Origin: Mesorhizobium jarvisii | Lineage (GTDB): Bacteria; Pseudomonadota; Alphaproteobacteria; Rhizobiales; Rhizobiaceae | DNA: 64,000 nt | NCBI RefSeq assembly: GCF_003601985.1 | Contig: NZ_QZXA01000018.1 | Coordinates: 1-64,000 of the forward strand | Direction: 5' to 3' | Part shown: positions 1 through 64,000 of the stretch, piece after piece | Numbering within the stretch: position 1 is the stretch's first letter | How the letters are laid out: each line of letters begins with the position of its first letter | Program-made: the position numbers and the translations under genes | Notes under the pieces: model-generated | Database searches by the model: none | Seen by the model: only the letters and a program-made list of their open reading frames with translations | Told to the model about the DNA's origin: nothing

Positions 1-127
1 CTTCAACAAGGCCAAGCAATTCCGTCGTATCGCAACCCGATACGACAAGCTGGCTGAGAACTATCTTGCCGCCCTCAAACTCGTCGCAATCCGCCTCTGG
101 CTACGCGGTAATGAGTCTACGTCCTAG
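1..127 (+). CDS. IS5-type transposase, 3' end only (cut by window edge)
   Basis: The open frame enters from the left edge and stops at TAG 125-127, giving about 41 residues. The residues read FNKAKQFRRIATRYDKLAEN and continue through a WLRGNEST-like end. This is the typical C-terminal end of IS5-group DDE transposases, where the final acidic catalytic residue lies just upstream and outside the window. I could not place the right terminal inverted repeat with confidence; it should lie within the next ~100 bases. The rest of the element is off the left edge, so I cannot say whether it is intact. Confidence 0.8.
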   Translation, partial: FNKAKQFRRIATRYDKLAENYLAALKLVAIRLWLRGNESTS

Positions 128-238
128 GTCGCCACGAACTGCCGATGTCGGGCCTGATCTCGACATCGCCCTGTGATCGCCGTCAAAAAGTCCGATCCTC
201 AAGCAGGATGTCGCCCGGGACAGGCGAATCGAAAAATC

Positions 239-1222
239 ATGCGCAAACGGACAATCTTCTTCACGTGCGTCACCGTCGCCTTGGGAGGTATCTGGCTCAA
301 CAACAGCTCATTGCTGTCGAGCCGTCCTGCCGGCTTTCCGGCAGTACTTGCCCATCGCGGTCTTGCCCAGGATTTCGACCGCACGGATCTTGGGTCCGAC
401 ACATGCACGGCCAGTCGCATGCTGCCGCCGCGCCATGCCCACCTCGAGAACACGATCGCCTCGATGGAAGCTGCCTTCGCGCTTGGCGCGGACGCGCTCG
501 AACTCGATGTCCAGCCGACGACGGACGGCAAGTTCGCTGTCTTCCACGACTGGACGCTGGATTGCCGGACCGAAGGCAAGGGCGAGACCCGCGGCCATTC
601 CATGACCGAGTTGAAGACGCTCGACATCGGCTACGGCTACACGGCCGATGGCGGCAAGACCTACCCGTTTCGCGGCAAGGGGATCGGTATGATGCCGTCG
701 CTAGACGAGGTCCTGTCGCACTTCCCGGCTCGCCGCTTCAACATCAACGTCAAGAGCAACGATCCCCATGAAGGCGAGGCGCTGGCTAACTGGCTCGCCA
801 AGCTGACGCCCGCGGAGCGCGGCTACCTTTCGGTCTATGGCGGCGACAAGCCGATTGCCGCGGTCAAGGCGGCGCTGCCGGACATGCATACGCTGAGCCG
901 GGCGTCGCTCACGCAATGCATCGCACGATACGCCGCGCTGGGGTGGAGCGGATATGTTCCGGATGCCTGCCGCCAGGGCATATTGCTGATCCCCATCAAC
1001 GTCGCCAAATGGATGTGGGGTTGGCCCGACCGTTTTCTCGACCGCATGCAGGACGTCGACACGCGCGTCTACCTACTCGGCCCCTATTCGGGCGGCGGTT
1101 TTTCGCAAGGGCTGGACGATCCCCAACTCATCAACCAATTGCCGGATGGCTATTCCGGCGGCATTTCCACGGATGCGCTGGATCGCGTCATGCCTGTGAT
1201 CAAGCAGCGTTTTGCATCCTAG
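239..1222 (+). CDS. glycerophosphodiester phosphodiesterase family protein
   Basis: Hydrolyses glycerophosphodiesters to glycerol-3-phosphate and an alcohol (family knowledge). The product has 327 residues from the ATG at 239. The frame stays open back to 173, but the ATG at 239 is followed directly by a basic-then-hydrophobic segment (MRKRTIFFTCVTVALGGIW) that looks like a signal anchor, so I prefer it. GDPD motifs are in order: LAHRG (catalytic His), ENTIASMEAAFALGADALE, LDVQPTTDGKFAVFHD (metal ligands and second His), then a TIM-barrel-like remainder. The protein is likely periplasmic or membrane-anchored. No clear Shine-Dalgarno sequence precedes the start, and no operon partner is evident. 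Confidence 0.85.
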   Translation: MRKRTIFFTCVTVALGGIWLNNSSLLSSRPAGFPAVLAHRGLAQDFDRTDLGSDTCTASRMLPPRHAHLENTIASMEAAFALGADALELDVQPTTDGKFAVFHDWTLDCRTEGKGETRGHSMTELKTLDIGYGYTADGGKTYPFRGKGIGMMPSLDEVLSHFPARRFNINVKSNDPHEGEALANWLAKLTPAERGYLSVYGGDKPIAAVKAALPDMHTLSRASLTQCIARYAALGWSGYVPDACRQGILLIPINVAKWMWGWPDRFLDRMQDVDTRVYLLGPYSGGGFSQGLDDPQLINQLPDGYSGGISTDALDRVMPVIKQRFAS

Positions 1223-1375
1223 GCCAGCCGGCCCGCTGTTGTGCCCCTTCACCTCCTTCGATCGCAACCTCTTGATGCGAACGTGATGAAACCGGGATCA
1301 CGCGGCTATCGTTTCGACGCATCCGACGCCCGCGCCCAACCCAACGCCGAGCGCCTCTGATCATAGGAGGCTTCC

Positions 1376-1687
1376 TTGAAGCGAACTGTTACCGCCATTG
1401 CCATCCTGCTTGCCGCCCTATCCGCCGCCGAAGCACGGCGCGGAGTTCCACCAACAGTCATGAATGATCCGCTGGGCCGCAGCCTCAGCCCAGCCTTGAC
1501 GCCTGGTGCGAGCGATCTCATCGACAACACGCCAACCTCGACCATCCACGAGGTGCACACTCCGGCCGGTATGTCGCCCCTGACCGTGCCCAGCGACCCG
1601 ACTGGCACGTCCCTCGAGCCAACGCAGCCAATCAGCCCGCAAGCCCCCGCGACGGCCTTGCCGCTGGCGCCGGCTCCTGCAAACTGA
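1376..1687 (+). CDS. small secreted proline-rich protein of unknown function
   Basis: A 103-residue protein starting at TTG 1376; a perfect AGGAGG at 1365-1370, five bases upstream, fixes this unusual start. Residues 1-20 (MKRTVTAIAILLAALSAAEA) form a clean signal peptide with an A-x-A-like cleavage site. The mature part is rich in Pro, Thr and Ala (PTSTIHEVHTPAGMSPLTVP) and ends in a PA-rich tail, so it is probably disordered or cell-wall facing. I recognise no domain. It converges on the cpdB-like gene, leaving only 16 bases between the two stops. Confidence 0.65.
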   Translation: MKRTVTAIAILLAALSAAEARRGVPPTVMNDPLGRSLSPALTPGASDLIDNTPTSTIHEVHTPAGMSPLTVPSDPTGTSLEPTQPISPQAPATALPLAPAPAN

Positions 1688-1703
1688 CGCCGTGCGATGC
1701 GGA

Positions 1704-3683
1704 TCAGAGAAGGATGCGATATCTAGCGAACCCCGCTTCGCCCTCGCCCGCCGGTTCGATCTTCAGCGACTTCACATCGGCAATGAAATCCTTTGCCTTG
1801 ACGCCTGTCTCGAACACGACGCTGGTTCCCGGCAGCGGTGCGAACGACCAGTTGCCGTCGACCGACGGGTTGATCGTGCCCTGGCTCACAATGTAGCGAA
1901 CGATCACGTCGCGGTTGGTGTCCGGCGCCTCGTAGATGATCTTCGAGGCATTGATATCGGGGAAATTGCCGCCGCCGCCGGCCCGGTAGTTGTTGGTCGC
2001 GACGACGAATTTCTGATTGGGATCAATTGGTTTTCCGTCGAACATCAAGTCGGCGATGCGGTTGGCGCCGGCGTTCGCCACTCCGCCTTTGGCATCATAT
2101 TTCGGCGGCTGCGACAGGTCGATCTTGTAGGAGACGCCATCGATGACGTCGAAATTGTAGGACGGGAAATCGGTGTTTATGAGCGCCTGGTCAGCCTTCC
2201 CCACCTCGATCTTGTTGAAAATGCCGGCCGACATCTCCAACCATTCCTTCACCTGCGCCCCCGTGATCTCAACGGCCCGCACGGTGTTCGGGTAGAGATA
2301 GAGGTCGGCGACGTTCTTGATGGCAATGTCGCCGGCCGGCACGTCGGTGTAGTAGTCGGCGCCGTTGCGCCCGCCCGCCTTGAAGGGAGCAGCGGCCGAC
2401 AGCAGCGGCACGTCCTTCCACTGCGTGTTCTTGAGAATGTCCTTCAGGTACCAGGTCTGCGCCTGGCTGACGACCTGCACCGACGGATCGTCGGCGACCA
2501 GCGCGAAATACGAATAGAGCGGCGCGGAGGTCTTGCCGACCGGGCGGCGCACATAGGCCAGGGTCGCCTGATGGTCCTGCTCGAGCGCCGCGATGACGCG
2601 CTTGTCGTCGGGGACAGTCGGCTTGTTCTTGTTGTCGACGCGCTCGAAGATCGGCCGCGCCTCGGTGGTCGCCGAGACGACCTTCCATTTCGATCCGTCA
2701 CGCTCCAGCATGAGGTCGATCAGACCCATATGCGAGCCCCAGAAGCCGCCCATCACGGCGGGCTTGCCCTGCAGCGTGCCTTTCTGCGTGTCGACGCCTT
2801 CGAGCGACTGGAAGTCCTTCTTGCCGGGGAACACCAGATGCTGGTGGCCGGTGAAGACGGCATCGATGCCATCGACACCGGCAACGAAGAACGAGGCGTT
2901 CTCCATCATGTCGCCCTGCTTCACGTCGATGCCGGAATGCGAGAGCGCGATGACGATGTCGGCGCCTTCTTCCTTCATTTGCGGCACCCAGGCCTTGGCC
3001 GCCTCGACGATGTCTCGCGTCTTGACGTTGCCTTCGAGATTCTTGAGGTCCCAGACCATGATCTGCGGCGGCACGAAGCCGATGATGCCGATCCTGATCG
3101 GCTGCTCGGCGCCCGAACCATCCTTGATCTTCTTGTCGAGGATCACATAGGGCTTGAGATAGAGCTTGTCGTCACGCGGGTTGGCGGCAAGCTCCGTGCC
3201 GCGGACCAGATTGGCGCAGACGAAGGGGAAATTGGCGCCGGCCAGCACCTTGTCCAGGAAAGACAAGCCATAGTTGAATTCGTGGTTGCCGAGTGTCGAG
3301 CACTCGTAGCCCAGCAGGTTCATGCCTTTCATGATCGGATGCAGATCGCCGTCCTTCAGGCCTTTTTCGTAGGCGATGTAGTCGCCCATCGGATTGCCCT
3401 GCAGCAGGTCGCCATTGTCGATCAGCATCGAATTGACGGCTTCCTTGCGCACCGCGTCGATCAGCGACGCCGTGCGCGACAGGCCCATCGTGTCGTTGGC
3501 TTTGTCGGCGTAGTAATCATAAGGCAGCACGTTCACATGGATGTCAGTGGTTTCCATGATCCGAAGATGCGCCTGGTTGGCCTGCGCCCGGGCGGAGAAG
3601 GGATGAAGCACGATCAGCGCCCCTGTGGCTGCGGCGCCGGCGAGGAAACCGCGGCGGGAGACGGGATGGAGCAGTTGCGACAT
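1704..3683 (-). CDS. cpdB: bifunctional 2',3'-cyclic-nucleotide phosphodiesterase / 3'-nucleotidase
   Basis: A periplasmic metallophosphoesterase that salvages nucleotides by opening 2',3'-cyclic NMPs and dephosphorylating 3'-NMPs. It has 659 residues, a usual length for CpdB. The N-terminus carries a twin-arginine signal (SRRGFLAGAAATGALIVLHP), so it is exported folded by Tat, whereas E. coli CpdB uses Sec. Metal-binding motifs follow: TTDIHVNV, GDLLQGNPMGDY, LGNHEFNYG, ALSHSGID and GHQHLVFPG. The C-terminal 5'-nucleotidase domain carries a substrate-loop-like NYRAGGGGNFP. GAGGAGA lies upstream of the ATG. It stands alone, with about 150 bases before the next upstream gene. Confidence 0.9.
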   Translation of the reverse strand: MSQLLHPVSRRGFLAGAAATGALIVLHPFSARAQANQAHLRIMETTDIHVNVLPYDYYADKANDTMGLSRTASLIDAVRKEAVNSMLIDNGDLLQGNPMGDYIAYEKGLKDGDLHPIMKGMNLLGYECSTLGNHEFNYGLSFLDKVLAGANFPFVCANLVRGTELAANPRDDKLYLKPYVILDKKIKDGSGAEQPIRIGIIGFVPPQIMVWDLKNLEGNVKTRDIVEAAKAWVPQMKEEGADIVIALSHSGIDVKQGDMMENASFFVAGVDGIDAVFTGHQHLVFPGKKDFQSLEGVDTQKGTLQGKPAVMGGFWGSHMGLIDLMLERDGSKWKVVSATTEARPIFERVDNKNKPTVPDDKRVIAALEQDHQATLAYVRRPVGKTSAPLYSYFALVADDPSVQVVSQAQTWYLKDILKNTQWKDVPLLSAAAPFKAGGRNGADYYTDVPAGDIAIKNVADLYLYPNTVRAVEITGAQVKEWLEMSAGIFNKIEVGKADQALINTDFPSYNFDVIDGVSYKIDLSQPPKYDAKGGVANAGANRIADLMFDGKPIDPNQKFVVATNNYRAGGGGNFPDINASKIIYEAPDTNRDVIVRYIVSQGTINPSVDGNWSFAPLPGTSVVFETGVKAKDFIADVKSLKIEPAGEGEAGFARYRILL

Positions 3684-3833
3684 GTTCTCTCCTCATTGAC
3701 AACGTGACACGCCCTGCCCCGCAGCGAACTTCGCGCCGAATTCGGCTCAAGTCCACTCAACAAGTCGCGCGCATCCGCACATCAATCCATCAGCGAGAGA
3801 TGACGGGCGGATGAATGGGACAGTGGAGAAAAG

Positions 3834-5099
3834 TCAGGCCTTGTCGTCATCGCCCTGGGTGATCAGCCGGGCGCTGCGCTGGCCCGTGACGTAGATCCAT
3901 AGCCAGCTCAGGGAAACCGCAAGCCGGTTGCGGAAACCGATCAGGAAATAGATGTGCGCGATGCCCCACAGCCACCAGGCGAGCCAGCCCGTGAGCTTGA
4001 TCCAGCCGAAATCGATCGCGGCTGCGCGTTTGCCGATCGTCGCCAGATCGCCGGCATGTTTGTAGTGGAATGGCCGCACGGTGTTGTCACCGGCGAGCCT
4101 GGCCTTGATCGTCGCGGCGACGTGGCGACCCTCCTGCTTGGCGGAAGGCGCCACGCCGGGTACCGGCCGACCATCGGGCCGCAGCACAAGGGCGGCGTCG
4201 CCGATGACGAAAATCTCCCGGCTGCCGGGCACGCTGAGGTCAGGCTCGACGAGCACCCTGCCCGCGCGGTCCGCCTTCGCACCCAGCCATTCGGCGGCGG
4301 GCGAGGCGGCAACGCCGGCTGCCCACAGGATCGTTCGGGCTGCCAGTTGCTTGTCGCCAAACACGACACCTTCGGCGTCGCAGCGCGTGACGGCCCGGCC
4401 GAGCTCGACCGTCACGCCGAGCCGCTCGAGCGCCTTGCTGGCGTATTCGGAGAGTTCTGGCGCGAAATTGGCCAGGATGCGGTCACCGGCCTCGATCAGC
4501 ACCACGCGCGTTTGCCGCGTGTCGATGTTGCGGAACTCGCCGCGCAGGGTGTCGTGCGCCAGTTCCACGATGGTGCCGGCCAGTTCGACGCCAGTCGGCC
4601 CGCCGCCGACGATTGCAATGGTCAGCAGCGCCTGGCGTCTGGCGGGATCGGTTTCCCGCTCGGCCTGCTCGAAGGCCAGGAGAATGCGCCGCCGAATGGT
4701 GGTGGCGTCCTCCAGTGTCTTCAGGCCAGGCGCGAAAGGCTCCCATTCGTCGTGGCCAAAATAGGCGTGACGGGCGCCGGTGGCGAGCACCAGCGTGTCA
4801 TAGGCGACGGCGCTGCCGTCATCGAGCAACACGCGTTTGCCGGTACGGTCGACGCCGGCGACGTTGGCCAGAAGCGTCGTCACGTCCTTGCGTTTGCGCA
4901 GAAGATGGCGAATCGGCCAGGCAACCTCGGAGGTCGCCAGCGCGGTCGTCGCCACCTGATAAAGCAGCGGCTGGAAAAGATGGTGGTTGCGCTTGTCGAT
5001 CATGGTGATGCGCACGGGCTGTCCAGCCAGCGCGTGGGTGAGTTCGAGGCCGCCGAACCCCGCGCCGACGACGACAACATGGTGGCTGGCCTGGTTCAT
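3834..5099 (-). CDS. ndh: type II NADH dehydrogenase (NDH-2, FAD-dependent)
   Basis: Transfers electrons from NADH to quinone without proton pumping, at the inner face of the cytoplasmic membrane. The product is 421 residues from MNQASHHVVV. The frame stays open to 5324, but the extra 75 residues look non-coding and run into the divergent gene at 5262, so I chose the internal ATG at 5099. Two Rossmann motifs are visible: VVGAGFGGLE near residue 10 (FAD) and IVGGGPTGVELAG near 170 (NADH). ATGARHAYFGHDEW and the C-terminal WLAWWLWGIAHIYFLIGFRN amphipathic/hydrophobic segment are typical of the family's membrane anchor. Confidence 0.9.
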   Translation of the reverse strand: MNQASHHVVVVGAGFGGLELTHALAGQPVRITMIDKRNHHLFQPLLYQVATTALATSEVAWPIRHLLRKRKDVTTLLANVAGVDRTGKRVLLDDGSAVAYDTLVLATGARHAYFGHDEWEPFAPGLKTLEDATTIRRRILLAFEQAERETDPARRQALLTIAIVGGGPTGVELAGTIVELAHDTLRGEFRNIDTRQTRVVLIEAGDRILANFAPELSEYASKALERLGVTVELGRAVTRCDAEGVVFGDKQLAARTILWAAGVAASPAAEWLGAKADRAGRVLVEPDLSVPGSREIFVIGDAALVLRPDGRPVPGVAPSAKQEGRHVAATIKARLAGDNTVRPFHYKHAGDLATIGKRAAAIDFGWIKLTGWLAWWLWGIAHIYFLIGFRNRLAVSLSWLWIYVTGQRSARLITQGDDDKA

Positions 5100-5261
5100 C
5101 TCATTCACCCTGATGGCAAGATACCTGTCCCGGATGTAGGTATTTTTGTGCAATGCAACAACAGAAGGATAGTGCCCAGGACTCGCCGTCCCATGTCGTG
5201 AATGCACAAGTTGTATCGTGTCGCGAGGTATAGCGTCACCGAACACGCTATGAGGTGACGC

Positions 5262-5912
5262 ATGGCCAACGATCATGACGACCAGGGTCCGGGACAGTAT
5301 GCCTCGCCTCCCTGCTTCATGCACGAGTTCGATCCGGAATTCCGGGCGCCGCTGTCCGACTGGACCGATGTGCGGCGCTGGCGCAAGGCCGAACGCGAGC
5401 GACTGATCGCGGCCCGCCTTGCTGTTTCGGCCGACGCGCGAGCAGCAATGTCCCGGCGCATCGCCAAAGGGCTCGACACGATCATCGGCGAGATCCGCGG
5501 CCGCATGGTCAGCCTTTACTGGCCGTTTCGGGGCGAACCGGATCTGCGATCATGGATGGCGTCCGTCAACGAGCGCGGCGGCCGCACAGCGTTGCCCATC
5601 GTCGTCGAGAAAGGACACCCCCTGATCTTCCGTGCCTACAAACCGGGCGACGGATTGGAAAAGGGCGTCTGGAACATTCCGATCCCGGCCGAGGGCGATC
5701 CGGTGCTGCCGGACATCGTCATCGCGCCGATCGTCGGCATTGATCCGGCAAATTATCGCCTGGGTTATGGCGGCGGCTTCTTCGACCGCACACTGGCCGC
5801 CATGCCCGTCAAGCCGCTGGTCATCGGCGTCGGCTACGAACTGCAGCGCATCGCCACCATCTATCCGCAGCCGCATGACATTCCGATGGATCGGATCGTC
5901 ACTGAAGCCTGA
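5262..5912 (+). CDS. 5-formyltetrahydrofolate cyclo-ligase family protein
   Basis: Converts 5-formyl-THF to 5,10-methenyl-THF using ATP in one-carbon metabolism. The product is 216 residues. The ATG at 5262 follows GAGGTG at 5252-5257. The central WRKAERERLIAARLAV helix resembles the family's substrate-binding N-terminus. The C-terminal motif RLGYGGGFFDRTLAAM is the ATP/Mg-binding signature. About 30 extra residues precede the domain (GQYASPPCFMHEFDPEFR), which I recall as a feature of rhizobial members. It is divergent from ndh and converges on the Lrp-type regulator with a 32-base gap. Confidence 0.87.
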   Translation: MANDHDDQGPGQYASPPCFMHEFDPEFRAPLSDWTDVRRWRKAERERLIAARLAVSADARAAMSRRIAKGLDTIIGEIRGRMVSLYWPFRGEPDLRSWMASVNERGGRTALPIVVEKGHPLIFRAYKPGDGLEKGVWNIPIPAEGDPVLPDIVIAPIVGIDPANYRLGYGGGFFDRTLAAMPVKPLVIGVGYELQRIATIYPQPHDIPMDRIVTEA

Positions 5913-5944
5913 AGCCCGTCTAGAGCAAGGTCAGGCCGGCAAGC

Positions 5945-6418
5945 TCAAGCCATCTCAGGCTTCATGCCCATGGCGGTGCGGTCGACGATTTCGCGCAAGG
6001 CGAAGGACGAGTTGATCTTGGTCACGTGCGGCATGGCCGACAGCCATTCCTTGTGGATGCGCTCATAGTCGACCAGATCTTTCGCCGCGATGCGCAGGAT
6101 GTAGTCGTACTCGCCCGACATCAGGTGGCAGGACAAGACATTGGGGCAGCGCTTGATGGCTGCTTCGAAATCCGACAGCGTCTTCTCGAACTGGCCCGAC
6201 AGCGATATATGCACGATCGCCGTCATCTGATGACCGAGCGCGGCATTGGACAGCCGGGCGTGGTAGCCGCGAATGGTTCCGGATTTTTCCAAATTATCGA
6301 GCCGGCGCGAACAGGCCGACTGCGACAGGCCAACCTTCTCGGCGAGCGCCGCATTGGGTATCCTGCCGTCCTTCTGCAAAGTCTCAAGAATGGCGATATC
6401 GATCCTGTCGAGCGGCAT
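5945..6418 (-). CDS. Lrp/AsnC-family regulator, probably AldR-like activator of alanine dehydrogenase
   Basis: A 157-residue protein from MPLDRIDIAILETLQKDGRI. The frame extends 13 residues further to 6457, but the downstream ATG matches the usual family start. Residues 1-60 form the winged HTH (NAALAEKVGLSQSACSRRLD recognition region). The rest is a RAM/ligand-binding domain with GEYDYILRIAAKDLVDYERI. It is divergent from ald, the classic arrangement in which an Lrp-type protein senses alanine or another amino acid and switches on ald. Its role here is inferred from position and from the palindromes in the shared intergenic region. Confidence 0.9.
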   Translation of the reverse strand: MPLDRIDIAILETLQKDGRIPNAALAEKVGLSQSACSRRLDNLEKSGTIRGYHARLSNAALGHQMTAIVHISLSGQFEKTLSDFEAAIKRCPNVLSCHLMSGEYDYILRIAAKDLVDYERIHKEWLSAMPHVTKINSSFALREIVDRTAMGMKPEMA

Positions 6419-6492
6419 TTTTCGTGAATCCTGCGAATATCCTGCTAATTCACGCAAGGATTATCGAAACCGACCTGCCCGCGCAAGCGCAT

Positions 6493-6508
6493 TCGCAAAC
6501 ACTTGCGA
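6493..6508. promoter_or_regulatory. candidate Lrp-type operator between lrp and ald
   Basis: A perfect inverted repeat TCGCAA-ACAC-TTGCGA lies in the 157-base divergent intergenic region, about 70 bases before the ald start. A second short palindrome (GCGCAAGCGC) sits just left of it at 6481-6490. A looser pair, TGCG...CGCA, appears around 6431-6459. Several spaced palindromes on one DNA face are what Lrp-family octamers usually bind. Binding itself is inferred. Confidence 0.45.
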
Positions 6509-6575
6509 GCCGATTCATGGTTCACTCCGACAATACAGGGAGTGAGCCCAAAAGGGCCCGGATCAGGAGAAGAAA

Positions 6576-7691
6576 ATGCGCGTCGGCTGCCCCAAGGAAA
6601 TCAAGAACCACGAATATCGTGTCGGCCTCACGCCAGGCTCGGTCCGCGAATATGTGGCGCACGGCCACGAAGTGCTGGTCGAGGCCGGCGCGGGCGCCGG
6701 CATCGGCGCCGATGACAACGCCTATCGCGCCGCCGGCGCCACCATCGCCAAGACCGCCGCCGATGTGTTCGCCAAGTCGGACATGATCGTCAAGGTCAAG
6801 GAGCCGCAGCCCAATGAGTGGGTTCAGCTGCGCGAAGGCCAGATCCTCTACACCTACCTGCATCTGGCTCCGGATCCGGAGCAGACCAAGGGCCTGCTCG
6901 CTTCGGGCGTCACGGCGATCGCCTACGAAACCGTGACCGACGATCGTGGCGGCCTGCCGCTGCTCGCGCCGATGTCGGAAGTCGCGGGCCGCCTGTCGAT
7001 CCAGGCCGGCGCCACGGCGCTGCAGAAGGCCAATGGCGGCCGCGGCGTGCTGCTCGGCGGCGTGCCCGGCGTGCTGCCCGGCAAAATCACCGTGCTTGGC
7101 GGCGGCGTCGTCGGTCTGCACGCGGCCCGCATGGCCGCCGGCCTTGGCGCCGATGTCACCATCATCGACCGCTCGATCCCGCGCCTGCGCCAGCTCGACG
7201 ACCTCTTCGCCGGCCGTGTGCACACCCGCTACTCCACCGTCGAGGCGCTCGAGGAAGAATGCTTCTCGGCCGACATCGTCGTCGGTGCCGTGCTGATTCC
7301 CGGTGCCGCGGCGCCGAAGCTCGTCAGCCGCGAAATGCTATCGGGCATGAAGAAGGGCTCGGTGCTGGTCGACGTCGCCATCGACCAGGGCGGCTGCTTC
7401 GAGACCTCGCATGCGACGACCCACGCCGAGCCGACCTACGAGGTCGATGGCGTCATTCACTATTGCGTCGCCAACATGCCAGGTGCGGTGCCGGTCACCT
7501 CGGCCCACGCCCTCAACAATGCGACGCTGCACTACGGCCTGCAGCTCGCCGACAAGGGCCTGAAGGCGCTGGTCGACGACCATCACCTGCGCAACGGCCT
7601 CAATGTCCACAAGGGCAAGATCACCAACCGGGCGGTCGCCGAAGCGCTCGGCTACGAGCTGGTCGAGCCGAAAGCTGTTCTGGCCGCCTGA
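6576..7691 (+). CDS. ald: alanine dehydrogenase
   Basis: Catalyses reversible NAD-dependent oxidative deamination of L-alanine to pyruvate and ammonium. It has 371 residues, the standard length. A strong AGGAGA at 6565-6570 precedes the ATG. Family motifs are present: [14 protein letters not shown] at the N-terminus, [13 protein letters not shown] with the substrate-binding Lys, YTYLHLAPD with the catalytic His, the NAD fold [20 protein letters not shown], and [14 protein letters not shown] with the catalytic Asp. In rhizobia this enzyme supports alanine use and, in bacteroids, alanine export. It ends at a strong terminator and is probably monocistronic. Confidence 0.96.
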
Positions 7692-7722
7692 TACACCCAG
7701 AAAAAGTCAACTTGCTATTCTT

Positions 7723-7752
7723 GCCCGCCGGTCCACGCCGGCGGGCTTTTTA
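7723..7752 (+). terminator. Rho-independent terminator of ald
   Basis: Nine-base GC-rich arms (GCCCGCCGG / CCGGCGGGC) with a six-base loop are followed directly by TTTTTATT. It begins about 30 bases after the ald stop. Confidence 0.85.
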
Positions 7753-7902
7753 TTGGCCGATCTAGGGCAGCGGCCTGGTTACTGGGCAGAACAGTACCGA
7801 CCGCAGGTTTTGGTTTGCCCAAAACTGTTGCATATTTGTCATTCTTGGTCTGACCGACTCCCTGCTAGAGACGTGGTGGGTTTATTGATTAGGGGTTGGG
7901 CT

Positions 7903-9198
7903 ATGTTTCTTCGCGTTTCTGCGAAATCTTTCCTTTTGGGTGCCGTTTCTGTAGTGGCTTTGATCTCCGCCGCGCATGCGGCTGATGTGGTGCAGCCGGT
8001 CGAGGCCTCCGGTTTCAACTGGAGCGGTGCTTATGTCGGCATCGGTGGCGGATTTGGCGCCAGCGTGCACAAGTTCAGCGTGGCGCCGATTGTCGACTTC
8101 AACGGTATCGGCGGCAATGGCGTCTTCGGCGAACTGACCGCTGGCTACGACTATATGGTCAATGAACGTTTCCTGCTCGGCGGCTTTATCGATGCCAATA
8201 TCGGCAATATCGGCCCGTCGATCAGCATTCCGGACGCCGATATCGACCTGACCAATGCCTACGGCTTCGACGTTGGCCTTCGCGCTGGCTACCTCCTCAA
8301 TCCAAGCACGCTCGGCTATGTGCTCGGCGGCTATAGCTGGCAGCATTTCAAGCTGGACGGGTCTGGAGATGCCGATGGGCTCGAATTCACCGAGAATCGT
8401 GGTGGCTATGTTCTCGGCGTGGGTATGGAAACCGTGCTGCGCGGTAACTGGACGCTGAAGACCGAGTATCGCTACGCGAACTATGGTGACAAGTCGGTTA
8501 TTGATTTTGGCGGAGGTTCTCTGAACGTCGAGCCGTCCACCCACACCTTCCATATCGCCGCCAACTATCGCTTCGGCGCTCAGAGCGGTGGCGGCGCCTC
8601 ATTTCCGGCCCCGACCTACAACTGGACCGGCTTCTATGTTGGTGGTGCGCTTGGCGCCGGCACGGCGGTTCACGACCTTGGCGTCGACCTTGGCGGCGGC
8701 GGCGCTCTCGATCTCAATGGCATTGGCAGCGAAGGCGTGCTCGGCGAAGCCAGCATTGGTTATGACTACGATTTCGGCAGCTGGGTTGCCGGTGTACAGC
8801 TCGATGGCAGCTATTCTGGAATTCGCTCCAAACTCGACATCCCTGGCGGCTCGATCAAGCTCGACAACGATTATGGCTTCGATGCTTTGGCCCGCGTTGG
8901 CGCCAAGGTCAACGAATCGACCCTTGCCTATGTCATCGGCGGCTACAGCTACCAGCATTTCGATCTGCACGCTTCGGACCCGGTCGGCGATATCATCGAT
9001 TGGAGCAAGAGCGGCTTCACGGTGGGTGGCGGCCTCGAAACAGCCGTCTCCAACAATGTGACGGTCGGCCTCGAATATCGCTATTCGCAATTCGCCAAGA
9101 AGGACTTCTCATCGGAATTTGGCGCACCGGATGGTACACTCACCGACAAAGCTTCGTTCCAGACCGTGCGCATCGGCGCGAAGTACAAGTTCAACTAA
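7903..9198 (+). CDS. outer-membrane protein made of two tandem Omp25/31-like beta-barrels
   Basis: A 431-residue protein from the ATG at 7903, seven bases after AGGGG. The frame is open from 7603, but that part overlaps the end of ald and its terminator, so it is excluded. Residues 1-24 are a signal peptide ending AAHA. Two homologous ~190-residue barrel domains follow. The first begins FNWSGAYVGIGGGFG near residue 37 and ends at HTFHIAANYRFG. The second begins YNWTGFYVGGALGAG near 239 and ends FQTVRIGAKYKFN with a C-terminal aromatic as barrels require. Matching segments include VLGGYSWQHF and VIGGYSYQHF. Single-domain members (Brucella Omp25/31, RopB) are about half this length, so this looks like an internal gene duplication. 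Confidence 0.85.
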   Translation: MFLRVSAKSFLLGAVSVVALISAAHAADVVQPVEASGFNWSGAYVGIGGGFGASVHKFSVAPIVDFNGIGGNGVFGELTAGYDYMVNERFLLGGFIDANIGNIGPSISIPDADIDLTNAYGFDVGLRAGYLLNPSTLGYVLGGYSWQHFKLDGSGDADGLEFTENRGGYVLGVGMETVLRGNWTLKTEYRYANYGDKSVIDFGGGSLNVEPSTHTFHIAANYRFGAQSGGGASFPAPTYNWTGFYVGGALGAGTAVHDLGVDLGGGGALDLNGIGSEGVLGEASIGYDYDFGSWVAGVQLDGSYSGIRSKLDIPGGSIKLDNDYGFDALARVGAKVNESTLAYVIGGYSYQHFDLHASDPVGDIIDWSKSGFTVGGGLETAVSNNVTVGLEYRYSQFAKKDFSSEFGAPDGTLTDKASFQTVRIGAKYKFN

Positions 9199-9221
9199 AA
9201 GCCCTCCAGGCTAAAGTTGCG

Positions 9222-9252
9222 GCCCGCCGGCCTAGCCGGCGGGCTCTTTTTT
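9222..9252 (+). terminator. Rho-independent terminator of the tandem-barrel porin gene
   Basis: A perfect ten-base stem GCCCGCCGGC / GCCGGCGGGC with a three-base loop is followed by TCTTTTTT. It starts 24 bases after the stop codon. The stem closely resembles the ald terminator. Confidence 0.88.
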
Positions 9253-9430
9253 GCGTTGAAGGCTTTTGCGCAGAACCCAAGGCAACAAAAAAGCGGAGCC
9301 AAAGCCCCGCTTCCTCGATATCGAGATCGCCGCCGGTTCATCCGCGGTCGGCCAATCTATCGACACTCGCGTTCTATCCGACCTATGCGACGGGAGTACG
9401 ACAGGCTTCCTGGGCGCAATCCTTTGCGTT

Positions 9431-9898
9431 TCAGGCTCGCTCAATCCGGCACTGGTAGCAGTTGTTACGCGCCGAGCGGACATGCACGTAGGCGATGTCA
9501 TCGCGCTCGAACAAGGTCTCGGCCCGTGCCGCAATTGCGTCGGTAGGAATGACCCCGCCACTGCCGTAGACGATTCGATCATCCCTGCCATAGCCGCGCA
9601 CGATGTAGTCCGGGCTTTCGAGGACCTCGGGAAGCAATTCGGTCTCGGCCGCACGCTCGCACTCTTCCGCATGCAGAAAGATCGGCCCGGTTTCGGCATA
9701 GGGCTGAAGCTCCGGAAAGGGGCGGTAGGCAAGAATGAGATAGGCATCGCCGGCGGCGATGTTCTTCAGGCAATGGCGGCAAGGCATGCCGTCGCCGTCG
9801 GAAATCCTCAGCTCTGGCGTCTGGCCGTAAGCATCGGGACCGCCGCGTTGCAGCGTCCTGACTTGTTCGCTGGGGAGCGCTTTGAACTGAATGGCCAT
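9431..9898 (-). CDS. DUF1203 domain protein
   Basis: 155 residues preceded by GGAGGT. The sequence matches my memory of DUF1203 proteins: MAIQFKALPSEQVRTLQRGG at the start, CRHCLKNIAAGDAYLILAYR with a CxxC pair, TGPIFLHAEECERA, and a C-terminal YVHVRSARNNCYQCRIER. The regularly placed Cys and His residues suggest metal binding, but the function is not known. It is transcribed alone, between the porin terminator and an OmpA-domain gene. Confidence 0.8.
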   Translation of the reverse strand: MAIQFKALPSEQVRTLQRGGPDAYGQTPELRISDGDGMPCRHCLKNIAAGDAYLILAYRPFPELQPYAETGPIFLHAEECERAAETELLPEVLESPDYIVRGYGRDDRIVYGSGGVIPTDAIAARAETLFERDDIAYVHVRSARNNCYQCRIERA

Positions 9899-9976
9899 GG
9901 TGAAAACCTCCGGTTTGCTGACCGGAAATTATGTGGTCGGGCCAATGCTTCCCACCCGATTCTTGCCAAGGCATAG

Positions 9977-10003
9977 AGGGACCGATCCGATGTCGGTCCC
10001 TCC
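9977..10003. terminator. stem-loop downstream of the OmpA-domain gene
   Basis: A perfect ten-base stem GAGGGACCGA / TCGGTCCCTC with a seven-base loop lies about 75 bases past the stop of the minus-strand gene at 10079. There is no clear T-run on either side, so it may be a weak terminator or an mRNA-stabilising hairpin. Confidence 0.4.
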
Positions 10004-10078
10004 CATAGATCAAAAGCATCATCGATAGCGCCAGCCGATTAAAATACGCCAGTTCATTAAAGTTGACCGAACCCTGGT

Positions 10079-10636
10079 TCACCGAATGAAATCGTCGAAG
10101 CGTCGCAATGTCACCCTGCGATTCCGCCAGTTTTCGTTCTGCGTCGGCACGAGCAGGAACTCCTCGCCGTAGCCAACGGTTTCCAGGGCATAGCCGGGCA
10201 CGCCGAATTCGCGCACCAGCGTGCGTTTCAACGAAGCGGCCCGTTGTTCGGACAGGATCTGGTTCGACTGGAAGGAACCGACGGCATCGGTATGCCCTTC
10301 GATCAGCACGCGGGCGCCGGGATCGCGGCGCAGGATGCGCTGCAGCGCGTCGGCGATATTCTCGATCTTGTCGTATTGCGAACTGGAAATAGCGGCCGAG
10401 CCAAAAGCGAAATTGATCGACTGGATGTCGATCGAGCGCGCCATGCGGCGCAAATCCGGCCGGCGCTTGAATTCGCGGATGGTGACACGCTCGTTCGGCC
10501 GCAACTTCACCCGGGGCGTCGCCTCGAGCTTGCGCTCGATCGTCGCGGCCGAAGGCGTCGTCGCCTGGGCGGCGGCAAGGCTCGGCATGGCGATCGCTGC
10601 GATCAGCGCGACGACAAGTGTACGGCGTGTCAGCAT
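10079..10636 (-). CDS. secreted OmpA/MotB-domain protein
   Basis: 185 residues. Residues 1-23 (MLTRRTLVVALIAAIAMPSL then AAAQ) are a signal peptide. A basic linker follows, and from about residue 70 there is an OmpA-like peptidoglycan-binding domain: IDIQSINFAFGSAAISSSQY, VLIEGHTDAVGSFQSNQILS, SEQRAASLKRTLVREFGV and NRRVTLRRF. The conserved GHTD and NRRV residues bind diaminopimelate in peptidoglycan. There is no barrel and no lipobox, so it is probably a periplasmic wall-binding protein. It is monocistronic by spacing. Confidence 0.85.
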   Translation of the reverse strand: MLTRRTLVVALIAAIAMPSLAAAQATTPSAATIERKLEATPRVKLRPNERVTIREFKRRPDLRRMARSIDIQSINFAFGSAAISSSQYDKIENIADALQRILRRDPGARVLIEGHTDAVGSFQSNQILSEQRAASLKRTLVREFGVPGYALETVGYGEEFLLVPTQNENWRNRRVTLRRFDDFIR

Positions 10637-10752
10637 GTCTATCCTCCTTCGGCCTCAGCCGCATTGATGATGCGGGCAAGATGCCAAAGGCAGGCTGAAG
10701 CGCCGATGAACGGCCGGTTCAGGTTCCGGCCGATTTCGGATTCCAGCTGAAA

Positions 10753-11325
10753 TCAGGGCCGCATGACGCTGGCCGAGCGCTCGGCGAAAGGCAGCGGATG
10801 CACGACCTCCTTCTTCTGCGCGACCGGCTTGAAGCCGAGCTTCTGGTAGAGCGGCAGAGCCGCCGGATGGTCCAGCGTGCAGGTCTGCACCGTCACTCGT
10901 TTTGGCCCATACGACCAGGCGGCTGAAATCGCCGAACCCAGGAACCAGCGGCCAATGCCTTGCCCGGTGGCATGTTCCATCATGCCGAAATAGGCGAGTT
11001 CGACTTCATCAGGCAGATGCGGCTTGAGGTCAAAGAAGCCGGCTGGCGCGCCGTCGAGGTAGAGCACCCTGATGTCACGGTCCTCGCGGTGGATGCCGGC
11101 CGAAAGCTCCTCATCGTCCAGCCTGAGAACATTCACCCAATGCCATTTGCGCCCGACCCGGTCCATCAAATAGCGATAGAAATGCAAGGGGATGTCCTTG
11201 GTCTTCAACAGCGCGACCTGGCGGTTGTAGGGCACTGGCGGGGAGACCGCAGGGGGGGCATGCATTTCGAGAAAAGTCACGGTGACTTCAATGTCCTGCA
11301 GCACACCGTTTTCCATCGCGTTCAT
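10753..11325 (-). CDS. GNAT-family N-acetyltransferase
   Basis: 190 residues. The acetyl-CoA-binding motif A is visible as ATGQGIGRWFLGSAISAAW (Q/R-x-x-G-x-G/A pattern), followed by TCTLDHPAALPLYQKLGFKP, the standard GNAT motif B. The substrate is unknown. The start overlaps the stop of the sulfurtransferase by four bases (ATGA), so translation is coupled to it and the gene is the last of the cysK-alaX-sseA operon. Confidence 0.82.
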   Translation of the reverse strand: MNAMENGVLQDIEVTVTFLEMHAPPAVSPPVPYNRQVALLKTKDIPLHFYRYLMDRVGRKWHWVNVLRLDDEELSAGIHREDRDIRVLYLDGAPAGFFDLKPHLPDEVELAYFGMMEHATGQGIGRWFLGSAISAAWSYGPKRVTVQTCTLDHPAALPLYQKLGFKPVAQKKEVVHPLPFAERSASVMRP

Positions 11326-12218
11326 TCCTTGCTGGCCTTGGCGGGGCCGGTCTTAGCGGGGCCGGCCGTCGCGGGGCCGGTCACGACAGGCGTGTCGGAG
11401 AGCCCGCCCCATTCCGTCCATGAGCCGTCATAAAGCCTGTTGTCGGTGTGGCCAAGCGTCTCCAGCGCGAGCGTAACCACCGCGGCGGTGACACCGGAGC
11501 CGCAAGATGTGATGACGGGCTTCGACAGGTCGATGCCGGCGTCCTCGATCACCTTGCGCAAACGGTCCTTCGACAACAGCATGCCGTTTTCCGACAGTGC
11601 GGAGTACGGCACGTTGCGTGCGCCCGGCATATGGCCGGAGCGGATCCCCGCGCGCGGCTCGGGCTCGACGCCGGTGAAGCGGCCGGATCCACGGGCATCG
11701 GCAATCTGGCTGGCGCCGGTCTCGACGATCCGGCGCATGTCGGCGAGGCTGGCGACGCGGCCGGCGTCGAAGTCGGCATGGAACACGCTTGGCGCGATCT
11801 TCGTCGGCTCGGACGTTACCGGGCGGCCGGCCGCCTTCCAAGCGTCGAAACCGCCATCCAGAATATAGGTCTGGAAAACACCCATGATGCGGAACATCCA
11901 CCATGCCCGGGGTGCCGAGAAGAAACCCGGACCATCATAGACGACAATGGTGTCGTCGGCGGACACGCCCATCGCACCGACATATTGCGCGAAATGCTGA
12001 GGCGAAGGCAGCGTGTGCGGCAAGGCAGCGTCGGGATCCGACACCGCGTCCTGATCCAGGAAGCGGGCGCCTGGAATGTGGGCGGCATTATATTCGGCGC
12101 GCGCGCCGCGCTTCTGCGCCGGCAGGTACCAGGACGCGTCCACGATGGTCAGGCCGGGCTCGCCCAGGCGCGCCTGCAGCCAGTCCGCATCGACGGTGAA
12201 AGGACTGTCTTCGGCCAT
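11322..12218 (-). CDS. sseA: 3-mercaptopyruvate / thiosulfate sulfurtransferase (two rhodanese domains)
   Basis: Transfers sulfane sulfur from 3-mercaptopyruvate (or thiosulfate) to a thiol or cyanide. It has 298 residues in two rhodanese domains. The inactive N-terminal domain carries LTIVDASWYLP and YDGPGFFSAPRAWWMFRIMG. The C-terminal domain carries the active loop CGSGVTAAVV, and the Gly/Ser loop favours mercaptopyruvate. After the domain ends (WTEWGGLSDTPVV) comes an unusual low-complexity tail of T/A-G-P-A repeats. It lies 38 bases after alaX and overlaps the GNAT gene, which places it in a sulfur/cysteine operon. Confidence 0.92.
   Translation of the reverse strand: MAEDSPFTVDADWLQARLGEPGLTIVDASWYLPAQKRGARAEYNAAHIPGARFLDQDAVSDPDAALPHTLPSPQHFAQYVGAMGVSADDTIVVYDGPGFFSAPRAWWMFRIMGVFQTYILDGGFDAWKAAGRPVTSEPTKIAPSVFHADFDAGRVASLADMRRIVETGASQIADARGSGRFTGVEPEPRAGIRSGHMPGARNVPYSALSENGMLLSKDRLRKVIEDAGIDLSKPVITSCGSGVTAAVVTLALETLGHTDNRLYDGSWTEWGGLSDTPVVTGPATAGPAKTGPAKASKE
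11338..11383. repeat. short GC repeats encoding the SseA tail
   Basis: The unit GCGGGGCCGGTC, or a one-base variant, occurs three times in tandem with short spacers at about 11341, 11357 and 11371. Each encodes a GPA-type step of the C-terminal tail of SseA. Slippage could change tail length between strains. Confidence 0.6.
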
Positions 12219-12256
12219 TCTGGTTCTTTCTGTTCCGGGTAGGGCTAGGTTGCGTG

Positions 12257-13003
12257 TCAGGCGGCCGGCATCGGGCCGAAACGAATGCGGAAGCGCCTGT
12301 TCTCACGGCCCTTCTTTTCGATCTTGCCGATGTGGATTTCACCGATTTCGCCGGTGCTTTTCACGTGCGTGCCACCACAGGGCTGGCTATCGACCGCGCC
12401 ATTCTCACCAATGCAGACCAGGCGGATCTTGCCGGTGCCGACCGGCGGCAGGACATTCTTCGACTTGACCAGGCCTGGGTTCGCGGCGAGTTCCTCGTCG
12501 CTGATCAGCCTGGTGAAAATCGGATGATCGGCGCGCACCAGATCCATCAGGCTCGCGGTGACCTCTTCCTTCGAGAAGCTGGCGTCCGGAATGTCGAAAT
12601 CGACCCGGCTATCGTCCTCGGAAACCGCCGCACCGGTGATCGGAAACGGGCAAACGACGGTAAGCAGATGGCAAGCCGCGTGCATGCGCATCAACAGGTG
12701 CCGACGTTCCCAGTCTATCGCGAGTTTGACCTTCTCGCCAACCGCCAGGGCCGCCTGCTCCGGCGCCGGCACGTGGATGATCTCGTCCTTGGTCTCACCT
12801 GTGATGGTGGCGGCAATGACGATGCGGCTGCCGTCGGCACGTTCGAGATAGCCGGTATCGCCCGGCTGGCCACCCGAGGTGGCGTAGAAGATCGTCCGAT
12901 CGAAAATGATGCCGCCACGATCATTGACGGCAGCAACCGCCGCATCCGCCATGGCGAGATAGGCATCGTCGCGAAACAGCGCTTCCGTCTTGTGCGCCAT
13001 CAT
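12257..13003 (-). CDS. alaX: AlaX-type alanyl-tRNA editing protein
   Basis: A free-standing editing domain that hydrolyses Ser- or Gly-tRNA(Ala) (family knowledge). It has 248 residues from the ATG at 13003, whose ATGA overlaps the cysK stop; a second ATG at 13000 is equally possible. The long upstream extension of the frame runs inside cysK and is not real. Zinc/editing motifs are visible: MHAACHLL (HxxxH) and SQPCGGTHVKSTGEIG (CxxxH), plus the N-terminal DRTIFYATSGGQPGDTG. Overlap with cysK ties tRNA proofreading to cysteine synthesis, whose substrate pathway begins with serine. Confidence 0.9.
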   Translation of the reverse strand: MMAHKTEALFRDDAYLAMADAAVAAVNDRGGIIFDRTIFYATSGGQPGDTGYLERADGSRIVIAATITGETKDEIIHVPAPEQAALAVGEKVKLAIDWERRHLLMRMHAACHLLTVVCPFPITGAAVSEDDSRVDFDIPDASFSKEEVTASLMDLVRADHPIFTRLISDEELAANPGLVKSKNVLPPVGTGKIRLVCIGENGAVDSQPCGGTHVKSTGEIGEIHIGKIEKKGRENRRFRIRFGPMPAA

Positions 13004-14034
13004 GCGACCTTTTCGAAAGGCACCGAAATCTTGCTCTGCAGTTCCATCCAGCCCGGCACCGGGAGATTCTTCTCGCGCAGGAATTCCGGATTGAACAGCT
13101 TCGACTGGTAGCGCGTGCCGTAGTCGCAAAGAATGGTCACGATGGTGTGGCCGGGGCCCAATTCCCTGGCAAGCCGGATGGCGCCGGCAATGTTGATGCC
13201 GGTCGAGCCGCCGACGCACAGGCCTTCTTCCTGGATCAGGTCGAAGACGATCGGCAGCGCGTCCTCGTCCTTGATCTGGAACGAGAAATCCGGCGTGAAC
13301 CCTTCGAGATTGGCGGTAATACGCCCTTGCCCGATGCCTTCGGTGATCGAACTGCCTTCGGACTTCAATTCGCCGCTGGTGTAGAAACTGTAGAGCGCGG
13401 CGCCAAGCGGGTCGGCAAGCGCGATTTTCACATCCTTGTTCTTGGCCTTCAGCCCGAAAGCGACGCCGGCCAGCGTGCCGCCGGAACCCACCGCCGAGAC
13501 GAAACCGTCAACCTTGCCGCCGGTCTGAGCCCAGATTTCTTCCGCCGTGGTGCGGATATGCCCATCGCGGTTGGCGACGTTGTCGAACTGGTTGGCCCAG
13601 ATGGCGCCGTTGGGCTCGGTCCTCGCCATCTGCTCGGCCAGCCGTCCCGACAGTTTCACGTAATTGTTGGGGTTCTTGTAGGGCACGGCCGGCACCTCGA
13701 TCAGCTCGGCGCCGAGCAACCGGATCGTGTCCTTCTTCTCCTGGCTCTGCGTATCGGGAATGACGATGACCGTGCGATAACCCAGCGCCTTGGCGACCAG
13801 CGTCAGCCCGATGCCCGTATTGCCCGCCGTTCCCTCGACGATGACGCCACCCGGCTTCAACAGGCCGCGCCGTTCGGCGTCGCGGATGATGAAAAGGCCG
13901 GCGCGATCCTTGACCGATTGCCCCGGATTCATGAATTCGGCCTTGCCCAGGATCTCGCAGCCGGTTTCTTCGGACGCTTTGTTAAGGCGGATCAGAGGCG
14001 TGTTGCCGATCACGTCGATCACAGAACGGGGCAT
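13000..14034 (-). CDS. cysK: cysteine synthase A (O-acetylserine sulfhydrylase)
   Basis: A PLP enzyme that makes L-cysteine from O-acetylserine and sulfide. It has 344 residues, slightly longer than the ~320 typical. The PLP lysine lies in FMNPGQSVKDRAGLFII. The phosphate/substrate loop is EGTAGNTGIGLTLVAKALGY, and the C-terminal GGSTGINIAGA binds the PLP phosphate or pyridine. It is the first gene of a coupled set cysK-alaX-sseA-GNAT, with about 225 bases upstream before the divergent SDR gene. Confidence 0.93.
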   Translation of the reverse strand: MPRSVIDVIGNTPLIRLNKASEETGCEILGKAEFMNPGQSVKDRAGLFIIRDAERRGLLKPGGVIVEGTAGNTGIGLTLVAKALGYRTVIVIPDTQSQEKKDTIRLLGAELIEVPAVPYKNPNNYVKLSGRLAEQMARTEPNGAIWANQFDNVANRDGHIRTTAEEIWAQTGGKVDGFVSAVGSGGTLAGVAFGLKAKNKDVKIALADPLGAALYSFYTSGELKSEGSSITEGIGQGRITANLEGFTPDFSFQIKDEDALPIVFDLIQEEGLCVGGSTGINIAGAIRLARELGPGHTIVTILCDYGTRYQSKLFNPEFLREKNLPVPGWMELQSKISVPFEKVA

Positions 14035-14260
14035 TCAAGATTCCTTGTGTGCATGCGCCGAAACCCTAGAAACCCGAAGCTTCGGTTTCAAGGCAAGAAT
14101 TCACCTGGTCCAGTCGCATTTCCGGCACTGCTGTGCGTCTACACCCCTTGCAGCCTGCTCGATATCCCAAAGTTCATTTGCACCCGTGGTCGAAAAGCAC
14201 TCTTTTCATTCGATTTCCTGACCGCTAGAGCAAGGCACCAACAACTCGGCAGGGCGCAAC

Positions 14261-15082
14261 ATGACACTCTATCGGGCCGATCCGGAACACGGCGTCGCCT
14301 GGGTCACGGGCGGCAGCAGCGGCATCGGCCGCTCGCTGGCCAGGGATCTGGCGTCACGGGGCTATACGGTGGCCGTAACGGCACTGGACGATGATCCGAT
14401 CGACACGCTCATCGTCGAGACCGCGCAGATGCCGGGCAGCGTCACCGCCTTTCCCTGTGACGTCACGGATGAGCCGCGCATGGCAAGAACGGTGGCCGCG
14501 ATCGAGAGCGAACTCGGCCCCATCGTGCTCGCCGTCTTCAATGCCGGAAACTACATTTCGACGCCTGGAGAGGCTCTGGTCGTCAAGGACTTTCGCCGGT
14601 CCTTCGAGGTCAACTATTTCGGCATCATCAACGGCCTGGTGCCGGTCGTGGAGTATATGCGCGTGCGGTCGCGCGGCCACGTCGTGCTGGTCGGATCGGT
14701 CACCGCCTATTTCGGCTGGCCAACCACGGCCGCCTATGGTGGCACCAAGGCGGCGATCAACATCCTGGCCGAGTCACTGAAGTATGATTTCGACAAGATG
14801 AACATCCGCGTCCAGGTGATAAACCCCGGTTTTGTCGACACGCCGCTGACCGAAAAGAATATGCTGCCAATGCCAGGCCTGATGCCGGTCACCCGGGCAA
14901 CACGCCGCATGGTGAAGGCTATCAAATCCGGCGGCTTCGAAACCACGTTTCCTTACCGCACGAGCTGGCCACTGAAATTTCTCGCCATGTTGCCGAGGCC
15001 GATAAGCCGATGGGTGATCATCTTGATGACCAGTTGGAAGGCAAGGCCGCTGCATTACGAGCGCAAGCCACCCAACGAATAG
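14261..15082 (+). CDS. short-chain dehydrogenase/reductase (SDR)
   Basis: An NAD(P)-dependent oxidoreductase of 273 residues. The coenzyme motif is VTGGSSGIGRSLARDLASRG (TGxxxGIG), with NAG at FNAGNYIS. The catalytic Ser and the Y-x-x-x-K pair lie in VGSVTAYFGWPTTAAYGGTK. The C-terminus has a hydrophobic stretch (WPLKFLAMLPRPISRWVIIL) that may associate with membrane, as in SDRs acting on lipids. The substrate cannot be named. It is followed after 93 bases by a hydrolase gene on the same strand. Confidence 0.9.
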   Translation: MTLYRADPEHGVAWVTGGSSGIGRSLARDLASRGYTVAVTALDDDPIDTLIVETAQMPGSVTAFPCDVTDEPRMARTVAAIESELGPIVLAVFNAGNYISTPGEALVVKDFRRSFEVNYFGIINGLVPVVEYMRVRSRGHVVLVGSVTAYFGWPTTAAYGGTKAAINILAESLKYDFDKMNIRVQVINPGFVDTPLTEKNMLPMPGLMPVTRATRRMVKAIKSGGFETTFPYRTSWPLKFLAMLPRPISRWVIILMTSWKARPLHYERKPPNE

Positions 15083-15175
15083 GATGCCCACAGGATTGGT
15101 GGTGTGGCTGCCTGAACGGCCGTTGCCTGTTCATGGCCACCACCATAGGCTTGTTGTTGTTGCGTGGAGTCTGCG

Positions 15176-16150
15176 ATGGGGCGACGGATCGTGCTTGCTG
15201 TGCTGGCCCTGGTCGCCGTCCTTGCATTGGCCTTCGTCCTCGGTCCGCGCGTTCCCGTCGACACCACGATCCGCTTCGATCCTTCCGTCGTCGGTGACGA
15301 TCCGCAGGCCTATGTGGCAAAGGTGGAGGCCGCCGTGCCCGGTATCCGCGACGGGCTGGAGAAGGAGATCGTCTGGGCCAATCCCATGGTGCATGCCAAG
15401 ACGCCGCTGTCGATCGTCTACATCCACGGTTTCTCGGCTTCGAAGGGCGAGGTCCGCCCCCTGCCCGACGACGTGGCCGACCTGCTCGACGCAAATCTCT
15501 TCTACACCCGCCTGACCGGTCACGGGCAGGACGGCGCGGCGATGACGCAAGGCAGCGTCAATGCCTGGATCAACGACTATGAGGAAGCGCTCGCCATCGG
15601 CCGCGCCATCGGCGACAAGGTGATCGTCATCTCGACCTCGACCGGCGGCTCGCTGGCGGCATGGGCGGCTACGCAGCCCGCGGCATCGAATGGGGTGGCT
15701 GCCATTGCATTCATCTCGCCCAATTTCGGTGTGAAGGCATCCGGCGCCGAGATCCTGACCATGCCCTGGGGCAAACAGATCGCCGAACTCGTGATCGGCA
15801 AGGAGCGCAGTTTTGTGGCGCGCAACGCGCTGCACGAGAAGTTCTGGACCATCAAATATCCGGTTGCCGCGACGCTGCCGATGCAAGCGTTGACGGAACT
15901 CGCCTACAGGGCGCCGGTGGAGAAGGCTGATATCCCGGCTTTGTTCATCTTCTCGGATTCGGACAAAGTGGTGCGGCCAGACCGCACCCGCGAAATCGCA
16001 GGGCGCTGGGGCGCACCGCACGAGCTGGTGCCGGTCGACGACACCGGCGACCCGGACAACCATGTCATTGCCGGCGACGTGCTGTCGCCATCGACCACGG
16101 CATTTCTCGCGCAACGGATTGCCGTCTGGGTCGAGGCGGTGGCGAAGTAG
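15176..16150 (+). CDS. alpha/beta-hydrolase with N-terminal membrane anchor
   Basis: 324 residues from the ATG at 15176, six bases after GGAG. A GTG four codons earlier is also open. Residues 4-24 (RIVLAVLALVAVLALAFVLG) form a signal anchor. The oxyanion segment is YIHGFSASKGEV and the nucleophile Ser is probably in ISTSTGGSLAAW. A late acidic segment (LFIFSDSDKVVRPDRT) and DNHVIAGD with the catalytic His complete the triad. It resembles lipase/esterase-like hydrolases, but the substrate is unknown. It ends in a strong hairpin shared with the convergent helicase gene. Confidence 0.82.
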   Translation: MGRRIVLAVLALVAVLALAFVLGPRVPVDTTIRFDPSVVGDDPQAYVAKVEAAVPGIRDGLEKEIVWANPMVHAKTPLSIVYIHGFSASKGEVRPLPDDVADLLDANLFYTRLTGHGQDGAAMTQGSVNAWINDYEEALAIGRAIGDKVIVISTSTGGSLAAWAATQPAASNGVAAIAFISPNFGVKASGAEILTMPWGKQIAELVIGKERSFVARNALHEKFWTIKYPVAATLPMQALTELAYRAPVEKADIPALFIFSDSDKVVRPDRTREIAGRWGAPHELVPVDDTGDPDNHVIAGDVLSPSTTAFLAQRIAVWVEAVAK

Positions 16151-16161
16151 GTGCGCAGACG

Positions 16162-16198
16162 GAAAGGGCGGCCGAAGCATCGCTTCGGCCGCCCTTTC
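16162..16198. terminator. long bidirectional terminator hairpin between hydrolase and helicase genes
   Basis: A perfect 17-base stem (GAAAGGGCGGCCGAAGC and its complement) with a three-base ATC loop lies between two convergent genes. The A-rich left end and T-rich right end allow termination in both directions. Confidence 0.8.
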
Positions 16199-16257
16199 TC
16201 TAATCGGTCAGGCAACCAGCCAAGCGCTAAGACTTGGCCGACCGCGACGAGGCTTGG

Positions 16258-17679
16258 TTAAGCAGCCCGCGCTGCCGGACGCTTGCCGCCGAAACGGCGC
16301 TTGTTGTTGCCCTTGAAGGGCTTGGCGCCTTCCGGCTTGCGCTCACCGGCAAAGGCCGGCTTGTCGCCGAACCGCTTCTTGCCAAAGCCGTTGCCCTTGT
16401 TTTCGCCGCCCGGCCGCCGGCCGTCACGACGGCCATTGCGGTCGTTGCGATCATTGGCGGGCTCGAAGCGCTCGTTCTTTTCAGCCGGATTGCGCTGCGG
16501 ATCGGGGCTGCCGAGATGGTCGGCGACGATCGGCAGTTTGGTGCGGATGATGCGCTCGACCTGGCGCAGCTTGCTGTTCTCAGAAGGATCGCAAAGTGTG
16601 ATCGCGATGCCGTCCATGCCGTTGCGGCCGGTGCGGCCGATGCGGTGGACGTAGCTTTCCGCCTCATCCGGCAGGTCGAAATTCACGACATGGCTGATGC
16701 CGGGGACGTCGATGCCGCGCGCCGCGATGTCGGTCGCGACCAGAATGCGGACCGATCCATCGCGAAAATCGTTCAGCGCCTTCTGACGGGCATTCTGCGA
16801 CTTGTTGCCATGGATGACGGCCGCCTTGAAGCCATCGCGCTCGAGGTCCTTGGTCACCCGGTCGGCGCCATGCTTGGTGCGCGAAAAGATGATGACGGAC
16901 TTCATCGCCTCGTCAGCGAGCATCGTCGACAGAACCTGGCGCTTCTGCTTGGTGCGGGCGAAGACGACGCCCTGGACAATCTCGGCCGCCGCGGTGCTTT
17001 GCGGCGAGACTTCGATACGGACCGGGTTCTTCAGAAGACCCTTGGCCAGTTCGGCGATCTCGTCAGGCATGGTGGCCGAGAACAGCGCCGTCTGGCGGTC
17101 AGGCGCGGTCGCCTTGGCGATGCGCTTGACGTCGTTGATGAAGCCCATGTCGAGCATGCGGTCGCCCTCGTCCAGCACCAGCCATTTGGTGTCGGAGAGG
17201 ATGAGGTCGCCCTCGCGCACCAGGTCGGTCAATCGGCCGGGCGTAGCAATGAGGATGTCGACGCCGGGAGCAACCTTCTTCACCTGGCTGAAGCGCGAGA
17301 CGCCGCCCAGCACGAGTGCCGTCGAGACATGCGCGCCCTTGGCGAGGATCTTGATGGTGTCCTCGATCTGCACGGCGAGCTCGCGGGTCGGCGCCAGGAT
17401 GAGCGCGCGGGTCGTCTTGGCGCGCCGCTTGGTGCCGAGCGCGATGATCTTCGACAGGATAGGCAGCGCAAAGGCCGCGGTCTTGCCGGAGCCCGTCTGC
17501 GCGATGCCGAAAATGTCACGGCCTTCCAGCTGGGGCGGGATTGCCTGCATCTGGATCGGCTTCGGTTCGGTGAATCCGGCATTGTGGGTGGCCTTGAGCA
17601 GCGCACCCGTGATTCCCAGCGCTGCGAAACCGAAGAGTTCCGCGGTATCGTTGCCGGGCAATGTGTTTTCGTTGGTCAA
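16258..17679 (-). CDS. DEAD-box-family ATP-dependent RNA helicase (RhlE type)
   Basis: Unwinds RNA in ribosome assembly, cold adaptation or decay (family knowledge). It has 473 residues. Motifs in order: Q motif (FTEPKPIQMQAIPPQLEGRD), Walker A AQTGSGKTAAFALP, PTRELAVQ, motif II LVLDEGDRMLDMGF, motif III LFSATMPDEIAELAKG, motif V VATDIAARGIDVPGISHVVN and motif VI YVHRIGRTGR. Motif II reads DEGD instead of DEAD. The last ~90 residues are basic and Asn/Gly/Arg-rich (RNDRNGRRDGRRPGG), an RNA-binding tail. It is monocistronic. Confidence 0.92.
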   Translation of the reverse strand: MTNENTLPGNDTAELFGFAALGITGALLKATHNAGFTEPKPIQMQAIPPQLEGRDIFGIAQTGSGKTAAFALPILSKIIALGTKRRAKTTRALILAPTRELAVQIEDTIKILAKGAHVSTALVLGGVSRFSQVKKVAPGVDILIATPGRLTDLVREGDLILSDTKWLVLDEGDRMLDMGFINDVKRIAKATAPDRQTALFSATMPDEIAELAKGLLKNPVRIEVSPQSTAAAEIVQGVVFARTKQKRQVLSTMLADEAMKSVIIFSRTKHGADRVTKDLERDGFKAAVIHGNKSQNARQKALNDFRDGSVRILVATDIAARGIDVPGISHVVNFDLPDEAESYVHRIGRTGRNGMDGIAITLCDPSENSKLRQVERIIRTKLPIVADHLGSPDPQRNPAEKNERFEPANDRNDRNGRRDGRRPGGENKGNGFGKKRFGDKPAFAGERKPEGAKPFKGNNKRRFGGKRPAARAA

Positions 17680-18022
17680 AATAATCTTCTTTCACGCGGC
17701 TTCTTTGCCGCAAACATCAATGGCGGCAGGGCGCAACCTGCCGTCGAAAAATTTGATATGAAACGACAAGGCGGGCGGACGTGTGCGTCCACTCGGCTGC
17801 GCTGTCGTGCCCGCAGGCATCATGCCACGGGGCTTTTTCGCCGCCTTGCCGATTTGCCGGAAAGAGGGAAAACAGACGCAACCAGTCTCATTTGTCGAGA
17901 AGGCCGGAATCTCCCGGCCCAAGCGCCTATGGGCTGCATATGGCTGAGTTCGCCCCGGAATGCAAGGGGCGTAATGTTGCAGCGCAGCAAAAGCCGGCTA
18001 GAGAGCAGTCCGAAATGTCCGC
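17680..18022. other. gene-free stretch upstream of the helicase gene
   Basis: About 340 bases between the helicase start and the end of the ParE-like toxin gene. I see no convincing coding frame on either strand. It presumably holds the helicase promoter and a long 5' leader, which is common for cold-responsive helicase mRNAs, but I could not identify promoter boxes with confidence. Confidence 0.5.
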
Positions 18023-18304
18023 TCAGACCTCATCCGGCCACTTCCTGGCGCCATGTTGCACAAACAGAATTTCTATCTGAGTGTCCGTGACCCGATAGGC
18101 GACGATGTAGGGTGTGCCGGGAATCACCAGTTCACGCGTGCCCTTGATCTCCCCAACTCGTCCGATGAACGGGTTGGCGGATAACAGCCGGGGGGTCTTT
18201 GAATGGATCTCACTGACGATCCGGGCAGCGGCCCGCGGCTTATGTTGGCCAATGTAGTCGCCGATTGACGCTAGCTCGATCAGATAGTGTCGGGTCCAGA
18301 CAAT
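18023..18304 (-). pseudogene. ParE/RelE-family toxin without a standard start codon
   Basis: The frame directly after the antitoxin stop encodes about 93 residues: IVWTRHYLIELASIGDYIGQ, then SEIHSKTPRLLSANPFIGRV, then GTRELVIPGTPYIVAYRV, ending QIEILFVQHGARKWPDE. This is a textbook ParE fold sequence, in which ParE toxins poison gyrase. The only codon between the antitoxin TGA and the conserved IVWT is ATT at 18302-18304. No ATG, GTG or TTG occurs in frame for the first ~60 codons. It is either a toxin silenced by loss of its ATG, or one translated at low level from ATT by coupling to the antitoxin. The coding frame itself is undamaged. Confidence 0.75.
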
Positions 18305-18553
18305 TCACACAGAGGCTGATGCCTGACTGTACTTGTTGAGAACGGTCGCGATCTCTTCCTCATTGGCGAAGTCGCCACGGTCGGCGCCCTCTATTCCCGC
18401 CTGAACGCCTGCGACCCATTTTTCTTGCCACGCCAGCGAACGTCCATGGGACAGCGCATCCTCAATGATCTGATCACGTGTCAGTGTCGAGCGGGACGTG
18501 AGCATATCAATCCGGCGGTTCAAATCCTCGGATATTTCTACGTTGTTCTTCAT
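18305..18553 (-). CDS. ribbon-helix-helix antitoxin (ParD/CopG type)
   Basis: 82 residues from [18 protein letters not shown]. The N-terminal half fits the RHH DNA-binding fold (strand NVEISEDL, helix [10 protein letters not shown], helix [18 protein letters not shown]). The C-terminal half ([20 protein letters not shown]) is acidic and helical, as needed to wrap the toxin. It precedes the ParE-like frame with no gap, the standard antitoxin-first order. It probably represses its own promoter in the 63-base gap before divergent pccB. Confidence 0.82.
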
Positions 18554-18616
18554 AGGCTTATTCTGCCATATCTGGCGAATGCCTGCCAAGAAGTATCGCG
18601 CATGGGGGACCGAGCG

Positions 18617-20149
18617 ATGAAGGACGTGCTGAAGGAACTCGAGCGCCGGCGCGACATCGCCCGCATGGGTGGCGGCCAGGCGCGCATCGACGCCCAGCAC
18701 AAAAAGGGCAAGCTCACCGCGCGCGAACGCATCGAGGTGTTCCTCGACGAAGGCTCGTTCGAAGAGTTCGACATGTATGTCGAACACCGCTCGACCGATT
18801 TCGGCATGGAGAAGACCAAGATCGCCGGCGATGGCGTCGTCACCGGCTGGGGCACGGTCAACGGTCGTCCGGTCTACCTCTTCGCCAAGGATTTCACCGT
18901 ATTCGGCGGCTCGCTGTCGGAAGCGCATGCCGAAAAGGTCATCAAGGTGCAGGAGATGGCGCTGCGCAACCGCGCGCCGATCATCGGGCTTTACGATGCC
19001 GGCGGCGCGCGCATCCAGGAGGGCGTTGCGGCGCTCGGCGGCTATGCCGAAATCTTCCAGCGCAACGTGCTGGCCTCCGGCGTCATTCCGCAGATTTCCG
19101 TGATCATGGGTCCATGCGCCGGCGGCGACGTCTATTCGCCCGCAATGACCGACTTCATCTTCATGGTGCGCGACACCTCCTACATGTTCGTCACCGGCCC
19201 GGATGTGGTGAAGACCGTCACCAATGAGACGGTGACGGCCGAAAGCCTCGGCGGCGCCTCGGTGCACACAACCAAATCCTCCATCGCCGACGGCGCCTAC
19301 GACAACGACGTCGAGGCGCTTCTGCAGATGCGCCGGCTGGTCGACCTGCTGCCGGCTTCGAACACATCGGACATTCCCGAGATCGAATGCTACCAGTCGG
19401 TCACCGACCACGATCTGTCGCTCGACCGGCTGATTCCCGACAACGCCAACAAACCCTATGACATCAAGGAGTTGATCCTGAAGGTCGCCGACGAGGGTGA
19501 CTTCTTCGAAATCCAGCAGAGTTTCGCCAAAAACATCGTGACCGGCTTCGGGCGCGTCGAGGGCCGCACGGTCGGCTTCGTCGCCAACCAGCCGATGGTG
19601 CTGGCCGGCGTGCTCGATTCCGACGCCAGCCGCAAGGCGGCACGCTTCGTGCGTTTTTGCGATTGTTTTTCCATCCCGATCGTCACCTTTGTCGATGTTC
19701 CTGGTTTCCTGCCCGGCACCGCGCAGGAATATGGCGGGCTGATCAAGCACGGCGCCAAGCTCTTGTTCGCCTATGCCGAGGCGACCGTGCCGAAGATCAC
19801 CGTCATCACCAGAAAGGCCTATGGCGGCGCCTATGACGTGATGGCGTCAAAGCATCTGCGTGGCGACATGAACTATGCCTGGCCGACGGCGCAGATCGCG
19901 GTGATGGGCGCGAGAGGCGCGGTCGAGATCATCTACCGCAAGGACATTGGCGACGCGGACAAGATCGCGGCCCATACAAAGACTTACGAGGATCGCTTCC
20001 TGTCGCCCTTCGTCGCCGCCGAGCGTGGCTATGTCGACGAGGTGATCATGCCGCACTCGACCCGCCGCCGCATCGCCCGGGCGCTGCGGATGCTGCGCAA
20101 CAAGGACATGCAGAACCCCTGGAAGAAGCACGACAACATCCCGTTGTAA
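18617..20149 (+). CDS. pccB: propionyl-CoA carboxylase beta chain (carboxyltransferase)
   Basis: Transfers the carboxyl group from biotin to propionyl-CoA, giving methylmalonyl-CoA. It has 510 residues from [20 protein letters not shown], the usual length. An upstream in-frame ATG at 18602 (MGDRAMKD) is possible. Carboxyltransferase features are [20 protein letters not shown] (acyl-CoA oxyanion hole) and [20 protein letters not shown] (biotin side), with the C-terminal [20 protein letters not shown]. The alpha chain and methylmalonyl-CoA mutase are not in the window upstream; the next gene downstream is convergent, so pccA must be elsewhere. Confidence 0.95.
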
Positions 20150-20185
20150 GCCGCCGAAGGGCGTTTACCGGGAAGCAGTAGCCGC

Positions 20186-22186
20186 TCATTCCTCCTCAGT
20201 CGCGCCGAACCCAGCGTCCCTGGGCATGCTGGTAGCGCTCGCCCAGGGTGTCGCGTGGTTGTCGATGCGCATCTGGAAGATGAAATAGGTCGGCGAGCAG
20301 AAGCCGATGCCTTTCACTTTAGGAGCGCCCGGCGTGTCCGGCGGTAGCGACTGGCACATATAGTCCTCGCGGCAGAAATGATCGGCCGAGCAGGCCGGCC
20401 GGTTGCCGCGATTGACTGCGCCGCCGAGGCACTGGTCGAAATTGTTGGTCGCCACGCAAGTATCGAATTTCTTGCCGCCGACCAGCCCGCAGATTTCGTT
20501 CGGCATCGGCTTGCCCTTCTTGAAGGCGGCGAAGCTGCGATCCTTGTCGTCGCAAGCGCGGTAGGCGATGCCGGCCGGCACACCGATCTTGGGCGGCCGG
20601 CAGGTATAGGCTGTCCGCGAAATCCCCGGCGCGAAGGCGGCGAACTGGCCGGTAATTTTGTAGCGATCGTTGAAGGGCTGCGACTGGTTGCTGGCGATCG
20701 ACCCGTTCAGGCAGGGATGGCCGGAGAACATCCTTTCGCTGTCCTTGGGCAACAGACACTGCGCCAGAGTGGTGCGCACGCCGGACGCGGCCACCAGCGG
20801 CGTGCAGACCGTACCGCCACCGCATCGCCAGGTCGCTCCGAAACGCTTGGCATCGTCCGGCATCAGGCACGGCATCGCCATTTCTGCCGGCGCGTAGTCG
20901 ATTTCGCCGGCATCGCTCCATGTGGCTGGCGGCGCGAAGGACAGCGGCCGGTACCGGTTCGGCTCCTTGCCTTCTTGCGTTGCGCGCAGCCAGGCCTGGC
21001 GCCGGGGGACCTCGGCATGCAGATGTGGCGAGATACCGACCTCGATGCGATTGAGCGGTGATGTCGTGCTGTCGTCGAGGCCGATGAAGTGGAAGCCGGC
21101 CGTGGAGCCCGCCTGGTGGCAGCCCTGGCAGGCGCCATTGTCCAGCCGCTCGACCAGTGCCTCCGGTGTGCGCACCAGCTTCAGCGCCGCATAGTCCAGG
21201 CCGGCGAAATCCGTGGGCTTGAACAGCGGCGTGAACGGATGGTTGGCCTGTCTTGCGCTGCCGAAGGTCGACCATGAGATGACCTTCTTCGCCAGGAATT
21301 CGCTGGGGAGTTCGTAGACGCCGAGATCGACCGCCCCGACATTGGCGCTGACATAATCGGCGAGCTTTTTCTTGAGCGCTGCGTCTTGCGAGAGCCGTGG
21401 GGTGTCCGGCGTGTTCTCCAGCGGCTTCTCACTGACGGCGGCGCCATCGATGCCGAATATCCGCATGAGATAGGCGGCCTGCCCGCCGAATTCGGTCTCC
21501 TGGCCGGAGGGAAAACGCACGATCTGCGCATTGAGTTCAAGCTGCTTGAAGGTCAGACCGGCCCGCTCCAGCGGCCCACCGGTCAGCCAGCCGGCATCGA
21601 CGCTCTCATCGAGTTGCGGCGTCCAGCGCCCGGCAACGCCGACGCAGCCGCCGTCGGCATCGGGTGCCGCACGGTAGACGGCGTTGAAGTTGAACGGCAG
21701 CCGGGAGGCCAGGACCTTGCCGTCCTTCTTGAAACTGTAGGCCAGGCGATAGATGAACCGCACCTCGCCGCAGCTCTTGTCACCTTCCAGGGCAGCGAAA
21801 TCACGCCGGTCGAGCCGGTTGACGACGCCGACCAGCCGGAAGCGCGCCGCCTCCGTCTTCAGCCAGCGCATATCCATGATGCGGCCGACATTGGCGTCGG
21901 TCACCTCGTAGAGCGTGCGCCCGCCGGCCTTCATCTCGGCGCGCAGCGTGGCAATGTCTGATGCCGCCGTATCGACGACCGCATGATAGGCCGGCGCCCT
22001 TTCATAGAGTGTCTTCAGGTTGTCCTCGCCATCGACGGCGAAAATGCCGGCGAAGCCAAAACCCCCGGCATCGAGGGCGGCGAGCACCGCCGGATCGTCG
22101 ACGATGGTCACCGGCTGCTCGGCGCGCACGCCTTGCGATGCAAATAGCGCGATGACGGCCGCGACGGCGAGCGCGAAACGCTTCAT
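20186..22186 (-). CDS. large secreted protein with one CxxCH heme-type motif, function unknown
   Basis: 666 residues from MKRFALAVAAVIALF. Frame extension to 22405 lies inside the upstream gene and is rejected. Residues 1-22 are a signal peptide ending GVRA. A single cytochrome c heme-binding motif, CQGCH, lies near residue 350 in LDNGACQGCHQAGSTAGFHF. The last third is cysteine-rich (CLMPDD, CGGGTVCTPL, CLLPKDSERMFSGHPC, CADDHFC-like spacing near SADHFCREDYMC), suggesting many disulfides in the periplasm. No known family comes to mind. The start overlaps the stop of nnr by four bases, so the two are co-translated. Confidence 0.7.
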   Translation of the reverse strand: MKRFALAVAAVIALFASQGVRAEQPVTIVDDPAVLAALDAGGFGFAGIFAVDGEDNLKTLYERAPAYHAVVDTAASDIATLRAEMKAGGRTLYEVTDANVGRIMDMRWLKTEAARFRLVGVVNRLDRRDFAALEGDKSCGEVRFIYRLAYSFKKDGKVLASRLPFNFNAVYRAAPDADGGCVGVAGRWTPQLDESVDAGWLTGGPLERAGLTFKQLELNAQIVRFPSGQETEFGGQAAYLMRIFGIDGAAVSEKPLENTPDTPRLSQDAALKKKLADYVSANVGAVDLGVYELPSEFLAKKVISWSTFGSARQANHPFTPLFKPTDFAGLDYAALKLVRTPEALVERLDNGACQGCHQAGSTAGFHFIGLDDSTTSPLNRIEVGISPHLHAEVPRRQAWLRATQEGKEPNRYRPLSFAPPATWSDAGEIDYAPAEMAMPCLMPDDAKRFGATWRCGGGTVCTPLVAASGVRTTLAQCLLPKDSERMFSGHPCLNGSIASNQSQPFNDRYKITGQFAAFAPGISRTAYTCRPPKIGVPAGIAYRACDDKDRSFAAFKKGKPMPNEICGLVGGKKFDTCVATNNFDQCLGGAVNRGNRPACSADHFCREDYMCQSLPPDTPGAPKVKGIGFCSPTYFIFQMRIDNHATPWASATSMPRDAGFGATEEE

Positions 22187-23721
22187 TCGACGGGCACCTT
22201 GCGACGTGCTTCGACCAGTTCGCGCAACACAGGCACCAGCGCCAACGGCAGATCCTCGGCAATCAGCCCCGGTCCGAACCGGCTGCCGGCCTCGGCATGG
22301 ATCCACACCGCCGCGCAGGCCGCTTCGAACGCCGGCATGGCTTGCGCCAGCAGACCGGCTGATATGCCGGACAGCACGTCGCCAGACCCGGCAGTGGCAA
22401 GCCACGCCGCGCCATTGGAATTGATCGCCGCCCTGCCATCGGGCGCAGCGATCACCGTGTCAGCGCCCTTGTAGACGATAACGGCATTGGCACGTGCGGC
22501 CGCCGCGCGCGCCTTGTCGAGCTTGGACGAGGCATTGTCATCGGCGATATCAGGAAACAGCCTGGCGAACTCCCCTTCGTGCGGGGTCATCACCAGGGCC
22601 GGTGCATTCGGCCGGCGCGCCGCTTCGAACAAGATTTCTGGCGCCTCACGAAACGCGGTGATCGCGTCAGCGTCGAACACAAGGCCATCGACCTGTGTGG
22701 CGGCATCCTGAGCTTGTCCGGAGGCGAGGAGCGCCAGCCCAAAGCTTCGCGTTTTGTCACCAACGCCGAAGCCCGGACCAAGGATGAAGGCCGAAGGCCG
22801 GCGTTCGCCGACAAATTCCCGGATGTCCGCGACATCATCGGTCTTGCGCAGCATGATCGAGGTCAGATGGCCGGCATTGACCTGCATGGCGTTGCCCGGC
22901 GACAGCACGGTCACCGCCCCTGCCCCGCTTCGAGCCGCGGCAAGCGCCGACAGCCGCGCCGCCCCGGTAGCGCTCGGCCCGCCGGAAAAGACGCCGACAT
23001 GGCCGCGCTTGTACTTGTGTGCATCGACAGCCGGCACCGGGAAATCGCGCAGCCAATGCACTTGCCTGTTCTCGAACGTCCGGGGCTGGAGCCGTGCGAT
23101 GATGTCATCGCCGATGCCGATATAGGCAAGCACGATCTCGCCGCATCGCTCACGGCCAGGCAGGAGCAAATGGCCTGGCTTCTTGCGCGCGAAGGTCACG
23201 GTGACGGCGGCGGTAAATGCCACGCCCAAAACTTTGCCACTGTCGCCGGAAACGCCCGAGGGCAGATCGACCGCGACAACCGGCAAACGCCGATCGGTGG
23301 CGACAGCCACCGCCCTGGCGGCATCGCCGGACAGCGGTTTGGACAGCCCTGCCCCGTAAAGCGCATCGACCACGATCGAGCCAGGCTCGGCTTCGAACCC
23401 GGACAATGGCCGGGACGCGATCGGGCACTGTGCCGCGGCAAGTGCTGCGTCGCTTCGCGGCCTCGGCGCACCGGACGCCCAGATCGTCGTGGCAACGCCG
23501 CTGTCAGCCAGGATACGGGCGACGACATAGCCGTCGCCACCATTGTTGCCGGGACCACACAGCACGTGGACATGGGTCGCTGAGGGGTAACGCCTGAGAA
23601 CTTCGCCCGCGACCGCTTCGCCGGCGCGGCACATCAGGCCGATGCCGTCGACCGGGCCGGCGGCAATCGTCAGCCGGTCCGCCTCGCCCATTTCGGCGGA
23701 AGTAAGAAGTTCATCGCTCAT
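22183..23721 (-). CDS. nnr: bifunctional NAD(P)H-hydrate epimerase / ADP-dependent dehydratase
   Basis: Repairs damaged NAD(P)HX back to NAD(P)H. It has 512 residues in two domains. The N-terminal YjeF_N epimerase (about 1-215) carries VHVLCGPGNNGGDGYVVARI. The C-terminal ribokinase-like dehydratase (about 230-505) carries HVGVFSGGPSATGAARLSAL, MTPHEGEFARLFPD and AWLATAGSGDVLSGISAGLL with the catalytic Asp. It overlaps the downstream CxxCH protein gene (ATGA). It is divergent from glnB, with about 350 bases between them. Confidence 0.93.
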   Translation of the reverse strand: MSDELLTSAEMGEADRLTIAAGPVDGIGLMCRAGEAVAGEVLRRYPSATHVHVLCGPGNNGGDGYVVARILADSGVATTIWASGAPRPRSDAALAAAQCPIASRPLSGFEAEPGSIVVDALYGAGLSKPLSGDAARAVAVATDRRLPVVAVDLPSGVSGDSGKVLGVAFTAAVTVTFARKKPGHLLLPGRERCGEIVLAYIGIGDDIIARLQPRTFENRQVHWLRDFPVPAVDAHKYKRGHVGVFSGGPSATGAARLSALAAARSGAGAVTVLSPGNAMQVNAGHLTSIMLRKTDDVADIREFVGERRPSAFILGPGFGVGDKTRSFGLALLASGQAQDAATQVDGLVFDADAITAFREAPEILFEAARRPNAPALVMTPHEGEFARLFPDIADDNASSKLDKARAAAARANAVIVYKGADTVIAAPDGRAAINSNGAAWLATAGSGDVLSGISAGLLAQAMPAFEAACAAVWIHAEAGSRFGPGLIAEDLPLALVPVLRELVEARRKVPVE

Positions 23722-23909
23722 GGATTGCCGATCCGCATTCGATCAAGCATTGTCCAGTTTTCGAGCCGAAGCAAACAAAGAGGAGCGCATCAGCAACTGC
23801 GGCCATGCCACCAAGGCGGGCATCAAGGCAAAAAGCGCACACCAGATGAGCATTCCGCCTAATTATTAGGCGGACGCAAGCATGGGGACTGTGTAGGCTT
23901 CAGCAGGCC

Positions 23910-23960
23910 ATGCCGCATCCGATGCAGTGAATGACGCGAATTTGCATCTCGGTGCGGCAT
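23910..23960. promoter_or_regulatory. large inverted repeat, candidate NtrC enhancer of glnBA
   Basis: Left arm ATGCCGCATCCGATGCA (23910-23926) pairs with right arm TGCATCTCGGTGCGGCAT (23943-23960), with only small mismatches. The centre lies about 65 bases upstream of the -24 box, a normal distance for enhancer sites of NtrC. The arms contain TGCA/GGTGC elements, but the spacing does not match the classical NtrC consensus exactly, so the protein that binds is inferred. Confidence 0.45.
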
Positions 23961-23978
23961 GGGTTGGAAATCGTATGA

Positions 23979-24416
<438 letters not shown>

Positions 24417-24478
24417 CGCGACCAGCCTTCTAAGAAACGTCATCCATCAAAAAACGTCATCAAACAGGGATACATGAC

Positions 24479-25888
24479 ATGACGACAGCCAAAGACATCA
24501 TGAAGCAGATCAAGGACAACGACGTGAAATTCGTCGACCTGCGCTTCACCGACCCGAAGGGCAAGCTGCAGCACGTGACGATGGATGTCGTGGAGGTCGA
24601 GGAAGACATGTTTGCCGATGGCGTCATGTTCGACGGCTCCTCGATCGCCGGCTGGAAGGCCATCAACGAGTCCGACATGGTGCTGATGCCCGATCCGGAC
24701 ACGGTCCACATGGACCCGTTCTTCGCCCAGTCGACCATGGTCATCCTGTGCGACATCCTCGACCCGGTCTCGGGCGAATCCTACAACCGCGACCCGCGCG
24801 GCACGGCCAAGAAGGCCGAGGCCTACATGAAGTCGGAAGGCATCGGCGACCAGATCTTCGTCGGCCCGGAAGCCGAGTTCTTCGTCTTCGATGACGTCAA
24901 GTACAAGGCCGATCCCTACAACACCGGCTTCAAGCTCGACTCCACCGAACTGCCGTCCAACGACGACACCGACTACGAGACCGGCAATCTCGGCCACCGC
25001 CCGCGCATCAAGGGCGGCTATTTCCCGGTGCCGCCGATCGACAGTGCGCAGGACATGCGCTCAGAGATGCTGACCGTGCTCGCCGAAATGGGCGTGCGCG
25101 TCGAAAAGCATCACCACGAGGTCGCGGCTGCGCAGCACGAACTCGGCATCAAGTTCGACACGCTGGTCCGCAACGCCGACAAGATGCTGATCTACAAGTA
25201 TGTCGTGCACCAGGTCGCCAACGCCTATGGCAAGACGGCCACCTTCATGCCGAAGCCCATCTTCGGCGACAATGGCTCGGGCATGCACGTCCACCAGTCG
25301 ATCTGGAAAGGCGGCAAGCCGACCTTCGCCGGCAATGAATATGCCGGCCTGTCGGAAAGCTGCCTGTTCTACATCGGCGGCATCATCAAGCACGCCAAGG
25401 CGATCAACGCGTTCACCAACCCGCTGACCAACTCCTACAAGCGTCTGGTGCCCGGCTATGAAGCGCCGGTGCTGCTCGCCTACTCCGCGCGCAACCGTTC
25501 GGCCTCCTGCCGCATCCCGTTCGGCTCGTCGCCAAAGGCCAAGCGCGTCGAGGTCCGCTTCCCCGATCCGGGCGCGAACCCTTACCTTGCCTTCGCCGCC
25601 ATGCTGATGGCCGGCCTCGACGGCATCAAGAACAAGATCCACCCCGGCCAGCCGATGGACAAGGACCTCTACGATCTGCCGCCGAAGGAGCTGAAGAAGA
25701 TCCCGACCGTCTGCGGTTCGCTGCGTGAAGCCCTCCAGAGCCTCGACAAGGACCGCGGCTTCCTGAAGGCCGGCGGCGTCTTCGACGACGACCAGATCGA
25801 CAGCTACATCGAACTGAAGATGGCTGAGGTGATGCGCTTCGAAATGACCCCGCATCCGGTCGAATACGACATGTACTATTCGGTGTAA
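24479..25888 (+). CDS. glnA: glutamine synthetase type I
   Basis: Makes glutamine from glutamate, ammonium and ATP as a dodecamer. It has 469 residues. The N-terminal latch has [18 protein letters not shown]; the active site has [21 protein letters not shown] and [11 protein letters not shown]. The adenylylation tyrosine is Y398 in DKDLYDLPP, so it should be under GlnE control, itself governed by GlnB. The second gene of glnBA, followed at 27 bases by a terminator. Confidence 0.98.
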
Positions 25889-25914
25889 GAACCCGTACCG
25901 ATAGCGTTGAAAAG

Positions 25915-25948
25915 GCCCTTGAAGGATTTCCGCCTTCAAGGGCTTTTT
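25915..25948 (+). terminator. Rho-independent terminator of glnBA
   Basis: Eleven-base perfect arms GCCCTTGAAGG / CCTTCAAGGGC with a seven-base loop are followed by TTTTT. It starts 27 bases after the glnA stop. Confidence 0.92.
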
Positions 25949-26584
25949 GCTGTCGTCAATGCGCATCGATGAGCGCGCGAGTGGTCAGCCACGCAAGCGC
26001 GAACACTCTCGCTCGGTTCCAAAGCATCGTTTGATGGCGCGACTTGCCAGCTTCGTGGCCGCCGGCGGAAATCGCAAATGAAGGCTGGTGCGTGGCAGTT
26101 TCGAGCGCGCAATCGAACGCCAGGAGCGAGCGGCGCACTGCCTCAGGCTGCAATGCCCGCTCGTCCGGCGCCCCCGCCAATGCCGTCGTTCAAGAAACCC
26201 CGCCCCGTTCGAACAGCATCGCTTTGGCGTAACCCATGGCCACGAATACGCATGCCGCAGCGTGATCTGTCAACGTCGCCCGACGAATGCATAAATCGCC
26301 GATTTCGATGTATGAACAGAGGCTTATACTGGGGATCGTTGGAGTGCGGATGAGCCGGAACACGCCGTTTTCCGGGCTTTTTCGACGAAGTCGAGAGCGT
26401 ACGACACCAGTGGCGGCAAGCAGCATCAGCCAAAAGCCTCTCCATCCGGCGTATTTGCCCTGGCCTTTTCAACCTGACTTTTTTTGGGGGTATTCGCTTC
26501 GCCGGCCAGCACTGCAAAAAAGAATCACGGCGAAGGCCGGGATTCTCGCAAGGACAGGGCGTCGGAGGGCGACGCCTATCCTGC
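25949..26584. other. degenerate gene-free stretch between glnA and glnII
   Basis: About 635 bases with no frame I would defend. Open frames here on both strands are Arg/Cys/Pro-rich, have no domains and no good ribosome sites. Base composition is more mixed than in neighbouring genes. Just to its right is the tail of a P1-family peptidase gene, so the region is probably decayed coding DNA. A possible LARTG-like peptide of the same family lies in another frame near 26530-26565. Confidence 0.5.
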
Positions 26585-26749
26585 ATGGACGATTTCTACG
26601 CAGCCGTCGTACAGGCGACCGAGGAGGCGGTGCTCAACGCGCTCGTCGCCAACGATGACATGATCGGCCGCGACGGCAACCGGAGCCCTGCTCTGCCCCA
26701 TGCCAAGGTGCTGGCGGCGCTGAAGGCACGTGGGGCTGTCGCCGGTTGA
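26585..26749 (+). pseudogene. C-terminal remnant of a P1-family (DmpA-type) peptidase
   Basis: The 54-residue frame MDDFYAAVVQATEEAVLNAL, then VANDDMIGRDGNRSPALPHA and KVLAALKARGAVAG, stopping at TGA 26747-26749, matches my memory of the C-terminal end of L-aminopeptidase/D-esterase (S58) proteins. The intact enzymes are about 340-370 residues. The catalytic Ser/Asn region should lie far upstream but is absent in this frame, so this is a truncated gene. The frame is still clean over its last 54 codons, so the loss may be recent or only the 5' part was deleted. Confidence 0.7.
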
Positions 26750-26776
26750 GAACGGCAGACGCGCCTCGCAAACACG

Positions 26777-26808
26777 AAAAAGCCCTGGCGTTTCCGCCAG
26801 GGCTTTTT
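26777..26808. terminator. bidirectional terminator downstream of glnII and the peptidase remnant
   Basis: Perfect 14-base arms AAAAAGCCCTGGCG / CGCCAGGGCTTTTT with a four-base loop. The A-run on one side and T-run on the other make it work on both strands. It lies 28 bases after the remnant stop and about 55 bases after the glnII stop. Confidence 0.9.
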
Positions 26809-26861
26809 GTTGTCGAGTTCTGGTCGCGGCGAAGACCTTGCGATCCGCGCCGCGAAAACAA

Positions 26862-27902
26862 TCAGGCGGCGGCCGAGACCTTAGCGTCGGTCGCAACCTG
26901 CGAGATCGTCTTCAGCACCTGCGAGGCGATCTGGTAGGGGTCGCCCTGGGAGTTCGGACGACGGTCCTCCAGATAGCCCTTGTAGTCATTCTTGACGAAG
27001 GAGTGCGGCACGCGGATCGAGGCGCCACGGTCGGCGACGCCATAGCTGAACTTGTTCCACGGCGCGGTCTCGTGCTTGCCGGTCAGGCGCTTGTCGTTGT
27101 CCGGACCGTAGACGGCGATGTGGTCCATCAGGTTCTTGTCGAACTGCGCCATCAGGGCTTCGAAATAGGCCTTGCCGCCGACTTCGCGCATGAACTTGGT
27201 CGAGAAGTTGCAGTGCATGCCGGAGCCGTTCCAGTCGGTGTCGCCGAGCGGCTTGCAGTGGAACTCGATGTCGATGCCGTAAGTCTCGGTCAGACGCAGG
27301 AGCAGGTAGCGCGCCATCCAGATCTGGTCGGCGGCCTTCTTGGAGCCCTTGCCGAAAATCTGGAATTCCCACTGGCCCTTGGCCACTTCGGCGTTGATGC
27401 CTTCGTGGTTGATGCCGGCAGCAAGGCACTGGTCGAGATGCTCTTCGACGATCTTGCGCGCGACGTCGCCGACGTTCTTGTAGCCGACGCCGGTGTAGTA
27501 CGGACCCTGCGGCGCGGGATAACCGCTCTCCGGGAAGCCGAGCGGGCGACCGTCCTTGTAGAAGAAATATTCCTGCTCGAAGCCGAACCAGGCGTCCTCG
27601 TCGTCGAGGATGGTCGCGCGGCTGTTCGATTCATGCGGGGTGACGCCATCGGGCATCATGACCTCGCACATGACGAGAATGCCATTGGTGCGGGCGGGAT
27701 CCGGGTAAAGCGCCACAGGCTTCAACACGCAATCGGAGCTGCGGCCTTCGGCCTGCATGGTCGAGGAACCGTCGAAGCCCCACAGCGGCAGCTGTTCGAG
27801 CGTCGGGAATTCCGCGAATTCCTTGATCTGCGTCTTGCCGCGAAGGTTGGGGACCGGGGTGTAACCATCGAGCCAAATGTACTCGAGCTTGTATTTCGTC
27901 AT
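26862..27902 (-). CDS. glnII: glutamine synthetase type II (eukaryotic type)
   Basis: The second ammonium-assimilating enzyme typical of rhizobia; it is octameric/decameric, heat-labile and not adenylylated. It has 346 residues from MTKYKLEYIWLDGYTPVPNL; the frame extends 42 codons upstream into the promoter and is rejected. GAGAGG precedes the ATG. Family features: PLWGFDGSSTMQAEGRSSD, FGFEQEYFFYKDGRPLGFP, WNGSGMHCNFSTKFMRE and DRGASIRVPHSF. No NLYDLP adenylylation site is present, consistent with GSII. Expression is probably NtrC/sigma-54 dependent given the promoter at 27989-28004. Confidence 0.97.
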   Translation of the reverse strand: MTKYKLEYIWLDGYTPVPNLRGKTQIKEFAEFPTLEQLPLWGFDGSSTMQAEGRSSDCVLKPVALYPDPARTNGILVMCEVMMPDGVTPHESNSRATILDDEDAWFGFEQEYFFYKDGRPLGFPESGYPAPQGPYYTGVGYKNVGDVARKIVEEHLDQCLAAGINHEGINAEVAKGQWEFQIFGKGSKKAADQIWMARYLLLRLTETYGIDIEFHCKPLGDTDWNGSGMHCNFSTKFMREVGGKAYFEALMAQFDKNLMDHIAVYGPDNDKRLTGKHETAPWNKFSYGVADRGASIRVPHSFVKNDYKGYLEDRRPNSQGDPYQIASQVLKTISQVATDAKVSAAA

Positions 27903-27988
27903 TCTAGCCTCTCGTTGCTTGTTCACCGAACACCAAACGGCCTCGACACGCGTCTGCCGTCGGCAGCCGGCGCTGCCGATCCCTACAA

Positions 27989-28004
27989 TGCAATTCATGT
28001 GCCA
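27989..28004 (-). promoter_or_regulatory. sigma-54 (-24/-12) promoter of glnII
   Basis: On the minus strand the sequence reads TGGCACATGAATTGCA, a near-perfect TGGCAC-N5-TTGCA with GG and GC ten bases apart. It ends 87 bases before the glnII ATG. Nitrogen-limited, NtrC-dependent glnII transcription is established in Bradyrhizobium and Sinorhizobium. Confidence 0.88.
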
Positions 28005-28053
28005 CTCCGACTTCGGCGGGTGCGGCAAAATGGCAGGGATATCGCGTCGAATT

Positions 28054-28071
28054 TGCTGAGCCGCCTCAGCA
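28054..28071. promoter_or_regulatory. inverted repeat upstream of the glnII promoter
   Basis: TGCTGAG-CCGC-CTCAGCA is a perfect seven-base inverted repeat about 50-70 bases upstream of the -24 box. It has the TGC-N12-GCA outline expected roughly of an NtrC site (consensus TGC-N11-GCA), so it is a candidate enhancer site, one base off in spacing. Confidence 0.4.
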
Positions 28072-28110
28072 CTGGGTCCAAATCAATCAAACGCGAATTA
28101 TGCATAAATA

Positions 28111-28149
28111 TTAGGCAATTGCTGATCTTTTCGTAGGCATATTGCCTAA
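28111..28149. promoter_or_regulatory. two palindromes 22 bp apart overlapping the promoter of the 63-residue ORF
   Basis: The first element is TTAGGCAATTGCTGA (28111-28125). The second is the perfect palindrome TAGGCA-TAT-TGCCTA (28134-28148). The TAGGCA starts lie at 28112 and 28134, exactly two helical turns apart. The outer halves also form a perfect inverted repeat, TTAGGCAAT / ATTGCCTAA. The right element covers the predicted -35 box. This is the layout of a cooperative dimeric regulator; the protein is unknown. Confidence 0.6.
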
Positions 28150-28170
28150 AGGAATCGCAGGACTTATCTT
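28142..28170 (+). promoter_or_regulatory. predicted promoter of the 63-residue ORF
   Basis: TTGCCT (28142-28147), 17 bases, then TATCTT (28165-28170): four of six matches in each box with ideal spacing. The start of transcription would be near 28177, giving a ~40-base leader with a good ribosome site. Confidence 0.5.
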
Positions 28171-28218
28171 GTAGGAAAGCTGAATCGACAAGCTCCTGAA
28201 AAAGAAAGGAGACCGCCC

Positions 28219-28410
28219 ATGGAAGTCGTCCCCTCCCGTCCGTCGGCAAAAATTCTGATGTTCCCTCTGGCAGCGCGCAAATCTGCCTCAAATTTAGGCG
28301 CAAAGGCGAAATTCGCGGCAGAGGTCGCCTCGTTGCGCTACACGTACGCCGATTTTGACGGCTGGTATCACGAGGCGGCCATCGAGGAAGATAATCAGCC
28401 AAAGAGCTGA
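28219..28410 (+). CDS. 63-residue protein of unknown function, divergent from glnII
   Basis: The ATG at 28219 follows AAAGGAGA (28205-28212), a strong ribosome site with good spacing. The protein begins MEVVPSRPSAKILMFPLAAR and continues SASNLGAKAKFAAEVASLRY and TYADFDGWYHEAAIEEDNQP. It has a basic, hydrophobic N-terminal half and an acidic C-terminal half; there is no signal peptide, membrane segment or known domain. The promoter with its palindromes and the terminator at 28437-28470 mark it as a genuine single-gene unit. Whether it relates to nitrogen control is only suggested by its position. Confidence 0.65.
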   Translation: MEVVPSRPSAKILMFPLAARKSASNLGAKAKFAAEVASLRYTYADFDGWYHEAAIEEDNQPKS

Positions 28411-28436
28411 TCCGCTTCTTCGGGTCTCAGACATGG

Positions 28437-28470
28437 AAAAGCCCGGCGTGAGCGATCACGCCGGGCTTTC
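28437..28470. terminator. bidirectional terminator between the 63-residue ORF and the MFS gene
   Basis: AAAA plus a perfect eleven-base stem GCCCGGCGTGA / TCACGCCGGGC with a four-base loop is followed by TTTCTCTT. It lies 26 bases past the plus-strand ORF and about 22 bases past the minus-strand MFS gene stop. Confidence 0.85.
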
Positions 28471-28491
28471 TCTTGGCCGATGACGGCTAGG

Positions 28492-30381
28492 CTATTCCTT
28501 GCCGTGTAGGTCGGTGCCAAGCGTATCCTTGACGAAGATCATGCCGATGATCAGCGTCATCGCCGCGATCACCACCGGATACCACAGACCATAGTAGATA
28601 TCGCCCTTGTAGGCGCTGAGCGCGAAGACTGTTGCCGGCAACAGACCGCCGAACCAGCCATTGCCGATATGATAGGGCAGCGACATGCCGGTGTAACGAA
28701 TGCGGGTCGGGAACATCTCGACCAGGATCGCCGCGATCGGCCCGTAGACCATGGTCACGAACAGGACCAGGATGAACAGGATGCCGATCGTCATCGGCCA
28801 GTTCACGGCGGCCGGATCGGCGAACATGGCGAAGGCACCGCCGCCCGGTATGTTGTAGACGGTGACCTCTGGCGCGCCGGCGGCCTCCTCCGACGTCAAC
28901 AACTTGTCCTTGACCGCCTGATCGATCGGCACCGCGGTCTTTTCGCCGCCGCGAATGGCAGCCGCGTCGAGCTTGAGTTCAGGATTGGCCGCGACGAAGG
29001 CGTCGAGCTTCTGGTCCGCTACCTTGATCGCCGCACGCTTGAGCGGATACCCGCCGTCCTGCAGCGACATGTTGACCGCCTTGACGAAGGCCGCGTCCTT
29101 GGCCTTGGCCTGATCGCCAGCGGCGACCGCGTCGTAGGACGACACCGTCTCGTTGCCGATCTTGACGGTAGCAGCCGTACCGGCTGCCGCCGTCGATACC
29201 ACGTCATAGGGAACCGAGTTCTTGGTCAGGAACGAAGTCGCGATGTCGCATGACGTCGTGAACTTGGCGGTGCCGACCGGGTTGAACTGGAACTTGCAGT
29301 CGCCGGGTGCTGCCGTGACCGTTGCCTTTGTATTCAGCTGCGCCTTGGCGAGTGCCGGATTGGCGGCCCAGGTCAATGCCTTGAACAACGGGAAGGTGCA
29401 GACGATGGCGAGCGCAAGGCCAGCCATGATGATCGGCTTGCGGCCGATCTTGTCGGAGAGCCAGCCGAACACGACGAAGAAGATCGAGCCGAGTGCCAAC
29501 GCGATCGCGATCATGATGTTGACCGACTGCGCATCGACTTTCAGTACGTTCTGCAGGAAGAACAGCGCGTAGAACTGGCCATTGTACCAGACGACGGCCT
29601 GTCCAGCAGTGAGGCCAAGCAGCGCCAGCAGTGCGATCTTGGCGTTCTTCCACTGACCGAAGGCTTCCGAAAGCGGTGCCTTCGAGCCCTTACCTTCGTC
29701 CTTCATCTTCTGGAAGGTCGGAGACTCCGAGAGAGACAGTCGAATCCAGATCGAGACGGCGAGCAGCACGAAGGAGACGATAAACGGAATACGCCAGCCC
29801 CAAGCGGCGTAGGTTTCCTTGCTCAAGGAGCCCTGAACAATCAGAATGACGATCAGCGACAGGAACAGGCCAAGTGTCGCCGTCGTCTGGATCCACGACG
29901 TGTAGAAGCCGCGACGGTCGTCAGGCGCGTGCTCAGCGACATAGGTCGCCGCACCGCCATATTCGCCGCCGAGGGCCAAACCCTGCAACATGCGTAGCAC
30001 GATCAGGATCACCGGAGCCGCGATACCCAAGGTCGCATAACCGGGCAGCAAGCCGACCAGGAAGGTCGACAGACCCATGATCGTCATGGTGACGAGAAAG
30101 GTATATTTGCGGCCGACGAGGTCACCGATACGGCCAAACACCAGGGCGCCGAACGGGCGGACGAGAAAACCGGCGGCAAAAGCCAGCAGCGCGAAGATGT
30201 TGCGCGTCGCCTCCGGAATGGTCGGACTGAAAAAGGTCGAGCCAATGAAGGCCGCCAATGAACCGTAGAGATAGAAATCGTACCATTCGAAAACGGTGCC
30301 GAGTGAGGAAGCGAAGATGACCTTCTTCTCTTCCCGAGTCATGCCGCGGCTCGTTCTGCCGGCGGTCGATGCCATTGCCAT
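28492..30381 (-). CDS. MFS transporter, metabolite:H+ symporter type, with large inserted domain
   Basis: 629 residues from the ATG at 30381, preceded by GGGAGGA; the open frame further upstream is not needed. The MHS signature is clear: FEWYDFYLYGSLAAFIGSTF, LVRPFGALVFGRIGDLVGRK, RMLQGLALGGEYGGAATYVA and GWLSDKIGRKPIIMAG. Twelve membrane segments are expected, but residues ~337-525 form a soluble insert (starting ANPALAKAQLNTKATVTAAP, with FNPVGTAKFTTSCDIA) before the last helices (NWPMTIGILFILVLFVTMVY). I recall similar inserts in some ~550-residue relatives. The substrate is probably a small organic acid or osmolyte; it cannot be named. Confidence 0.85.
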   Translation of the reverse strand: MAMASTAGRTSRGMTREEKKVIFASSLGTVFEWYDFYLYGSLAAFIGSTFFSPTIPEATRNIFALLAFAAGFLVRPFGALVFGRIGDLVGRKYTFLVTMTIMGLSTFLVGLLPGYATLGIAAPVILIVLRMLQGLALGGEYGGAATYVAEHAPDDRRGFYTSWIQTTATLGLFLSLIVILIVQGSLSKETYAAWGWRIPFIVSFVLLAVSIWIRLSLSESPTFQKMKDEGKGSKAPLSEAFGQWKNAKIALLALLGLTAGQAVVWYNGQFYALFFLQNVLKVDAQSVNIMIAIALALGSIFFVVFGWLSDKIGRKPIIMAGLALAIVCTFPLFKALTWAANPALAKAQLNTKATVTAAPGDCKFQFNPVGTAKFTTSCDIATSFLTKNSVPYDVVSTAAAGTAATVKIGNETVSSYDAVAAGDQAKAKDAAFVKAVNMSLQDGGYPLKRAAIKVADQKLDAFVAANPELKLDAAAIRGGEKTAVPIDQAVKDKLLTSEEAAGAPEVTVYNIPGGGAFAMFADPAAVNWPMTIGILFILVLFVTMVYGPIAAILVEMFPTRIRYTGMSLPYHIGNGWFGGLLPATVFALSAYKGDIYYGLWYPVVIAAMTLIIGMIFVKDTLGTDLHGKE

Positions 30382-30564
30382 TGAGTTGTCCTCCCGTGAG
30401 ACGCTGTCCTCGATGGCGGGCGCCAGTGTCAGCGCTCTCCTCCGAACGCGGACTCGGAAATGCCGGGCCATCACGGGAAAAATGACAGAAAGCGCCCGCC
30501 GACGGCAGAGCGACGATGGGATTATGACTTTGGTATTAGGTGCGGCGCGGCAATCGCCGCAGGG

Positions 30565-31356
30565 TCAACCCTTGAGCGCCTCGAGAAGGCTGACGGCAGC
30601 CATCATATCGCGTCTGCGGGCGGCACGGCGCGCGACCGCTTCGGCGTCCTGCCCCCAATGCTCGATCTGCCAGTCCTCGTCGACATGGCCGGCGGCCCAG
30701 GCAGTCTCGGCATCGAGCTCGCCGAAATCGACCGCCAGCGCCAGCAGCGCCGAACCCGTCAGCGAGGTCATGAGGTGGATGGCGGCCAACCGCAGCGGCT
30801 CGGCGCGCTGATTGAGATGACTGCCCAGAACGGCGATCGTCTCGCGTGGCTGCTCGACATGGATGATGCCCTCGGCAAGGTTGAAGCGAGCCCCCAATGT
30901 CGTGCGCGCCCAATCGATGACCGGATCCCACTGCTCGTTCTGCCGCGCGACCAGCCCTTGGGGAGCGTCGGCGCGGTAACAGAGCAGATCCGATGAGGCA
31001 AACCGCAGTATGTCTTCCAGCACCGCCTGCGGATCGTTGGCAACGCCGTCGATGGTAGTGTTGACCAGGCGCATCACCGGCATCGTCACCGGATTGATCG
31101 TCTCGCCCTGTTCCGCGAACTCGCCTGCAACCAGCACTGCCGCCGCCTCGGTCGGCAGCGCCAGCAGCGCCTTGCCCGGCGTGCGCACCGGCTTGCCGTC
31201 GAGATGCACGGCAAAACCTCCCTCTATCGGCACAACCGAAGCGGTTTTGTAGAAGCGCTTGGGCAGCGGCGTCTTCATCTGAATCTGGGCGCGGCGGACC
31301 GGATCCGGATCGGAAAGATACTTGCCCGCTTCGAGGTCGTTGAGGATGTCACGCAT
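30565..31356 (-). CDS. ATP12-family F1-ATPase assembly chaperone
   Basis: 263 residues. Alphaproteobacterial ATP12 homologues help the F1 alpha subunit fold before assembly. Family features: KRFYKTASVVPIEGGFAVHL, LDGKPVRTPGKALLALPTEA, SSDLLCYRADAPQGLVARQN, WDPVIDWARTTLGARF and the C-terminal WGQDAEAVARRAARRRDM. It is the last gene of a tight set rluC-like - DMT - ATP12, with 12 bases after the transporter gene. Confidence 0.9.
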   Translation of the reverse strand: MRDILNDLEAGKYLSDPDPVRRAQIQMKTPLPKRFYKTASVVPIEGGFAVHLDGKPVRTPGKALLALPTEAAAVLVAGEFAEQGETINPVTMPVMRLVNTTIDGVANDPQAVLEDILRFASSDLLCYRADAPQGLVARQNEQWDPVIDWARTTLGARFNLAEGIIHVEQPRETIAVLGSHLNQRAEPLRLAAIHLMTSLTGSALLALAVDFGELDAETAWAAGHVDEDWQIEHWGQDAEAVARRAARRRDMMAAVSLLEALKG

Positions 31357-31368
31357 GAAAAGTCACTC

Positions 31369-32289
31369 TCACACCGGTGTCGGCTTGCGCGCCGGCCGGT
31401 TAACGATGATCAGGCCCGCCGCAATCAAGCCAAGTGCCAGAAAAATGCGAATGGTCAGCGGCTCGTTCAAGATGATCGCGCCGCACAGGACACCGAAAAC
31501 CGGCGACAGGAAGGTAAAGCTGGACAGGCCGGAGGCCGGATAGCGGCGCAGAAGCCAGAACCACAGGACATAGGTGAAGGCGACGATATAGATCGCCTGG
31601 AAAAGCAGCGCCAAAGTTGGCAACAAGGACGGATCGCGCACCGGCGGGCCGGCGAGAGGCAGCACCAATATGCCGACGATCGCCGCGCCGGCGAGTTGGT
31701 AGAGCAGCAGCTTCTCGGCGCTCGCCACGACCAGTTTCGACCGCTTGATGAGGATATTGGTCAAAGCCCAGAAGAACCCGGAGCCAAGACTGAGCAGATC
31801 GCCGAACAGCATGTCGCCGCCGCCAAGCTTGTCGGAAAAGACGGCGGTGAGGCCGGCAAAAGCCAGCAGCAGGCCGAGGAACTTGCGCATGGTGATCTGT
31901 TCGCCAAGCAGGAAGTGACCGCCAATCAGCATCCAGAACGGCATTGAGTTGACCAGCAGCGTGTTGCGGGCAACAGTCGTATGCTCCAGGCCGACATAGA
32001 GGCAAAGGAACTCGATGCCGAAAAGCACGCCCACGGCAATGCCGGCGAGCAATGTGCCATCGCGCCTGAACAGAGCGATGCCGCGCCAGCGGCACCAGAG
32101 GAAGACGCAGAAGCCGCCGATGATCGAGCGTGCGATCGACAGGAAGACGGGATCGTAGCCGGCATAGGAGATTTTGGCGGCGACATAGTTCAGGCCCCAG
32201 GAAAAGGTCAGGCCGACCATGATGGCGGCGGCGGCCATGTCGACTGTGTCGCGCCGATCGAGCGCGTCGGTGGCGCCGCTCAAGATCAA
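31369..32289 (-). CDS. DMT-superfamily transporter (two EamA domains)
   Basis: 306 residues, about ten membrane segments in two homologous halves. The first half includes GLTFSWGLNYVAAKISYAGY and NTLLVNSMPFWMLIGGHFLL. The second half includes SLGSGFFWALTNILIKRSKL and SFTFLSPVFGVLCGAIILNE, the typical EamA end. It probably exports a metabolite or amino acid. The start overlaps the stop of the pseudouridine synthase gene (ATGA), so expression is coupled. Confidence 0.9.
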   Translation of the reverse strand: MILSGATDALDRRDTVDMAAAAIMVGLTFSWGLNYVAAKISYAGYDPVFLSIARSIIGGFCVFLWCRWRGIALFRRDGTLLAGIAVGVLFGIEFLCLYVGLEHTTVARNTLLVNSMPFWMLIGGHFLLGEQITMRKFLGLLLAFAGLTAVFSDKLGGGDMLFGDLLSLGSGFFWALTNILIKRSKLVVASAEKLLLYQLAGAAIVGILVLPLAGPPVRDPSLLPTLALLFQAIYIVAFTYVLWFWLLRRYPASGLSSFTFLSPVFGVLCGAIILNEPLTIRIFLALGLIAAGLIIVNRPARKPTPV

Positions 32290-33266
32290 TCCTCCGCGCT
32301 GGCGTCGTCGAAGCCGATCAGGTTCCAGCTCTGGCGCATGTGCGGCGGCATCGGCGCGGTGACGTCGATGACGCCCTTGTCGGGATGCGGAATGATGATG
32401 CGGCGCGCATGCAGATGCAGGCGATTCTGGATACCGCCGGGGAAATCCCAGTTGGTGTCGGCCTCGAAATATTTCGGATCGCCGATGATCGGGCAGCCGA
32501 TATAGGCGGCATGGACGCGAAGCTGGTGGGTGCGGCCCGTGTAAGGTTCCATCTCCAGCCAGGTCATGGTCTGCGCCGCCTGCTCGATGATGCGGTAGTA
32601 GGACACGGCATGGTCGGCGCCTTTTTCACCATGCGCTGCGACCCGGACGCGGTCGCCATCCTCGGTCGGCTCCTTGATCAGCCAGGTCGAGATCTTGTCC
32701 TCGCGCTTCGGCGGCACGCCCTTGACCAGCGCCCAGTAGGTCTTCTTCGTTTCGCGGGCGCGGAACGCTTCCGACAGCTTCATGGCGGCCAGTCTCGTAC
32801 GGGCGACAACCAGCACGCCCGACGTGTCGCGGTCGAGCCGGTGGACCAGCCGCGGCTTCTCACCCTTCTGGTTGCGCCAGGCTTCCAGCATGTCGTCGAC
32901 ATTGCGGGTGACGCCCGAGCCGCCCTGCACCGCAAGGCCCGCCGGCTTGTTGAAGACGAAAACCTTCGGATCCTCATGGATCAGCATTTTCGCCAGGACG
33001 TCGGCATCGCCCTGGTTGCGGATCGAATGGCCAGTCAGCGCGCTCTCGCCCTTCTTGTCGACCTCGAGTGGCGGGATACGCACCACCTGGCCGGGCTCGA
33101 CACGGCTGTCGGCCTTGACGCGGCCGCCGTCGACGCGGATCTGGCCGGAGCGCAGCAGCTTCTGCAAATGGCCGAAACCAAGGCCCGGGAAATGCGTCTT
33201 GAACCAGCGATCGAGCCGCATGCCCGCCTCGCCGGCCTCCACCGTGATCTGTTCAACGCCTGCCAT
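32286..33266 (-). CDS. RluA-family 23S rRNA pseudouridine synthase (RluC-like)
   Basis: 326 residues from MAGVEQITVEAGEAGMRLDR; the longer open frame upstream overlaps crcB and is rejected. An N-terminal S4 RNA-binding domain (LQKLLRSGQIRVDGGRVKAD) is followed by the catalytic domain with VHRLDRDTSGVLVVARTRLA (catalytic Asp), FNKPAGLAVQGG and YTGRTHQLRVHAAYIGCPII. RluC modifies helices 35/74 of 23S rRNA in E. coli; the exact target here is inferred. First of the coupled rluC-DMT-ATP12 set. Confidence 0.9.
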   Translation of the reverse strand: MAGVEQITVEAGEAGMRLDRWFKTHFPGLGFGHLQKLLRSGQIRVDGGRVKADSRVEPGQVVRIPPLEVDKKGESALTGHSIRNQGDADVLAKMLIHEDPKVFVFNKPAGLAVQGGSGVTRNVDDMLEAWRNQKGEKPRLVHRLDRDTSGVLVVARTRLAAMKLSEAFRARETKKTYWALVKGVPPKREDKISTWLIKEPTEDGDRVRVAAHGEKGADHAVSYYRIIEQAAQTMTWLEMEPYTGRTHQLRVHAAYIGCPIIGDPKYFEADTNWDFPGGIQNRLHLHARRIIIPHPDKGVIDVTAPMPPHMRQSWNLIGFDDASAED

Positions 33267-33327
33267 TTTTTCTTCGCTTATCCGTTTCCAAAGCAGGGCT
33301 CGGCCTGCGCTTGGCGCGGCAATAGCA

Positions 33328-33705
33328 TTAAGGCAGGCTTCTTGCGAGCCAAAGACCCAAAAACAGGGCGATGATCGCGCCAATGACACTGGCCAGCGCA
33401 TATCCAAATGCCGGCAGCGTGGCTCCGCGCTCCCACAGCGTCGCGAAATCGAGCGAAAAGGCGGAAAAAGTCGTGAAGCCGCCAAAGATGCCGGTGGCGA
33501 CGAACAGCCTGACTTCGTTCGACCCGCCGCGGCGCGCCAGGGCGGCGATGAACAGGCCCATGGCAAAGGAGCCGACGATGTTGATGACCATCGTGCCCCA
33601 GGGGTAGTTGGGGCCGACAAGACGCAGCGCGCCCATGTTGGTGAGATGGCGGATGCCGGCGCCGATGCCGCCGCCGACGACCACGAGAAGCAGATTGAAC
33701 ATCAT
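33328..33705 (-). CDS. crcB: fluoride exporter CrcB/Fluc
   Basis: 125 residues with four membrane helices. It exports fluoride as a dual-topology dimer. Family motifs: VVVGGGIGAGIRHLTNMGAL (GGxxGAxxRY-like), WGTMVINIVGSFAMGLF and ATGIFGGFTTFSAFSLDF, including the central GGFTTFS that lines the Na+/F- sites. A second ATG one codon later is possible. There is no room for a fluoride riboswitch in the 44 bases upstream. It lies 61 bases before the rluC-like gene. Confidence 0.95.
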   Translation of the reverse strand: MMFNLLLVVVGGGIGAGIRHLTNMGALRLVGPNYPWGTMVINIVGSFAMGLFIAALARRGGSNEVRLFVATGIFGGFTTFSAFSLDFATLWERGATLPAFGYALASVIGAIIALFLGLWLARSLP

Positions 33706-33749
33706 CGTCTACTGCCCGTGTCGAGGCCGTGGCGTCAATCCCTTCGCAA

Positions 33750-35414
33750 TCACCATTCAGGCACCGTCCAGTCTGGATACTTCTTCTTGAATTCGACGTA
33801 GAGGGCATCGACCTCGGCCTTTCTGACCGGGCGTACCTGTTCGTAGAGATAGCCGGCGACACCGCCTGACAATCGGTACTGCGCAATGCGCCTGTACGCG
33901 GCACCGATACCCTTGCCTTCAAGAATATACTGGTTCGGGAGCGTGACGCAGATCTGCGCGCCCGGTTGCAGATGAGTAACCGGCCGGTCGGTCACGACAA
34001 CATATCTGGATTTCAATGCGTCCGGTCGGAACCGATCACGACTGTCCACCTGGCAAATCCATCCGACATGGGTAACAAGATCCCGTTTCATGCCGAACAA
34101 CAGGGCGTCGCTCATCACAGGACCCGACGCAAATACCGAAAAGCGGTCCTTCGGTTCCATCCTGTCGACGAGGTCATCGATCAGGCGGCTGTATTCGGGG
34201 AGATTGTCAAGGTGAAGGGGAAGCGTGGCTTCCCTGGCGAAGACGAAGCCAACCGGGGACAACAACTGACGGCCGGCTGGAAAAAACGTGCCCAAAAAAG
34301 CAAATCCGGCAACAGCGGCCATGGCGACGGTCGGCCATCGTGATTTCAGTCCCGGCACGGAGACGATCGAAACGATTGCCTGGGCATAGGCGGGAAAGAG
34401 CCAAAGAAAAATCGGCAAGGAATGATGACGTTCCGGGTCCTGCGTCCGGATGAAAGCCAAGAAGGTAAGCACCGAGGCCATGGCACAGAAGACGGCAAAT
34501 CTGTTGCGGCGCACAACCGAGATGTAGAGGCCCACCACAATCAACGCCCAGTTCAGATAGCTGAGCCGGGATCCGACGTCACCGAGCTGGGTGACAAAGG
34601 TCGTCTTGTATCCGCTGTAAAGGTCGGCGTAGCTGGTTTGCAGAATCTTGGCAATTAGCGGCAGCTGGAAGTTCAACGCCGTCGCGGCAATAAGGAAAAT
34701 CGCGCACGCGCCGCCCAGAGCCGCGTTGCGGAAGGCCGGCAAATCCCGCTCCCTTGCGATCTGCAGCAAACCCAGGAATGCCGCGGAAACGGTGATCCCT
34801 ATGTCCGCATAGGCGTACCAGCGGCGCAGCATGAACGCCAACCACAGGCAGGCGCCGACGGCTATTCCGCTCATCACCGGTTCGCGGGTCAGGAATTTGG
34901 ATTTCCAGAAAAAATAGGTTGCCGCGGTCAGGGCGAGACAGCCGGCAATGTCAGGCATTCCCCGAAGCGTCGGCGCCCAGAACGGCGTGTACAGGAAGGC
35001 CGCGATCCAGACGGCGATCCAGCTACGGGACGGTATCTCGGAGACCGCCTCCTGATAGCTTATTCTGCCTATCAAAAGAACCGCTGGAACCAGGTAGACC
35101 GCGACTATTCCGGTAACGAAGGAAAGCCTTGAACCGCCAAAAACAAGGTGAAACGGCATCAGCGGCACCAGGATCGCCACGCCGTAATCTTCCGTGGCGA
35201 TGGAGGTGCCCAATTGGCTCAGCCATTCGAAAGGGCTTTCGACCAGAAGTGCGCCCTGCTGGTTGAACATGTTGAAATAGGCCGCGAAGTCCCAATAATA
35301 GACGGACTCTTCGAGACTTATGTACGCGGCGCTCACAGCAGCGCCAAGTAACACGGCGCAGATGTAAGCCCCCAGAATCCGAAGATTTTTTTCCCGATCA
35401 CTTGAAGCCGCCAA
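33750..35414 (-). CDS. polytopic membrane protein, possibly a GT-C-type glycosyltransferase
   Basis: 554 residues with roughly ten to twelve predicted membrane helices over the first ~400 residues (e.g. ILGAYICAVLLGAAVSAAYI, AILVPLMPFHLVFGGSRLSF, AVFCAMASVLTFLAF) and a soluble C-terminal domain of ~150 residues starting near EYSRLIDDLVDRMEPKDRFS. The acidic loop after helix 1 (YYWDFAAYFNMF) resembles the catalytic loop of GT-C enzymes, but I cannot assign a family. Codon use is visibly less GC-biased than in neighbours and the flanking DNA is AT-rich, suggesting transfer. It may modify a surface polysaccharide or lipid. Confidence 0.55.
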   Translation of the reverse strand: MAASSDREKNLRILGAYICAVLLGAAVSAAYISLEESVYYWDFAAYFNMFNQQGALLVESPFEWLSQLGTSIATEDYGVAILVPLMPFHLVFGGSRLSFVTGIVAVYLVPAVLLIGRISYQEAVSEIPSRSWIAVWIAAFLYTPFWAPTLRGMPDIAGCLALTAATYFFWKSKFLTREPVMSGIAVGACLWLAFMLRRWYAYADIGITVSAAFLGLLQIARERDLPAFRNAALGGACAIFLIAATALNFQLPLIAKILQTSYADLYSGYKTTFVTQLGDVGSRLSYLNWALIVVGLYISVVRRNRFAVFCAMASVLTFLAFIRTQDPERHHSLPIFLWLFPAYAQAIVSIVSVPGLKSRWPTVAMAAVAGFAFLGTFFPAGRQLLSPVGFVFAREATLPLHLDNLPEYSRLIDDLVDRMEPKDRFSVFASGPVMSDALLFGMKRDLVTHVGWICQVDSRDRFRPDALKSRYVVVTDRPVTHLQPGAQICVTLPNQYILEGKGIGAAYRRIAQYRLSGGVAGYLYEQVRPVRKAEVDALYVEFKKKYPDWTVPEW

Positions 35415-35498
35415 GAATGGAAGAGACGGGGTCCGCCTAAGTCTTATTTAAGCTATTTCTAATACACTCGAATGCCGTTTCCGCGATCGGGATTTGCC

Positions 35499-35515
35499 AA
35501 TTCGTATCACGAATT
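35499..35515. promoter_or_regulatory. palindrome upstream of the GT-C-like gene
   Basis: AATTCGT-ATC-ACGAATT is a perfect seven-base inverted repeat in the upstream region of the gene starting at 35414. It is suitable for a dimeric regulator such as a MarR- or GntR-type protein; this is inference only. Confidence 0.35.
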
Positions 35516-35690
35516 ATTGATGACTTGATAAAGATGTATACTTGAACGCATGGACGTCGCAAGCGTCGACGACACACAGAAATACCGCCGAAGGGACCGC
35601 TTCTTCCAAGCAGCCGTTCGATATATTATTCATATGTGATATACAGAAGCCGTGCGCGAGAAGTCGGCAAAAGATAATGCATCGCACCCT

Positions 35691-35717
35691 GACGCTGCCA
35701 GCAGAGCCGGCAGCGTC
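35691..35717. terminator. stem-loop just downstream of the hydroxylase gene
   Basis: A nine-base stem GACGCTGCC / GGCAGCGTC with a nine-base loop begins 12 bases past the stop at 35730. A T-run is lacking in the minus direction, so it is a weak or Rho-assisted terminator at best. Confidence 0.4.
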
Positions 35718-35729
35718 GACGTTTTCAGG

Positions 35730-36560
35730 TCAGGTGGTTTCGATCTTCTTCGGCTTGGTCGAGCCGATCATCTTCCAGTTCTTGTAGAACATCGAATTGA
35801 TGCGCTCGACGCTGACCGAGACAACCGCGAGCATGCCGGCAATGAGTCTCGGGAACGGGGACGGCCTGATGATGTCCATGAACACGCAGTAGCGGCGGCC
35901 GTCATATTCGTTGACCGAACGGTGCAGCAGCGTGTCGTCGAAGATGAACTGCGGATTGTCGTACCAGTAGTTCTTGACGTTGCCGCATTCGACGAAGATT
36001 TCCGCCTTCACCGGGATCAGATTGTAGAGGATGCGAAGGCTGAGGCGCAGCGGACCGAAGTGCCAGGAGGTCGATTCGCGCTTGCTGAAGACCGAAACGG
36101 CGATGGTCTTGATGTATTTGAAATCCTTGTTGAACTCGGCGACGTTGTCGATCCGGTGTTTGCCATACCACTGGTAGACATACATGCCACGCCGGCCGGC
36201 GCCGAAATTGGCATCGATATCGGCGATGATCTCATCCTTGCGCGCCTTGAAGATGTCCAGGACCTCATTGACCTCGCGCTGATAATCCTCCGGAAACTGC
36301 TCCAGCTTCCACACACCGGGATTGCGGTAGCAGAGCAGATCGACCAGCAGGTTGAACGGCGACAAGAGCCAGGTGAACAGGCCGTTGCCTAGGAAGTAGC
36401 CTGAGAACAGCGCCAGATCCTTCCTGTCGTTGCGCAGCACGTCGATCAGGCCGCAGACGATGAAGATCGTCGTCAGAATGGGGATGAAGTAGAAGCCAAG
36501 GGCGAGAAGCGGGATGGCGATGGCGAATTTGCGAAGGGTTTTGCGAAGGGTTTTTGTCAT
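35730..36560 (-). CDS. aspartyl/asparaginyl beta-hydroxylase family protein (LpxO-like)
   Basis: 276 residues from MTKTLRKTLRKFAIAIPLLA. An N-terminal hydrophobic pair (residues ~10-35) anchors it to the membrane. The C-terminal dioxygenase domain shows NPQFIFDDTLLHRSVNEYDG with the iron-binding His and RRYCVFMDIIRPSPFPRL with the 2-oxoglutarate-binding Arg. LpxO homologues hydroxylate the 2-position of lipid A secondary fatty acids; this is the likely role. Upstream is a 176-base gap before the DUF930 gene. Confidence 0.8.
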   Translation of the reverse strand: MTKTLRKTLRKFAIAIPLLALGFYFIPILTTIFIVCGLIDVLRNDRKDLALFSGYFLGNGLFTWLLSPFNLLVDLLCYRNPGVWKLEQFPEDYQREVNEVLDIFKARKDEIIADIDANFGAGRRGMYVYQWYGKHRIDNVAEFNKDFKYIKTIAVSVFSKRESTSWHFGPLRLSLRILYNLIPVKAEIFVECGNVKNYWYDNPQFIFDDTLLHRSVNEYDGRRYCVFMDIIRPSPFPRLIAGMLAVVSVSVERINSMFYKNWKMIGSTKPKKIETT

Positions 36561-36736
36561 TTTTCCACGCGCGGAGCGCGATCCTGTTGCGAATGAGTGT
36601 GCCAAATCTCGGCAACGACCACCGCCCGGCCGTGCGCCTTGATAAGGTTTTTTGGGTCGCCGCACAACGCCACGACATCGTGGCCTGGCAGTTGCCTGGT
36701 GGAATTTGCCAGACTTCGGTCAATGCATCGCTGGGG

Positions 36737-37456
36737 TCAATGCACCGCTGGCAAGCCGAGCTCGTTCCATTTCTCCCTGGCCACGGGATCGCCGACCAGG
36801 AACTCAAAGCCGATGACGCTTTCGCCGTCCCGCGCGAGCTGGCATTTGAACTTCAGACCATACCAGTTTTTGCGACTGCGGAAAGCCGCGCCGTCCGCGG
36901 TGATCGTGGTGCCGCCGATCTTCTCCTCGGCTGTCGCATAAGGCACGACGCGTTCCGGCTGAAAGTCCACGCGCCATCGCCGGATCTGGTCCATGGCCTC
37001 GAGATTGCACAATTGCACCATGCGTTCGTCGGAAGCGAAGGTCGCGAGATCGGCGCGCGCCTGCCGGCTGCGCGGATCGGCGAGCGTCTTGGCCGACAGC
37101 ATTTCGGTCGGCCGAATCATGGTCGGCGCGGTGGGCGATATAGATCGAGGAGTGGTTGATGGTGTTGTTGGTGTTGGTACGGACGCTTGCGCCTCGGGCG
37201 CTGAAGGCGGTGCTGGCGCCGGCGGCGGCCTTGTCGAGGCCTCGAACTGCTGGGGTGTCAGAATGTCGACCGACACCCCTTCCTCGTCCAGCCGCTTCGG
37301 CCGCTTTGGCAGCGGCATGAGCGCCAGCATCGCGGCCAGCAGTGCGTGGAGAGCAACCGAGGTTGAGATACCCCATGGCGGGGCCTCGCTTCGAAGCGTG
37401 ACGACCACCGGGCCACGCAAATCCGCTATTCCCGTTCCTTGCGCAGCTTCGCCCAA
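36737..37456 (-). CDS. DUF930 domain protein
   Basis: 239 residues. One hydrophobic segment (STSVALHALLAAMLALMPLP, residues ~30-50) is followed by a Pro/Thr/Ala-rich linker (PPPAPAPPSAPEAQASVPTP) and a C-terminal DUF930 domain (MVQLCNLEAMDQIRRWRVDF, FRSRKNWYGLKFKCQLARDG). The layout recalls TonB/TolA-like anchored periplasmic proteins. The ATG used overlaps the end of rarA by 31 bases; a later GTG is possible. Function unknown. Confidence 0.72.
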   Translation of the reverse strand: MGEAAQGTGIADLRGPVVVTLRSEAPPWGISTSVALHALLAAMLALMPLPKRPKRLDEEGVSVDILTPQQFEASTRPPPAPAPPSAPEAQASVPTPTTPSTTPRSISPTAPTMIRPTEMLSAKTLADPRSRQARADLATFASDERMVQLCNLEAMDQIRRWRVDFQPERVVPYATAEEKIGGTTITADGAAFRSRKNWYGLKFKCQLARDGESVIGFEFLVGDPVAREKWNELGLPAVH

Positions 37457-38733
37457 TAGTCGAGCCGCTTCCTGATGTCGCGCTCGAAACCACGCTCAGG
37501 CGGATCGTAGAAGGTCTGGCGGCCCATCTTCTCCGGAAAATAGTCCTGGCCCGAAAATGCGTCGGGCTCATCATGATCGTAGCGATAGCCCGCGCCGTAG
37601 TCCTCTTCCTTCATCAGCTTGGTCGGCGCATTGAGGATATGCTTCGGCGGCAGCAGCGAGCCATGCTGCTTGGCTGCCTGTGTCGCCGCCTTGAAGGCCG
37701 TGTAGACGGCATTGGATTTGGGCGCGGTGGCGAGATAGACGGTGGCCTCGGCAAAGGCGAGCTCGCCTTCCGGAGAGCCCAGATAGTCGTAGGCGTCCTT
37801 GGCGGCATTGGCGACGACCAGCGCCTGCGGATCGGCTAGGCCGATGTCTTCCATCGCCATGCGCACCAGCCGGCGGCCAAGATAGAGCGGATCCTCGCCG
37901 GCGTCGAACATGCGCGCGAGATAGTAGAGTGCCGCGTCGGGATCGGAACCGCGCACCGATTTGTGCAGCGCCGAGATCAGATTGTAGTGGCCGTCCTGGC
38001 CCTTGTCGTAGATCGGCGCACGGCGTTGGACGATACGCTGCAGCCCTTCGGGATCAAAGACCTCACCGGGCTTGGCGGCGCGCCAGACTTCCTCGGCCAG
38101 CGTCAGCGATGCGCGGCCGTCGCCATCGCTCATGCGGATCAGCATGGCGCGGGCCTCGTCATCGAGCGGCAGCGCCCTGCCCTCCGTCTCCTCAGCCCGC
38201 ACCATCAGCTTGGCGATGCTCTCCTCGCCGAGCGAATGGAAAACCATGACGCGCGCGCGCGACAACAGAGCCGCGTTGAGCTCGAAGGACGGGTTTTCCG
38301 TCGTGGCGCCGACCAGGACGACCGTCCCGTCCTCCATGACAGGGAGAAAGGAATCCTGCTGGGCGCGGTTGAAGCGATGGATCTCGTCGACGAACAGCAA
38401 GGTCTGGCGGCCGTTGGCGCGGCGCAGCTTGGCCGTCTCGAACACTTTCTTCAGGTCGGCAACGCCGGAAAACACCGCCGAAATCTGCTCGAAGGCAAGG
38501 CTGGTCTCGCCGGCGAGCAGCCTTGCCACCGTGGTCTTGCCGGTGCCCGGCGGCCCCCAGAAAATCATCGAGCCGAGTGAGCCCGAGCCGATCAGCCGGG
38601 TCAGCGCGCCATCGGGGCCGGTCAGATGCTCCTGGCCGACGACCTCGCCAAGATTTCTCGGCCGCAGCCTGTCGGCCAGCGGCCGACCGAGCGGCGCCTT
38701 TTCCGGTTCATCGACACTGAACAGATCGGCCAT
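37426..38733 (-). CDS. rarA: replication-associated recombination protein A (AAA+ ATPase)
   Basis: 435 residues. It acts at stalled replication forks with SSB and RecA. Motifs: RPRNLGEVVGQEHLTGPDGA at the N-terminus, Walker A FWGPPGTGKTTVARLLAGET, Walker B TLLFVDEIHRFNRAQQDSFL, sensor 1 VGATTENPSFELNAALLSRA and the C-terminal MgsA domain DPDAALYYLARMFDAGEDPL. The end is YDPPERGFERDIRKRLDYWA, as in the family. Confidence 0.95.
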   Translation of the reverse strand: MADLFSVDEPEKAPLGRPLADRLRPRNLGEVVGQEHLTGPDGALTRLIGSGSLGSMIFWGPPGTGKTTVARLLAGETSLAFEQISAVFSGVADLKKVFETAKLRRANGRQTLLFVDEIHRFNRAQQDSFLPVMEDGTVVLVGATTENPSFELNAALLSRARVMVFHSLGEESIAKLMVRAEETEGRALPLDDEARAMLIRMSDGDGRASLTLAEEVWRAAKPGEVFDPEGLQRIVQRRAPIYDKGQDGHYNLISALHKSVRGSDPDAALYYLARMFDAGEDPLYLGRRLVRMAMEDIGLADPQALVVANAAKDAYDYLGSPEGELAFAEATVYLATAPKSNAVYTAFKAATQAAKQHGSLLPPKHILNAPTKLMKEEDYGAGYRYDHDEPDAFSGQDYFPEKMGRQTFYDPPERGFERDIRKRLDYWAKLRKERE

Positions 38734-38774
38734 GTACTTCTTTTGGTTTGGAGCGCGATCCCTTCAGATCGAAC

Positions 38775-40268
38775 TCAGTAACGCAGCACCTGGCGCAGTA
38801 TCTGCCCGCCGCGCTCGACGGTAAAGCGCCACCAGCGCGTATCCTGCTGGGCTACCTGCGCCAGGGTCGCGGCGGTATCGATGGTGGTGCCGTTGACCTC
38901 GCGCACGATGTCGCCCGGCATGAAGCCGAAATCGGCGGCCGGCGAGTCGCGGTTGATGTCGATCACCGTCACGCCCTTGAGGTCGGTGCGCAGGCCAAGC
39001 TTCTGGGCAAGCCGCGGCGACAGTTCCGCGACCTTGGCGCCCGAGAACGGGCTGCGGCCATGCAGCGTCACTTCCGAGGCTTTCGCACCTTCCGGCGCGC
39101 GCTCCAGCGCGATGTCCATGGCTGCTTGCTGGCCCTTGGTCAGGATCGCGAAATTCGCCTTTGTGCCGATCGACAGCGTCGCCATGCGATAGTCCAGCGC
39201 CTCGATGCTCTCGACCGGCTTGCCGTTGACCTGCAGCACGACATCGCCAGCCTTCAGCCCGGCCTTGCCGGCTGGCCCAGTAGCATCGACCGAAGACACC
39301 AGCGCACCGGTCGGCTTTTCCATGCCGAGCGATTCGGCGATCTGCGGCGTCACCGCCTCGAACTCGGCGCCGATATAGGGCCGTTCGAAGAAATCGAGGC
39401 CGGCCTTGGCCGCATCGGCGAAAGCCCGCACCATGTTGGCCGGGATGGCGAAACCGATGCCGATCGAGCCGCCGCTGCGGCTGTAGATGGCGGTGTTGAT
39501 GCCGACCAGCTGGCCGCCCATGTTGATCAGCGCGCCGCCGGAATTGCCGGGATTGATGGCCGCGTCGGTCTGGATGAAATAGCCCGAATCCGAGACGCCG
39601 ATATGGCTGCGGGCAAGTGCCGAAACAATGCCGCTGGTGGTGGTCTGGCCGACGCCGAAGGGATTGCCGATGGCCAGCACCAGGTCGCCGACCTCCAGCG
39701 CGTCGGAATCGCCAATGGCGATGACCGGGAACGGCTTGTCGGATTCGATCTTGAGCACGGCTAAATCCAGCGTCTCGTCCTTCAGCATCACCTTGCTGGT
39801 GAATTCGCGCCCGTCGGCGGTCGCCACCTTGACCTCGTCGGCATCCTTGATGACGTGAAAATTGGTGACGATGACGCCGCTCGGATCGACAAGCACACCT
39901 GAGCCCAGCGAGGATTGGGCGCGCGGCTGCGCACGGCCGAAAAACTCCTCGAAGAACGGATCGCCTTCAAAAGGCGATGTGACCTTGGCCGTCTGCGAGG
40001 CATAGACATTGACCACGGCCGGCGCCGTCTGCTTGACCAGCGGCGCGAACGAAAGCTGTACCTCCTCACGGCCGAACGGCACGCGCTTGTCAGGCCCCGA
40101 GGTGGCATTCTCGCCTTCGACACCGTGCAGCAGGTCGGTCAGCACGTCCGACAGGCCCGGATCGGCGGGTTTTGCCGCGTCTTCGGCGAACGCCTGCCGG
40201 ACTGCCGGTGCGGCTGCGAACACCATGAAGGCGCAGAGCAAAACAAGGGACAGTCTTTTGGCGCGCAT
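38775..40268 (-). CDS. Do/DegP-type periplasmic serine protease with two PDZ domains
   Basis: 497 residues from MRAKRLSLVLLCAFMVFAAA, preceded by GGAGG six bases upstream; the first 27 residues are a signal peptide. The trypsin-like triad is visible: VIVTNFHVIKDADEV (His), TLDLAVLKIESDKPF (Asp) and AAINPGNSGGALINMGGQLV (Ser). Two PDZ domains follow (SSVDATGPAGKAGLKAGDVV and INRDSPAADFGFMPGDIV). It degrades or refolds misfolded envelope proteins. Exact orthology (degP, degQ or mucD) cannot be set from sequence alone. It is 41 bases upstream of rarA on the same strand. Confidence 0.92.
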   Translation of the reverse strand: MRAKRLSLVLLCAFMVFAAAPAVRQAFAEDAAKPADPGLSDVLTDLLHGVEGENATSGPDKRVPFGREEVQLSFAPLVKQTAPAVVNVYASQTAKVTSPFEGDPFFEEFFGRAQPRAQSSLGSGVLVDPSGVIVTNFHVIKDADEVKVATADGREFTSKVMLKDETLDLAVLKIESDKPFPVIAIGDSDALEVGDLVLAIGNPFGVGQTTTSGIVSALARSHIGVSDSGYFIQTDAAINPGNSGGALINMGGQLVGINTAIYSRSGGSIGIGFAIPANMVRAFADAAKAGLDFFERPYIGAEFEAVTPQIAESLGMEKPTGALVSSVDATGPAGKAGLKAGDVVLQVNGKPVESIEALDYRMATLSIGTKANFAILTKGQQAAMDIALERAPEGAKASEVTLHGRSPFSGAKVAELSPRLAQKLGLRTDLKGVTVIDINRDSPAADFGFMPGDIVREVNGTTIDTAATLAQVAQQDTRWWRFTVERGGQILRQVLRY

Positions 40269-40400
40269 TCGCGAATCCTCCAAAGCAAGTTCGGGCGCAT
40301 TGTCCCGACGATTGTGCAAAATGAAAGGCTAAGCCGCTGAAATCCGATTATTTTCGCGCCGGCAGATCATTTTGGGCACGCTTTGACGCGCGTAGAACAT

Positions 40401-40424
40401 GAAAAAGGGGCCCGCAGGCCCCTT
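40401..40424 (-). terminator. terminator of the ribosomal alpha operon
   Basis: On the minus strand AAGGGGCC-TGCG-GGCCCCTT is followed by TTTC. It lies about 25 bases past the rplQ stop and closes the long ribosomal transcription unit. Confidence 0.88.
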
Positions 40425-40449
40425 CAATTCATTCCGGAAAGACGGAGCC

Positions 40450-40881
40450 TTATGCGGCCGCGGCTTCCGCGTCGGTGCCTTCGGCTTCGAGGCGGGCGCG
40501 GTCGCCAGCGCCCTTGGCCGAGGTGTCGCGATCGACGAACTCAATGACGGCCATCGCGGCGTTGTCGCCGTGACGGAAGCCGGCTTTCATGATGCGCAGA
40601 TAACCGCCGTTGCGGTTGGCGTAGCGCGGGGCGATGGTGTCGAACAGGCGCTTAACGACGCCTTCATTGCCGATCTGCGCGATCACCTGGCGGCGGGCGT
40701 GCAGGTCGCCGCGCTTGCCGAGCGTTACCAGCTTCTCGACGATCGGACGCAGGTCCTTCGCCTTCGGCAGGGTGGTGACGATCTGCTCGTGCTCGAGCAG
40801 CGACACGGCGAGGTTGGCGAACATCGACTTGCGATGGCTAATGCTTCGGGCGAAGCGACGGCCTTTGAAACCGTGGCGCAT
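40450..40881 (-). CDS. rplQ: ribosomal protein L17
   Basis: 143 residues, last gene of the ribosomal cluster. [20 protein letters not shown] is the conserved start. The C-terminus carries an Ala/Glu-rich extension ([18 protein letters not shown]) beyond the E. coli protein. It sits 104 bases after rpoA and just before the operon terminator. Confidence 0.98.
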
Positions 40882-40985
40882 GGCTCTTTTCCTTCTTCAG
40901 TTGTTCAAGAGGCCAAGGCCTCTGATGGTTTTCCGCATGACCGTCGGATCGAGCGGCTCACGCCGCCGATCCTTGGAATTCATGC

Positions 40986-41996
40986 TCAATATTGGTCTTC
41001 GTAACGCTTGGCGAGGTCTTCGATGTTTTCCGGCGGCCAGTCCGGCACTTCCATGCCGAGGTGCAGGCCCATTGCCGCCAGCACTTCCTTGATCTCGTTC
41101 AGCGACTTGCGGCCGAAGTTCGGGGTGCGCAGCATCTCGGCTTCGGTCTTCTGGATGAGATCGCCGATGTAGACGATGTTGTCGTTCTTCAGGCAGTTGG
41201 CCGAACGCACCGAAAGCTCGAGCTCGTCGACCTTCTTGAGCAGCGCCGGGTTGAAGGCGAGCTCGGTGACGGCTTCGGCGGCGACTTCCTTCTGCGGCTC
41301 GTCGAAGTTGACGAACAGGCCGAGCTGGTCCTGCAGGATGCGGGCGGCGAAAGCCACCGCGTCCTCGCCCGAGATCGAACCGTCGGTCTCGATGGTCATG
41401 GTCAGCTTGTCATAGTCGAGAACCTGGCCCTCGCGGGTGTTCTCGACCTTGTAGGAGACCTTCTTGACCGGCGAATAGAGGCTGTCGACCGGGATCAGGC
41501 CGATCGGCGCGTCCTCGGCGCGGTTGCGCTCGGCCGGCACGTAGCCCTTGCCGGTGTCGACGGTGAATTCCATGCGGATTTCAGCGCCTTCGTCCAGCGT
41601 GCAGATGACGTGGTCGGGATTGAGGATCTCGACATCGCCAACCGTCTGGATGTCGCCGGCGAGAACCGCACCCGGTCCCTGCTTGCGCACAACCATGCGC
41701 TTGGGGCCGTCGCCTTCCATGCGGATGGCGATTTCCTTGATGTTCAAGACGATGTCGGTCACGTCCTCGCGCACACCGGCGATGGACGAGAATTCATGCA
41801 GAACGCCGTCGATCTGCACGGCGGTCACAGCCGCACCGCGCAGCGAAGACAGAAGCACGCGGCGCAGCGCGTTGCCCAGCGTGAGGCCAAAGCCACGCTC
41901 AAGCGGCTCGGCGACCAGCGTGGTCAGCGTCTTCTTCTTCGACGAGAACTCGATCTTGTTCGGCTTGATCAGTTCCTGCCAATTTTTCTGGATCAT
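40986..41996 (-). CDS. rpoA: RNA polymerase alpha subunit
   Basis: 336 residues from [20 protein letters not shown]; ten extra upstream codons are rejected. The N-terminal assembly domain has [20 protein letters not shown]. The alpha-CTD with [20 protein letters not shown] and [20 protein letters not shown] binds UP elements and activators. It is part of the alpha operon after rpsK. Confidence 0.98.
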
Positions 41997-42100
41997 GATG
42001 CTTTCCTTCCGTTGACCCGCCACCATCCAATCGTGGCGGGCGACCTGGAATACCGCGGAGGAACGCCCCTGTGGGCGTTCGCGCGGCGTTCGGTAATTTC

Positions 42101-42490
42101 TTAGACGCGGCGCTTCTTGCGCGGGCGGCAGCCATTGTGCGGGATCGGCGTCACATCACGGATCGAGGTGATGGTGAAGCCGGCCGCCTGCAGGGCGCGC
42201 AGCGCCGATTCACGACCGGAGCCAGGTCCGCAGACCTCGACTTCGAGCATGCGCATGCCGTGTTCCTGGGCCTTCTTGGCGACGTCCTCGGCAGCCATCT
42301 GGGCGGCGAACGGGGTCGACTTGCGCGAACCCTTGAAGCCCTGGGCACCGGCCGACGACCAGGCAATCGAATTGCCCTGCGCGTCGGTGATGGTGATCAT
42401 CGTGTTGTTGAAGGTCGAATTGACGTGGGCAACGCCCGACGAGATATTCTTGCGTTCGCGACGGCGAACACGTGCGGCTTCCTTGGCCAT
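42101..42490 (-). CDS. rpsK: ribosomal protein S11
   Basis: 129 residues. It has [20 protein letters not shown] and the C-terminal [20 protein letters not shown], both strongly conserved. It is located at the platform of the 30S subunit. The 158-base gap to rpsM contains a long inverted repeat (separate entry). Confidence 0.98.
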
Positions 42491-42545
42491 GGTATTCCTT
42501 TCAGTTGATCTCTACACCGCCGTAATGCCAGCGGCTCCACCTTCG

Positions 42546-42638
42546 TAAGGGAGTGGGGGAATAGGGCAGTAAGGGAGTAGGGAGAAATGCGACCCGACTG
42601 GCGGGCATTCCCTACTGCCTTACTCCCCTACTCCCTTA
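42546..42638. repeat. long imperfect inverted repeat of AGGGAGTA-type units between rpsM and rpsK
   Basis: The left arm 42546-42571 (TAAGGGAGTGGGGGAATAGG...) pairs with the right arm 42613-42638 (...CTCCCCTACTCCCTTA): 26 bases with three mismatches, each tolerable as G-U in RNA. The purine-rich run continues past the arm to 42583, made of repeated (A/T)AGGGA(G/A)TA units. The loop is about 41 bases. It falls in the middle of an essential operon. Similar purine-rich intergenic repeats recur in Mesorhizobium genomes as far as I recall; copy number needs a genome search. Confidence 0.75.
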
Positions 42639-42648
42639 TTCACCCAAA

Positions 42649-43017
42649 TTACTTCTTCTTGCCGGCGATCGACTTGGCCGGGCCCTTGCGGGTGCGTGCA
42701 TTGGTGTGCGTGCGCTGGCCGCGGACCGGCAGCGAGCGACGGTGACGCAGGCCGCGGTAGCAGCCGAGGTCCATGAGACGCTTGATGTTCATCGACACTT
42801 CGCGACGCAGGTCGCCTTCGACCTGGTAGTCACGGTCGATGGTCTCGCGGATCTGCAAGACTTCCGCGTCGGTCAGCTGGTTGACGCGGCGCTCGGCCGG
42901 GATGCCGACCTTGTCGACGATCTCCTGGGCGAACTTCTTGCCAATGCCGTGAATGTACTGAAGCGCGATGACGACGCGCTTGTTGGTCGGAATGTTGACG
43001 CCGGCTATACGAGCCAT
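42649..43017 (-). CDS. rpsM: ribosomal protein S13
   Basis: 122 residues from [20 protein letters not shown]; the ten upstream codons are rejected. C-terminal [20 protein letters not shown] contacts the P-site tRNA. It follows adk after a 218-base gap that has no gene, an unusually long space for this cluster that could hold an internal promoter. Confidence 0.98.
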
Positions 43018-43235
43018 GTTCTTTCCTTCTCCATGTGGGCCGGCCAACCTTTAAAACAAGGTAGTCCCGGCGCTGTCAAAGTTGCCCCGCGTCCGGTGGA
43101 GGCCGGCCCTTGCGGGAGTTTCCAGTTCAAAGCGACTGCCTTGCCCTTGCGGACAAGCAAAGTTCGCACCTGATAGGAAGACGGGCCGCCATACCGCAGC
43201 GAGCCGCTCCCGTCAAGCCTAATCTTTAGATTCCG

Positions 43236-43828
43236 TTACCGCGCCTTGGCGGCGGCCGCGAGCACGGCTTCGATCTCGGCGGTCACCGCGTCGATGCTGG
43301 CCATGCCGTCGACCGTCTTAAGCTTGCCCTTGGCGTAATAATAGCCGGTCAGCGGAGCGGTCTTCTTGTAGTACTCGCGCAGGCGCTCCTCGAACACCGC
43401 CGGATTGTCGTCCTTGCGCACCGGCTGCCCGGCGGCCTTGGCGTCCTCGGCGCGCTTGACGATGCGGCCGACCAGGGCCCTGTCGTCGACGACCAGTTCG
43501 ATGACCGTGTCGAGGCCGATGCCACGCTCAGAAAGCATCGATTCAACCGCATCGGCCTGCACCAGTGTGCGCGGGTAGCCGTCGAGGATGAATCCCTTGG
43601 CGCAGTCGGCTTGGTCGATCCGCTCGGCGACGATGGCATTGACGATGGCGTCGGACACCAGTTCACCGGCATCCATCACCGCCTTGGCACGCTTGCCGAC
43701 TTCGGAACCGGCCTGAACGGCGGCACGCAGCATGTCTCCCGTCGAGAGTTGGGGTATGCCGTGTTTTTCTACCAGTCTTTGTGCTTGTGTCCCCTTGCCC
43801 GCCCCTGGCGGCCCAAGCAAAATCAACC

Positions 43829-43832
<4 letters not shown>
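43236..43832 (-). CDS. adk: adenylate kinase
   Basis: 198 residues. It interconverts ATP + AMP and 2 ADP. P-loop [20 protein letters not shown] and AMP-binding [17 protein letters not shown] are visible. The LID segment is short, without the zinc-binding insert found in long-form Adk. It overlaps the secY stop by four bases (translational coupling), the standard spc-operon order. Confidence 0.97.
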
Positions 43833-45169
<1,337 letters not shown>

Positions 45170-45264
45170 GCCTGATTCTCCGCTTGGTAACGCTTGATGG
45201 CCCGTGAGGTCAGGCGGTGCGTTTCACCGAAGCTCACGAGATAAGCTCCGGGCTCTAAACATGC

Positions 45265-45290
45265 AAGCGGCCGCGTTGACGCGGCCGCTT
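45265..45290. promoter_or_regulatory. stem-loop between rplO and secY
   Basis: AAGCGGCCGC-GTTGAC-GCGGCCGCTT is a perfect ten-base stem with a six-base loop, not followed by a T-run. It could attenuate or process the transcript between ribosomal genes and secY, whose dosage needs differ. Confidence 0.45.
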
Positions 45291-45363
45291 AATTGAGCAG
45301 ATCAAAGCGCAATCGTGAGCAAAAACGGGATCCCACTCTTGCCGATCGCGCTTCAAATTGCCG

Positions 45364-45837
45364 TTACTCGGCAGCTGCCTTTTCCGGCAACTTGACCGAG
45401 CCGCCGGCCTTTTCGATCTTCTCGATCGCCGCCTTGGAAGCACCGGCGACGTCGAAGGCAAGCTTGGCCTTGAGTTCGCCATCGGACAGCACGCGCACGC
45501 CATCCTTGACGCGGCGGATGACGCCGGCGGCGACGAGCGCCTCGGCCGTCACGGTTGCCTTGGCGTCGAGCTTCTTGGCATCGACGGCTTCCTGGATGCG
45601 GGCCAGCGACACGACGACGAAGCTCTTGGCGAAGATGTTGTTGAAGCCACGCTTCGGCAGGCGCCGGTAGAGCGGCATCTGGCCACCCTCGAAGCCGTTG
45701 ATGGCGACGCCGGAGCGCGCCTTCTGACCCTTGACGCCGCGACCGGCGGTCTTGCCCGAGCCGGAACCGATGCCGCGGCCGAGACGCTTCTTGGAATGCG
45801 TCGCGCCGTCCTTGTCACGCAGATCGTTGAGTTTCAT
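45364..45837 (-). CDS. rplO: ribosomal protein L15
   Basis: 157 residues. [20 protein letters not shown] followed by [20 protein letters not shown] is the typical Gly/Lys-rich N-terminus that enters the 23S core. A late assembly protein of the 50S subunit; it lies 22 bases after rpmD. Confidence 0.97.
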
Positions 45838-45859
45838 CTGAGTTCTCCTGCGCTTTGGC

Positions 45860-46057
45860 TCAGCCCTCGTCCACGACGCGGACGAGATGCTGAACGGCGG
45901 CGATCATGCCGCGCACGGAAGGCGTATCTTCCAGGGTGCGCTGCTTGTGCATCTTGTTGAGGCCGAGGCCGACCAGCGTCGCGCGCTGTTCCTTCGGGCG
46001 GCGGATCGGCGAACCGATCTGCTCAACGGTGATGGTCTTGGTTGCTTTCTTGGCCAT
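45860..46057 (-). CDS. rpmD: ribosomal protein L30
   Basis: 65 residues from [20 protein letters not shown]; two codons upstream are an alternative start. The [20 protein letters not shown] segment is the L30 signature. It lies 24 bases after rpsE. Confidence 0.95.
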
Positions 46058-46081
46058 GGTCAAAATCCCTGGTCAGATCGA

Positions 46082-46645
46082 CTATTCTTCAGCCGCAACG
46101 GCGGTGCCGCGGCGGGCCTGAAGGGTCGAATACTTGATGCCGCGAGCGGCAGCCACATCCTTGGGATGCATCTGGCTCTTCAGCGCGTCGAACGTGGCGC
46201 GAACCATGTTGTAAGGGTTCGACGAACCCATCGACTTGGCGACCACGTCATGCATGCCGAGCGTCTCGAAAACGGCGCGCATCGGGCCGCCGGCGATGAT
46301 GCCGGTACCCTGCTTGGCGGCGCGCAGCAGAACGCGTCCGGCGCCCCAGCGTCCCTCGACGTCGTGATGCAGCGTACGGCCCGAGCGCAGCGGCACGAAG
46401 ATCATGTCGCGCTTGGCCGATTCAGTTGCCTTGCGGATGGCTTCCGGCACTTCGCGTGCCTTGCCATGACCGAAGCCGACGCGGCCCTTCTGGTCGCCGA
46501 CGACGACGAGTGCGGCGAAGCCGAAGCGACGGCCACCCTTGACGACCTTGGCGACGCGATTGATGTGGACCAGCTTGTCCACCATGCCGTCGTCGCGCTC
46601 TTCGCGCTCACGCTCGCGGCCGCCTTCCCTACGTTCCTGTGCCAT
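46082..46645 (-). CDS. rpsE: ribosomal protein S5
   Basis: 187 residues from [20 protein letters not shown]. The first ~20 residues are an Arg/Glu-rich extension. Core: [20 protein letters not shown] (dsRNA-binding fold) and [21 protein letters not shown]5 helps keep decoding accurate. Ten open codons upstream were excluded. Confidence 0.97.
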
Positions 46646-46721
46646 ATCCTGTTCCTTGTTTTTTTCCGGAAGCACGGTTGATGATACGATCCGGCGCCTC
46701 TGTGGGTCACCGGGGGCGAAA

Positions 46722-47081
46722 TTAGAAGCTCAGACCGCCTTCGCGGGCAGCTTCAGCCAGCGCCTTGACGCGGCCGTGATAGATGTACGGGCCACGGTCG
46801 AAGACGACTTCCTTGACGCCGGCCTTGGTGGCGCGCTCGGCGATCAGCTTGCCGATCGCGGCGGCGGCGGCCGTGTCGGCGCCGGTCTTGAGCGAACCCT
46901 TGAGGTCCTTCTCGAGCGTCGAAGCGGCAGCGATGGTGTGGCCCTTGGCGTCGTCGATCACCTGGACATAGATGTTCTTCGAGGTGCGGTGAACCGACAG
47001 GCGCGGACGCTCGCCGGCGACCTTCCTGATCTGGCGGCGAACGCGCTGCGCACGGCGCTGCGTGGATTCCTTGGTACCCAT
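46722..47081 (-). CDS. rplR: ribosomal protein L18
   Basis: 119 residues from [20 protein letters not shown]; the seven upstream codons are unlikely. It binds 5S rRNA with L5. The C-terminus [20 protein letters not shown] is the most conserved part. Confidence 0.97.
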
Positions 47082-47167
47082 GATGGTCTTCCTTGCCTTC
47101 AAAAATCGGGGGCCGCCATATGCGGTAGGCGAAGCGCCTCCCGCGACCGCTCCCCGCGGCGTTACAC

Positions 47168-47701
47168 TTACTTCTTCTTGCCTTCCTTGCGGACGATCTT
47201 CTCGCCAGCGTAGCGGACGCCCTTGCCCTTGTAGGGCTCCGGACCGCGATATTCGCGGATCTCGGCGGCGACCTGGCCGACCTGCTGCTTGTCGATGCCG
47301 GTCACGGTGATTTCCGTCGGCTTCGGCACAGCGATGGTGACACCGGCCGGCGTCTCATAGACGACGTCATGGCTGAAGCCAAGAGCCAGCTGCAGGTTCT
47401 TGCCCTGCATGGCGGCGCGATAGCCGACGCCGGTGATCTCGAGCTTCTTCTCGAAGCCGTCCTTGACGCCCTGCAGAATGTTGACGATCTGCGTGCGCGA
47501 CATGCCCCACTTGGAGCGGGCGGTCTTGGTCTGGTCGCGCGGCTGGACAGCGATCTCGCTGCCTTCCATCTTGACCAGGACTTCGTCGTTCACCACGAAC
47601 TTCAGCTCGCCCTTGGGGCCCTTCGCCGTCACGGTCTGGCCGTTGACGGTCGCGGTCACGCCCTGAGGCAGCGAAACGGGTTTCTTTCCAATACGAGACA
47701 T
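47168..47701 (-). CDS. rplF: ribosomal protein L6
   Basis: 177 residues. [20 protein letters not shown] starts the first of two similar beta domains. The C-terminal [20 protein letters not shown] is the L6 signature near the factor-binding site. It lies 88 bases after rpsH. Confidence 0.98.
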
Positions 47702-47789
47702 TTTGTTGTCCTCGTCACTTCTCTTGTTTCAGGTCTCTGTCTTCGGAACGATCCGAAGACCGGATTCCAATTTGCGGTCAGCTGCCAGA

Positions 47790-48188
47790 TCAGAAGATCT
47801 GGCAGAGGATCTCGCCGCCGACGTTCTGTTCGCGGGCTTCGTGATCGGCCATCACGCCCTTCGGCGTCGAAAGGATGGCGATGCCGAGGCCGTTGGCGAC
47901 GTGCGGGATCGACTTGGCCGAGACGTAAACGCGGCGGCCCGGCTTCGAGACGCGGGCGATTTCGCGCACGACCGGCGCACCGTCGAAATACTTCAGCTCG
48001 ATTTCGATCTCGGACTTACCGTTGTCGAAGTCGGTCTGGCTGTAGTCGCGGATATAGCCTTCAGCCTTCAGCACGTCGAGGACGCGGGTGCGCAGACGCG
48101 AGGCCGGCGTCGAGACACTCGACTTCTTGCGGCCGTAGGCGTTGCGGATGCGGGTCAGCATATCGCCGAGAGGATCGCTCAATGACAT
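47790..48188 (-). CDS. rpsH: ribosomal protein S8
   Basis: 132 residues. [20 protein letters not shown] at the N-terminus and [20 protein letters not shown] at the C-terminus are canonical. S8 binds helix 21 of 16S rRNA, and in E. coli it represses the spc operon by binding its mRNA; whether that applies here is not visible. Confidence 0.98.
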
Positions 48189-48200
48189 GTTATGTCCTCC

Positions 48201-48506
48201 TTACCAGCTCGACTTGACCAGGCCCGGGATCTGGCCGTTGTTGCCGAGATCACGAAGCGCGATGCGCGATACTTTGAGCTTGCGATAGTAGGCACGCGGA
48301 CGGCCGGTGACTTCGCAGCGGTTGCGGATGCGGATCTTGGCCGAGTTGCGCGGCAGGGCAGCAAGCTTGAGCTGAGCGCGGAAGCGCTCTTCCATCGGCT
48401 TGGACTGATCCATGATGATCGCCTTCAGGGCAGCGCGCTTGGGACCGTACTGGTCGGCAAGCTTGCGGCGCCTGTTGTTCTTCTCGACTGAGCTGGTCTT
48501 TGCCAT
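48201..48506 (-). CDS. rpsN: ribosomal protein S14
   Basis: 101 residues, the long zinc-free form (no CxxC pairs; it has [20 protein letters not shown] instead of the CxxC zinc motif). It lies 12 bases before rpsH. Confidence 0.97.
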
Positions 48507-48533
48507 TTCAGATTTTTCCTTTTCTCGCTGCCG

Positions 48534-49112
48534 TTACTGGCGGAAGGGGAAGTTGAAAGCCTTGAGCAATGCCCGGGCTTCGTCGTCCGTCTTCGCAGTC
48601 GTACAAACGATGACGTCCATGCCCCAGATCTGATCAACCTTGTCGTAGTTGATCTCCGGGAACACGATATGCTCCTTGATGCCCATGGCGTAGTTGCCAC
48701 GGCCATCGAAGCTCTTGGGGTTCAGTCCGCGGAAGTCGCGGACGCGCGGCAGCGCGATGTTCACGAGGCGGTCGAGGAACTCGTACATGCGTTCCTTGCG
48801 CAGCGTGACCTTGGCGCCGATCGGCATGTTCTCGCGGACCTTGAAGCCGGCGATCGAATTGCGGGCGCGGGTGACGACGGCCTTCTGGCCGGCGATCAGC
48901 GCCAGGTCTTCGGCCGCAACCGAAGGCTTCTTCGAATCGGCGGTCGCTTCGCCGACACCCATGTTCAGCACGATCTTGTCGAGGCGCGGAACCTGCATGT
49001 CGTTGTCGTAGCCGAACTGCTCCTGCAGCGCCTTGCGGATGGTCTCGTTGTAGACCTGCTTCAGACGCGGCGTGTTGGTGGCAGTCGCCTGCTTGCTTTG
49101 AGCCTTAGCCAT
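48534..49112 (-). CDS. rplE: ribosomal protein L5
   Basis: 192 residues from [20 protein letters not shown]. The frame continues to 49196 inside rplX but that part is not L5. Signature: [20 protein letters not shown] and [20 protein letters not shown]. It overlaps the end of rplX by eight bases. It binds 5S rRNA. Confidence 0.97.
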
Positions 49113-49419
49113 TGATGACTTCTCCCGAGCGCTTGGCGACGCGCACCTTCTTGCCGTCCTTCTGGAAGATGAAACCGACGCGGGTCGGCTTGCCATCCTT
49201 GGGGTCGGCCAGCGCGATGTTCGACAGCTGGATCGGCGCTTCCTTGGTAATGATCCCGCCCTCTTGGGACTGGGTCTGCTTCTGGTGACGACGGATCATG
49301 TTGACGCCGCGCACCAGCGCGGTGTCATCCTTCGGCTGAACCGAGAGGACTTCGCCCGAACGGCCCTTGTCCTTGCCGGCCAGCACGACGACCTTGTCGC
49401 CTTTTCTAATCTTTTGCAT
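49105..49419 (-). CDS. rplX: ribosomal protein L24
   Basis: 104 residues. A KOW motif at the N-terminus ([20 protein letters not shown]) and [20 protein letters not shown]. An assembly-initiator protein for the 50S subunit. Confidence 0.97.
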
Positions 49420-49431
49420 TGGTCCGGCTCC

Positions 49432-49800
49432 TTACAGCACTTCAGGCGCGAGCGAGATGATCTTCATGTGGTTCTTGGCGCGGAGTTCGCGCGGAACCGG
49501 TCCGAAGATACGCGTGCCGATCGGCTCTTTCTTGTTGTCGACGAGAACGGCCGCGTTCTTGTCGAAACGGATCACGCTGCCGTCCGGGCGGCGGATGTCC
49601 TTGGCCGTGCGAACCACGACCGCCTTCATCACATCGCCCTTCTTAACGCGGCCGCGCGGAATGGCTTCCTTGATGGACACCACGATGATGTCGCCCACGG
49701 AAGCGTATTTCCGCTTCGAGCCGCCCAGCACCTTGATGCACATGACACGACGCGCGCCGGAATTATCCGCCACGTCGAGGTTTGTTTGCATCTGAATCAT
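49432..49800 (-). CDS. rplN: ribosomal protein L14
   Basis: 122 residues. [20 protein letters not shown] starts the protein and [20 protein letters not shown] ends it, both canonical. First gene of the classical spc operon; the 84-base gap after rpsQ is where the S10 and spc units join. Confidence 0.98.
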
Positions 49801-49884
49801 GACTGGCCGCCTTCTTCTTTTCTAACGGGACGGGCTCGAAGCCCCTCCCCGGTCTGTCCAAAATTCGTTGTTTACGCCCGGAGG

Positions 49885-50124
49885 TCAGGCTTGGTCCGAA
49901 GACACGACGATCCAGCGCTTGTCCTTGGAAATCGGCTTCGATTCCTGGATGAACACCTGATCGCCAACCTTGTGGGCGTTGTTCTCGTCGTGCGCCTTGT
50001 ACTTCTTGGTCATGCGCACGGTCTTCTTCATCACGGGATGCGTGAAGCGCCGTTCGACCTTGACGACAACCGTCTTCTCGTTCTTGTCGCTGACGACGGT
50101 GCCCTGCAGAATGCGCTTTGGCAT
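49885..50124 (-). CDS. rpsQ: ribosomal protein S17
   Basis: 79 residues. [20 protein letters not shown] and [20 protein letters not shown] are the conserved OB-fold segments. The last gene of the S10 set. Confidence 0.97.
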
Positions 50125-50135
50125 GGTTTTCGTCC

Positions 50136-50336
50136 TTAAGCCTTCTTGGCCGCGGACTTTTCCGCAGCGATGGTCTTGATACGCGCAATGTCCTTACGGA
50201 CCTGCCTCACGCGCGCGGTCTTCTCGAGCTGGCCGGTGGCCTTCTGGAAGCGCAGGTTGAACTGCTCCTTCTTCAGGCTGGCCAAATCGTCGGTCAGCTG
50301 GTCCTGGGTCTTGGTCCGGATGTCTTCGGCTTTCAT
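50136..50336 (-). CDS. rpmC: ribosomal protein L29
   Basis: 66 residues from [20 protein letters not shown]; further upstream open codons lie inside rpl[21 protein letters not shown] and [14 protein letters not shown] are family signatures. It sits at the peptide exit tunnel rim and binds trigger factor/SRP with L23. Confidence 0.96.
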
Positions 50337-50349
50337 GATCAGCCCGTCC

Positions 50350-50763
50350 TTATTCTGCGATGCGCTGTACGAAGCGCGTCCTGACCGAGAGCTTGGCCGC
50401 GCCGAGACGCAGCGCCTCACGGGCGGTTTCTTCACTGACGCCGTCGATCTCGAACATGATGCGGCCCGGCTTGACGCGCGCCGCCCAGTAGTCGACGGCA
50501 CCCTTGCCCTTGCCCATGCGGACTTCGGTCGGCTTCGACGTGACCGGCAGATCCGGGAAAATGCGGATCCAGACGCGGCCAGCACGCTTCATTTCACGAG
50601 TGATCGCGCGGCGGGCCGCCTCGATCTCACGCGCGGTGACGCGGTTCGGCTCAAGCGCCTTCAGCCCGAAACCACCGAAATCCAGGTTGGTGCCGCCCTT
50701 TGCGGTACCATGGATACGGCCCTTGAACTGCTTGCGGAACTTTGTGCGCTTTGGCTGCAGCAT
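50350..50763 (-). CDS. rplP: ribosomal protein L16
   Basis: 137 residues. [20 protein letters not shown] at the start and [20 protein letters not shown] in the middle are canonical, including the Arg that is hydroxylated in E. coli (in the PxxxRMGKGKG stretch). It is close to the A-site tRNA elbow. Confidence 0.98.
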
Positions 50764-50790
50764 CGTTCTAACTCCAAATTCCTAAATGTC

Positions 50791-51516
50791 TCAGGCGTTT
50801 TCGCGACGACGACCGCGTTCGCGATCACCACCACCGCCATGCGCAGCATCACCCTCGGTCGCGCGACGTTCCGAAGCCATCGGATCGTGCTCGAGGATCT
50901 CGCCCTTGAATACCCAGACCTTGACGCCGCAGATGCCATACGCCGTATTCGCCTCGGCCGTGCCGTAGTCGACATCGGCGCGCAGCGTGTGCAGCGGCAC
51001 GCGGCCCTCACGGTACCACTCCATGCGGGCGATTTCGGCGCCGCCGAGACGGCCCGAGCAGTTGATGCGGATGCCTTCGGCACCGAGGCGCATCGCCGAC
51101 TGCACGGCGCGCTTCATGGCGCGGCGGAACGCGATACGGCGCTCGAGCTGCTGGGCGATCGACTGGGCGACCAGGGTCGCGTCGATTTCCGGCTTGCGCA
51201 CTTCAACGATGTTGAGGTGCGTCTCGGACTTCGTCATCTCCATCAGCTTCTTGCGAAGCTTCTCGATGTCGGCGCCCTTCTTGCCGATGATCAGACCCGG
51301 GCGCGCGGCATGGATGGTAACGCGGCACTTCTTGTGCGGGCGCTCGATCACGACCTTGGAGATCGCGGCCTGCTTGAGTTCCTTCTCAAGATACTTGCGG
51401 ATCTTGATGTCCTCATGCAGCAGCTTGCCGTACTCGCCGGTGTTCGCGAACCAGCGCGAATCCCAGGTGCGGTTGATGCCGAGGCGAAGACCGATCGGAT
51501 TGACTTTCTGGCCCAT
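50791..51516 (-). CDS. rpsC: ribosomal protein S3
   Basis: 241 residues. An N-terminal KH domain contains [20 protein letters not shown], followed by the S3 C-terminal domain ([20 protein letters not shown]). The tail is Gly/Arg-rich ([16 protein letters not shown]), a common alphaproteobacterial extension. The start shares one base with the rplV stop. Confidence 0.98.
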
Positions 51517-51905
51517 TATGCGGCCTCCCCTTTTTCTTCGACTTCACGAACGACGATCGTGAGGTGCGAGAACGGCTTCTCGATACGGCTGGCGCGACCA
51601 CGGCCACGAGCGTGGAACCGCTTCATGACGATCGACTTGCCGACATAGGCTTCCGCCACCACCAGCGCATCGACATCGAGGTCGTGGTTGTTTTCCGCGT
51701 TGGCGATCGCCGATTCCAGCGTCTTCTTGACCGTGCCGGAAATCCGCTTGGCCGAGAATTCGAGGTCGGAAAGCGCTGTCGCGACCTTCTTGCCGCGGAT
51801 CAGCGCGGCAACGAGGTTCAGCTTCTGCGGGCTGATACGGATCGTGCGCAACACGGCGCGCGCTTCGTTGTCAGCAAGCCTGCGCGGAGCTTTGGCCTTG
51901 CCCAT
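51516..51905 (-). CDS. rplV: ribosomal protein L22
   Basis: 129 residues. The long hairpin [20 protein letters not shown] and [20 protein letters not shown] lines the exit tunnel, a site linked to macrolide sensitivity. It lies two bases after rpsS. Confidence 0.98.
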
Positions 51906-51907
51906 GA

Positions 51908-52186
51908 TTATTTCCTCTTCGCCTTCTTATCCGCGCCGTGACCGTAATAAGTCCGCGTCGGAGCGAATTCACCGAACTTATGACCGACCATGTCCTCGTT
52001 CACCGAGACGGGAACATGCTTCTGGCCGTTGTAGACACCGAAGGTGAAGCCGACGAACTGCGGCAGGATGGTGGAGCGACGGCTCCACATCTTGATCACC
52101 TCATTGCGACCACCTTCACGAACCTTGTCCACCTTCTTGAGAAGGTAGCCGTCGATGAAGGGGCCTTTCCAAATAGAACGAGTCAC
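51908..52186 (-). CDS. rpsS: ribosomal protein S19
   Basis: 92 residues. [20 protein letters not shown] and [20 protein letters not shown] are the family ends. It forms the 30S head with S13. Confidence 0.98.
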
Positions 52187-52202
52187 TTGGCGTTACCTCT
52201 TC

Positions 52203-53036
52203 TTAGCTCTTGCGCTGATGGCGCGAGCGCAGGATGAACTTGTCGGTCGCCTTGTTGGACCGCGTCTTCTTGCCCTTGGTCGGCTTGCCCCACGGGCTGA
52301 CCGGATGACGGCCACCGGAGGTGCGGCCTTCACCACCGCCGTGCGGATGGTCGACCGGGTTCATTGTCACGCCGCGATTGTGCGGGCGCTTGCCACGCCA
52401 AACCGTGCGGCCGGCCTTGCCGTCGTTGATGTTGCCGTGGTCGGGGTTCGACACGGCACCGACGGTGGCCATGCAGGAGCCGTGAACGACACGCTGCTCG
52501 CCCGAATTGAGGCGCAGGATCGCCATGCCCTGGTCGCGACCGACGAGCTGGGCGTAACCGCCGGCCGAACGGGCGACCTGGCCACCCTTGCCCGGCTTCA
52601 GCTCGATGTTGTGGACGATCGTGCCGACCGGCATCGATGCCAGCGGCATCGCATTGCCCGGCTTCACGTCGACCGCTTCGCCAGCCACGATCTTGTCGCC
52701 GGCGGCAAGGCGCTGCGGGGCGATGATGTAGGACAGCTCACCATCGTCGTACTTGATCAGCGCGATGAAGGCGGTGCGGTTCGGATCGTATTCAATGCGC
52801 TCGACCGTGCCGACGACGTCGAACTTGCGGCGCTTGAAGTCGATGATGCGGTACGAACGCTTGTGACCACCGCCGATGAAGCGGGCGGTGATGCGGCCGT
52901 AATTGTTGCGGCCGCCCGACTTGGTCAGGCCCTCGGTCAGACCCTTGACGGGCTTGCCCTTGTAGAGGCCCGAGCGGTCGACGATGACCAGCTGGCGGGT
53001 GCTCGGCGTTACCGGGTTGAATTTTTTCAGTGCCAT
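52203..53036 (-). CDS. rplB: ribosomal protein L2
   Basis: 277 residues. [20 protein letters not shown] begins the protein. [20 protein letters not shown] and [20 protein letters not shown] hold the His needed near the peptidyl-transferase centre. A primary 23S binding protein. Confidence 0.98.
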
Positions 53037-53058
53037 TGTTCTGTCCTCGCGGCCTTGC

Positions 53059-53352
53059 TCAGAGACCCGTCGCGACGTCGATCGACTGGCCGTCGGCCAG
53101 CGTCACAATCGCCTTCTTGACGTCGCTCTGGCGGCCGATCGTGCCGCGGAAGCGCTTGATCTTGCCCTTGCGGACAAGCGTGTTCACGGCCATCACCTTG
53201 ACGCCGAACAGCGCTTCGACGGCGGCCTTGATTTCCGGCTTCGACGCCTTCTTGGCGACGTTGAAGACGACCTGGTTCTGCTCGGAAGCCATGGTCGACT
53301 TTTCGGTGATCGCCGGGCTGACGATCACGTCGTAGTGACGAAGGTCGGTCAT
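53059..53352 (-). CDS. rplW: ribosomal protein L23
   Basis: 97 residues. [20 protein letters not shown] and [20 protein letters not shown] are typical. It is the docking site for trigger factor and SRP at the exit tunnel. Its ATG overlaps the rplD stop by four bases. Confidence 0.98.
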
Positions 53353-53969
53353 TTAAAGCGCTCCTCGAGAGCCTCGACGGCGGCCTTGGAAAGGACCAGC
53401 GTGCCGCGGCGCAGAATGTCGTAGACGTTGATGCCCTGGATGGGCAGCACGTCGATGTTGGGGATGTTGGTCGCGGCCAGCTTGAAGTTCTTGTCAAGCT
53501 CGGCACCACCAATCACCAGTGCGTTGCTCAGGCCCAGCGTCGCGAAATTCGCGATCAGCGCCTTGGTCTTGGCCTCGGTCAGCTTCAGTTCGTCGATGAC
53601 GATGATCGACGCGCTCTTGGCCTTGGCCGAGAGAGCATGCTTCAAGCCGAGAGCACGCACCTTCTTCGGCAGGTCGTGCTCGTGGCTGCGAACGACCGGG
53701 CCGTGGGCCTTGCCGCCGCCGCGGAACTGCGGAGCGCGTGCCGAATGGTGACGGGCGCGGCCCGTACCCTTCTGCTTGTACATCTTGGCGCCGGTGCGCG
53801 CGATTTCGGCGCGGCCCTTGGCCTTGTGCGTGCCCTGCTGCTTCTTGGCGAGCTGCCAGCGCACGACGCGCTGCAGGATGTCCTCGCGCGGATCAAGGCC
53901 GAAAATCTCCTCGGAGAGTTTCACCTTGCCGGCGTCCTTGCCGCCAAGCGTTGTGATCTTGAGATCCAT
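53349..53969 (-). CDS. rplD: ribosomal protein L4
   Basis: 206 residues. The tunnel loop is [20 protein letters not shown]. In E. coli L4 represses the S10 operon by leader binding; no equivalent leader could be recognised here. The start shares one base with the rplC stop, so L3, L4 and L23 are translationally chained. Confidence 0.98.
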
Positions 53970-54682
53970 TATTCCGCTCCCTCTGTGGCCGGAGCCTCGT
54001 TCTTAACAGCGGCGCGGATCGCGGCGGGCTTCGGCGCATTGGCCGGCAGTGCCACCTTGGCCGCATCGCGGACCAGGATCCAGGCGCCCTTCGATCCGGG
54101 AACCGCTCCGCGGATCAGGATCAGGCCGCGGTCGGCATCGGTCGAGACGATCTCGACATTCTGCGTCGTCACACGGGTATCGCCCATGTGGCCGGCCATC
54201 TTCTTGCCCTTGAACACCTTGCCGGGGTCCTGGCGCTGGCCGGTCGAACCGTGCGTACGGTGCGAGACCGAGTTACCGTGCGTCGCGCGGCCACCACCCA
54301 TGTGGTGACGCTTGATGACGCCCTGGAAACCCTTGCCGATCGTCGTGCCCGTCACATCGACCTTCTGGCCGGCGACAAAGTGCTCGACGGTGATCTCGGC
54401 GCCGACATCGATCATGTTGTCGGCCGAGACGCGGAACTCGGCAACCTTCGCCTTCGGCTCGACGGAAGCGGTCGCGAAATGGCCGCGCATCGCCTTCGAC
54501 GTGTTCTTCACCTTGGCGAGGCCAACGCCGAGCTGAACGGCGGTGTAGCCATTCTTCTCCTGCGTGCGCTGCGCCACGACCTGGCAGTTCTCCATCTGGA
54601 GAACGGTGACGGGAACATGTTCCCCGGCATCGTTATAGATGCGGGTCATTCCCACCTTCTTTGCAATCACACCTGAACGCAT
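53969..54682 (-). CDS. rplC: ribosomal protein L3
   Basis: 237 residues from [20 protein letters not shown]; upstream open codons are rejected. [20 protein letters not shown] is the loop close to the peptidyl-transferase centre and carries the Gln methylated in E. coli. The Ala-rich C-terminal extension ([20 protein letters not shown]) makes it longer than the E. coli protein. Confidence 0.98.
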
Positions 54683-54743
54683 CGGTTCAATTCCTTTAGA
54701 GTTCCGGGCCAGGGGCACCGCCCCTTACCGCGCTCTCATTCCC

Positions 54744-55052
54744 TTAGAGCTTGATCTCGACGTCGACGCCGGCGGCCAGATCGAGCTTCATCAAAGCATC
54801 GACGGTCTGCGGGGTCGGATCGACGATGTCGAGCAGACGCTTGTGCGTGCGCATCTCGAACTGCTCGCGGCTCTTCTTGTCGACGTGGGGCGACCGGTTC
54901 ACCGTGAACTTTTCGATCCGCGTCGGCAGCGGAATGGGGCCGCGGACGTTTGCGCCGGTGCGCTTGGCCGTCGACACGATTTCCTTCGTCGAGGCGTCGA
55001 GCACGCGGTGATCAAACGCCTTCAGGCGGATGCGGATATTCTGTCCGTTCAT
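54744..55052 (-). CDS. rpsJ: ribosomal protein S10 (NusE)
   Basis: 102 residues. [20 protein letters not shown] and [20 protein letters not shown] are canonical. It also acts as NusE in transcription antitermination. First gene of the S10 operon; only 69 bases separate it from tuf, so it is probably read through from the str operon. Confidence 0.98.
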
Positions 55053-55121
55053 GCGTCACTTCCTTGTTCTGGCGCGGCGCGGGCAACTTCCGCGCCCGCG
55101 ACAGATCGGTTTAAGTCCAAA

Positions 55122-56297
<1,176 letters not shown>

Positions 56298-56364
56298 GTG
56301 ATGTCTCCATTTCCTGCTCGCCCATGCGGGCTTTGAATTGCGTTACCGCGACGGCTCTTTCGAG

Positions 56365-58455
56365 TTACGCGTATTTTTTCTGGACTTCCTGGGCGACCGC
56401 GGTCGGGACCGGCTCGTAGTGGTCGAACTGCATCGTGTAGGCCGCGCGGCCCTGGCTCATCGAGCGCAGGTTGTCGACGTACTTGAACATGTTGGCGAGC
56501 GGCACCATCGCGTTGATGACGACGGCCACGCCGCGTGCTTCCTGGCCCTGGATCTGGCCGCGACGGCCGTTCAGGTCGCCGATGACGCTGCCGACATAGT
56601 CTTCCGGCGTCACGACTTCGACCTTCATGATCGGCTCGAGCAGCTGCACGCCCAGCTTGGGTGCGGCTTCGCGGAAGCAGGCGCGGGACGCGATTTCGAA
56701 GGCCAGGACCGAGGAGTCGACGTCGTGGTAGGCGCCGTCGATCAGCGTCGCCCGGACACCGATCATCGGGAAGCCCGCGAACGGACCAGCGCCCATAACG
56801 CTCTGAATGCCCTTTTCGACACCCGGAATGTATTCCTTCGGCACCGCGCCGCCGACGATCTTGGACTCGAAGACGAACTCTTCGCTCTCCGTGTTCGGCT
56901 CGAAGATAACCTTGACGCGGGCGAACTGGCCGGTACCGCCGGTCTGTTTCTTGTGGGTGTAGTCCTGCTCGTGCTTGCGGGTGATCGTCTCGCGATAGGC
57001 CACCTGCGGAGCGCCGACATTGGCTTCGACCTTGAACTCGCGACGCATGCGGTCGACGATGATGTCGAGGTGCAGTTCGCCCATGCCGGAGATGATGGTC
57101 TGGCCGCTTTCCTCGTCGGTCTTGACGCGGAAGGACGGATCCTCGGCAGCCAGTCGGTGAAGGGCGAGGCCCATCTTTTCCTGATCGTTCTTGGTCTTCG
57201 GCTCGATGGCGATCTGGATGACCGGGTCGGGGAATTCCATGCGCTCGAGGATGACCGGGTGCAGCGGATCGCACAGAGTGTCGCCGGTGGTCGTGTCCTT
57301 GAGGCCAGCCAGAGCGACGATGTCGCCGGCGAAAGCTTCCTCAACGTCGGCGCGCGAATTCGCATGCATCTGCAGCATGCGGCCGATGCGCTCCTTCTTG
57401 CCCTTGACGGTGTTGTCGACCGAGACGCCCTTGGTGAGCTTGCCCGAGTAGATGCGGGCGAAGGTCAGCGAACCGACGAACGGGTCGTTCATGATCTTGA
57501 AGGCGAGCATCGACAGCGGCTCGTTGTCGTCCGCATGACGCTCGATCTCGGCGTCGGTCTTGGCATCGACACCCTTGATGGCGGGAACGTCGGCCGGCGA
57601 CGGCAGGTACTCGACAACGGCGTCGAGCAGCGGCTGCACGCCCTTGTTCTTGAAGGCCGAACCGCAGAACATCGGATAGAACTTGACCGCGATCGTGCCC
57701 TTGCGGATCAGCGAACGGATCTCGTCATTCGACGGCATCTTGCCTTCGAGGTAGTTTTCGAGGGCCGTCTCGTCCATTTCGACGGCGGCTTCGATCATCT
57801 TCTCGCGGTATTCCACGGCACGAGCCTGAAGATCGGCCGGGATCTCGACGACGTCCCAGGCAGCGCCCAGCGTCTCGTCGCGCCAGACAAGCGCGTTCAT
57901 CTCGACGAGGTCGACGACGCCCTTGAATTCGGTCTCGGCGCCAATCGGCAGCTGCATGACGACAGCCTGCGCACCGAGGCGTGAGCCGATCATCTCGACC
58001 GAGCGGTAGAAATCGGCGCCGATCTTGTCCATCTTGTTGCAGAAGATCATGCGCGGCACGCGGTACTTGTCGGCCTGGCGCCAGACGGTTTCCGTCTGCG
58101 GCTCGACACCGGCGTTGGCGTCGAGCAGCGCAATGGCGCCGTCGAGCACGCGCAGCGAACGCTCGACTTCGATGGTGAAGTCGACGTGTCCGGGAGTGTC
58201 GATGATGTTGAAGCGATGCATCTTGCCGTCGCGACCTTTCCAGAAGGTCGTAGTGGCGGCGGACGTGATGGTGATGCCGCGTTCCTGCTCCTGCTCCATC
58301 CAGTCCATGGTGGCAGCGCCGTCGTGCACTTCGCCGATCTTGTGCGACTTGCCCGTGTAATAGAGGACGCGCTCGGTGGTCGTCGTCTTGCCGGCGTCAA
58401 TATGCGCCATGATACCGAAATTGCGGTAGTCTTCGATTTTGTATTCGCGGGCCAT
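56365..58455 (-). CDS. fusA: elongation factor G
   Basis: 696 residues. It drives translocation and, with RRF, recycling. G1 [21 protein letters not shown]3 [21 protein letters not shown]4 [12 protein letters not shown]. Domain IV includes [20 protein letters not shown], and domain V ends near [14 protein letters not shown]. Part of the str operon rpsL-rpsG-fusA-tuf. Confidence 0.99.
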
Positions 58456-58484
58456 CGTAGCTGCCTCTCAGTCCTGTTCGCGCT

Positions 58485-58967
<483 letters not shown>

Positions 58968-59015
58968 TCAATCTCGTAGCCCGACGCGTTCAAGCAGCGC
59001 CAGGGCCGGAAAATC

Positions 59016-59387
59016 TTACTTCGGACGCTTGGCGCCGTACTTCGAACGGCGCTGCTTGCGGTTCTTCACGCCCTGCGTGTCGAGCACGCCGCGGATGATG
59101 TGGTAGCGGACGCCCGGAAGATCCTTGACGCGGCCGCCGCGGATCATGACCACGGAGTGTTCCTGAAGGTTGTGACCTTCGCCGGGGATGTAACCGATCA
59201 CTTCAAAACCATTGGTCAGGCGGATCTTGGCCACCTTGCGCAGCGCCGAGTTCGGCTTCTTCGGCGTCGTCGTGTAGACGCGCGTGCAGACGCCCCGCTT
59301 CTGCGGGTTCTGCTGCATGGCCGGGACCTTGTTGCGCTTCACCGGCGCAATGCGCGGCTTGCGGATCAGCTGGTTGACGGTAGGCAT
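59016..59387 (-). CDS. rpsL: ribosomal protein S12
   Basis: 123 residues from [20 protein letters not shown]; the 48 extra open codons upstream are leader. The decoding-centre loops are wild type: [16 protein letters not shown] and [16 protein letters not shown] keep the lysines whose loss confers streptomycin resistance. The first gene of the ribosomal super-cluster. Confidence 0.98.
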
Positions 59388-59860
59388 TAAACCCTCTTGT
59401 CTCTCAATTCCGTGTCTCGCCCGGTCAGGGCCGCTCAAAGCGTCATTTCCATACGCAAATTCGGGCCACAAACCGCGCCTCGCGGTCTTGCCCGAACAAA
59501 TGGCAGAGGAAGCGGAAGCCGCTTCGTGCACGCCGGAAATGTCTTTTCGCTCGTAAAACGAACCCTGTTTGAAGCAAACTCCAAAGCGTGTCGCTTCGGA
59601 AGGGAGAGCCTCACATCGGTTCTGACTGGGCGGCTTCTACTCGTAAGCCCGCGAACCGTCAACCCCGCAGTGCCAAATATTGCATTGATGCCGGGGCTTG
59701 GCAGCCATGCGAAAGGCGCATGTAATTTTCTTTCGCCATTTTGCAAGTGCGAGGAAGAAAGTGACCGGCTTTTGGCTGTCGCGCGGCCCCGCTTCATGCG
59801 AAAAGGCGGCCTGAGCTCTGAAAACCCCCTCGCCTGTCCTTTGCCAAGAGGAATCAGCCC
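59388..59860. other. leader and promoter region of the str operon
   Basis: About 470 bases between rpsL and the divergent small ORF at 59861. There is no credible gene. A promoter candidate for rpsL is listed at 59634-59662, which would give a leader of about 240 bases. I found no obvious protein-binding leader structure. Confidence 0.55.
59634..59662 (-). promoter_or_regulatory. candidate promoter of the str operon
   Basis: On the minus strand TTGACG (59662-59657), 17 bases, then TAGAAG (59639-59634). The -35 box has five of six consensus matches and the spacing is ideal; the -10 is moderate. It is the best match I found in the leader region but has no experimental support. Confidence 0.4.
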
Positions 59861-60142
59861 GTGAACGACAATGAAGAACGCCCGGTCACCATCATCACCG
59901 GCCGGGTGTGGAAGCGCAAAGGCGGCAAAGCGGAAGGCGTTCATGTCATGCTGGTGGCTCCCGACGACGATTCGGCGGTGCGCCGCGCCCTCGAATCGCT
60001 TGCGGCGGAAGGTTATGCCGAGGCCGAGCTCGATCAGATCGGCGATATGGACGGCGTGCCCGATGACGAGCCGCATCTGTCGGCCTATCAGGGCGCGCTC
60101 GAAGGCGAAGTCTCGATCGTCACGTTCGACGCGCCGATCTGA
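59861..60142 (+). CDS. 93-residue acidic protein of unknown function
   Basis: Starts at GTG 59861 behind AAGAGGAA. It begins MNDNEERPVTIITGRVWKRK and ends ALEGEVSIVTFDAPI. A short beta-rich N-terminal half with a basic KRKGGK patch is followed by an acidic part (AELDQIGDMDGVPDDEPHLS). There is no signal peptide, membrane segment or known domain. The regular composition and clean frame suggest a real gene; I recall nothing about function. It is divergent from rpsL. Confidence 0.65.
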   Translation: MNDNEERPVTIITGRVWKRKGGKAEGVHVMLVAPDDDSAVRRALESLAAEGYAEAELDQIGDMDGVPDDEPHLSAYQGALEGEVSIVTFDAPI

Positions 60143-60256
60143 GAATCAGGTCCGGACACGGCTTACGCCGGCCGGACCGCCGCTCCACCTTTCGCAACTT
60201 GCCCGGTTGTCTTTCTCGCGCCTAGAAAAACCTGTCCTTCCCATTCCGGAGCCCCC

Positions 60257-61192
60257 ATGTCGTCAAACAATAACCCCATCAACATAGGTATCGTCGGCGT
60301 CGGCAAGATCGTCCGCGACCAGCACCTGCCGGCGCTAGCCAAGGACCAGAGCTACCGACTCACCGCTGCCGCCAGCCGGCATGGCAAGGTCGACGGCATC
60401 CCGAACTTTCCAACCATCGAGGCGATGCTCGACGCGGTGCCGGAGCTTGAGGCCGTTTCGCTCTGCATGCCGCCGCAATTCCGCTACGACGCCGCGCGCA
60501 CCGCGCTCGAGGCAAGGAAGCATGTCTTCCTGGAAAAGCCGCCGGGCGCAACGGTCAGCGAGGTCGAAGACCTGAAGGTGCTGGCCGAGAAAAACGGCGT
60601 CTCGCTATTTGCCAGCTGGCACTCGCGTTATGCGCCGGCGGTGGAGGCCGCGCGCGGTTTTCTCGCATCGACCCAGATTCGGTCGGCGGCTATCGTCTGG
60701 AAGGAAGATCTGCGCCGCTGGCATCCGAACCAGGAGTGGATCTGGGCGCCGGGCGGCTTCGGTGTCTTCGATCCCGGCATCAACGCACTGTCGATCGCAA
60801 CCCACATCCTGCCGGCGATGTTCATCACCTCCGCCGTGCTCGACTTTCCTGAAAACCGCGCTGCCCCGGTCGCGGCGCAAGTCGCCTTCCGCACGTCGAA
60901 CGGATTGCCGGTGACGATGGACCTCGACTGGCTGCAGACCGGCCCGCAAAGCTGGGACATCCTGGCCGACACGGATGCCGGCAAGATGGTGCTTTCCGGC
61001 GGCGGCTCGAAACTCGCCATCGACGGCCGCGTCGTGCATGAGGAGCCGGAAGCGGAATACCCCATGCTCTACAAGCGTTTCGCCGAGATCGTGCGCGCCG
61101 GCATCTCAGATGTCGATCTCGCGCCGCTGCAGCATGTCGCCGACGCCTTCATGCTCGGCAAGCGCAATGTGGTCGAGGCGTTTTTCGACTGA
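60257..61192 (+). CDS. Gfo/Idh/MocA-family sugar dehydrogenase, probably D-galactose/L-arabinose 1-dehydrogenase
   Basis: 311 residues. The Rossmann start is INIGIVGVGKIVRDQHLPAL, then VSLCMPPQFRYDAARTALEA and HVFLEKPPGATVSEVEDLKV with the catalytic Lys (EKPPG). SWHSRYAPAVEAARGFLA and WKEDLRRWHPNQEWIWAPGG match my memory of Azospirillum L-arabinose 1-dehydrogenase, which oxidises L-arabinose or D-galactose to the lactone. The assignment within this large family is by motif resemblance only. It converges on the methyltransferase gene with three bases between stops. Confidence 0.8.
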   Translation: MSSNNNPINIGIVGVGKIVRDQHLPALAKDQSYRLTAAASRHGKVDGIPNFPTIEAMLDAVPELEAVSLCMPPQFRYDAARTALEARKHVFLEKPPGATVSEVEDLKVLAEKNGVSLFASWHSRYAPAVEAARGFLASTQIRSAAIVWKEDLRRWHPNQEWIWAPGGFGVFDPGINALSIATHILPAMFITSAVLDFPENRAAPVAAQVAFRTSNGLPVTMDLDWLQTGPQSWDILADTDAGKMVLSGGGSKLAIDGRVVHEEPEAEYPMLYKRFAEIVRAGISDVDLAPLQHVADAFMLGKRNVVEAFFD

Positions 61193-61195
61193 CCT

Positions 61196-61861
61196 TCAAC
61201 TGACAATCGCAATCGCAAAGCCGTCATAGCCCTTGGCGCCTACTGTCTGGATGGCGGTGCCATCCAGGCGCTTGTCGCCGCGTATGAATGAGAACGCCGC
61301 CCGGGCGCCCACGACATTGGCGTCATGCCCACCGCCGTCGATCACCGCGCCGTCGCGGATGACATTGTCGCAGATGATGACTGTTCCCGGCCTCGAAAGC
61401 CGCGTGGCCCAGGAGAGATAGTTCGGGTTGTTCGGCTTGTCGGCGTCGATGAAGATGAGATCGAACGGCCCGGCATTTCCAGCGCTTAGCGCGGCCAGCG
61501 ATTCAAGGGCCGGCCCGACCCGCAATTCCACTTGGTTCGAAACCCCTGCACGTCCGAAATTCGACCGCGCGACCTTGGCGTGATGCGGGTCAAGTTCAAG
61601 CGTCACGATCTTGCCGTCCATGGGCAAGGCGCGCGCCATCCAGATCGTCGAATAGCCGCCCAGCGTGCCGATTTCGAGGATCTTCTTCGCACCCCGAATC
61701 CGCGCCAGCAGTGAAAGCAGCTTGCCCTGCGCCGGCGATACGTCGATCGGCGGCAGGCCTTCGTCACGGTTGGCGGCGAGAACGGCGTCAAGGGCTGGAT
61801 CCGCTTCGAACAGAGCATCAACGATGTAGTCGTCGACCGCAGCCCAGGTCTTCCTGCTCAT
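61196..61861 (-). CDS. SAM-dependent O-methyltransferase (class I, caffeoyl-CoA OMT-like)
   Basis: 221 residues from MSRKTWAAVDDYIVDALFEA, preceded by GGAGAAG; the open frame upstream to 61957 is rejected. Motifs: KKILEIGTLGGYSTIWMARA (SAM-binding motif I), GKIVTLELDPHHAKVARSNF, PFDLIFIDADKPNNPNYLSW (metal-binding DAD) and PGTVIICDNVIRDGAVIDG. These are the features of the Mg-dependent Methyltransf_3 family. The substrate is unknown. It lies between the Gfo-family gene and rpoC. Confidence 0.9.
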   Translation of the reverse strand: MSRKTWAAVDDYIVDALFEADPALDAVLAANRDEGLPPIDVSPAQGKLLSLLARIRGAKKILEIGTLGGYSTIWMARALPMDGKIVTLELDPHHAKVARSNFGRAGVSNQVELRVGPALESLAALSAGNAGPFDLIFIDADKPNNPNYLSWATRLSRPGTVIICDNVIRDGAVIDGGGHDANVVGARAAFSFIRGDKRLDGTAIQTVGAKGYDGFAIAIVS

Positions 61862-61951
61862 CGTTTCTTCTCCGATCAAAAGCCGAAACGCGAAAACGTA
61901 GCCCCGGGGCCTTTCTTGCCGCCATGGATACCAACTTCGCCACGCTCCGGA

Positions 61952-61983
61952 AAACAAAAAAGCCGCCGGGTTACCCCGACGGC
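61952..61983 (-). terminator. Rho-independent terminator of rpoC
   Basis: On the minus strand GCCGTCGGG-GTAA?-CCCGGCGGC forms a nine-base stem with one mismatch and a four-base loop, followed by TTTTTTGTTTT. It lies about 30 bases beyond the rpoC stop. Confidence 0.85.
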
Positions 61984-62013
61984 CTTGTTGCCTGAGATTT
62001 CTTGCCGCCGCGC

Positions 62014-64000
<1,987 letters not shown>

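Follow-up and report, generated by a model that had tools for sequence, protein, structure and literature searches.

Organisation of the gstI-glnII locus

In the window (the whole stretch of 64,000 nucleotides of Mesorhizobium jarvisii DNA analysed here), a gene of 63 codons on the plus strand (28219–28410) lies divergent from glnII on the minus strand (26862–27902), which encodes a glutamine synthetase II of 346 aa, with 316 bp between the two genes. From its match to the DUF2735 profile (PF10931) and its neighbourhood, the small gene is a probable glutamine synthetase translation inhibitor, gstI, with glnII as its presumed target. The glnII product matched PF00120 and PF03951, and its best NCBIfam match was gln_syn_GlnII (398 bits, below the cut-off of 500); since this cut-off was reached by none of the genomes in our order and genus samples, the name glnII is based on best hit, length and domains. 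Positions 24078–25888, about 1 kb from glnII, hold a PII gene and a glnA-like ORF (by eye), and both glutamine synthetases and PII are neighbours in the window.

We aligned the intergenic region of the window with those of 49 other Mesorhizobium loci (50 loci in all, two Hyphomicrobium loci being left aside). Sequence and conservation point to a sigma-70-type promoter for gstI on the plus strand (28142–28170), with a -35 box TTGCCT (28142–28147), a spacer of 17 bases and a -10 box TATCTT (28165–28170); the -35 box reads TTGCCT in 46 of the 50 loci and TTGCTT in the other four, and the proposed promoter was absent from the list of the promoter scanner. It is followed by a putative Shine-Dalgarno sequence, AAAGGAGA (28205–28212, plus strand). 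On the glnII side, motif conservation identifies a sigma-54-type promoter, GTGGCACATGAATTGC on the minus strand (27990–28005), in which TGGCA(C/T)-N5-TTGC is kept in 50/50 aligned loci and the stricter TGGCAC-N5-TTGC in 26/50 (25/49 besides the window).

Downstream of gstI, a terminator-like hairpin (28438–28469), recognised by its fold energy, separates the gene from a convergent ORF of the ORF list, transporter-like by eye (28492–30474, minus strand). The hairpin is strong on both strands (-28.4 and -28.3 kcal/mol on plus and minus, z -6.2 and -6.8) and was also detected as an inverted repeat, so that the strong terminator claimed in an earlier note on this DNA holds as far as the hairpin goes, but not as a scanner-listed terminator: the one match of the terminator scanner was 28472–28491, and the hairpin was not listed, presumably because few T follow it. 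The other elements that the earlier note had named are all present (TAGGCA at 28112 and 28134, the -35 box, 17-base spacer and -10 box, AAAGGAGA, the 63-codon ORF and the divergent glnII), and its picture of a self-contained unit is borne out by a real small gene with its own promoter-like sequence, divergent from glnII and very probably tightly regulated.

The small ORF belongs to the GstI family

The protein had been called uncharacterised, a description that no longer applies, as it belongs to the DUF2735/GstI family, which also contains the annotated gstI of Rhizobium leguminosarum. It matched Pfam DUF2735 (PF10931) with an E value of 8.7e-11 and 42.7 bits, above the gathering cut-off of 25, while an NCBIfam search with it gave zero matches; a second, weak Pfam match, NO_synthase, scored E 0.085, below cut-off, and was taken as chance. 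Plasmid pSK03 of R. leguminosarum strain BIHB 1148 carries a 63-aa gene at the corresponding place, whose annotation reads "glutamine synthetase translation inhibitor GstI"; this gene scored 63.8 bits against DUF2735, and the copy on pSymB of Sinorhizobium meliloti scored 69.6 bits. BLASTP of the window protein against the R. leguminosarum GstI returned zero alignments, so that its identity as GstI depends on the family profile and the neighbourhood; on these grounds the ORF is a member of an already described family of small inhibitors of glutamine synthetase II (GSII) production. The R. leguminosarum gene was reportedly described by Spinosa et al. in 2000 and Napolitani et al. in 2004.

Relatives of the small protein in named genomes numbered 51 (49 from Mesorhizobium, 2 from Hyphomicrobium; best identity 94%), and the codon conservation that the earlier note had proposed to look for in them was present. 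In 49 comparisons with the window as reference, differences at codon positions 1, 2 and 3 numbered 449, 269 and 907, and codon differences comprised 578 synonymous and 618 non-synonymous changes, as raw counts rather than a formal dN/dS. Judged by the third-position excess of differences, the small ORF is a real protein-coding gene under purifying selection. Six residues (A10, F15, P16, Y50, H51 and A54) were invariant in 42 aligned sequences from several families. The AlphaFold model predicted helices at residues 23–40 and 49–58 with low confidence (mean pLDDT 67.6, pTM 0.25), and Foldseek of this model against the PDB listed zero matches, which leaves the structure uninformative on the mechanism of GstI. 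Both the kind of gene and its name are known already, and in this respect the finding is mostly ordinary; a false unknown is removed from the list, and the NtrC-like sites that could be mutated in Mesorhizobium are given exactly below.

DUF2735 and glnII occur together across the order

In an order-wide sample of 199 genomes, DUF2735 was found in 36 and glnII (counted at E 1e-60 or better) in 37, and all 36 DUF2735 genomes carried both (Fisher p about 7e-39, phylogeny ignored). The two genes were close and divergent in 35 of these 36 genomes: all 30 loci that were fetched were divergent and close, and five of the other six were so by coordinates. A genus sample of 99 genomes, overlapping with the order sample in some genomes including that of the window, held DUF2735 in 85 and glnII in 84, with both in 84 and neither in 14. 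Within the 49 Mesorhizobium loci, the start of glnII lay 307–317 bp from gstI on the opposite strand in 49/49.

Three genomes departed from this pattern. G174 carries DUF2735 on another contig than glnII (locus L106, G174:C1:526400-527600), and is the one DUF2735 genome of the 36 in the order sample in which the two genes are unlinked. G117 (locus L104, G117:C1:2048100-2049400) is the sole glnII genome of the 37 without detectable DUF2735, which was found neither in the genome nor in the fetched 1.3 kb at the start of glnII. In the genus sample, G232 has DUF2735 and zero glnII matches.

Conserved TGC-N11-GCA sites lie between the genes

We scanned positions 28041–28189 for inverted pairs, combining 64 trinucleotides with 21 spacers (0–20) at a threshold of at least 40 of the 50 loci. 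Six inverted pairs reached it, and TGC-N11-GCA alone did so at two places, the other five, GCA-N3-TGC among them, at one each. Site A (TGCATAAATATTAGGCA, 28101–28117) is kept in 48/50 loci and site C (TGCCTAAAGGAATCGCA, 28143–28159) in 49/50, and in all 47 loci that hold both they are 42 bp apart. Both have an A/T-rich centre (7 or more of 11 bases) and are proposed NtrC sites. Site C begins within the -35 box of gstI, covering this box and most of the spacer; counted from the inferred glnII start, site A is about 130 bp and site C about 170 bp upstream, a distance from the sigma-54 promoter that suits an enhancer. Between them, a weakly supported, degenerate middle site may be present (site B, TGATCTTTTCGTAGGCA, 28123–28139), one mismatch away from TGC-N11-GCA; its TGATCTTTT is nearly invariant, and exact, T-rich matches (TGCTTTTTTACTAGGCA) occur in three loci (L076, L079 and L084).

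Enrichment of the motif extended over the order. In 32 gstI-glnII regions, four of them from Mesorhizobium (that of the window included) and two from Hyphomicrobium, we counted 56 exact TGC-N11-GCA, where first-order Markov copies gave an expectation of 9.6 (at most 23 in any of 500 copies), the related genomes among them being non-independent; other spacers gave 1–19 matches in the same regions. An exact site lay between the genes in 28/32 regions and an A/T-rich one in 19/32, several of the order-wide sites being GC-rich and distant from gstI. Elsewhere in the genome of the window, A/T-rich sites were also found upstream of glnK and of a presumed dusB-ntrBC operon, named from an ntrC match and ORFs read by eye, and three exact sites, none A/T-rich, upstream of glnB.

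Across the 64 kb window there were 24 exact TGC-N11-GCA, of which three carried 7 or more A/T in the centre, including the two at gstI-glnII. The third, at 7816–7832, lies ahead of what appears by eye to be the start of a gene for an exported protein. A looser pattern gave five strand matches at four places in the window against 1.4 expected, a number reached by 3/100 shuffles, so that the case is carried by conservation and not by the window count. Besides its match here, the site-A-like pattern TGCNNAAATNNTNNGCA had four in the rest of the genome; one of these, C2:21599, overlaps the end of an ORF and was rejected as a target. On the sequence of the sites, their regulator is very probably NtrC itself.

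The palindromes are probably seams between neighbouring sites

The earlier note had read two TAGGCA palindromes as the regulatory units of the small gene. Palindrome 2 (TAGGCA-TAT-TGCCTA, 28134–28148) joins the right end of site B to the left end of site C, and palindrome 1 (28112–28125) joins the right end of site A to the sequence that runs up to where site B starts. Upstream of the orthologues neither was conserved in most loci: the arms of palindrome 2, perfect in the window, are perfect in 23/50, and palindrome 1, self-complementary at 10/14 positions in the window, reaches 10/14 in 4/50. What is conserved instead is TGC-N11-GCA, and with it GCA-N3-TGC, the seam of sites B and C, in 47/50 loci. 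Allowing at most one mismatch, palindrome 2 had one match in the window (0.05 expected; 5/100 shuffles had one); it had one exact match in the 6.6 Mb genome, and with one mismatch allowed it recurred at 6 places elsewhere, as often as a control pattern (6). With its arms unconserved and no second exact copy in the genome, the palindrome was rejected as an operator, and both palindromes would be seams between neighbouring 17-bp sites of TGC-N11-GCA type, misdrawn as operator units.

The glnII leader as a candidate region for GstI action

The glnII leader (27903–27950, minus strand) is a candidate region for the action of GstI. Just upstream of the start codon, AAGCAACGAGAGG was invariant in 11 aligned Mesorhizobium leaders. 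The consensus fold, computed from 11 of the 50 leaders, was weak (14 pairs, covariation term 0.11). GAGAG occurred in the last 48 bases before the glnII start in 24/32 leaders and 9/12 groups, above 2000 shuffles and as a ribosome-binding site would, and TCATCA was found in 3/12 groups. These leader motifs were judged too thin to be taken as the GstI target.

One array may control both genes

Published work on related systems bears on these sites. According to excerpts of PMC10746234, TGC-N11-GCA with an A/T-rich centre is the NtrC motif, supported at nfeR1 by gel shift, footprint and repression, and is identifiable in the glnII promoters of several rhizobia. Passages of a Caulobacter preprint (PMC10274813) give no motif letters. 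In passages of both PMC8829014 and PMC3596328, gstI is presented as a translational inhibitor of GSII that lies upstream of glnII and is lower at low nitrogen; those of PMC8829014 add that the two genes are adjacent and divergent. Low nitrogen repressed gstI four-fold in S. meliloti with phosphate sufficient, the nitrogen effect depending on phosphate (PMC8829014, in part). Excerpts of PMC3596328 report a 3-fold repression at low nitrogen (P 0.07), which persisted in a glnD mutant (2.6-fold, P 0.1), and repression in a glnB glnK mutant, where NtrC is always phosphorylated in the authors' model. Inputs to gstI other than NtrC are likely, to judge from the P value of 0.07, the glnD mutant and the phosphate dependence in S. 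meliloti. A site over the gstI -35 box is undescribed in the passages of PMC8829014, PMC3596328 and PMC10746234 considered here.

Since site C starts in the gstI -35 box and the sites are upstream of the glnII start, phosphorylated NtrC should switch glnII on and gstI off together. We consider it likely that the divergent pair is controlled in this way from one array. The family, the pairing, the sites and their geometry are observed here; the function of GstI, the drop of gstI at low nitrogen and the NtrC motif are carried over by analogy with the systems above, and from these we infer NtrC binding at this locus and direct repression. When nitrogen is plentiful, GstI would be made and would block translation of the glnII mRNA. 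When nitrogen is low, phosphorylated NtrC would bind the phased array at sites A and C, and perhaps B. From there it would serve the sigma-54 promoter of glnII as an enhancer; on site C it would keep RNA polymerase off gstI because this site spans the -35 box and the greater part of the spacer. The repression of gstI in the S. meliloti glnB glnK mutant, as given in those excerpts, fits this model.

It is also conceivable, if rather unlikely, that the array is an enhancer of glnII only and that gstI falls at low nitrogen by another route, without direct repression by NtrC. The distance of the sites from the sigma-54 promoter is indeed normal for an enhancer, and the S. meliloti repression in the excerpts cited was phosphate-dependent and outlasted the loss of glnD; yet site C starts in the gstI -35 box, as does by eye the corresponding R. 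leguminosarum site, NtrC represses through the same motif at nfeR1 (in the part of that study cited), and the glnB glnK mutant showed repression of gstI (in the excerpts concerned).

Control of gstI by a dedicated, unknown repressor acting on the TAGGCA palindrome pair would account for the perfect arms of palindrome 2, for its uniqueness in the genome, for its position on the -35 box and for the conservation of GCA-N3-TGC. This core, however, arises from the adjacent ends of sites B and C, the arms themselves are unconserved, and one-mismatch copies are no commoner in the genome than those of the control pattern, which makes such a repressor very unlikely. Less credence still attaches to an ORF that acts through its RNA and not its protein, an idea to which the shortness of the ORF and its poor structure model lend themselves: the codon-position bias and the six invariant residues argue for a protein, gstI does not overlap glnII, and there were zero Rfam matches at the gathering score in 26000–30600. 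Control of both genes by NtrC from the shared array thus remains our preferred reading.

The tight pairing of DUF2735 with glnII, together with the fixed geometry of the sites, is the most useful part of this result. The pairing (36/37 glnII genomes in the order sample and 84/84 in the genus sample) makes it plausible that DUF2735 proteins are GstI throughout and that GSII is generally controlled at translation, beyond a few model rhizobia. For the order as a whole, we lean slightly towards a picture in which DUF2735 accompanies glnII almost obligately as a divergent partner, one phased NtrC array is both enhancer for the enzyme and operator for its inhibitor, and control by GstI is an ancestral part of GSII regulation rather than a trait of few rhizobia.

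Comparison with known systems

The promoter of the S. meliloti sRNA NfeR1 has, like this array, TGC-N11-GCA with an A/T-rich centre; in the passages of PMC10746234 cited here, it carries a sigma-70 signature and is repressed by NtrC. It differs, on the same passages, in that its footprint extends from -95 to -121, whereas at this locus site C covers the -35 box and the opposite side has a sigma-54 promoter. The S. meliloti gstI on pSymB shares with the window gene the DUF2735 family and, as described in two transcriptome studies, the divergence from glnII and a lower level at low nitrogen. In contrast to the window, the stretch searched there held one exact TGC-N11-GCA, at -112, and near the gstI promoter there were zero exact sites and, by eye, a one-mismatch copy. 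R. leguminosarum gstI is also of 63 aa, of the DUF2735 family and divergent from a glutamine synthetase gene. About 430 bp separate the genes there against 316 bp here, and the main sites are 20 bp apart against 42 bp, but a TGC-N11-GCA lies at -75 from the start codon, against -76 in the window, and this site, by eye, starts within a TTGCAT-17-CTATGT pair just as site C starts in the -35 box of the M. jarvisii gene.
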